DNA from: Cellulosilyticum sp.
GTDB lineage: Bacteria > Bacillota > Clostridia > Lachnospirales > Cellulosilyticaceae
DNA: 32,987 nucleotides
Direction: 5' to 3'
NCBI GenBank assembly: GCA_015058045.1
Contig: SVDC01000030.1
Coordinates: 1-32,987, forward strand
In this document: positions 1-32,987 of the stretch, one piece after another
How positions within the stretch are numbered: position 1 is the stretch's first letter
How the letters are laid out: every line of letters begins with the position of its first letter
Made by a program: the position numbers and the translations under genes
Notes under the pieces: model-generated
What the model was told of the DNA's origin: nothing
Database searches by the model: none
The model's input: the letters and a program-made list of their open reading frames with translations, nothing else

Positions 1-77
1 TCTAATTTAATACCATGATTTTTTTCTACGAGCTTCACCGCATTATCAATAACAGTTAAGGTTCTTAAGCCTAAGAA
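1..77 (-). CDS. dnaE: DNA polymerase III alpha subunit, 3' exon (partial)
   Basis: This is the continuation of dnaE downstream of the group II intron, running off the left edge of the window. On the minus strand it begins TTC TTA GGC TTA AGA ACC and reads F-L-G-L-R-T-L-T-V-I-D-N-A-V. That completes the conserved DnaE block KMDFLGLRTLT when joined to the upstream exon, which ends L-L-K-M-D. The junction lies between codons (phase 0), so splicing restores an uninterrupted frame. Only about 26 codons are visible. The rest of the palm, the fingers, the beta-clamp-binding and OB regions must lie outside the window. The exon assignment is read directly from the sequence; the claim that the gene works depends on splicing. 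Confidence 0.9.
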
Positions 78-137
78 ATAGGAATAGGTAACTTAATCCT
101 TCAGCATTACCTGTTCAGGCAAGTTTTCCCCTCCTTC

Positions 138-171
138 ACACCGTGCGTGCGACTTTCACCGCACACGGCGT
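138..171 (-). ncRNA. Group II intron domain V (catalytic hairpin)
   Basis: The minus strand folds into the standard 34-nt domain V: an 8-bp lower stem (ACGCCGTG with CACGGTGT, one G-U pair), a two-nucleotide CG bulge, a 6-bp upper stem (TGCGGT with GTCGCA) and a GAAA tetraloop. The sizes 8+6+4+6+2+8 add up to the typical length. This hairpin holds the catalytic metal site of group II ribozymes, and it fixes the 3' limit of the passenger gene region inside the intron. Confidence 0.93.
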
Positions 172-256
172 TCCATCGTAAATAGTAGTCTGCGGCGAAC
201 TACTTTCGAATAATGTCAGATAAATAATTTCTTTTACGCCTAAAGAAAGCTTTTGT

Positions 257-463
257 TTAGTTATCGTAATAATCTAAATGGTGAAAGTTATTAGGGAAGA
301 AATGTATTTCAGTTCCCGTTTTACCTTCTATTTGCTTCCATACAATGACTTTATAGGTTAAAGCAGTGTATGTTCTTGTTCCACCATCCTCATATATCTC
401 CCTTTTAGGAAATAGCAGAATGATTAAGATTATTATTACTAAGATAATGTATTTCTTTTTCAT
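257..463 (-). CDS. Small membrane-anchored passenger protein inside the intron
   Basis: This 68-residue protein is not part of the usual group II intron equipment. Residues 1-5 are basic (MKKKY). Residues 6-18 are almost purely Ile/Leu/Val, forming a signal anchor or uncleaved signal peptide. The remaining ~50 residues are a polar, aromatic-rich domain with EDGGTRTYTALTYKV and a HFFPNNFH block. I recall similar short hypothetical proteins with a DGGT..Y.ALTYK..W pattern in Clostridia, but their function is unknown to me. The start is well supported: AGAGGAGGAG lies 7 nt upstream of ATG at 463. It has its own extended -10 promoter and sits between the maturase stop (562) and domain V (171), so it travels within the intron. 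It could be recent cargo or a host gene captured by domain IV. Confidence 0.75.
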   Translation of the reverse strand: MKKKYIILVIIILIILLFPKREIYEDGGTRTYTALTYKVIVWKQIEGKTGTEIHFFPNNFHHLDYYDN

Positions 464-492
464 AGTTGTTCTCCTCCTCTAAATTATTATTG

Positions 493-535
493 TAATTGTT
501 TTAACAATTATATCATATTTAGAGTTAAAAGATTG
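493..535 (-). promoter_or_regulatory. Extended -10 promoter with overlapping palindrome for the passenger gene
   Basis: On the minus strand TGATATAAT (515-507) is a perfect extended -10 element (TGN-TATAAT). The -35 region near 530-536 is weak. A perfect 8-bp inverted repeat with a 2-nt spacer, TAATTGTT-TT-AACAATTA (493-510), overlaps the -10 and the expected start site, the usual place for a repressor site. It is about 30 nt upstream of the passenger gene start. The elements are seen in the sequence; promoter and operator activity are inferred. Confidence 0.6.
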
Positions 536-561
536 ACTCTTTAGGCTTTATTAATCATTAT

Positions 562-2421
562 TTAGTTTAATTTCTTACGGTATTTTGTAAGATTTTTCAT
601 TGTTTTTTCTGACAGACTTTCGGGCATTGAATTATTATGAATTAAATCATGACAGTATTGATGAACTGTAATAAGATTCTTTACTTTATTCATCAAGTTT
701 GTTGGTAACTTCTTATCGACATGATGGAATCTTGCTTCATTGGGTTCAACATATCCCCCACATAGTTTGCATTTTCCCTTGTCTCTATTGTATGTGTATG
801 GTCGGTTCATAAAGTATTCGAAATTATACAGTGGACTTTTGCTCATCCGTATAAATAACGCATGATTGGTAGAGTTAACCTCATCAGTTCTCACTTTTAG
901 TCCTTTCTTTCTCATCCTTTTGTTATAAAGTTCCCTTCCCTCGGGTGTATATGGTGTTTCTGCTTGTTTTTTCTGTACTGGGTTTTCCCACTTAGCAAAA
1001 TTTATGTCAGTTATACCAATATACATATCCTTGTATTTGATTGCAGGTATATGTGCTCTGTGCCCATAATGCAATCCTATAAGATTTGAAACTTCATTTG
1101 CTCTAACCCACTTACCACCATAACGTTTTAGCGATTTATATGCTGTATATTTTAATAACCATGCATATTTCCTCACTACCACACTAATTTGATCACACAT
1201 ACTATAATAATTGATAAGTCCTACTATAATCGAATTCACCCTTGTGATGTTTTGTATCAGTCTATCCATATCCTGTGTAGAAGTTTTTCTAATATAGAAT
1301 ATTTGGCGACTTAAACTTTTCATTTTTTGCTGAAATCTTTTTCTATCGGGTGATACTTTATTAACCCATACGCCATTCTTTTTGACCATTCGTATTTCAA
1401 CACCTAAGAACTTAATCGGTTTAATACGAACATTGGTTATCAATGTCTTTTCTTCTGAGAGTTCAAGCTTTAAAGTTTCTTTTAGATACCTCTTAGCTTT
1501 GTGTTTCAGTCTTTCAGCATCTTCTTGATTATCTGTTAAGATTACCCAATCATCTGCATATCTGACATAATAACAGGTTTTTAAGTTGCTATGATTTCTC
1601 ATAGCAGTTAATTCACCATCTCGTCTTGTGTGTGGCTTTCTGAGCTTTTTTCTCTCAAAATCTCCTGTCATATAATTATCGAATTTATTGAGGTAGATGT
1701 TTGCAAGTAGTGGTGAAATAATTCCACCTTGTGGTGTTCCTAATTCACTTCTACTGCATTCTTCCATAACGCCTGCTTTTAGCATTTGTTTAATAATACT
1801 CAACACTCTTTTGTCTTTAATACCAAGGTTCCATAGGCTCTTTATCATTACATTGTGGTCAATGTTATCAAAGAAACCTTTTATATCTCCCTCGACTATC
1901 CAACAACATTTTGAGGTGAAATTAATGCGTTTAATTCTTGCTACTGCCATATCAGCTGACCTCATAGGCCTGAAACCATATGAGTGTTCAAAGAACTGTC
2001 CTTCTGCTATGGGTTCTAATATATTTCTCACGCACTCTTGTATTATTCTATCGATAATTGTAGGAATTCCGAGTGGCCTTTTTTCGGACTTACCCGGTTT
2101 TGGAATCCATACTCTTCGCACCATATCAGGATTGTAGTTATAAAGTTTATTTCTTACTATCTCTATAACTTCGTCATATCCTTTTCCTAAATAATCATCT
2201 ATATCTTTATCATCAACTCCAGAAGTATGACTTCCTTTATTGCTTTTGATTTTATGAATAGAAGATATAATATTAGGTTCTGATGCAATAATTTCTAAGA
2301 TTCCTGTAAAGTTACTGTCTTTGTCATTATCATAATTATCCTTTGCCGTCAAATAAATATCTTGCAAGAGTTTATTGAGTTCTGCTTCATTAGCTGGAAC
2401 CTTGTTAAGTTTTGTCCCCAT
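562..2421 (-). CDS. ltrA: Group II intron-encoded reverse transcriptase/maturase with HNH endonuclease
   Basis: This 619-residue protein is the splicing and mobility factor of the surrounding intron. It would bind the intron RNA, help it fold and splice out of dnaE mRNA, and reverse-transcribe it during homing. The fingers/palm reverse transcriptase domain spans about residues 50-345, with KPGKSEKRPLGIP near 108, the GDI aspartate at 179, LGTPQGGIISPLLANIYL near 228 and the catalytic YADD at 288-291. The maturase X region follows at about 380-450. The C-terminus holds an HNH nuclease: CKLC (551-554), HH (566-567), CH (590-591) and a final LIHN. All key residues are present with no stop or frameshift. 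AGAGGTG lies just upstream of ATG at 2421. The gene occupies intron domain IV. The symbol follows the lactococcal prototype and is used loosely. Confidence 0.95.
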   Translation of the reverse strand: MGTKLNKVPANEAELNKLLQDIYLTAKDNYDNDKDSNFTGILEIIASEPNIISSIHKIKSNKGSHTSGVDDKDIDDYLGKGYDEVIEIVRNKLYNYNPDMVRRVWIPKPGKSEKRPLGIPTIIDRIIQECVRNILEPIAEGQFFEHSYGFRPMRSADMAVARIKRINFTSKCCWIVEGDIKGFFDNIDHNVMIKSLWNLGIKDKRVLSIIKQMLKAGVMEECSRSELGTPQGGIISPLLANIYLNKFDNYMTGDFERKKLRKPHTRRDGELTAMRNHSNLKTCYYVRYADDWVILTDNQEDAERLKHKAKRYLKETLKLELSEEKTLITNVRIKPIKFLGVEIRMVKKNGVWVNKVSPDRKRFQQKMKSLSRQIFYIRKTSTQDMDRLIQNITRVNSIIVGLINYYSMCDQISVVVRKYAWLLKYTAYKSLKRYGGKWVRANEVSNLIGLHYGHRAHIPAIKYKDMYIGITDINFAKWENPVQKKQAETPYTPEGRELYNKRMRKKGLKVRTDEVNSTNHALFIRMSKSPLYNFEYFMNRPYTYNRDKGKCKLCGGYVEPNEARFHHVDKKLPTNLMNKVKNLITVHQYCHDLIHNNSMPESLSEKTMKNLTKYRKKLN

Positions 2422-3216
2422 GGCATCACCTCTGTGATACTTTTTGGTTAGTTCGTTTCGCTCATCGGCTACCTTAACAATTAAACGTTTCTTACATTAT
2501 TCTATTTACGACTATGCCCCTTCCCTCCAACGGTTTATCGTCGTCTTCACAGGTACTACGGGCTGCTGCCCCTTGAATTCACAGGTCATTTCCTACACTG
2601 TTAGAAACATTGGCTCTTAATAGCCTTAACATTTTCTTTCAAGGTTCAATTGTTCCGTTAGTTCTATCCTTTAATTATAGTAACTTAGCTTCTGCCTTTA
2701 ACCCGCTAACCGTTCTTTCTCCCTTTAGTCGAATGGAATAAGAACTCATATCATCTATGTGATAAGAATAGTAATAACAATGGACAATATCATTACTACG
2801 ATTAGTACTCCTATAGGAGCAACCCAACTTTCGTTGAGGTCATCAAATCACGAGCCTTTCATACGGCAGTTCCCGGTGAGTAAGCATATTACTTTTTACA
2901 GGACCCCCGACCTACTTCGTCACCATACTTCTTACTTTATACTTTCTAACAGGCGGGTTCTAACCACTTTTGTACCAATTATACTTGTATATTTCATCCA
3001 TGTAGGTTTCTTTTTGGCCGTCTTTACCGAGCTTCATACACTATAGCATTAAGTCTATAATGCATGTCGGAGTATCAGGGGTTGGAATATCGACATTTAT
3101 TCCACAAGTGGGATTTCACCACTCTAATCAAACTAACAGTTAAGCAAGGTGTTTAGTTCCTTACTCCGCCAACTTGTTTCCATTTCTGGAGTATTTCGTT
3201 AGCGAACAATTCGCAC
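2422..3216 (-). ncRNA. 5' ribozyme region of the group II intron (domains I to IV start)
   Basis: This is ~800 nt without a credible gene. It starts with GTGCG at 3216 on the minus strand and leads into the maturase gene. It contains TAAGAAGT (RNA sense, complement of 2927-2934), fully complementary to exon positions -9 to -16, and GTCCATT (complement of 2779-2785), fully complementary to exon positions -1 to -7. In group II introns EBS2 lies upstream of EBS1 in domain I, as here (intron positions about 283-290 and 432-438). The remaining fold was not worked out. Confidence 0.8.
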
Positions 3217-4863
3217 GTCCATTTTAAGAAGTCCTAGCTCCTCTAATGTCGTCATTGTATATTGGGTAATGAGTAAACCATCACTAGCATTAAGTGGTAC
3301 ATATTCCATAACCGGTCTATCTGCAATAACAACTCCAGCCGCGTGCATAGAAGAGTGTCTTGGTAAACCTTCTAATTTCATGGATGTATCAATGAGATAT
3401 TGAATCCTCTCGTCTGTTTCATAAAGCTCTCTTAGTTCCCCATTCATCTCAAGTGCCTTTTTGATAGTCATCTTAAGTTCATTAGGAATCATTTTTGCAA
3501 TTTTATCTACCTCTGCATAAGGCATATTCGTTGCACGTCCTACATCACGAATAACTGCCTTCGCCGATAATGTTCCGAAGGTAATAATTTGCGATACACA
3601 ATCCGCGCCATATTTACGAATAACATAATCAATTACTTCTTGTCTTCTTTCATAACAGAAGTCAATATCGATATCAGGCATGCTGACACGTTCTGGATTA
3701 AGGAAACGTTCAAAGAGTAGTTGATATTTAATGGGATCAATATCTGTAATCTCTAATGAATAAGCTACAATACTTCCTGCGGCACTTCCTCGGCCCGGTC
3801 CTACTGGAATGCCTTCTTGTTTTGCATAACGGATAAAATCTCCTACTATAAGGAAGTAATCTACAAATCCCATCTGCGTAATAATATCTAATTCATACTC
3901 TAAACGCTCTTCTAAATCTGGTGTAATGGGATTATAGCGTTTCTTTAGCCCTTCGTAGCAAGTTTCTCTTAAAAACTGTGCAGCTGTTTTTCCATCTGGT
4001 ACATCAAAACGTGGCAACTTTAATTTATGAAACTCAAATTCCACATTACATCTTTCAGCAATGCGATTGGTATTGGCAATTGCTTCTGCGGCATATGGGA
4101 AAAGCGCTGCCATTTCATCCCCACTTTTTAGGAAAAATTGGCCACCTTCATAAATCATACGATCTGGATCTTCCATGGTTTTTCCTGTTTGAATACACAG
4201 AAGCACTTCATGAGATTCTGCATCCTCATCTTTAATATAGTGGACATCATTAGTGACAACCATTGGAATATCTAATTCACTAGCCAATCTCATGGTCATC
4301 TGATTCACTTTTTGCTGCTGATGCATGCCATGGTCTTGAAGTTCTAAAAAGAAATTCCCTTTTCCCATAATATCTTCTAATGTAAGCGCTGCTTCCTTAG
4401 CTGCTTCATATTCATCATTTAAAATACGTCTGCTCACAGGGCCAGCTAAACAAGCCCCTAATGCAATAATACCTTTATGATATTGTTTTAATATATCTAA
4501 ATCAATACGTGGCTTTCTATAAAATCCTTCAATATATGCAATTGAGACAAGTTTAATGAGATTTTGATAACCTTCATTATTTTCAGCCAATAATACAAGG
4601 TGATAGCTCCTTGCATCCATAGGCTCTTTATCAAAACGTGTACGTGCGGCTAAATAGACTTCACACCCAATTATAGGTTTAATCCCCCTATCCTTAGCTG
4701 CTTTATAAAAATCAATTGCACCATACATGGCACCATGGTCTGTAATCGCTAGATTTTTCATTCCTAGTGCTTTTGCCTGATCTAATAAATCACCTATTTT
4801 TGCCGAACCGTCTAATAAACTATACTCTGTATGCACATGTAAATGTGTAAACTCTGTAGGCAT
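3217..4863 (-). CDS. dnaE: DNA polymerase III alpha subunit, 5' exon
   Basis: This encodes the N-terminal 549 residues of the replicative polymerase DnaE. The PHP domain occupies about residues 5-210 (HLHVHTEYSLLDG at the start, TDHGAMYG near 41). The polymerase palm follows, with GPGRGSAAGS near 356 and the metal-binding PDIDIDF at 396-402, whose D397 and D399 correspond to E. coli D401 and D403. The exon ends L-L-K-M-D549, matching E. coli D555, the third catalytic aspartate. Intron sequence begins at the next base. Without splicing translation continues only five codons (VRIVR) to a stop, giving a 554-residue protein lacking the rest of the catalytic domain. An AAAGGAG motif is present but about 13 nt from the ATG, longer than ideal. 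The gene ends toward the left, where the 3' exon continues at 77. Confidence 0.95.
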
Positions 4864-4958
4864 CGACTTTAATAAGCTCCTTTCCTCTTAATATCCATAT
4901 TATAACATAAGTTAATAGCCCCGTTAACGCTCCATTTTTAGACAATCTCTCTAGCATT

Positions 4959-5537
4959 CTAGCGAAGCTTCTTGGCATAATCTTTAATACTTTCCCTAAC
5001 ACAAACAGCTAACTCTTCTAATGATATAACGCCAAATTCCTCATGAAACCATCTTTTATAAAGTTCTGTAATCCCACCGGCAAGAAAATAAGTCATGACC
5101 TCAAATTTTTTAGTTTCTTTTAAATGACTTGGCACATCCGCATCATTTTCCATATAAGATACAAATAACTTCTTTAGACGATTTAAAAACTGTTCTGATC
5201 CAGAATACTGAATCAATGTCTTAAAATAGTCCATATCTGCTTCAAGATAGTGATTAATCTTTATAATTAATGGCGTAGGATCTTGAAAGAAACTCTTATA
5301 ATCTGTTTCATTTAATAAAAGTAACAGCTGATCCATAATTTCATTTTCAATTTCTTCTAGAACTGCATAAGGACTTTGATAATGCGCATAAAAAGTCCCT
5401 CTATTTAGATCCGCCTCCTTTACAATATCTGTAACTGTAATTTTATCCACTGGTTTTTCTAACATCATTTTTGCAAAAGCTGTTCGAATTAACTTACGTG
5501 AACGTTTTGCACTTTTGTACTCTGCTTTTTCTCCCAC
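4959..5537 (-). CDS. TetR/AcrR-family transcriptional regulator
   Basis: This 192-residue protein is a one-domain helix-turn-helix regulator of the TetR family. The N-terminal ~50 residues read SAKRSRKLIRTAFAKMM then ITVTDIVKEADLNRGTFYAHY, the typical TetR DNA-binding signature. The rest is a helical ligand/dimer domain. The GTG at 5537 is chosen as start because AAGGAG lies 7 nt upstream; a longer frame from ATG 5564 has no such site and would add nine basic residues. It is transcribed away from the MMPL transporter operon. The intergenic region holds two 16-bp dyads, so it very likely represses that operon and perhaps itself. The ligand cannot be told from sequence. Confidence 0.88.
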   Translation of the reverse strand: MGEKAEYKSAKRSRKLIRTAFAKMMLEKPVDKITVTDIVKEADLNRGTFYAHYQSPYAVLEEIENEIMDQLLLLLNETDYKSFFQDPTPLIIKINHYLEADMDYFKTLIQYSGSEQFLNRLKKLFVSYMENDADVPSHLKETKKFEVMTYFLAGGITELYKRWFHEEFGVISLEELAVCVRESIKDYAKKLR

Positions 5538-5580
5538 TTTATTTCTCCTTCTTATAAAACCCAATATATTTTAGTGTTTT

Positions 5581-5596
5581 TGTACATTTTTGTACA
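5581..5596. promoter_or_regulatory. Candidate TetR operator 1
   Basis: TGTACATTTTTGTACA is a 16-bp dyad with 6-bp arms (TGTACA) and a 4-bp centre. It lies just upstream of the tetR-type gene, on its leader side, and 20 bp before the -35 of the divergent operon. A near copy sits at 5672-5687. Operator function is inferred from symmetry, duplication and position. Confidence 0.6.
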
Positions 5597-5616
5597 TTTA
5601 TATAGAATATTAGTTA

Positions 5617-5646
5617 TTGAACTACTATTCTTATCTATACTATAAT
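5617..5646 (+). promoter_or_regulatory. Promoter of the MMPL transporter operon
   Basis: TTGAAC (5617-5622) and TATAAT (5641-5646) are separated by 18 bp, a good vegetative promoter. It lies between the two dyad sites, so a repressor bound at either or both could block it. The expected start near 5653 leaves a leader of about 90 nt. Confidence 0.65.
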
Positions 5647-5671
5647 ACAACTACCATAAAAAATAAACACC

Positions 5672-5687
5672 TGTACGATTTTATACA
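5672..5687. promoter_or_regulatory. Candidate TetR operator 2
   Basis: TGTACGATTTTATACA repeats the outer TGTA....TACA symmetry and T-rich centre of the site at 5581-5596. It lies about 20 bp downstream of the predicted transcription start of the transporter operon, where a bound repressor would block elongation or initiation. Confidence 0.55.
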
Positions 5688-5742
5688 TTAGTGTTAATTC
5701 GAACAAGTGTTATATCTATCAGGATTGTAAAGGAGTAAAAAT

Positions 5743-7857
5743 ATGAAAAAACTAGCTCATTTTATCGTTCATAAACGATGTCTTATTTCAACCTTATTTA
5801 TTTTACTCGTTATTTTATGCACCCTTCTCTTCCCCTTGGTAGAGATCAATTATGATATGACCGAATACCTCAAAGATGACATGCCTTCAAAACAAGCCAT
5901 TGATATAGTAGATCAAGAATTTGGCATGCAAGGAATGGCTCGCATTATGATTAACGGTATCTCTATTACACAAGGTAAAGATATCAAAAATCGAATCGAG
6001 CAAGTTGAAGGCGTTGATATGGTTCTATGGCTTGACTCGGATATTGATGACCTTTATGCGCCAACCAGTTTTATTAATCAAGAGGACATCAAAGACTATT
6101 CTAATGATGGTGCGATTCTATTTGATGTGACTTTCGTTGAGGATGACTCTAGCCCCCTAACCCATCAAGCTTTAGATGAAATCAAAAAAATTGCTGGTGA
6201 AAATAGCTGTATTGGTGGCTCTGCCATGGAAAACAAAAGTGTTAAGTCCACACTTATGAAAGAAGTTGCTATTGCTATGTGCATTGCCGTTCCTATTGTT
6301 TTCCTTATTTTAATGGTTACCACTACTTCCTATCTAGAACCTGTTTTATTCTTAGCCATTACAGGTCTTGGTATTATCATTAACTTAGGAAGCAATATAA
6401 TCTTTGGCCAAATTTCTTTCTTTACCTTTAGTGTCGCTGCTATTTTGCAATTAGCCATCTCTATGGACTACTCTATTTTCTTACTACATAGTTTTATCCA
6501 TGAAAAAGAAAATGGCGTAGAAGATGAAGAAGTTGCTATGGAAAATGCAATTTCAAACTCTATTGTTTCTATTTTATCTAGCGGTCTTACAACTATCGTT
6601 GGTTTTGTAGCTTTAGCTTTAATGCAATTTGAGATCGGTAAAGATATGGGCCTAGTGCTTGCAAAAGGAATCGTTATCAGCTTATTTGCTGTTATCTTTT
6701 TCATGCCTAGTATGATTCTTAAATACTCTGCTAAAATTGAAAAATATAGACATAAACCTTTTATTGTGATTACCGAGCGTTTTACTCATATGGTTTATAA
6801 AGCACGATTTATTATTATTCCAATCTTACTTATTTTAGTGATTCCTTGTTACGTAGGCCAAAATATGAATACCTTCTTATACGGAAATGATGCACTTGGT
6901 TCTAGTGAAGGGACTACTGTTTACACAGATAAGCTTTCTATTGAAGAAAAGTTTGGAAAAAGTAATATGATGCTTGCTATCGTACCTAGAGAAAATAATA
7001 TTAAGGAAAAAGAGATGGGTGAGGCACTTGAAGCGCTATCTAATGTACGTTATGCCAAAACAATTGCTTCTGAACTGCCAGCTGGTGTACCTGAATCTTT
7101 TCTACCAGAAAGCACCACTAAAAAGTTCCACTCTAATGACTATACACGTTATCTAATTTCAGTTTATACAGATGGAGAAAGCCAAGAAGCCTTTGATGCT
7201 GTAAATAGCATTCAGGCTATATTAAATCAGTACTATCCTAATGAAAACTATATAGCTGGTGGCACACCTTCTACATTAGATATCAAAAATGTGATTGAAA
7301 CGGATTATAGTGAAGTAAATTTCATTTCGATTCTAGGCATTGGTATCATCATTCTATTTACCTTTAAATCACTTTTTGCACCTGTTGTTCTGCTGCTCGT
7401 CATTGAATCAGGTATTTTTATCAATATGGCTATTCCTTATCTTGCTGGTGATAGCATGATTTTCATGGGTTATCTCATTGTAAGTTGTATTCAATTAGGG
7501 GCTACTATTGATTACGGTATTTTAATGACAGATAACTATATGCACTGCAGAGAAACTATGGATAAAAAAGAATCTGCTCTAGGTGCTATCAAACAAAGTG
7601 CCCTTTCTGTTTTGACTTCTGGTTTTGTTTTAACCTCTGCTGCCTTTACAATTGGTAAGATTTCTACTGTAGCTGCCATTGGGCAAATTGGCGAGTTAAT
7701 TGCTAGGGGCGCTGTCCTTAGTATGATTTTAGTTTTAAGTGCCTTACCAACATTTTTAGTTTTATGTGACACATTAATTCAAATGACTAATCTAAAAAAT
7801 TTAAAAAACCTTCGTTTTATAAGTATCATTTCTAAACATAAATCTATCAATGGATAA
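5743..7857 (+). CDS. MMPL/RND-family membrane transporter
   Basis: This 704-residue protein is a predicted proton-driven RND-superfamily exporter of the MMPL type found in Gram-positive bacteria. It begins with a membrane segment (about residues 12-34), then an extracellular domain to about 175, then a block of five or six membrane helices (about 178-335). A second cycle follows: one helix near 350-370, an extracellular domain to about 525, and a second block of helices to about 690. That duplicated architecture is the family signature. Charged intramembrane motifs AISMDYSIFLLH (near 240) and GATIDYGILMTDN (near 585) occupy the places of the proton-relay aspartates. GGAG lies 9 nt before the ATG. 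It forms an operon with the secreted protein 33 nt downstream and is probably controlled by the divergent TetR protein. The substrate (drug, lipid or fatty acid) is unknown. Confidence 0.88.
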   Translation: MKKLAHFIVHKRCLISTLFILLVILCTLLFPLVEINYDMTEYLKDDMPSKQAIDIVDQEFGMQGMARIMINGISITQGKDIKNRIEQVEGVDMVLWLDSDIDDLYAPTSFINQEDIKDYSNDGAILFDVTFVEDDSSPLTHQALDEIKKIAGENSCIGGSAMENKSVKSTLMKEVAIAMCIAVPIVFLILMVTTTSYLEPVLFLAITGLGIIINLGSNIIFGQISFFTFSVAAILQLAISMDYSIFLLHSFIHEKENGVEDEEVAMENAISNSIVSILSSGLTTIVGFVALALMQFEIGKDMGLVLAKGIVISLFAVIFFMPSMILKYSAKIEKYRHKPFIVITERFTHMVYKARFIIIPILLILVIPCYVGQNMNTFLYGNDALGSSEGTTVYTDKLSIEEKFGKSNMMLAIVPRENNIKEKEMGEALEALSNVRYAKTIASELPAGVPESFLPESTTKKFHSNDYTRYLISVYTDGESQEAFDAVNSIQAILNQYYPNENYIAGGTPSTLDIKNVIETDYSEVNFISILGIGIIILFTFKSLFAPVVLLLVIESGIFINMAIPYLAGDSMIFMGYLIVSCIQLGATIDYGILMTDNYMHCRETMDKKESALGAIKQSALSVLTSGFVLTSAAFTIGKISTVAAIGQIGELIARGAVLSMILVLSALPTFLVLCDTLIQMTNLKNLKNLRFISIISKHKSING

Positions 7858-7890
7858 ATAATCTTAGTTTAAATTAAGGAGGATTTCATC

Positions 7891-10170
7891 ATGAGTAACA
7901 GATTAAGAAATGCCATGTTATTTTGCCTAACTACAAGCTTAATGCTTAGCAGCAGTTTAACGCTTCAAGCGGATACCACTACAGATTCACCAAGTCCTGA
8001 AAATACCGTGCCTACAGTATCTCAGTCTGCACAACTTAACCATGTTAAGAATGCCACTCATGCAGAAGGCTATATACCACCTAATCCTAAAAGTGAAACC
8101 ATCTATGTAAATCTGGATCACTATGGTCTGCCTACTGAAACACAAGTTGTTAATGGATATCGTATTGATGGTACACCTCAAATTATCGATTATGGAAATT
8201 ATACAAATGTCATTAACCTTACGAATTATACAAAACCTAAAATTGATGGGGATCAAATCAGTTGGGATTTAGAAAAGGATACGACTCATTTTTATTACCA
8301 AGGAACGTTAAAGCAGATTGATTTACCTTGGAACTTTACCATTCGCTATAAACTAAATGGTGTAGAAACAAAGGCCGAGGCATTAGCAGGTGCTTCTGGT
8401 ATGATTGAAACTATTATTGATGTAACACCTAATGAAAATGTCCCAGACTACTTAAAAAATAACTTTTTTCTTCAACTCTCTACCAGCTATGACATGGGAA
8501 AATGTTTAAGTGTCGAAGCACCAGATGGTGTAGATGTGACCTTAGGTGCAACTAAATCTCTTACTTTTATGGCTATGCCTGGTGAAGAAGCCTCCTTTCA
8601 TATCTATGTTGGTTCTAATTGCTATGAAAGTTCAGGATTTAATATAGTCATTGCACCATTAAAAATGTCTGCATTAGATACGGTGAGCGATTTAAAAGAT
8701 GCTAAAACGCGTATGGAAGACGCTTTTGATGCAGCTAGCGAAAGCCTAGATATTATTTTAGATAGCACCCATTCTATTAAAGGTGGACTGACTGAATTAA
8801 ATCAAGGTATTGCAAGTATCCAAAATAGCCTACAGGCACTCCGCCAAGATGACAATATGACAGATGAAAAAGTAGAAAAACTTTTAAGTAGTGCCACAAC
8901 ACTTAATGAAAGCTTACAAACCATCGTCCCCCATCTGGATACAGCACAAACCTTTATTACTGAAATAAATACCTCTGGCAATGCACTTGTAACCGACTTA
9001 AAGGCACTTTCACCACTCTTAGAAAATACAAAAACTTGTTTAGAAGTTTTACAAGCAGACTGCACCGAATTAAATCATTTAACAGAACAACTGACTACTC
9101 AAAATAAAAACCTTAATACTAGCTTAGATCCACTCAAAAACCAATTAACTGTACTTGCATCAGATTTAGTCTCCTTAGAAGCATCACTTCATAATCTTGG
9201 TTCTGGTCTAGATTATTCTCAAAGTTCACTCAGTCAGGCTTCTAATAGCTTATCTGACTTAAGTGCTCAGTTAGATATGCTTTCTCATTCTATTACCCCT
9301 GGTCAAATTGCTCAAGTGGGTCAATTAGTGGCTAGTAATCAAATTTCAGTTGAACAAGCACAATTATTACAAAGTTTAATGGGATCAGGTAACGATATTG
9401 ATTCATTAAACCGTGTTCTTTCTAGTACAGGATCTCTAGCTAGTGATTCTGCCAATTTAATTTCTGTACTTCGTAGAGTAAGTACGGATGTTGCAAGTCT
9501 CTCTATCGCCTTACAAAAGGTTACTACTAATATTCAAGATATATCTTCTACCTTAACGAGTCATTCAGATACTATCATCTTTACCTTAGATGATCTAAGC
9601 GCACTTCTTAAACAACTTAGTGACTCTACTGATATTATGCAATCTATGATTAACGATATAGATACTGCTCAAAACACCATTAATACGTATACACCTGAGC
9701 TTATTGGTTTCCTTCAAGATGCTAGCACACTTGTTACTCACACCAGTGAAACAACCACCGCCGCCACGGACCTTGGCACTCAAATACATCATACAATTAC
9801 CCATAACAGACAACATACTTATGATAGCATTGACCAAACGTTGTCTGCCTCTATTCATACTTTTGAGGATATCATTCATTCACTTGGAAAGACTGACGAC
9901 TTGAAAACAAATAAAGATATTATTAAAAATACCATAGATGAAGAATGGGATAAACTAGATGAAGACTTTAACTTATTAGACTATGACCCAGAAGCCCTAC
10001 CTATTTCTCTTGTTTCTGATAAAAATACAAATGTAGATAGTATTCAAATTATCTTACGTACCCCTGAAATCTCAGTGGATAAAAAAGCTGAAATAGAGGC
10101 TGAAAAAGCAGCCCAACCAGAGCTTAGCGTATGGGATCGTATTAAAAATATCTTTACAACTCTGTTCTAA
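7891..10170 (+). CDS. Secreted coiled-coil-like accessory protein of the exporter
   Basis: This 759-residue protein starts with a signal peptide (basic SNRLR, then a hydrophobic LFCLTTSLMLSSSLTL core, likely cleavage near QADTTT). Residues ~55-260 form a polar, beta-rich domain. Residues ~265-660 are rich in Ser, Leu, Asp, Gln and Thr with heptad-like spacing, suggesting long helical coils, as in the extracellular part of YhgE/Pip-like proteins. The C-terminus (SVWDRIKNIFTTLF) is a short amphipathic helix rather than a clear transmembrane anchor. AAGGAGG precedes ATG by 8 nt. It is co-transcribed with the MMPL transporter and ends at a strong terminator, so it probably acts outside the membrane as a partner or periplasm-like adaptor. 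No enzyme motif was seen; the name describes shape and context only. Confidence 0.7.
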   Translation: MSNRLRNAMLFCLTTSLMLSSSLTLQADTTTDSPSPENTVPTVSQSAQLNHVKNATHAEGYIPPNPKSETIYVNLDHYGLPTETQVVNGYRIDGTPQIIDYGNYTNVINLTNYTKPKIDGDQISWDLEKDTTHFYYQGTLKQIDLPWNFTIRYKLNGVETKAEALAGASGMIETIIDVTPNENVPDYLKNNFFLQLSTSYDMGKCLSVEAPDGVDVTLGATKSLTFMAMPGEEASFHIYVGSNCYESSGFNIVIAPLKMSALDTVSDLKDAKTRMEDAFDAASESLDIILDSTHSIKGGLTELNQGIASIQNSLQALRQDDNMTDEKVEKLLSSATTLNESLQTIVPHLDTAQTFITEINTSGNALVTDLKALSPLLENTKTCLEVLQADCTELNHLTEQLTTQNKNLNTSLDPLKNQLTVLASDLVSLEASLHNLGSGLDYSQSSLSQASNSLSDLSAQLDMLSHSITPGQIAQVGQLVASNQISVEQAQLLQSLMGSGNDIDSLNRVLSSTGSLASDSANLISVLRRVSTDVASLSIALQKVTTNIQDISSTLTSHSDTIIFTLDDLSALLKQLSDSTDIMQSMINDIDTAQNTINTYTPELIGFLQDASTLVTHTSETTTAATDLGTQIHHTITHNRQHTYDSIDQTLSASIHTFEDIIHSLGKTDDLKTNKDIIKNTIDEEWDKLDEDFNLLDYDPEALPISLVSDKNTNVDSIQIILRTPEISVDKKAEIEAEKAAQPELSVWDRIKNIFTTLF

Positions 10171-10182
10171 TTTAAATCTCAT

Positions 10183-10228
10183 AAAAAATGGCTAAAAACA
10201 AGCAAATACTTGTTTTTAGCCATTTTTT
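10183..10228. terminator. Bidirectional intrinsic terminator
   Basis: A perfect 20-bp stem with a 6-nt loop. The arms begin AAAAAATGGC and end AGCCATTTTTT, so both strands finish in a T-run. It lies 12 nt after the secreted protein gene and between two convergent genes (the aminotransferase ends at 10313). Confidence 0.92.
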
Positions 10229-10312
10229 ATTTCAACTTAAACTCATTATTTATTACATCGAAATGCTTATTCTTTATTTTAGCATATACTTTTTAACACG
10301 ATATAAAACCTA

Positions 10313-11605
10313 TTACATTGCTCTTTCTTCATCTAATTTATCCTCTAAGAGGCTATTTACACCTGCAAGTTTAACACATACACAGAATAATTCAATAGCT
10401 GTTGTAAGCTCTTCTATTGTTGGATAAGTTGGTGCAATACGAATGTTACAATCTCTTGGATCATTTTTATAAGGATAAGTTGCACCAGCTCCTGTTAACA
10501 CAACACCTGCTTCTTTTGCTAATGCCACTGTTTCTTTTGCACATCCATCTAAAGTATCTACTGCAACAAAATAACCACCATTTGGTTTTGTCCAAGTAAG
10601 AAGACCTGAACCACTTAGTTCTTTATCTAGTGTATTTAAAACCACATCAAACTTAGGTCTAAGTTCATCTGCCAGTTTCTTCATATGCGCTTTTACACCA
10701 TCAGCGGTCTTAAAGTAATTGACTGTACGAAGCTGATTGAGTTTATCATGACCAATTGTTTGAACGGTCATATGCTTCTTAATTTCAGCAATATTACTTA
10801 AGCTAGATGCCATTAAAGCAACACCTGCACCTGGGAATGTAATTTTAGAGGTGGAGAAGAAATAGTATACACGGTCTTCATTTCCTGCTTCTTTGGTTGC
10901 CTGGAAAATATCTTTTAACTTATGTTCCTCGTAAATATGGTGTACACCATATGCATTATCCCAAAAGATTCTAAAGTCTTTAGCAGCTGTCTTCATACTT
11001 GCTAAACGGTCCACTACTTCATCACTATAACAAATACCCTGTGGATTAGAATAAAGTGGCACACACCAAATGCCTTTAATACTTGCATCTTCACGTACTA
11101 ACTGTTCAACATAATCCATATCTGGTCCATCTTCGTTCATTGGCACTGTAATCATTTCTATACCTAAATCTTCACAAATTGCAAAGTGACGATCATATCC
11201 TGGACTTGGGCATAAGAATTTAGCTTTTTCTAATTGACACCATGGCGCCTGACCTTGTGTTCCAAATAACATTAAACGTACAAACTGATCGTACATTAAA
11301 TTTAAACTAGAGTTCCCACCAATGATTATGTTTTTTTCTGAAATACCTAATAAATCAGAAAAAAGCTTTTTGGCTTCTGGAATACCGTCAAGCACACCAT
11401 AGTTACGTGCATCGGTTCCATCTTCTGTAATATAAGTTTCTAATGTATTTAAAATATCATTGTTTAAATCAAGCTGACTACCAGCTGGTTTTCCCCTTGA
11501 CATATCTAACTTCAAATGTTGACTTACATAATCTTTGTACGTTGCTTCAAGATTTGCTTTCTCTTTTAATAATACTTCCTTTGAACAACTTAAATAATCT
11601 AACAT
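10313..11605 (-). CDS. PLP-dependent aminotransferase (probable aspartate aminotransferase, class Ic type)
   Basis: This 430-residue fold-type I enzyme would transfer amino groups between an amino acid and a 2-oxo acid using pyridoxal phosphate. The PLP lysine is K254 in FFSTSKITFPGAG. The cofactor-contacting residues are N187 in YSNPQG and D216 in WDNAYG, and a C-terminal arginine in NIRIAPTYP would bind the substrate carboxylate. The N-terminal LDMSRGKPAGSQLDL and the overall length match the subgroup of aspartate aminotransferase-like proteins often annotated in Clostridia and Actinobacteria (class Ic). The exact substrate is therefore an inference; aspartate/glutamate is most likely. GAGGGGG precedes the ATG by 8 nt. 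It is monocistronic, with a promoter overlapping a perfect palindrome upstream. Confidence 0.85.
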   Translation of the reverse strand: MLDYLSCSKEVLLKEKANLEATYKDYVSQHLKLDMSRGKPAGSQLDLNNDILNTLETYITEDGTDARNYGVLDGIPEAKKLFSDLLGISEKNIIIGGNSSLNLMYDQFVRLMLFGTQGQAPWCQLEKAKFLCPSPGYDRHFAICEDLGIEMITVPMNEDGPDMDYVEQLVREDASIKGIWCVPLYSNPQGICYSDEVVDRLASMKTAAKDFRIFWDNAYGVHHIYEEHKLKDIFQATKEAGNEDRVYYFFSTSKITFPGAGVALMASSLSNIAEIKKHMTVQTIGHDKLNQLRTVNYFKTADGVKAHMKKLADELRPKFDVVLNTLDKELSGSGLLTWTKPNGGYFVAVDTLDGCAKETVALAKEAGVVLTGAGATYPYKNDPRDCNIRIAPTYPTIEELTTAIELFCVCVKLAGVNSLLEDKLDEERAM

Positions 11606-11655
11606 GTTAAGTCCCCCTCATCTATCACTCTAATCGTATAGCTTCTATTTACTTT

Positions 11656-11706
11656 ATAATACACCATCTGAAGTTTTTTGCAAGTTTTAAATTTAAAACT
11701 TGCAAA
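11656..11706 (-). promoter_or_regulatory. Aminotransferase promoter overlapped by a 30-bp perfect palindrome
   Basis: On the minus strand TTGCAA (11683-11678) and TATTAT (11661-11656) are separated by 16 bp. The -35 lies inside a perfect palindrome at 11677-11706 with arms TTTGCAAGTTTTAAA and TTTAAAACTTGCAAA and no spacer. This could be a repressor or activator site. On the plus strand the same hairpin is followed by two T-runs and would look like a terminator, but no plus-strand gene precedes it. Confidence 0.45.
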
Positions 11707-11932
11707 TTTTTTCTTTTTTATAGCTTGATTTTGGTGGAGCTACCAGTTTCTTCATATTTAGTATATTCTCAAACCCTATCAATGGATACCTGTAGCTTAT
11801 TTCTTTATTTATTCTAAGTAAACTCACCTCTGTCACCTTCTACTCAATATGAATTAAAAGACATGCTTTAAGTCATAAATAGTGTTTATAATAAAAATAA
11901 GGCTATATTAGACAAATAGGTTCATACTAAAT

Positions 11933-11971
11933 AAAAAATAAGGGACTCTCCTTTAAGATCCCTTATTTTTT
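11933..11971 (-). terminator. Intrinsic terminator of the membrane protein gene
   Basis: A 13-bp stem (AAAAAATAAGGGA with TCCCTTATTTTTT) and a 13-nt loop, about 36 nt past the stop of the gene at 12007. The T-run follows on the minus strand. Confidence 0.85.
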
Positions 11972-12006
11972 ATATTTATTATTATTTGCCAATAATAGAT
12001 CAGCGA

Positions 12007-12645
12007 TTAACCATAGTAAGGGATCAATAATTGATATATTATTGCTACAACAAATGATATACCTAGTTCAAATGCAAACTCTTTAGGTTTTCTGTATAGA
12101 ATAAGTACGCCAATAATCCATGTAATGACTTCAAGAAAATGGGTCATATAAATGCCTTGAGTAATCAAAAAAGCTTGTGAGAACAAAACACCTAATATGG
12201 TACCTGAAATCAATATAGCTATTATGCCCTGACCTTTTGCATACCAACAAATAAAACCAAGAAATATTGAACTAAATGAAATGATGATCCAAACCATCAT
12301 ATAGGTTACCGGTAAAAATCCAGATACAAAATGACAATATAAATAGTATCCACCAACCATACTCATGAGGAATAGAAAGGTATTGATAGCTGCTCTGATA
12401 GGCGTACTTGAATATACTGCTATTGCTGTTGCTAATAAAATCCATATGGCTAATCTTCCAAAGTAATTTCCTATATCTAATTGTTGTAACAAGGATGGCA
12501 AAGCATTAATTGGCAATCCATCTAACCATTTTTGAACAACACCCAATACACCACCACAAATTATAAACCCTATACTAAGTATAATCTGCTGATTAATGGT
12601 TTCTTTTTTCAAAGGTGTCCTGATATCACTAAAAAAAGCTTTCAT
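12007..12645 (-). CDS. Polytopic membrane protein of unknown function
   Basis: This 212-residue protein is almost entirely hydrophobic with about six or seven transmembrane segments (roughly residues 22-40, 62-80, 85-103, 112-133, 138-158, 163-180 and 190-208). The first ~20 residues are a charged cytoplasmic tail (MKAFFSDIRTPLKKETINQQ). I see no catalytic or transport signature. AGGAGG lies 5 nt before the ATG, and a strong terminator follows, so it is an independent single gene. It is flanked by pheT and the aminotransferase, with no obvious functional link. The pattern resembles small uncharacterised Firmicute membrane families, but I do not recognise it with confidence. Confidence 0.7.
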   Translation of the reverse strand: MKAFFSDIRTPLKKETINQQIILSIGFIICGGVLGVVQKWLDGLPINALPSLLQQLDIGNYFGRLAIWILLATAIAVYSSTPIRAAINTFLFLMSMVGGYYLYCHFVSGFLPVTYMMVWIIISFSSIFLGFICWYAKGQGIIAILISGTILGVLFSQAFLITQGIYMTHFLEVITWIIGVLILYRKPKEFAFELGISFVVAIIYQLLIPYYG

Positions 12646-12751
12646 ATTACCTCCTATAAATTTCTAACTTTGTAAACGCATATATAGTTTCAGAGTAACA
12701 CATATTTAACTATGTTTAAACCAACAATATCTAACATACCCTAAAACAAAA

Positions 12752-12793
12752 ACAAATCCTCTATACTTAGTCATTTAAGTATAGAGGATTTGT
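12752..12793 (-). terminator. Intrinsic terminator of the pheST operon
   Basis: A perfect 18-bp stem (arms 12752-12769 and 12776-12793) with a 6-nt loop, 19 nt past the pheT stop. It is followed on the minus strand by TTTTTGTTTT. Confidence 0.9.
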
Positions 12794-12811
12794 ATATATC
12801 TTCTCAGAAGA

Positions 12812-15241
12812 TTAGTCTCTTAATTTAGCACCACAGTTCATTTCAAGACCATTTAAAACTTTCTTCATGATCTTTTGAATATCTTCATCAACTAAAGTAC
12901 GGTCTTCTGCTCTAAATGTTAATTTATAAGCAACTGATTTCATACCTTCGCCAACTTGTGCACCTTCATATACGTCAAATAATTCAACGCTTTCAAGAAG
13001 TTTGCCACCACGTTGTTTAATGACTTTTTCTAAATCACCAACAAGTGTTTCACGTGTTACAAGCATCGCAATATCTCTTGTTGTTGCTGGATATTTAGGA
13101 AGTGCCTTAAAGCTTACATTTTTATTGATTGCATTTAGAATAGTAGCCAGGTCTAATTCTGCTACATAAACGCGTGTACCTAAATCGTAGTTTTTAGCTA
13201 CTTGTGGGTGAATTTCACCAAAGTAACCTGCATCTTTACCATTGATGATTAAGTTTGCTGTACGACCTGGATGCATGAATTCAAGTTCACTATTTCTTGT
13301 GAACTCATATTTCTCAATGTGAAGGGCTTCCATTAATGTTTCAATAAGACCTTTCATAGAGAAGAAGTCTGCTTTAGGACCATATTGTCCTACTGTAATT
13401 TTCTTAATTTCTTGTGGTAATTCATTTTCACCAAAGAATTTAGGATTTTCACTAGGTGCGCCTACTACTTCTGGTTTGATATAAATCTTACCAATTTCAT
13501 AAAGTGCAGCTTCTGGATTTCTACGGTTATAGTTTGTAGAAAGTGAAGTAAGTAGTCCATTTAATGTTGTTGTACGCATGATGCTGTAATCTTCCCCTAA
13601 TGGGTTTGTGATTCTCATAACATTTCTTAAAGGACTATCTGCTTTAATACAAAGTTTATCAAATACTTTTGGACTTTCGAATGAATAAGTCATGGCACCA
13701 TATACACCGTACATAGACATGATTTCACAAATGATATCACAAGATTTTTGTTCGAAAGTTTTTTCACCCCTAGTAGGTTCTGCTCTTTCTAATGTTGGCT
13801 CAATTTTATCATAGCCATATAATCTTGCTACTTCTTCAGCAAGGTCAGCCATCATGGTTACATCACTTCTAAATGTAGGGATTATTACTGTTTTAGCTTC
13901 TTTATTCACTACAAATTCAATACTTTCGAAGATTTTAATCATATCTTCTTCTGAAATAGCAGTTCCTAAGAATTGGTTAATCCATTCTACATCATAAGGA
14001 ATAGTAATGGCTTCTCTTTTTCTTGGGTAAACATCAATTTTACCTGCTACCACTTCACCAGCGCCTGTCATATTAATCAGCTGAGCTGCTCTTTCTAGTG
14101 CTAATGTAATATTGTTTGGATCTAAACCTTTTGTGTATTTAGTAGAAGAATCACTTCTAAGGTTTAATTTTTTAGATGTTTGACGTACATTATAACCATT
14201 GAAGTTTGCACATTCAAAAAGAATCGTTGTTGTTTCTTCTGTTACTTTTGAGTTATCGCCACCCATTACACCTGCAAGTGCTACCGCTTTTTCGCTATCT
14301 GCAATCACAAGCATAGATTCATCTAATTCTACTTCATCACCAAATAAAGTTACGAATTTTTCACCTTGATTTGCATTTCTTACGTTAATAGCGTGACCTG
14401 CTAATTTATCATAGTCAAAAGCGTGCATTGGTTGACCAAATTCAAGAAGCATGTAGTTTGTAATATCTACGATGTTGTTGATTGGACGAAGACCAGCTGA
14501 TGTTAATCTTTCTTTTAACCATTTTGGTGATGGACCTACTTTTACATTTTTAATAATACGTGCCGCATAACGTGGGCAAAGTTCATCATTGTGAATAGTA
14601 ACAGTTGCCATTTCCTCTGCATTACCAGCCACTTCTTCTACTGAAATCTCTGGGAATTTAAATGGTTTTCTAAGGGTAGCTGCTGCTTCTCTAGCAATCC
14701 CTAATATTGAGAAACAATCTGCACGGTTAGAAGTAATCTCATATTCTACTACTTCTTCACCAAGACCAAAGTATGGTTTTACATCGCTACCTAATGCTGG
14801 TACATCTTTAAGGAAGATGTATACGCCATCATGGGGTGCATCTTCGATATCTTCTTCAGCAAAACCAAGTTCTTCTACTGAACAGAACATCCCTTGAGAT
14901 TCTACTCCACGAAGTTTTCCTGTTTTAATTTTTAAATCGTTTGCAAGTGTTGCACCATTTAAAGCAACTGGTACTGTATCACCTAATTGTACATTAGCTG
15001 CTGCTGTAACGATTTGAAGATTTTCCTCTGCTCCAATATCTACTTGCATAATGCGAAGTCTGTCTGCATCTGGGTGCTGCTCCACATTTACAATTTTACC
15101 TGCAACTACATTTGTAATCTCTTTTCCACTTTCTTCTACTGCTTCAACTTTAGAACCTGACATTGTCATTTTGTCAACGTAAGTTTTAGTATCCACATCT
15201 ATATCAACATATTGTTTAAGCCATGACATAGGTACATTCAT
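12812..15241 (-). CDS. pheT: Phenylalanine--tRNA ligase beta subunit
   Basis: This 809-residue protein is the large subunit of the alpha2-beta2 phenylalanyl-tRNA synthetase. It recognises tRNA-Phe and hydrolyses wrongly charged Tyr-tRNA-Phe in the cytoplasm. The N-terminal tRNA-binding domain (VVAGKIVNVEQHPDADRL near residue 45) is followed by the B3/B4 editing domain (about 210-370, with NNIVDITNYMLLEFGQPMHAFD), B5 (about 400-475) and the inactive core fold. The ferredoxin-like anticodon-binding domain ends the protein (KYPATTRDIAMLV near 713). Length and domain order are normal. It lies 23 nt downstream of pheS, with AAGGAGG before the ATG, and shares its T-box-controlled transcript. Confidence 0.96.
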   Translation of the reverse strand: MNVPMSWLKQYVDIDVDTKTYVDKMTMSGSKVEAVEESGKEITNVVAGKIVNVEQHPDADRLRIMQVDIGAEENLQIVTAAANVQLGDTVPVALNGATLANDLKIKTGKLRGVESQGMFCSVEELGFAEEDIEDAPHDGVYIFLKDVPALGSDVKPYFGLGEEVVEYEITSNRADCFSILGIAREAAATLRKPFKFPEISVEEVAGNAEEMATVTIHNDELCPRYAARIIKNVKVGPSPKWLKERLTSAGLRPINNIVDITNYMLLEFGQPMHAFDYDKLAGHAINVRNANQGEKFVTLFGDEVELDESMLVIADSEKAVALAGVMGGDNSKVTEETTTILFECANFNGYNVRQTSKKLNLRSDSSTKYTKGLDPNNITLALERAAQLINMTGAGEVVAGKIDVYPRKREAITIPYDVEWINQFLGTAISEEDMIKIFESIEFVVNKEAKTVIIPTFRSDVTMMADLAEEVARLYGYDKIEPTLERAEPTRGEKTFEQKSCDIICEIMSMYGVYGAMTYSFESPKVFDKLCIKADSPLRNVMRITNPLGEDYSIMRTTTLNGLLTSLSTNYNRRNPEAALYEIGKIYIKPEVVGAPSENPKFFGENELPQEIKKITVGQYGPKADFFSMKGLIETLMEALHIEKYEFTRNSELEFMHPGRTANLIINGKDAGYFGEIHPQVAKNYDLGTRVYVAELDLATILNAINKNVSFKALPKYPATTRDIAMLVTRETLVGDLEKVIKQRGGKLLESVELFDVYEGAQVGEGMKSVAYKLTFRAEDRTLVDEDIQKIMKKVLNGLEMNCGAKLRD

Positions 15242-15264
15242 CTTGGTATAACCTCCTTATTTCC

Positions 15265-16284
15265 TTAGAATTGTGATAAGAAACGTACATCGTTTTCATA
15301 GAATAATCTTAAGTCATTGATATCGTATTTAAGCATTGCAATACGCTCAAGACCTACACCAAAAGCAAAGCCTTGGTATACTGTAGGATCGATGCCTGCC
15401 ATTTCAAGTACTTTAGGATGTACCATACCACAACCTAAAATTTCAATCCAACCTTCACCTTTACATACGTTACATCCTTTACCACCGCAGTATACGCAAG
15501 TAACGTCTACCTCTGCACTTGGTTCTGTAAATGGGAAGTAGTGAGGTCTAAATTTAACTTGTACTTTATCACCAAATAATGCTTTTGCAAACTCAGCAAG
15601 TACCCCTTTTAAATCACCAAATGTAATGTTTTTATCAATTACAAGACCTTCAATTTGGTTGAATACTGGTGAGTGCGTTGCATCTACTTCGTCTGAACGG
15701 AATACACGTCCTGGTGCAATCATACGAATTGGTAAACTTTCGTTTTCCATTGTGTGTACTTGTACTGGAGATGTAGCTGTTCTAAGTACTAAGTGTGGAT
15801 TGAAATAGAAAGTATCTTGTTCATCACGTGCTGGATGTTCTTCCCCTAAGTTAAGGGCATCAAAGTTGTAGTAAGCTGTTTCAACTTCACGTCCTTCTAC
15901 GATTTCATATCCCATTCCTAAGAAAATATCTTTTACTTCTTCAAGTGTTTTTTGAATTGGGTGCATGTGACCTAAGTGTAATTTTTTCCCTGGCATTGTC
16001 ACATCTAATACTTCTTCTTGAAGTTTTTTGTTTTGCTCTGCTGATTCAAGGGCTGTTTTCTTATTTACAAGTTTCTCCTCGATTTCAGCTCTTACTTCAT
16101 TAGCAAGTTGACCAATAACTGGTCTTTCCTCACTACTTAAGTCTTTCATGTTTCTAAGAACAGCTGTAAGCTCTCCTTTTTTTCCTAAGTATTGGACACG
16201 TAGTTCTTCTAAAACTGCAAGAGAATCTGCTGTTTCAATACTAGCAATTGCACTGTGTTTAATGACCTCTAATTTATCTTTCAT
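15265..16284 (-). CDS. pheS: Phenylalanine--tRNA ligase alpha subunit
   Basis: This 339-residue protein is the catalytic subunit that activates phenylalanine and charges tRNA-Phe. A coiled-coil N-terminus (about 1-85) precedes the class II core: motif 2 region [20 protein letters not shown], and motif 3 [13 protein letters not shown] near the C-terminus. [15 protein letters not shown] is also typical. A Cys-rich [12 protein letters not shown] insertion near residue 255 is common in Firmicute and Thermus-type PheS. The active-site loop reads LRTATSPVQ where B. subtilis has LRTHTSPVQ. The ATG at 16284 is the start because AAAGGAG lies 9 nt upstream. An upstream in-frame ATG at 16323 lies next to the leader terminator and would add 13 unlikely residues. 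It is followed by pheT. Confidence 0.95.
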
Positions 16285-16324
16285 TTGATAAACTCCTTTC
16301 CTAGTGTCTTTTTTATGGACCACA

Positions 16325-16661
16325 ATAAAAAAAGCCCCGCCCCTTTATATAAAAAGGGACGAAGCTATACTCTCCGCGATACCACCCTGATTCTTAGTTC
16401 TATATGTAGACGATACGCCTAATAGATCTAAGCACTTCATTAGCTCTAACGTTGCTACCGTTATCTCCTACCTAATCTACTCATAGATTTTCTATTCATA
16501 GACCTTTATTTATAGATTACCTCTATAAACTTTTTCAAAGATAAAGCTCCAATGTGAAATTCAAAAATAAATAGTGCCTAAAGGTACTTCCAGCCGATGA
16601 TACCTTCTCTCTGATGGATATTTACTTTTTACTGTGCATTTTCATAGCTTTTATGTTATAT
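16325..16661 (-). ncRNA. Phenylalanine T-box leader
   Basis: This is the untranslated leader of pheST, read on the minus strand. It senses uncharged tRNA-Phe and allows read-through. The T-box sequence AGGGTGGTATCGCGG is at 16388-16374. The AGAGAGAAGG stem-I motif is near 16610. In the specifier region the codon TTC (16558-16556), followed by A, matches a phenylalanine specifier. The leader ends with a G+C-rich terminator (16365-16327), which the T-box/antiterminator pairing would replace when tRNA is uncharged. The sequence motifs are seen directly; the mechanism is that of the known T-box family. Confidence 0.93.
16327..16365 (-). terminator. T-box regulatory terminator
   Basis: A 13-bp stem (GCTTCGTCCCTTT with AAAGGGGCGGGGC, several G-U pairs) followed by seven Ts. 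It lies between the T-box motif and the pheS ribosome-binding site, as expected for the attenuator of a transcriptional T-box. Confidence 0.9.
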
Positions 16662-16667
16662 AACCTT

Positions 16668-16695
16668 ATTTTATCAATCCTTGTTGTTTTGTCAA
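16668..16695 (-). promoter_or_regulatory. Promoter of the T-box-pheST operon
   Basis: On the minus strand TTGACA (16695-16690) is a perfect -35, and TAAAAT (16673-16668) is a near-consensus -10 at 16-bp spacing. The predicted start near 16661 fits the leader 5' end. Confidence 0.75.
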
Positions 16696-16755
16696 GCTTT
16701 CTGCTTATTATTTTATACCCACTCTGACTGAATAATATACATATTTCTCCAATAT

Positions 16756-16784
16756 TTGACCTAATTTATTTCTTCTGATATGAT
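16756..16784 (+). promoter_or_regulatory. Promoter of the phosphofructokinase gene
   Basis: TTGACC (16756-16761) and TATGAT (16779-16784) at 17-bp spacing. The predicted start near 16791 leaves about 32 nt of leader before ATG 16823, and lies after the alternative ATG at 16790. Confidence 0.7.
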
Positions 16785-16822
16785 GTAGAATGAAATTTAA
16801 TGTGCTTGAAAGGAGCTTTCTC

Positions 16823-18064
16823 ATGCAACTTAAGGGAAACTGTATCATCGGTCAATCGGGAGGGCCAACAGTTGCCATTAATGCTTCACTTAGTGGCGTA
16901 CTACAAGGTATTTTAGAAAACAAATATTATGATCAAGTTTACGGTATGGTAAATGGTATTGAAGGTTTATTACAAGGTAAATTCTTAAATCTTACAGAGC
17001 TTTTCAAAACACAAGAAGACTTAGATAAACTTACACATACACCAGCTATGTATTTAGGGTCATGTCGTTTTAAACTGCCTACTTGTGAACACTCTGAGGA
17101 TCTTTATGAGGATTTATTTACTTTCTTTGAATCACACAATATCCGTACCTTTTTTTATATAGGTGGAAACGATTCTATGGACACTGTACTTAAGCTATCA
17201 GATTATGCAAAAGCAAATGGTAAAACAATTAATGTTATTGGTATCCCTAAAACAGTGGATAACGACTTACCACTTACTGATCACACACCTGGTTTTGGTA
17301 GCGCTGCAAAATATGTGGCAACTTCTCTTTTAGAAATTGCACATGACACATATATCTATAATGTACCCTCTATTACCATCGTAGAAATCATGGGACGTAA
17401 TGCTGGTTGGCTCACTGCTTCTGCTGTTTTAGCCCGCACTGAGTACTCACCTGCTCCAGATTTAATTTACTTACCAGAAGTCCCATTTAATATGGAGCAA
17501 TTTATTGAAGATGTGAAAGCGATTAAAGCTAAACGACGCAATGTCATTGTTGCTGTATCTGAAGGGATAAGAGACTGCGAAGGTCAATATATTTCTGCTT
17601 CAAGTGGCGCTGTAGATGCTTTTGGTCATAAACAACTTTGTGGCGCAGGTAAAACTTTAGAAAATATCTTAAAAGCAGAACTTGGCTGTAAAGTGCGTTC
17701 TATCGAGCTTAATGTTCTTCAACGCTCTGCCTCTCACATTGCCTCTAAAACAGACCTTGAAGAAGCCGTTTCTATTGGCAAGGCAGCAGCTAAACTTGGT
17801 AATGCAGGTGAAACTGCTAAAATGCTTTGCTATAAGCGTGTATCCGATGCACCTTATGCTATAGAGATTTTTGCTTATGACATTGCCGCTATTGCAAATC
17901 AAGAGAAAAAAGTACCGCTTGATTGGATTACTACACGTGGTAATGATTTAACAGAGAAGGCCATTACTTATCTTCGTCCACTTATCGAAGGAGAAGTTCA
18001 TCTTACTTATGCAAATGGTATTCCAAGCTATTGTAATATTGCACATCTTCATCGTGCACATTAA
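16823..18064 (+). CDS. pfp: Pyrophosphate-dependent 6-phosphofructokinase
   Basis: This 413-residue cytoplasmic enzyme would interconvert fructose 6-phosphate and fructose 1,6-bisphosphate with pyrophosphate as phosphate donor, a reversible glycolytic step. The N-terminal GQSGGPTVAINASL loop binds phosphate. GGNDS (114-118) has Asp where ATP-dependent enzymes have Gly, and PKTVDND (142-148) has the matching Lys; both are marks of the PPi-dependent form. MGRNAGW further on contacts the sugar phosphate. The ATG at 16823 has AAGGAG 7 nt upstream. An in-frame ATG at 16790 coincides with the predicted transcript start and lacks a ribosome-binding site. The gene is monocistronic, with its own promoter and terminator. 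Confidence 0.9.
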   Translation: MQLKGNCIIGQSGGPTVAINASLSGVLQGILENKYYDQVYGMVNGIEGLLQGKFLNLTELFKTQEDLDKLTHTPAMYLGSCRFKLPTCEHSEDLYEDLFTFFESHNIRTFFYIGGNDSMDTVLKLSDYAKANGKTINVIGIPKTVDNDLPLTDHTPGFGSAAKYVATSLLEIAHDTYIYNVPSITIVEIMGRNAGWLTASAVLARTEYSPAPDLIYLPEVPFNMEQFIEDVKAIKAKRRNVIVAVSEGIRDCEGQYISASSGAVDAFGHKQLCGAGKTLENILKAELGCKVRSIELNVLQRSASHIASKTDLEEAVSIGKAAAKLGNAGETAKMLCYKRVSDAPYAIEIFAYDIAAIANQEKKVPLDWITTRGNDLTEKAITYLRPLIEGEVHLTYANGIPSYCNIAHLHRAH

Positions 18065-18071
18065 TTCTTTT

Positions 18072-18109
18072 AAAGCTTAATTTGTTTTTTAACAAATTAA
18101 GCTTTTTTT
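18072..18109 (+). terminator. Intrinsic terminator of the phosphofructokinase gene
   Basis: A perfect 15-bp stem (AAAGCTTAATTTGTT with AACAAATTAAGCTTT), TTTT loop and trailing T-run, 8 nt after the stop codon. Confidence 0.92.
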
Positions 18110-18213
18110 GTTTGAATTGTATACAAGCCTCTAAAAAGACTATATAATGTTAAAAATAAAATTATAAAATATACTATACATTTTAGTCGTCATGTAAAAA
18201 CAGGAGGGTTTAG

Positions 18214-19314
18214 ATGAATATTGGCATCATTGGACTTGGGCTTATCGGAGGCTCTATTGCTAAGTCTATTAAACAAGTTCATGTACAAAATAGTTACATT
18301 ATAGGTTATGATTTAAATAAAGAAGATTTAAAAACTGCTTATGATGAGGGGATGATTGATTCCATTGCTACCAATTTACGCACAAGCTTTTCAAACTGTA
18401 GCGTTATCTTTCTTTGTATTCCCGTAAAACATATAGCAGGTGTTTTAGAAGAACTTTTACCCTATCTACCTAATGACTGTATTATTACAGATGTAGGGAG
18501 TACCAAATATGAACTGGTGAAAGAAATTAATCGCCATGTGGAAAAATCCCCTAAACGTGTATACTATGTAGGGGGACATCCTATGACAGGATCTGAGCGT
18601 TTTGGTTATAGCGCTTCTTCTAGTCATCTCTTTGAAAATGCCTATTATATGCTGACACCACAAGGAGACACGCCTGAGTTTATTCTCTTTATTTTACAAA
18701 AACTCATTGAGCGTATGGGTGGTATTCCACTGGTATTATCTGCTTCTTATCATGATTTTGTCACTGCAAATATTAGCCATTTACCACATATTGTAGCGAG
18801 CTCACTGGTTCATTTAGTGCGTAATAATGATGGTGAAAACGCCTATCTTCATGCACTAGCTGCTGGTGGTTTTAAAGATTTAACACGTATTGCTTCTTCT
18901 AATCCTGATATATGGACAAGTATTTGCTTAAGTAATAAAGAGCAGATTAAAAAGGTTTATGCAAGTTATATTGAAATTCTGCAACACTTTATGGATATTC
19001 TAGAACGCGGTTCAGAAAAAGAACTTTATAGCTATTTTGATACCGCTCGCATTTATCGTAATACCTTTACTGAAGGCGTCTCTAGTGAACTTTCTAAACG
19101 CTATGCGCTTCATGTAGATGCTAAGGATGAACCTGGTATTATTGCTAAAATTACAACCTTGCTTAGTGAAAATCATATTAACATTAAAAACTTAAGCGTC
19201 ATTAGTGACCGTGAATTTGATGTAGGGGTTATTAAGATTTTACTTTCTAATAAAGCTGATTTAATTGCTGCTACAGAAATTCTTTCACAAAACCGCTTTA
19301 CTATTTACTACTAG
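18214..19314 (+). CDS. tyrA: Prephenate dehydrogenase with ACT domain
   Basis: This 366-residue enzyme oxidatively decarboxylates prephenate to 4-hydroxyphenylpyruvate, the branch toward tyrosine. An NAD-binding Rossmann motif GIIGLGLIGGSIA opens the protein. TDVGSTK (near 90) and GGHPMTGSE (near 120) belong to the catalytic domain, whose helical dimer part runs to about residue 285. Residues ~296-366 form an ACT domain (HVDAKDEPGIIAKITTLL), which usually binds the end product tyrosine for feedback control. CAGGAGG lies 8 nt upstream of ATG. A TATAAT-like -10 at 18143-18148 may drive it. aroA starts 18 nt after its stop, forming an aromatic amino acid pair. Confidence 0.93.
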   Translation: MNIGIIGLGLIGGSIAKSIKQVHVQNSYIIGYDLNKEDLKTAYDEGMIDSIATNLRTSFSNCSVIFLCIPVKHIAGVLEELLPYLPNDCIITDVGSTKYELVKEINRHVEKSPKRVYYVGGHPMTGSERFGYSASSSHLFENAYYMLTPQGDTPEFILFILQKLIERMGGIPLVLSASYHDFVTANISHLPHIVASSLVHLVRNNDGENAYLHALAAGGFKDLTRIASSNPDIWTSICLSNKEQIKKVYASYIEILQHFMDILERGSEKELYSYFDTARIYRNTFTEGVSSELSKRYALHVDAKDEPGIIAKITTLLSENHINIKNLSVISDREFDVGVIKILLSNKADLIAATEILSQNRFTIYY

Positions 19315-19332
19315 ACTTATAAGGAGGTCTTT

Positions 19333-20613
19333 ATGCGTATTCAACCCATTCAAAAATTAGAAGGAATTTTTTCTATTCCTTCTGATAAATCTATTTCTCA
19401 CCGTAGTGTCATGTTTGGAAGCCTTGCAAAAGGCACAACACATATTTCCAACTTCCTAATGGGTGATGATTGTCTTTCTACCATTAGCTGCTTTAGAAAA
19501 CTAGGTGTACACATTACGATCGAAGGCGATAAGGTCATTGTAGAAGGTAAAGGACTTCATGGTCTTACAGAGCCAGAAAGCATTTTAGATTGTGGCAATA
19601 GTGGCACCACTGTTCGTCTTATTTCAGGTATTTTAGCTGGGCAAAATTTTAGTACCACTTTAACAGGAGATGCTTCGATTCAAAAACGTCCTATGAAACG
19701 TATCATCAAGCCTCTTTCTGAGATGGGCGCCATTTTAGAAGCTAAGGAAGATAATTTCTGTCCAATGACCATTCATCCCCATACGCTTAAAGGGATTACT
19801 TATCACTCACCAGTGGCTAGTGCCCAAGTAAAATCTTCTATTTTACTGGCAGGTCTTTATGCAGATAGTCCAACAACCGTTGTTGAACCTGCTATTTCTA
19901 GAGACCATACAGAACGCATGCTTTCTGCCTTTGGTGCCACTGTAACAAGAGAAGGAACAGCTGTTACCATCGAGCCTTGCAAAGAGCTTTACGCAACAGA
20001 CATTATTGTACCTGGTGATATTTCATCTGCTGCCTTCTTTATGGTCGCTGGACTCATTACTCCAGGCAGTGAACTTGTGATTCAAAATGTAGGGATAAAT
20101 CCAACAAGACGTGGTATTTTAGATGTACTTCTTGCCATGGGCGGAGATATTACTTGCTTTAATGAAAAAGAAGTTTGCGGCGAACCTGTATGTGATCTGC
20201 GTGTACGCTACTCTAAACTCCATGGTACCACAGTAGAAGGTGATATCATTCCAACCTTAATCGATGAAATTCCAGCTATAGCTGTAGCTGCTTTATTTGC
20301 AGAAGGCAAAACCATCATTAAAGATGCTGCTGAACTTCGTGTAAAAGAATCCGATCGTATTGAAGCCATGTATACAGAACTTAGTAAAATGGGCGCATCC
20401 ATTGTACCAATGCCAGACGGTATGATTATTGAAGGAGGTAAGCCACTTCATGGTGGTGCACTTGAAAGCTATCAAGATCACCGCATTGCTATGTCACTTA
20501 CCATTGCCGCTTGTAATGCAACTTCAGAATCTACCTTAGAACACGCTGAGTGTGTATCTATTTCATTCCCTAACTTCTTTAAGCTTCTTTCTTCTCATAG
20601 TATACACGCTTAA
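19333..20613 (+). CDS. aroA: 3-phosphoshikimate 1-carboxyvinyltransferase (EPSP synthase)
   Basis: This 426-residue enzyme joins shikimate 3-phosphate and phosphoenolpyruvate to make EPSP, step six of the shikimate pathway and the glyphosate target. SDKSISHRSVMFGSLAKG opens the substrate site. The PEP/glyphosate loop reads DCGNSGTTVRLISG, and RPMKRIIKPLSEMGA, LRVKESDRI and DHRIAMSL follow. The GNSGTT..RL form and the RPM..R...PL..MGA block are like the class II enzymes of Firmicutes, many of which tolerate glyphosate; tolerance here is inference. AAGGAGG lies before ATG. It is cotranscribed with tyrA. Confidence 0.95.
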   Translation: MRIQPIQKLEGIFSIPSDKSISHRSVMFGSLAKGTTHISNFLMGDDCLSTISCFRKLGVHITIEGDKVIVEGKGLHGLTEPESILDCGNSGTTVRLISGILAGQNFSTTLTGDASIQKRPMKRIIKPLSEMGAILEAKEDNFCPMTIHPHTLKGITYHSPVASAQVKSSILLAGLYADSPTTVVEPAISRDHTERMLSAFGATVTREGTAVTIEPCKELYATDIIVPGDISSAAFFMVAGLITPGSELVIQNVGINPTRRGILDVLLAMGGDITCFNEKEVCGEPVCDLRVRYSKLHGTTVEGDIIPTLIDEIPAIAVAALFAEGKTIIKDAAELRVKESDRIEAMYTELSKMGASIVPMPDGMIIEGGKPLHGGALESYQDHRIAMSLTIAACNATSESTLEHAECVSISFPNFFKLLSSHSIHA

Positions 20614-20630
20614 TCTTATAAAGCTTAAAA

Positions 20631-20670
20631 AATAGTCCAACTTGGTTTTATACATTTTGGACTATTCTTT
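20631..20670 (+). terminator. Probable terminator of tyrA-aroA
   Basis: A 10-bp stem (AATAGTCCAA with TTGGACTATT) with a 16-nt loop and a weak T-rich tail, 17 nt after the aroA stop. Confidence 0.65.
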
Positions 20671-20735
20671 ATTTTCAATATTTATTTACTAAATTAAACG
20701 AATATGATATTCTGTGGGAGGAAAGGTGGTTGAAT

Positions 20736-21809
20736 ATGAAAAATTATATTTATGGTATTTTTCTTGCCTTTATTTGTTTTATGACCCCTATTTATGCGGA
20801 AATCTCTCCTTTAGTTCAGCCTTCAATTACACTAAATCAATTACCCTATGCACCTATACATGATGCTCAAATCATGAATGGTAGCCTTTATCTCAGTGTT
20901 GAAGATTTAGCTGCACTAACTTACGGTACATATGAATCAACTGATAGTGGCGAAAAACTTACCATCCAAAATCAACAAATAACTTATGTAATGAATGAAT
21001 ACGCCGTTTACATAAGCGGTATTAGAAAATCTATACATAATGTTCCTACAGCTCTTAATGGGGTAACTTATTTACCCATTGAGGTATTAGACCTAATTTC
21101 GTATCCTTATACACTTTCTGAAGATCAATTAAACTTACAAGTCATACCACTATTACCTTATTCCACGGCAATAGACCAACCTACTTCACATCATCTTTTT
21201 AAGACAACTTATAAAGATTTTTCAGAAGTATTGGGAAACATCATGGATGAGGCTAGTTTTAGTAACCTTATTTCTACTGCTAAAACCAATAACTGTTATA
21301 TTAGCTTAATGAATGCAACTTATAAAGACAAGTGTTTCGAAGAACTGACTCAAATCATTAAAAATGATAAAAGACAAGTCAGTGTTCACTTACGTCAACT
21401 AGACTGTAGTAAAAAGACCCCTGTACTCTCTCGTCTTATAACTCTACCTATAAACTATAAAATGAAAACTGATGGACTTCAAATCACAATGGGTGATAAG
21501 ACCACTACTCATTCTCTATTTTGGTCTACCTATTATCCATTTCAAGAAGATCCACTTATGATTGACCTTGAGAAATCTCTTGATGTCATGGTGATGCGTA
21601 ATATCTATGCTTACTATAGGGAACAATACGATTTAAAAGATGATTTAAATACTAGTCCTATTATTACAGTTCAAACGGGCCGTTCTGAACAAATGCGTTA
21701 TCATGTTTACTTAGAGCAAGCAATAGAACACACTGACTATCAAGTGGTGATTTACCGAATGACTACTGGTAGTACCATTCAATACTATATTGATCTTTTA
21801 CGTACATAA
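20736..21809 (+). CDS. Secreted protein with copper amine oxidase-like N-terminal domain
   Basis: This 357-residue protein is exported: a signal peptide (KNYIYGIFLAFICFMTPIYA) ends near residue 22. Residues ~28-135 resemble the copper amine oxidase N-terminal-like domain (a substrate- or wall-associated module in Firmicute surface proteins): ITLNQLP, GSLYLSVEDLAALTYG, YVMNEYAVYISG, NGVTYLPIEVLDLI. This module is not itself an oxidase. The rest (about 140-357) is not recognised. It includes two short Lys/Asp-rich stretches and ends YYIDLLRT. AGGTGG lies 6 nt before ATG 20736; a TTG two codons earlier is a less likely start. It is monocistronic, with a terminator after it. Confidence 0.7.
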   Translation: MKNYIYGIFLAFICFMTPIYAEISPLVQPSITLNQLPYAPIHDAQIMNGSLYLSVEDLAALTYGTYESTDSGEKLTIQNQQITYVMNEYAVYISGIRKSIHNVPTALNGVTYLPIEVLDLISYPYTLSEDQLNLQVIPLLPYSTAIDQPTSHHLFKTTYKDFSEVLGNIMDEASFSNLISTAKTNNCYISLMNATYKDKCFEELTQIIKNDKRQVSVHLRQLDCSKKTPVLSRLITLPINYKMKTDGLQITMGDKTTTHSLFWSTYYPFQEDPLMIDLEKSLDVMVMRNIYAYYREQYDLKDDLNTSPIITVQTGRSEQMRYHVYLEQAIEHTDYQVVIYRMTTGSTIQYYIDLLRT

Positions 21810-21850
21810 GCATTCAATGTTATCTTAATCTATAAAAAACCTATTTTTCG

Positions 21851-21898
21851 GTATTCTAAATATCATTTCGCATGAGTATTTAGAATACTGATTTTTTT
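21851..21898 (+). terminator. Intrinsic terminator
   Basis: A 12-bp stem (GTATTCTAAATA with TATTTAGAATAC), a 14-nt loop and a run of eight Ts, about 40 nt after the secreted protein gene. Confidence 0.88.
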
Positions 21899-21963
21899 TG
21901 TTCGCAAAACCAAGCCTCACATAATATTATATTAATGTAAAATTTTTCAAGAGGACCTTAACT

Positions 21964-23217
21964 ATGAATGAACAAAAATCTTTGATGAATTTATTATTAC
22001 TTTCTACCGCTGCTCTTTCTGGTTACAAAAAGGGAGCGACCAAGCAATATCAACCTAATCCATACAATAGAAGCATGCGTAATGATTCCCCTCAAAATAC
22101 ACAAACTACTCCTTCTTCAAATAATACAACCATGCCATCTAATATGATGAATAATACATCTGCTAATACCTCTACTTCTAATACTAACACCATGCCTCAG
22201 ATGCCTTACATGATTAATACAGATGCCCCCAACGCTCAAGATGCTGCCTATGCTCAGGGTACTAATACTTATAGCAATGGCGCTTACAATAATGGCAGCA
22301 ACTACAATAATAATACTAACTATAACAATGGTAACAACTACAACAATAACAATAACTACAACAATGGTAACAACTACAATAATAACAGCAACTACAACAA
22401 TGGCAGTATGCCTAATAATATGACTAATATGATGCAAACTGCTACTAATGCGCAAATGGGCGTTTCTCCAAGTGCAACTGCTGCTGCTCAAAGTGACTCT
22501 ACTTACCTTCCTGCCTTGTTGGGTGCAATTTATGCAGCAGATGAAGCTATTGGCCTCAATGCTGATTCTACAGGTCCATTTACATTACCACCACTTGAAT
22601 ATGACTACGATGCCTTAGAACCTTATATTAGTGAGGAAACCCTTCGTATACATCATGGTACTTTACATCAAAACTATGTTAATAACCTTAATGCAGCTTT
22701 AGCACGCTATCCAGAATTCTATACCTATACCATCCCCGAAATGCTACTGTTCCCAGACCGCTTACCTAGCGACATTCAGGCTCAAGTCATTCATAATGCA
22801 GGTGGTGTTTACAATCATACCTTAGTTTGGCAGCTCATTGGACCACCTAATAATACACGCCCTACTGGTGAGTTTGCTGATGCGATCAATAGACAATTTG
22901 GCTCTTTTGAAAATCTACAACGTATTTTAATAGAAGCTGGTCGAAGTGTAGAAGGTACTGGTTATGCTTGGCTTACTTTAAACCCTTATGGTAGGCTCAT
23001 TGTTGTAACCACAGAAGAACAACTCACCCCAATTCCACTTCGTACGATTCCAATGCTTCCTATTGATGTTTGGGAACACGCTTATTTTCTCGATTATGCT
23101 GAAGATCGTATGGAACATATCAATCAATTATTTAACTTGATTGACTGGAACCGCGTAGGTGATCGTTATAACGCAGCAATGAATGTTTTAGATAATGTAA
23201 GCGACCTTAATAGCTAG
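21964..23217 (+). CDS. Mn-type superoxide dismutase with Asn/Tyr-rich N-terminal extension
   Basis: This 417-residue protein has a full Fe/Mn superoxide dismutase domain at about residues 205-405, which would convert superoxide to oxygen and hydrogen peroxide. The four metal ligands are present: H230, H285, D368 and H372 (in IHHGTLHQNYVNNLN, VYNHTLVW and DVWEHAY). Gly281 and Gln353 occupy the positions that separate manganese (Gly77/Gln146) from iron enzymes. The N-terminal 200 residues are not enzymatic: 25-100 are rich in Asn, Thr, Met and Pro. Residues ~101-150 are Asn/Tyr/Gly repeats of NYNNG type. There is no signal peptide. Normal SODs are about 200 residues. Low-complexity tails of this kind occur in spore coat proteins, and a coat or exosporium role is my inference. 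AGAGGA precedes ATG. Confidence 0.88.
   Translation: MNEQKSLMNLLLLSTAALSGYKKGATKQYQPNPYNRSMRNDSPQNTQTTPSSNNTTMPSNMMNNTSANTSTSNTNTMPQMPYMINTDAPNAQDAAYAQGTNTYSNGAYNNGSNYNNNTNYNNGNNYNNNNNYNNGNNYNNNSNYNNGSMPNNMTNMMQTATNAQMGVSPSATAAAQSDSTYLPALLGAIYAADEAIGLNADSTGPFTLPPLEYDYDALEPYISEETLRIHHGTLHQNYVNNLNAALARYPEFYTYTIPEMLLFPDRLPSDIQAQVIHNAGGVYNHTLVWQLIGPPNNTRPTGEFADAINRQFGSFENLQRILIEAGRSVEGTGYAWLTLNPYGRLIVVTTEEQLTPIPLRTIPMLPIDVWEHAYFLDYAEDRMEHINQLFNLIDWNRVGDRYNAAMNVLDNVSDLNS
22273..22413 (+). repeat. In-frame AAC/AAT/TAC codon repeat (Asn/Tyr-rich tract)
   Basis: Tandem, imperfect units of AACTACAA(C/T)AATGG(T/C) type encode NYNNG and NYNNN repeats in the SOD N-terminus. Codon third bases vary between units, which argues for selection on the protein. 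It is a likely site of length variation. Confidence 0.85.
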
Positions 23218-23231
23218 TTTTTCTTATCACT

Positions 23232-23272
23232 AAAAAGAAGTGCTATGAATCACCAACATAGCACTCCTTTTT
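23232..23272. terminator. Bidirectional terminator between SOD and a small convergent gene
   Basis: A 16-bp stem with one mismatch (AAAAAGAAGTGCTATG with CATAGCACTCCTTTTT) and a 9-nt loop. T-runs are present on both strands. It overlaps the last codons of the small minus-strand gene ending at 23243. Confidence 0.8.
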
Positions 23273-23551
23273 ATGATATAACTTCCCATCATACTGAAAA
23301 CTTAAACTTTCATTCTCTTCAAATTGAATATGTTTCTCTTGGGGCCATAGAAAATCTACTGCATCACCGTGAATATCATGTTTAACAAGTGCAAATGGAG
23401 AGGTGATTAATCGAACATTCACCATGTCCCCCACCTTAGAAAAAGGTATTTCTGTAAGAACCTTCACACTAGAATCTTCTGGTTTAAAAATAAGTACCTG
23501 TATCCTTTCTATGATAATCGCTTTTGTTAATCTTCTTGACGTTAATCTCAT
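23243..23551 (-). CDS. Small protein of unknown function
   Basis: This 102-residue protein is not recognised. The first 16 residues are basic (MRLTSRRLTKAIIIER). The rest looks like alternating beta-strands, with acidic patches (KPEDSSVK, QFEENESLSF) and a single late cysteine. It has no signal peptide or membrane segment. It is supported as a real gene by AAAGGAG 6 nt before ATG, a perfect TTGACA at 23614-23609 and a terminator at its end. The inverted repeat ATTTCG...CGAAAT (23581-23600) lies where the -10 would be. It converges on the SOD gene. Confidence 0.6.
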   Translation of the reverse strand: MRLTSRRLTKAIIIERIQVLIFKPEDSSVKVLTEIPFSKVGDMVNVRLITSPFALVKHDIHGDAVDFLWPQEKHIQFEENESLSFQYDGKLYHKKECYVGDS

Positions 23552-23654
23552 AGCAATCTCCTTTTATAATTCTAAATCGTATTTCGCAATAACACGAAAT
23601 CGTATTACTGTCAATGTAGATAGGTGTAAACATATTATGCCTATCATTGTGCCC

Positions 23655-23684
23655 TTGTGATTTTCCCCTAAACCATGCTATGAT
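23655..23684 (+). promoter_or_regulatory. Probable promoter of the DEAD-box helicase gene
   Basis: TTGTGA (23655-23660) and TATGAT (23679-23684) with an 18-bp spacer, about 40 bp upstream of the ATG. Confidence 0.55.
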
Positions 23685-23725
23685 AGAAACAATCTTATAA
23701 AGATACGAAAGGTAAAAAAAATACT

Positions 23726-24859
23726 ATGAATTTTAAATCTCTTGGCATCAAACCTGATATGGTACAAACCCTAAAAAAAATGGGTATTGTAGAACCTACC
23801 CCTATTCAGGTTCAAAGTATTCCACTTATTTTAAATAACAAAGATCTTATTGCAAGGGCGCAAACAGGGACCGGTAAAACCTTAGCGTTCTTGCTTCCTA
23901 TACTTGAAAAAATCAACCCTAATCAAAACCAAGTTCAAGCACTGATTTTAACGCCTACTAGAGAACTGGCACTTCAAATTACAGAGATTGCTAAAGCCTT
24001 AGCACCTGTCTATAGCCTTGGTGTGCTTCCTGTTTACGGTGGACAAGATACAGAAGCACAAATTAAAAAATTAAATCGTGGCGTGCATATTGTTGTTGCC
24101 ACACCTGGTCGTCTACTAGACCATATGGGCCGTGGTACCATTAACTTAAGCCAAACAAAATTATTTGTTTTAGATGAAGCAGACCAAATGCTATTAATGG
24201 GCTTTAAAAATGAAGTTGAAATGATTACCAATGCCCTTCCAAAGAAACGCCAAACCATTTGTGTATCTGCTACTTTAGATGCGGGTGTTAAAAAAATGGC
24301 TTATCGCTATACTAAATCACCTGCTAGCGTTTCTATTGAACATACTAAACCTACTTTAGATACCATCCGTCAAGAAGTGGTAGAAACTACAGATCGCCGT
24401 AAACAAGCCAGCCTCTTTAAGGTTTTAGATGAAGACAATCCTTATATGGCGATTATCTTCTGCCGTACAAAACGCCGCGTAGAAGACCTCTATTCCGCTA
24501 TGCACGAGAAAGGCTATAACTGTATTCGTCTGCATAGTGATATTCTTCAATCCAAAAGAGAGCGTATGATGAAAAACTTCCGTAGTGGAGATGTACAATA
24601 CCTAATTGCCACAGATGTCGCTGCTCGTGGGATTGATGTAAGCGGTGTAACTCATGTTTATAATTATGATGCTCCAGAAACACCTGAAAGCTATATTCAC
24701 CGTATTGGTCGTACAGGACGTGCTGGAGAATCTGGCTACACTTGTCTTTTTGTCGCACCAAAAGATGAAGCAGAATTTGGGGCTATTGAAAAAAAACTCA
24801 AGAAATCACTTCCTCGCCGTGAGGTCGTCCTTGAAAATTTCTCAGGAAAAACCAAATAA
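23726..24859 (+). CDS. DEAD-box ATP-dependent RNA helicase
   Basis: This 377-residue cytoplasmic enzyme would unwind RNA duplexes with ATP, in ribosome assembly, RNA decay or cold adaptation. All core motifs are seen in order: Q motif (near 22-29, PTPIQVQSIP), motif I AQTGTGKT, Ia PTRELA, GG, Ib TPGRLLDH, II DEAD (about residue 150), III SAT, IV IIFCRTKR, V ATDVAARGID, VI HRIGRTGRAG. It stops about 30 residues after motif VI, so it is a minimal helicase without the basic or RNA-binding C-terminal extension of CshA or DbpA types. The ribosome-binding site is weak (AAAGGT, 12 nt from ATG). It is monocistronic with a terminator. Confidence 0.93.
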   Translation: MNFKSLGIKPDMVQTLKKMGIVEPTPIQVQSIPLILNNKDLIARAQTGTGKTLAFLLPILEKINPNQNQVQALILTPTRELALQITEIAKALAPVYSLGVLPVYGGQDTEAQIKKLNRGVHIVVATPGRLLDHMGRGTINLSQTKLFVLDEADQMLLMGFKNEVEMITNALPKKRQTICVSATLDAGVKKMAYRYTKSPASVSIEHTKPTLDTIRQEVVETTDRRKQASLFKVLDEDNPYMAIIFCRTKRRVEDLYSAMHEKGYNCIRLHSDILQSKRERMMKNFRSGDVQYLIATDVAARGIDVSGVTHVYNYDAPETPESYIHRIGRTGRAGESGYTCLFVAPKDEAEFGAIEKKLKKSLPRREVVLENFSGKTK

Positions 24860-24874
24860 TAGATGACCCATCTT

Positions 24875-24914
24875 AAAAGCAAATGTTATAAAATTTATAG
24901 TGTTTGCTTTTTTA
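24875..24914 (+). terminator. Intrinsic terminator of the helicase gene
   Basis: Stem AAAAGCAAA with TTTGCTTTT, extended by partly paired inner sequence, and a T-run. It starts 16 nt after the stop. Confidence 0.8.
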
Positions 24915-24995
24915 TTTTGCAGGTTATACTTTACAAGAAATATGTTTTATATAATAATTATTATTAGTTAAATCAAATACAAAGGAGATAAACCC

Positions 24996-25466
24996 ATGTC
25001 AAATATAATTTTAGAAGAAGGTATGTTAGCTCCAGATTTTAATCTTATGGGCTCTGACCAAAAAATGCATACTTTAAGTGATTACCGTGGTAAAAAAGTT
25101 ATTTTATATTTCTATCCAAAAGATAATACACCAGGTTGTTCAAAAGAAGCAGAAGCATTCCGTGATGCTTTTGAAGAAATCTCAGTTCAAAATGCAGTTA
25201 TTTTAGGAATTAGCCGTGATACACTAACTGCTCACGATAAATTCATCACTAAATATAACTTACCTTTTGTACTTCTTTCAGACCGTGAAGAAGTTGTTTG
25301 CAATCTTTATGATGTTCTTAAAGAAAAGAAAATGTGTGGTCGTGTTGGGATTGGTATTGAACGCAGTACTTTCCTTATTAACGAAGAAGGTATGATCACT
25401 AAAATCTACCGTAAAGTTAAAGTGGCTGGTCATGTAGATGAGGTTAAATGTCAACTTAATGCATAA
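24996..25466 (+). CDS. bcp: Thioredoxin-fold peroxiredoxin, Bcp/PrxQ type
   Basis: This 156-residue cytoplasmic peroxidase would reduce hydrogen peroxide or organic hydroperoxides through a peroxidatic cysteine. The thioredoxin fold has FYPKDNTPGCSKEAEAF, with C48 as the peroxidatic residue. R119-like IGIERSTFLI near the end is typical of the Bcp subfamily. The resolving cysteine found five residues later in E. coli Bcp (TPGCTxxxC) is a glutamate here. Cysteines at 102 and 114 could serve instead, or the enzyme is one-Cys. AAAGGAG lies 9 nt before ATG. It is a single gene ending at a bidirectional terminator. Together with the SOD gene it suggests oxygen defence in an anaerobe. Confidence 0.92.
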   Translation: MSNIILEEGMLAPDFNLMGSDQKMHTLSDYRGKKVILYFYPKDNTPGCSKEAEAFRDAFEEISVQNAVILGISRDTLTAHDKFITKYNLPFVLLSDREEVVCNLYDVLKEKKMCGRVGIGIERSTFLINEEGMITKIYRKVKVAGHVDEVKCQLNA

Positions 25467-25477
25467 AGCATATACCT

Positions 25478-25521
25478 AAAAGAGCAATCGTTTCTTTATA
25501 TATTGAAACGATTGCTCTTTT
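25478..25521. terminator. Bidirectional intrinsic terminator
   Basis: A perfect 17-bp stem (AAAAGAGCAATCGTTTC with GAAACGATTGCTCTTTT) and a 10-nt loop, between bcp and the GNAT remnant that converges on it. T-runs occur on both sides. Confidence 0.92.
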
Positions 25522-25766
25522 TATTTTCTAAGTAAATTATAACAGGTTAAATTGAGGTCTTTCGAAAATTTTTCCTCCATAATCTCAAAGCCAAAGTGTT
25601 GATATTTTGCTAGGTTATCAGGATTATATGTTTGTAAGGCAATCACCTTATTTTCTGCTTCACATTTTTCTATAATAGGCGTGATTAGCTTACGAAAAAT
25701 GCCCGTTCCTCTTAGGTTTTCCTTTACCACTACCACTTGAATAACAAAAAACGCCTGATTGGAATT
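25521..25766 (-). pseudogene. 5'-truncated GNAT acetyltransferase remnant
   Basis: The frame holds only the C-terminal half of a GCN5-related N-acetyltransferase. It reads FFVIQVVVVKENLRGTGIF, which is beta-4 plus the acetyl-CoA loop (R-G-T-G), then a helix, NPDNLAKYQHFGFEI (motif B) and YNLLRK. The open frame begins right after an in-frame TAA at 25769-25767, 11 nt after the stop of the amidase gene. No ribosome-binding site precedes the first GTG codons, and the N-terminal ~70-80 residues of a GNAT fold are missing. A deletion or insertion fused this gene remnant to the end of the amidase gene. It is unlikely to make an active enzyme. Confidence 0.75.
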
Positions 25767-25779
25767 TTATTCTCTTTTG

Positions 25780-26679
25780 TTAAAGCTGCTCATAATAAGC
25801 TTCTAATGATGCCACTAACGCTTTTATAAGTTCCTCTTGAAATGCCTCTGTATTCATGCGTAAATCTTCTTCTGGATTGCTCATAAAGCCCATTTCTAGT
25901 AGAACAGCTGGTACCTCTGACCAGTTAAAGCCAGATAAATCCTTCCTCGTTGCAATCCCTCTACTTTTATTAGGAATGCCTTCTGCCAAATACTCCTCCA
26001 TATAAACAGCAATGGCATAGCTCTTAGAAATCACTTCATCACTTACATAACTTCCACCTGGTACTAAAATAGAAAAACCATTGGCACTACTATTACTTGA
26101 ACCATCTGCATGAATACGTAGACTTAAATCTGCCTTAGCCTCATTAGCTAGTTGTGCTCTTTCTTTATTACTCATATCTACATCATGGGTCTCACGTACC
26201 ATATAGACCTCTACACCTTTTTCTAATAAAGCCTCTTTGAGTTTAAGTGCTACTTCTAAGTTAAGTTCATATTCATATTTTCCTGAAGCCACACCTTTGG
26301 TTCCAGAACTTACCCTAGCTTTGGTTTGGGTACTCCCTGGTCCTATAGGTTCTTGATGACTATTTCCCTTCTTTTGATGACCTGCATCAATACAAATAAC
26401 CTTTTCAGCTAGTGCACTTTTTTTACTTGCTTCTTCTCCCAACTGAACTTCTGTCATTTTTTCCTGAGTAACTGCTTCTATAGCCGAATTCTGATTTTGA
26501 CTTGCCACATCAACTGAAACTTCCTTTTTCTTCAAGTCTACATTATTTTCTTTCTGATGTGCTTTTTCCTGGGAAATGATTTGTACCTCCTGTATATTTG
26601 CTTTAGATGTTTGTAGGGTACTAGCTAAGGCATAACCACCCACTAATCCTACTACTATAATCCATATCATCTTTTTCAT
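25780..26679 (-). CDS. Exported N-acetylmuramoyl-L-alanine amidase (Amidase_3 family)
   Basis: This 299-residue zinc enzyme would cleave the amide bond between muramic acid and the stem peptide of peptidoglycan outside the membrane. A signal anchor (residues 4-20) is followed by a charged linker (25-90). The catalytic domain spans 93-298. The zinc ligands are H101 (IDAGH), E138 (YEYELNL) and H190 (LRIHADG), with catalytic E262 in VLLEMGFMSNPEED. These are the classic AmiC/CwlV residues, all intact. It starts 8 nt after the stop of the zinc-ribbon/YARHG gene, without a strong ribosome-binding site of its own, so it is likely translated by coupling. No wall-binding repeat is present. Roles in growth, cell separation or sporulation are possible. 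Confidence 0.92.
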   Translation of the reverse strand: MKKMIWIIVVGLVGGYALASTLQTSKANIQEVQIISQEKAHQKENNVDLKKKEVSVDVASQNQNSAIEAVTQEKMTEVQLGEEASKKSALAEKVICIDAGHQKKGNSHQEPIGPGSTQTKARVSSGTKGVASGKYEYELNLEVALKLKEALLEKGVEVYMVRETHDVDMSNKERAQLANEAKADLSLRIHADGSSNSSANGFSILVPGGSYVSDEVISKSYAIAVYMEEYLAEGIPNKSRGIATRKDLSGFNWSEVPAVLLEMGFMSNPEEDLRMNTEAFQEELIKALVASLEAYYEQL

Positions 26680-26687
26680 TGTAGTCT

Positions 26688-27746
26688 CTACCCCAATTGA
26701 TCTTCATAGTTTTTAATAAAATTGGCATTATAGATTTCAATCTCACTTAACAATGCCTCTGTAAATTCATCAGCTGGTACTTCAGGAATATACCACCACT
26801 GCGCATTAAAATAAGCTTGAAGATCATCATTTTTAAACATACGACCATGCCTTGCATAAATTTCATTACGGGCAATCGTTAGCTCTTCCTTAGATAAATA
26901 CATTAAATCTGCTTCTGTTAAATAGTAGCTATCACTATAGGGAATGACATAATACCCATCGTTGTAAGCATTTCCCCCATCATCATAATTGTTGTAGTAG
27001 TAGCTTTCACTTGGCTCATTGACCATATAGTCTGCAGGCTCACCATCAGGTCCCATAGACGTTAACTCAATATAAGCCGCCTCTATATAGGGTACAGTTA
27101 AAAACTGACCTAGAACAGTCTCATAGCTTATGGTATCATTACTGATTCCCCATACAGTAATCATATCCTCTTCTAATATACGGCTTTCATTAGATGATTT
27201 TCGGGTATAACTTACGTAAACAGCATCCTGCCATCCATACTCTGCTTCTGTTATATTCACCCGAAGCTGAACTTCATCTCCTTGCTCCATTACCTGAAGC
27301 ACTTGACCATATAAATAAATGGGATTTCCTACATAATCTTTAGGATTTCTAGCAATCTCTTCATAGCTATAATAACTACAAGAAGCCTTAAATTCTGCCT
27401 CACTTTGAGGCATCCCTTGTATCACTTTAGGTGACTGCGTTTCTACAGACTCAATAGCCTCCTCATCCTGAGTGTTTTCTATTTCCATCTCTTCACCTAA
27501 GGTAACTGTTTCTACCTTATGATTGACTAGGAAAAAGAGACCCCCTCCTATTCCTCCAGCTACGAGCAATACAATGAGCCCTATCACAATCCATATACCT
27601 GTTGGCATTTTCTTTTTGGAAATATCAATGCTTTTTCTTTGTCCATAGGTTGACTGAGCAATTCCCTCTTTCTTAATAGGCTGCCCACACTTTTTACAAA
27701 ACAAATCCCCTTCTTCAATAGCATTCCCACACTTACTACAATACAT
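26688..27746 (-). CDS. Zinc-ribbon membrane protein with C-terminal YARHG domain
   Basis: This 352-residue protein has three recognisable parts. A cytoplasmic zinc ribbon opens it (C3-C6 and C17-C20 in MYCSKCGNAIEEGDLFCKKC). One membrane helix lies at about 52-75. A large outside region ends in a YARHG domain (TIARNEIYARHGRMF, near residue 290). The middle (about 115-230) contains NPKDYVGNPIYLYGQVLQV and a strand-rich stretch that looks OB-fold-like. YARHG domains are extracellular and linked to the cell surface in Firmicutes, but their biochemistry is not known to me. GGAGGGGAG precedes ATG. It is the first gene of an operon with the amidase, so a cell-wall role is reasonable. Confidence 0.82.
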   Translation of the reverse strand: MYCSKCGNAIEEGDLFCKKCGQPIKKEGIAQSTYGQRKSIDISKKKMPTGIWIVIGLIVLLVAGGIGGGLFFLVNHKVETVTLGEEMEIENTQDEEAIESVETQSPKVIQGMPQSEAEFKASCSYYSYEEIARNPKDYVGNPIYLYGQVLQVMEQGDEVQLRVNITEAEYGWQDAVYVSYTRKSSNESRILEEDMITVWGISNDTISYETVLGQFLTVPYIEAAYIELTSMGPDGEPADYMVNEPSESYYYNNYDDGGNAYNDGYYVIPYSDSYYLTEADLMYLSKEELTIARNEIYARHGRMFKNDDLQAYFNAQWWYIPEVPADEFTEALLSEIEIYNANFIKNYEDQLG

Positions 27747-27892
27747 AATCTCCCCTCCATAACGCCTATATATTGATGCAAGTTACACTTTAGAAGTCAT
27801 TATGAATCTAAATATATATATTCAGAATTATACAATAATTTATTAGTTATGAATAGGATGATTATGTTATTTTTGTTATTCTTTTCAGTCTC

Positions 27893-28381
27893 TTACGCTT
27901 TTTTTAATGCTTTAATGTAACGTACATCACATGCAAAGTGTTCTGTTTTTATTAAGGGTTCACAGATTCTTTGAAACCCATTTTTTTCATAAAACTTCTG
28001 GGCTGCTACCATATTTTCTAATGTTTCTAAATAACATCTTGTGTAATACCCACTAGCATGCTCTAATGCCTGATTCATTAATTTTTGTGCAATCCCCATA
28101 CCTCTTACTTCTGGTAAGCAGTACATCTTTTGTAATTCACAAACATCTTCTATGCCCTCTAAACTTCCAATCCCTACACCACCTACTAAGCGGCCACTTT
28201 CATCCTCTACGACCCAATATTTTTCTCTCTCCGTATTATAAATCTTTGAAAACTGTCCTAAATTTGGGTCAGCCCAAGCTGTTCCTTCATGATTGGCCCC
28301 AAATTCAATTAAGCAAGTTCTTATTATCTTTTCTACTGCCTTATTATCTTTTTCTTCAATTTCTCTCATTTTATAGTGCAT
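27893..28381 (-). CDS. GNAT-family N-acetyltransferase
   Basis: This intact 162-residue protein would transfer an acetyl group from acetyl-CoA to an unknown amine. It has a full GNAT fold: an N-terminal strand-helix (YKMREIEEKDNKAVEKII), central strands VVEDESGRLVGGVGIG, then the acetyl-CoA loop LPEVRGMGIAQKLM near 88 (R/Q-x-x-G-x-G/A) and ENMVAAQKFYEKNGF at motif B. GAGGT lies upstream of the ATG with acceptable spacing. The gene stands alone; the substrate cannot be predicted. Unlike three other GNAT sequences in this part of the window it is not broken. Confidence 0.85.
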   Translation of the reverse strand: MHYKMREIEEKDNKAVEKIIRTCLIEFGANHEGTAWADPNLGQFSKIYNTEREKYWVVEDESGRLVGGVGIGSLEGIEDVCELQKMYCLPEVRGMGIAQKLMNQALEHASGYYTRCYLETLENMVAAQKFYEKNGFQRICEPLIKTEHFACDVRYIKALKKA

Positions 28382-28573
28382 CTCTTTTACCTCATTGATC
28401 CTTTTTATCTATTAAACGCTCTCTTACATTTACAGATTTTCATCCATTTGCGTGGGCTGATTTTATTTTATCATAGTTTAAATCTATACTTAACAGATGA
28501 ATCCTATAAATAAACCAACTGTTGGCTCACAAAAGCGTATGTGTTTTAAGTTGGAATGTCTCAATATAAAAAT

Positions 28574-28609
28574 AAAACAGTATAGATGTGCTTACATCCA
28601 TACTGTTTT
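28574..28609 (-). terminator. Intrinsic terminator of the HIT gene
   Basis: A 16-bp stem with one mismatch (arms 28574-28589 and 28594-28609), GCTT-type loop and a T-rich tail on the minus strand, 50 nt past the stop. Confidence 0.82.
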
Positions 28610-28658
28610 TACTTTAATCTATGTTACTTTAAACTGCTTCTTCCTGTAAACACTCTAC

Positions 28659-29117
28659 TTAAAGCACTTTTTCTAACTCTAATTCTAATTTTTCCTTCAT
28701 GCTATAAAGTTCTTTGTCATTTGGACAATTTGATTTGTCATACATCTTCTCTCTAGGGTACCACCATACGGGTCCCTTCCCAACATTACCGTATTCACCT
28801 AAGTCTCCCTCTTTTCTTGGAAACAGATGCCAATGTAAATGTGTATCACCATTCCCCAATAACTCATAATTCATTTTATCCGCATTAAAAGCTTTTTGAA
28901 CTGCTTCTGCAACAAGTGACATTTCCTTTAAAAACAACATTTTATATGTTTCATCTAGTTCATGAAGCTCTATTTTATGTTCCTTACATAAAAAAAGCGT
29001 ATATCCTTTAAAATGTTGATGATCCCCTATTACAATATAACCTGTTTTGGTCTCCCTAACAAAATATGGATTTTTTCCTTGCCGTATCATTTCGATTCTA
29101 TCACATACCAAGCACAT
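28659..29117 (-). CDS. HIT-family nucleotide hydrolase/transferase
   Basis: This 152-residue protein belongs to the histidine-triad superfamily, which acts on nucleoside-phosphate bonds. The triad is in THLHWHLFPR (near residue 113), the H-x-H-x-H-x-x signature. An N-terminal CLVC pair may bind zinc. GDHQHFKGYTLFLCKEH matches the usual HIT start. The C-terminus (WWYPREKMYD) is longer than in small HINT proteins. The ribosome-binding site GGGGGAAAG lies before ATG 29117. The substrate is unknown; Ap4A-type dinucleotides or adenosine phosphoramidates are typical of relatives. Confidence 0.88.
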   Translation of the reverse strand: MCLVCDRIEMIRQGKNPYFVRETKTGYIVIGDHQHFKGYTLFLCKEHKIELHELDETYKMLFLKEMSLVAEAVQKAFNADKMNYELLGNGDTHLHWHLFPRKEGDLGEYGNVGKGPVWWYPREKMYDKSNCPNDKELYSMKEKLELELEKVL

Positions 29118-29236
29118 ATTCTTTCCCCCTATAAATTCTATTTTATGGCTCTTATTTCAAGTCAGACTAAGCATTGTATCCCATACTCCTATACATATAC
29201 CGTAGCACCTATTCTCTGCCTTATCATGCTTGCTTA

Positions 29237-29683
29237 TCATTTTTGTAGCTCTGCTAAAGCATGTTGAATATCTTTATAAACTAATGATTGCATACTATCT
29301 GTATAAATAGATATATCTGCTTTTTGCAATGCTGATATAATGTCATTCTTTAATTCCAACTTATGCTTTGCAATCATTGGCAGTAACTTGATACATTGTC
29401 TTGCCGTAATTGGCTTGCTATCTGTTATATGTTTCAAATATTTATCAATGATTTCATCAATCTTATAATCCTTATCCCACTTGGCATTATATGCAATCAA
29501 TACAAGACTTCTTGTGCGAATATAAGAATGATCACTGTCCAACATATCTCCTAATAGATCCATGTAGAAATACACTTTATCCGTTCTATCACTTTCTTCT
29601 TGTAGTTTCTGTAATGCCTGATATGCAACATTATTATTTTTATCAAATAGTAATTCAAATGTTTCCGCAATATCCATTTGCAT
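29237..29683 (-). CDS. HEAT-repeat-like protein
   Basis: This ~148-residue, helix-rich protein lacks enzyme motifs. Residues read as paired helices (AETFELLFDKNNNVAYQALQKL, YMDLLGDMLDSDHSYIRTRSLVLIAYNA, then NDIISALQKA) that look like HEAT/armadillo repeats; I recall close relatives in Clostridia annotated as 'SufBD protein', a name without biochemical basis that I know of. The start at 29683 (MQMDIAETF) is set by GGAGGT 7 nt upstream. A further in-frame ATG seven codons earlier lies before that site. It may work as a protein-binding scaffold. Confidence 0.7.
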   Translation of the reverse strand: MQMDIAETFELLFDKNNNVAYQALQKLQEESDRTDKVYFYMDLLGDMLDSDHSYIRTRSLVLIAYNAKWDKDYKIDEIIDKYLKHITDSKPITARQCIKLLPMIAKHKLELKNDIISALQKADISIYTDSMQSLVYKDIQHALAELQK

Positions 29684-29736
29684 CATATCCACCTCCACAA
29701 ACAATATTTCTATTTGCTCTCATAAATTGATATTTA

Positions 29737-30024
29737 TTAATCCTCATATTTTCCTGAAAGTACATTTCCCTTAAACTTCTTGTATGATTTTTTATGTTGT
29801 GAAGCTTCCTTTAGAAATGCGTCATTTGTATACTTCTTATAGTAGTACTCCTTCATAAGTTCTAAATCCTTCCTATATTTATCTACTTCCATAGCACAAA
29901 CTCTTGTCCAAAGAAGTCGATCAATAGAAACAATCAAAACGTCCCCTTCATCAATAGCATCTTTCTTAAAGAAATCATAATCGAGAAGTGCAATACTTCT
30001 CCAAAGTACAGTCATATTATTCAT
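29737..30024 (-). CDS. Small protein of unknown function
   Basis: This 95-residue protein is not recognised. The first 45 residues are hydrophobic-acidic (ALLDYDFFKKDAIDEGD, then VLIVSIDRLLWTRVCAMEV). The second half is a Lys/Tyr-rich helix (YRKDLELMKEYYYKKYTNDAF, KKSYKKFKGNVLSG). Its ATG (30024) directly follows the TAA of a GNAT tail (30027-30025), with AAAGG 8 nt upstream, so it was probably once translated in coupling with that gene. It may be a domain-sized relic or a real small gene. Confidence 0.45.
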   Translation of the reverse strand: MNNMTVLWRSIALLDYDFFKKDAIDEGDVLIVSIDRLLWTRVCAMEVDKYRKDLELMKEYYYKKYTNDAFLKEASQHKKSYKKFKGNVLSGKYED

Positions 30025-30138
30025 TTAAATTACCTTTTTCATTCTTACATAATATTTATTTTCATCTTCATGATGGATATAGCCACCATTATTTAACATG
30101 ACATATAATGATGTCAAATTATCTTTATTTACTAGAAT
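30025..30138 (-). pseudogene. C-terminal tail of a lost GNAT acetyltransferase
   Basis: An open stretch of about 37 codons without a start or ribosome-binding site. It reads VNKDNLTSLYVMLNNGGYIHH then KYYVRMKK, which has the shape of a GNAT C-terminus (N-x-x-S-x-x-V-M-x-x-N-G-G, then a final Y-x-V strand). It begins right at the stop of the frameshifted GNAT gene upstream and ends where the 95-residue gene starts. It looks like debris from a third acetyltransferase. Confidence 0.5.
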
Positions 30139-30578
30139 TTAGCATTCTCTTTTCAAATAAACCATATCAACCAATTGTATACCATCCTCAAACATTGGAT
30201 GGTCATAGTTATCTACAAAAAAGTTTTTTATTCTATGAGATTCTGTAAAGCCGCAGTTATGATAAAAAGAAAGTGCTGATGGGCAATCTCCTGTTCCTAC
30301 AAATAAAACATTGCAATCAGAAAGATGTTTAACAAGAAATTCTATAAAATACTTTCCATACCCTTTTCGCTGATAATCAGGTAATACAGCAATGTTTTTA
30401 AGTTCATAAACTCCATCAGATTCTTTTGTGATAACACACTCCGCTTTTACACCATAATCATCCAAAACAAGCATTTCACCATGCTCAAGATATTTATCAA
30501 TCATATCCTCTTGTTCATCTGCCAACAATAGTAAATCTAGGTATTATTTTTTTCAGTCGTTACCTTTTTAATATTCAT
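30139..30578 (-). pseudogene. Frameshifted GNAT acetyltransferase
   Basis: The start with a good ribosome-binding site is ATG at 30578 (AGAGGTG upstream), but it reads only MNIKKVTTEKNNT before TAG. One frame over, the sequence continues as L-D-L-L-L-L-A-D-E-Q-E-D-M-I and a full GNAT core: ELKNIAVLPDYQRKGYGKYFI, GDCPSALSFYHNCGF and NYDHPMFEDG. A single missing base near 30541 would join the two parts. The alternative is translation from the internal TTG at 30528, which lacks a ribosome-binding site. So this is either a pseudogene or one sequencing error. If repaired it would be about 145 residues. Confidence 0.75.
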
Positions 30579-31020
30579 GGTTCACCTCTTCAAATTTTAA
30601 TTTACCAATTCATCTCACTACTATCATCAATCTGCAAGTACACATTTTGCTGTATTCAATTATTTTGCCGTATCTGCTATATACCTTTTTTATTATGTAT
30701 CTTTTTCTTATATGCCAATTTTATAATATTCTAATTTTTCCTTCAACTTATTCTTACAATAAATATACCCCCAACATTTCTGCTGAGGGCTTTACTAAAT
30801 TGTATTTTGATTACCTATTATATCTACCACTAAACTGACAGTATACCTCCATGATTGCCATCTATTAGTACAAGTGGTAGCGTCCAATAAGGGAATAATT
30901 TTATAGTATTTAATTATCCTAACTCAAATGGATTTTTAGCTGTCGTTACTTCCTGAATCACTACAATAGGATCTGATTTTTATTTTCACCTCTTAATTTT
31001 TATTATCTTTAAACTTACAT
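30579..31020. other. 440-bp gene-poor region
   Basis: No convincing gene. On the minus strand a short frame at 30914-30979 reads SDPIVVIQEVTTAKNPFELG and stops, with no start codon; it may be another gene tail. The rest is A+T-rich without clear repeats. Confidence 0.5.
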
Positions 31021-31392
31021 TTATTTTTCATCATCTAATAATTGAAGCCTTAATACCTCTGATATGCCAGCAGGATCTGTTTCCGTTATATCACCTGTAA
31101 AAGTAATCGATATATTGTCTCCAACCTCTAAATCAGAGCATTCAATAGCCGTATATCTCCAAACAAGCTCTGTTTCTTCACTCACTCCAAATGAAAAATT
31201 TCCTCTGAAATTGATATCATTGACCTCCATACCTTTAACGGTAAATGTTGTATCTGACTGATCTGTAATAGTGGCATAAAATGTTTGCGCATCATATGTA
31301 TTATCATCCGCCACCTTGTATACTAAAAAGTAAAACAAAGTAGCAACCCCTATTGTCGCTAGTATATAAATGATCACGTTATGTATTTTCAT
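31021..31392 (-). CDS. Membrane-anchored small extracytoplasmic protein
   Basis: This 123-residue protein has one N-terminal membrane segment (residues ~6-25, VIIYILATIGVATLFYFLVY) and an outside domain of ~95 residues. That part is strand-rich (FYATITDQSDTTFTVKGMEV, then LEVGDNISITFTGDI) and looks like a small beta-barrel of the OB-like type found in DUF3221-like lipoproteins, though I cannot assign the family. AGGAGGG lies 5 nt before ATG. It is next to acetyltransferase debris and an adenylyltransferase, and stands alone with no visible partner. Confidence 0.65.
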   Translation of the reverse strand: MKIHNVIIYILATIGVATLFYFLVYKVADDNTYDAQTFYATITDQSDTTFTVKGMEVNDINFRGNFSFGVSEETELVWRYTAIECSDLEVGDNISITFTGDITETDPAGISEVLRLQLLDDEK

Positions 31393-31595
31393 AATCCCTC
31401 CTGAATTCTGATTGTTATCTCACCTAATATAATCATATCATCTACTCTTTTTCATTATTCACTAGACTACAGGTGGAATGTATAAATTTCAGAAAACCCA
31501 TATCGATAAATTTAAAATATCTACATATCACAGATACCAAAAAGCAACCTATTATTAAACTAATCGGTATCATCATCGTTTAAAATGACTTTTCA

Positions 31596-32501
31596 TTAAA
31601 TATTCCTATCCTTTCTATCTAAATCCTTAAATCCCCTATAAATACGATCATCTTCTTGGCGTTTTTCTATGAAGTCTCTGACCTCATTGGTTTCTTTCTC
31701 ATCAAAAGGATACCCTAGAGCCTCTCCAACATACTTGGCATTATCTGCAAAATAATCATATATCTCATATAGCTTATCCCAAATCTCTTTATAGGTGCCA
31801 TTAGGAAAAATACCTTGAAAACGCACCATCTCTTCAGAGGATAAAAAGCGTTTGAGATACTTACTATGTTGGCCTGTGGTGACATCCCAATGATGGTCTA
31901 CACCAATTTTCCAGTTCAGCATTTTAAGAAACATTTCCATCATCAAAACATCATAAACATACTTCGCATAATAAATTTCTTTTCTACATAAGCCTTTTGA
32001 AATATAAAGACTTAACCATCTAAATTCATTACAAGTATTCCCATATTCCATCTTAGAAGGTGGATGGATATAAAATGCCTCTTCATGATTTATAGGCACA
32101 AGCTCTTTCAACTGGTCTTTATTTAATAAGACAATCCTCGGTTCCTGATAATTGAACCCATGCTTTATATTTCTTATATCAATCAACGTTAAATCGATTC
32201 TAGTACCATCTTTAAATTGAATCAAATATGTAAAATTTTCATAGCCCTTGTAGTTATAGGGGTGTGAATACCAATCACAAGGACACTGCACTATCAGAAT
32301 TTCACCAAAATACTCAATCCACTTCTTATCACTGGTGAATTCACTTATATCCGTCACTACATAACATATATCAAAATCACTGTACTTGTCATGTGTGGCA
32401 TTTTGATTTGCTCTTGACCCCTCCATGGTTAAGGCTCTAATCCGTTCATCATTGACGGCCTTATCCATAATAAGCTTCATCATTTCCTCACTACTTCTCA
32501 T
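31596..32501 (-). CDS. Aminoglycoside 6-adenylyltransferase-like protein (ANT(6)/AadE type)
   Basis: This 301-residue protein has the length and layout of ANT(6) enzymes, which attach AMP to the 6-hydroxyl of streptomycin. The start MRSSEEMMKLIMDKAVNDERIRALTM is typical. The nucleotidyltransferase motif GSRANQNATHDKYSDFDICYV (near residue 28) has the G-S and paired D-x-D that bind metal and ATP. DGTRIDLTLI gives the third acidic residue. The C-terminal helical domain includes CNEFRWLSLYISKGLCRKEIYYA, as in AadE. GGAGGA lies 3-6 nt before ATG. It is divergent from the Ia reference from memory, so the substrate is uncertain. A possible 18-codon leader frame ends over its ribosome-binding site. 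Confidence 0.85.
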   Translation of the reverse strand: MRSSEEMMKLIMDKAVNDERIRALTMEGSRANQNATHDKYSDFDICYVVTDISEFTSDKKWIEYFGEILIVQCPCDWYSHPYNYKGYENFTYLIQFKDGTRIDLTLIDIRNIKHGFNYQEPRIVLLNKDQLKELVPINHEEAFYIHPPSKMEYGNTCNEFRWLSLYISKGLCRKEIYYAKYVYDVLMMEMFLKMLNWKIGVDHHWDVTTGQHSKYLKRFLSSEEMVRFQGIFPNGTYKEIWDKLYEIYDYFADNAKYVGEALGYPFDEKETNEVRDFIEKRQEDDRIYRGFKDLDRKDRNI

Positions 32502-32510
32502 CTGCTCCTC

Positions 32511-32567
32511 CTACACAATTTTCACGATGGGCATATCTAAATCTTCTATTAAAATACCGTTAGGCAT
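32511..32567 (-). CDS. Possible 18-residue leader peptide before the adenylyltransferase gene
   Basis: ATG at 32567 begins MPNGILIEDLDMPIVKIV and stops in TAG at 32511, which overlaps the AGGAGGAG of the next gene. An AGAGGGG motif lies about 10 nt upstream. The frame upstream is also open for about 20 codons, so it could instead be the tail of a lost gene. Weak evidence, included because leader peptides are common before inducible resistance genes. Confidence 0.3.
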   Translation of the reverse strand: MPNGILIEDLDMPIVKIV

Positions 32568-32620
32568 CCTAAAATTACCCCTCTTTATTTTTTCTGATTT
32601 TTCTTTATTATACCGAAATA

Positions 32621-32645
32621 GGACTAGGTATTATACCCAGTCCTA
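32621..32645 (-). terminator. Possible terminator hairpin after the small Lys-rich gene
   Basis: AGGACTAGGTAT and ATACCCAGTCCT form a 12-bp stem with one mismatch. The T-run that should follow is poor, so the call is tentative. Confidence 0.4.
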
Positions 32646-32707
32646 CGATTTAAAACAACATATTGATAAGCTTCTACTATTTAAACGGTTTGTTAGGCCA
32701 TACTTGT

Positions 32708-32821
32708 TTATTTTTTACCTTTACAACCATAGCCATTTTGAGGTTTATTTTTTTTATCTTCCTTAATCTCAGCTTTTGCTTGATCAGGTCTAAAGCTTGC
32801 AAATCCTTTTTCTTTACTCAC
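32708..32821 (-). CDS. Very small Lys-rich protein
   Basis: GTG at 32821 with GGAGGT 6 nt upstream begins a 37-residue protein: SKEKGFASFRPDQAKAEIK, then EDKKNKPQNGYGCKGKK. It is very basic and polar, with one cysteine in a Gly-rich tail and no membrane segment. A longer frame from ATG 32911 would add 30 hydrophobic residues but covers the ribosome-binding site as GGK, so the short form is preferred. Its function is unknown. Confidence 0.5.
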   Translation of the reverse strand: MSKEKGFASFRPDQAKAEIKEDKKNKPQNGYGCKGKK

Positions 32822-32987
32822 TTTCTTACCTCCAAATAAAAAATATTTCTCACTTATTATGTGAGTCCTATAAAATATTATACCTGACTGTTTTATAAAC
32901 AACGCAAACATTAGAACTGCCTTATAAACTCAAAATATTATAGAATCATCTCATAGTCTAGATAATCCCCAGAAAATTTGGAAGTAC

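Follow-up and report, generated by a model that had tools for sequence, protein, structure and literature searches.

In the window, by which we mean the whole stretch of DNA analysed (bases 1–32,987 of scaffold C74), dnaE is cut between the codons GAC and TTC by a 3,139-nt group II intron, which is very probably a mobile, splicing element that homes specifically into this one site of dnaE. The features of the locus are collected in Table 1. The exons join in frame (LLKMD/FLGLR), and the joined dnaE frame of 1,156 codons is free of stops until the normal stop codon. This frame and the Rfam matches to intron domains bore out the initial annotation, which had placed a group II intron inside dnaE with exons joining in frame, and its prediction that the unspliced product ends five codons further on was confirmed by the position of the first stop. 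The rest of dnaE was found on contig C125 (L010, 1–1824), where it is uninterrupted and ends at nt 1824 with its own stop; an interruption of the 3′ exon further left, raised earlier as a possible objection, was not found in this exon, which is open to its stop. The intron boundaries agree with intron-free relatives as well as with other carriers, and the search for an intron-free site proposed earlier was successful, as same-genus genomes without the intron read ATGGACTTY at the empty site. A full DnaE would be obtainable solely through splicing, which presumably takes place in the cell. An intein in DnaE was also considered and ruled out, as an intein keeps an open frame through the insert and the frame here meets a stop after five codons.

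Table 1. Features of the split dnaE locus (positions in the window)
Feature	Position	Strand	Description	Match or evidence
dnaE 5′ exon	4863..3217	-	codons 1–549, ends ...LLKMD (GAC)	Pfam PHP and DNA_pol3_alpha matches; joined frame
IBS1 AATGGAC	3217..3223	-	holds the active-site Met-Asp codons	
Group II intron	3216..78	-	3,139 nt, GTGCGAAT...ATTCCTAT	Rfam RF00029, RF02004
Stop codon reached by the unspliced frame	3201..3199	-	five codons beyond the junction	
Part of domains 1–4	2896..3144	-		RF02004, 56 bits (cut-off 34.5)
EBS1 loop GTCCATT	2779..2785	-	within a covarying hairpin; pairs with its own exon	
Intron-encoded protein (IEP), 619 aa	2421..562	-	reverse transcriptase (YADD), maturase, C-terminal Cys/His region	RVT_1, TIGR04416
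Small ORF, 68 aa	257..463	-	between the IEP stop and domain 5; hydrophobic N-terminus by eye; intron cargo	
Domains 5 and 6	78..173	-	match ends exactly at 78 (splice site)	RF00029, 61 bits
dnaE 3′ exon start (FLGLR...)	77..1	-	77 nt	identical to the start of contig C125

Group II introns begin with GUGYG and end with AY, and the ends of the window intron (GTGCG...CTAT) fit this consensus. The fold of domains 5 and 6 gave z = −4.75, with none of 200 shuffled sequences being as good. At the same aligned place of domain 1, the EBS1 hexamer GTCCAT was present in all 14 introns having this region (12 with and two without an IEP), and in each it pairs with ATGGAC or ATGGAT of its own exon; the extended GTCCATT also pairs in 14 of 14 with AATGGAY (GATGGAT in L020) if G-U pairs are allowed. 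When the aligned columns and exon offsets were scanned, this register and its one-nucleotide shift alone reached 14 introns, the next best reaching seven. The G of EBS1, as read from the sequence, lies opposite the third (wobble) position of the Asp codon and pairs with either Asp codon, a tolerance for which it may have been selected. The EBS1 loop is unchanged while the stem around it shows compensating pairs. In the stem model, which was drawn from the very sequences tested, 89.4% of 104 cells were paired in 13 distinct rows, 19 cells had changed on both sides and the covariation score was 0.518, each of these values being reached by 0 of 500 shuffles; slid controls were 28–72% paired and scored at most 0.309. 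Weaker measures were the double-change pairs, reached by 7 of 500 shuffles, and the further pair types, which were ordinary (126 of 500), and of the eight pairs, that of columns 9 and 24 does not form in six of the 13 rows. As a control, an exact complement of the intron's own last six exon bases was sought in the first 800 nt of six sister introns (see below) and found in five, the recA one (L085) having none. A scan for EBS2–IBS2 over the 14 introns yielded a best candidate fully paired in four of them, and EBS2 was not identified.

The Asp preceding the intron aligns with residue 618 of the Taq alpha subunit (2hpi), the position being counted along the alignment. This agrees with the earlier placement of the insertion directly after the third catalytic Asp, which is D618 in Taq and D555 in E. 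coli. Conservation of the target was ranked by DNA entropy in 36 intron-free dnaE rows from 34 genomes (G014 and G015 each contributing twice), all belonging to the window's order and being the best-scoring rows of the order. A 7-nt segment comprising six nucleotides of exon 1 and one of exon 2 ranked sixth among 2,436 dnaE segments; longer segments ranked 15 of 2,426 (9 nt), 7 of 2,413 (12 nt), 52 of 2,401 (15 nt) and 112 of 2,389 (18 nt). By these ranks the target of guide length is among the best-conserved DNA of dnaE, yet not the single best, so its description as the most constrained point was nearly right for the 7-nt segment, but not for the 18-nt one.

The IEP was compared with 84,980 species genomes by a pattern-based search, which depends on exact matches to short patterns; 78 loci came from the best 80 of 125 relatives. 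All 13 loci with a best-segment IEP identity of at least 68% (L015–L026 and L087) have the intron at the same dnaE site, a call supported by at least one exon each, whereas the other 65 loci from these best 80 of 125 gave no dnaE match in the stretch at hand; the next IEPs below the 13, again among the best 80 of 125, were at most 49% identical. What had been noted as a single odd insertion is an insertion indeed, but it belongs to a site-specific lineage. All 11 readable 5′ exons (L015–L025) end in KMD, L023 doing so once its boundary is corrected, and 11 of the 12 readable 3′ sides continue directly with FLGL, L021 having about 66 extra nucleotides before FLGLR; the stretch of L022 stops inside the intron, and L026 and L087 are without the 5′ half. 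The hosts of the 13 loci are labelled Lachnospiraceae (with Faecalimonas), Oscillospiraceae, Eubacterium, Eubacteriales, Clostridia, one Bacilli MAG and one “bacterium”. Seven of the 65 remaining loci were tried as sister introns, and L076 was dropped as its 5′ end was ambiguous. Their IEPs are 40–47% identical, and their host genes, assigned by Pfam on short joined flanks, are radC (L028, L038), recA (L085), ssb (L034) and a Rad52-like gene (L029), the flanks of L027 giving no family. No mobile-element vector for the intron was found at the settings used, since 14 matches at E 1e-100 among 72,556 plasmid records and five at E 1e-50 among 50,697 phage records were all below 60% identity, and a pattern search of viral contigs yielded a single IEP, 33% identical.

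Faecalimonas umbilicata DSM 103426 (L016) is a named strain whose dnaE carries the lineage intron and a second group II intron, which is located at 8900–10219 inside the Ser codon of FNKSH and holds an RT remnant only.

The IEP of the window scored 321.4 bits with TIGR04416 (cut-off 300), and its best solved relative was LtrA (5g2x, E 2.1e-58); its C-terminal Cys/His motif is of the HNH kind. The IEPs are full length (618–627 aa) in 12 of 12 introns, and the YADD and Cys/His motifs are kept in all 12 aligned. The 68-aa ORF matched no Pfam or NCBIfam family. Relatives of its product were found in six genomes besides the window's among 392, and at these six loci no group II intron RNA reached the threshold; it was therefore rejected as an intron-specific gene and looks rather like a small gene that was picked up. 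The slot between the IEP and domain 5 holds an ORF in five of the 12 aligned IEP-bearing introns (window, L015, L016, L024 and L025), with hydrophobic or lipoprotein-like starts and sequences that are mutually unlike by eye. The ORF of L016 has no ATG near its start, that of L015 matches DUF3139 barely over the cut-off, and L022 contains the beginning of one; no ORF is present in L017 or L018, and in L019, L020, L021 and L023 the slot spans 58 nt or less. It seems that the slot receives small genes that are unrelated to each other.

Beyond the intron the window has just 77 nt, and dnaE goes on in a separate contig, so that a false exon–intron join at this contig end could be suspected. The overlap of C74 with C125 is exactly 77 nt long and coincides exactly with the beginning of the 3′ exon; another 77-nt overlap was found at the right end of the window across a 100-N gap. 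On the basis of these two contig ends, 77 looks like the k of the assembler; overlaps of length k at contig ends are a habit of SPAdes. Directly before the 77 nt common to C74 and C125, the intron has a T and exon 1 a C. Since the branch point sits exactly at the splice site, it hints that intron-free dnaE alleles were mixed in the sequenced material; the absence of a matching break at the 5′ splice site speaks against such a mixture, for and against which the chances appear about equal. A false join is extremely improbable, as the same join occurs within long contigs of other species, for example L015 (a 3.1 Mb contig) and L016, and in the single-contig genome G011.

Genome-wide, PF07733 and PF17657 each matched two genes, dnaE (split between C74 and C125) and a second one on C115. 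The latter is an uninterrupted 1,528-aa frame, which scores as PolC (TIGR01405, 1610.6 bits, cut-off 1043.45; NF001688, 1751.5, cut-off 873). The whole-genome check suggested by the initial annotation thus gave an intact polC and, by the profile search with PF07733 and PF17657, no second dnaE, and the statement that every replication-competent polymerase of the cell depends on splicing does not hold. In B. subtilis the polymerase activity of DnaE is essential (PMC5627055, available text), so DnaE is likely to be essential in the window's host, too. Given an intact PolC, it is conceivable that the insertion inactivated dnaE and that PolC does all the work. This is very improbable: both exons are open to the normal stop with no second dnaE found, the same arrangement with open exons recurs in other hosts, the IEP and EBS1 are conserved, and the essentiality in B. 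subtilis also speaks against it.

The dnaE junction was matched in 21 of the 24 genomes of the window's family, and 17 of these are uninterrupted. In G000, G010 and G011 dnaE is interrupted at the site of the lineage, while in G013 the 3′ side alone is visible, on a contig beginning inside such an intron. The introns of G010 and G011 are identical at 783 of 790 positions, their length of 790 nt leaves no room for an IEP, and both domains 1–4 and 5–6 were scored in them by Rfam. The single-contig genome of G011 (95% complete) has a single TIGR04416 match at the E 1e-20 threshold, which contains two in-frame stops followed by 525 open codons and belongs to another intron. TIGR04416 had no match at E 1e-20 in G010 (80% complete), and no IEP of the lineage was found in the genome of G013 (76% complete). 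The best explanation is that some lineages lost the IEP and persist as bare ribozymes in dnaE.

The distribution of the intron is patchy, the IEP being found in one of the 24 family genomes at E 1e-150. A 97-aa junction query matched 380 of 392 genomes of the order, but split genes would be expected among its low-scoring rows, beyond the matches listed, and prevalence was taken from DNA queries instead. The domain 1–3 DNA query, which scored the two best candidates per genome and missed G013, matched at least four of 392 order genomes (the window's, G010, G011 and G305, the intron stretch of the last being also found in L016) and at least one of 391 class genomes, the window's own alone. All prevalence figures are lower bounds because diverged introns escape the DNA and IEP queries, the scan needs exact patterns and the best 80 of 125 relatives were used.

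The histories of the intron and its host gene were compared in 12 carriers. The amino-acid identity of the IEP exceeded that of the DnaE 5′ exon in all 66 pairs: 95% versus 60% for L022/L024, 77–86% versus 56–66% for the window against the carriers, and 68% versus 41% for the window with L023. At four-fold sites the IEP was more alike in 61 of the 66 pairs, the reverse or a tie being seen in L015/L023, L017/L023, L018/L022, L021/L023 and L022/L025. The G+C content of the IEP (0.32–0.41) does not follow that of dnaE (0.25–0.59). In AU tests, the DnaE 5′ exon rejected four of five IEP clades, which were picked after the IEP identities were known (p-AU 0.0002, 0.0022, 0.0067 and 0.035), and did not reject the fifth, window + L018 (p 0.249). 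Because the two histories conflict in four of the five tests, the sequences indicate that the intron moves horizontally. Partial vertical descent is likely as well, since the IEP and DnaE identities correlate over the 66 pairs (Spearman 0.68) and the DnaE tree is weakly supported, with a single starred branch and one very long branch (L023). This correlation and the clade that was not rejected would also suit an ancient, vertically inherited intron, acquired a single time by the dnaE of an early Bacillota bacterium, with later loss from most lineages. Nevertheless, such a history is quite unlikely in view of the four rejected clades; moreover, it needs very many losses, as so few genomes of the order and the class, counted as lower bounds, match the domain 1–3 query, and the 3′ ends of the introns of G013 and G011 are alike at 92 of 95 nt versus 69% identity of their dnaE exons over 856 nt.

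Horizontal spread also bears on the possibility that splicing acts as a switch of DnaE, where retention of the intron truncates the product and tunes the DnaE:PolC ratio, and the hosts keep the intron for this benefit. The stop five codons past the junction, the intact PolC and the persistence of the intron without an IEP in G010 and G011 are consistent with such a switch, but we consider it unlikely, as the 17 uninterrupted family genomes do without it and the spread, judged by the AU tests, looks selfish.

We therefore prefer a mobile intron with a fixed target. EBS1 (GTCCATT) would pair with RATGGAY, which holds the active-site Met-Asp codons of the polymerase, and this target has little synonymous variation because Met has one codon and the guide's G pairs with C or U at the Asp wobble. 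Natural targets with a variant Met codon do occur, in G012 and G008, and may be resistance alleles. The maturase/RT of the intron would aid splicing and thereby the formation of intact DnaE mRNA, on which the cell would depend, while reverse splicing and reverse transcription (retrohoming) would carry the intron into intron-free dnaE alleles of new hosts. The catalytic role of the site would keep the host from mutating it cheaply or deleting the intron imprecisely. Since close relatives occupy the same spot in other bacteria, the intron seems to survive by striking a place that the host cannot easily change. Taken together, a wider picture can be offered tentatively, and it is rather doubtful that all of its parts hold at once: a retroelement hunting active sites with a wobble-tuned guide, hosts that depend on splicing, intron-free and intron-bearing alleles coexisting in culture, IEP-less forms persisting without an intact maturase, and small membrane or lipoprotein cargo genes being swapped.

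The literature describes bacterial group II introns as avoiding housekeeping genes (excerpts of PMC3522654 and PMC4424553), and a 2009 study saw no preference for conserved protein sites among group II introns (combined p = 0.49; PMC2814812, in part); the dnaE lineage runs opposite to both. No group II intron of dnaE was found in the accessible sections of the open-licence literature searched, and those of PMC8919778 and PMC12350094 do not name a dnaE insertion. The group II intron in recA of Geobacillus kaustophilus (Chee and Takami 2005, as cited in an excerpt of PMC3522654) is likewise active and resides in an essential gene of DNA metabolism, but its gene and its target are different. The recA-inserted relative found here (L085, Lysinibacillus composti) has an IEP of 46% identity, was set as the outgroup of the IEP tree and lies outside the dnaE lineage. 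Ll.LtrB encodes an RT-maturase, LtrA (5g2x), like the intron of the window, but interrupts a conjugative plasmid's relaxase gene (PMC6003770, available part) rather than a housekeeping gene. Clostridium tetani has C.te.I1, an IEP-less group II intron in a genome reportedly without any IEP-related gene, described as the sole such case then known (PMC4424553, excerpt). G011 is possibly similar and would resemble it if the IEP of G011 is dead; unlike C.te.I1, the G011 intron lies within dnaE, has sisters with an IEP at this very site and is accompanied by one broken IEP match. Inteins and homing group I introns are also parasites, which target conserved sites that are difficult to change (PMC2814812, in part), and inteins of dnaE have been reported (PMC4853749 and PMC12702839, as excerpted). 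The dnaE lineage uses the same tactic, although inteins rely on protein splicing and the homing introns on group I chemistry, whereas the dnaE insert is a group II intron. How a ribozyme within an essential gene stays efficient, and whether a host can grow dependent on the maturase of its intron, an often proposed step toward spliceosomal introns, are questions that can be tested in cultured bacteria. Compared with these systems, the parts of the dnaE intron are standard, and what is new is its unusual and consistent choice of target together with IEP-less descendants in an essential gene.

The dnaE intron of the window pairs through its EBS1 with IBS1, the last bases of exon 1, which cover the Met-Asp codons of LLKMD. 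In an alignment of 36 intron-free dnaE rows from the order, the Met codon of this target (DnaE Met 548) was ATG in 34, and the exceptions, GTC and ATT, were found in G008 (L111) and G012 (L108). Both genomes lack the intron and belong to the two genera where carriers also occur; their codons may be resistance alleles or products of drift.

Two other group II introns were found in dnaE (see the table). The second intron of the Faecalimonas umbilicata gene, a carrier of the lineage intron (L016), is inserted within the Ser codon of FNKSH and retains only a remnant of its intron-encoded protein (IEP). Beyond the intron in L123, no dnaE match was obtained within the stretch examined.

The slot between the IEP stop and domain 5 was filled in five of the 12 introns, namely those of the window, L015, L016, L024, and L025, by small ORFs that, judged by eye, differ from one another and are membrane or lipoprotein-like. 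The window ORF has relatives in six further genomes among the 392 of the order, and no group II intron RNA was scored beside these six. The additional nucleotides of the carrier locus L021 resemble in part, by eye, a second domain 6.

Features of the window, of other loci (L), and of genomes (G; G000, that of the window)
Feature	Location	Strand	Remarks
Small ORF	window 257-463	(-)	between IEP stop and domain 5
T-box leader	window 16352-16654	(-)	
ORF with long Asn/Tyr-rich repeat stretch	window 21964-23217	(+)	
Additional sequence	L021 4429-4494		~66 nt, between usual intron end and FLGLR
Second dnaE group II intron, F. umbilicata	L016 8900-10219		1,320 nt
Different dnaE group II intron	L123 (G012), ~residue 1040-1049		near dnaE 3′ end
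Further group II intron, different from the dnaE one	G000:C135:117128-118312		

Elsewhere in the window, the gene downstream of the T-box leader is presumably pheS, and the repeats of the Asn/Tyr-rich ORF are followed by what looks by eye like a superoxide dismutase-like domain.

The further intron of the window's genome (G000) has an intact IEP frame, open over 645 codons. Of the six sister introns examined outside the dnaE site (L027, L028, L029, L034, L038, and L085), two reside in radC and one each in recA, ssb, and a Rad52-like gene, and the sixth is in an unnamed gene, suggesting, among these six, a leaning toward DNA replication and repair genes.
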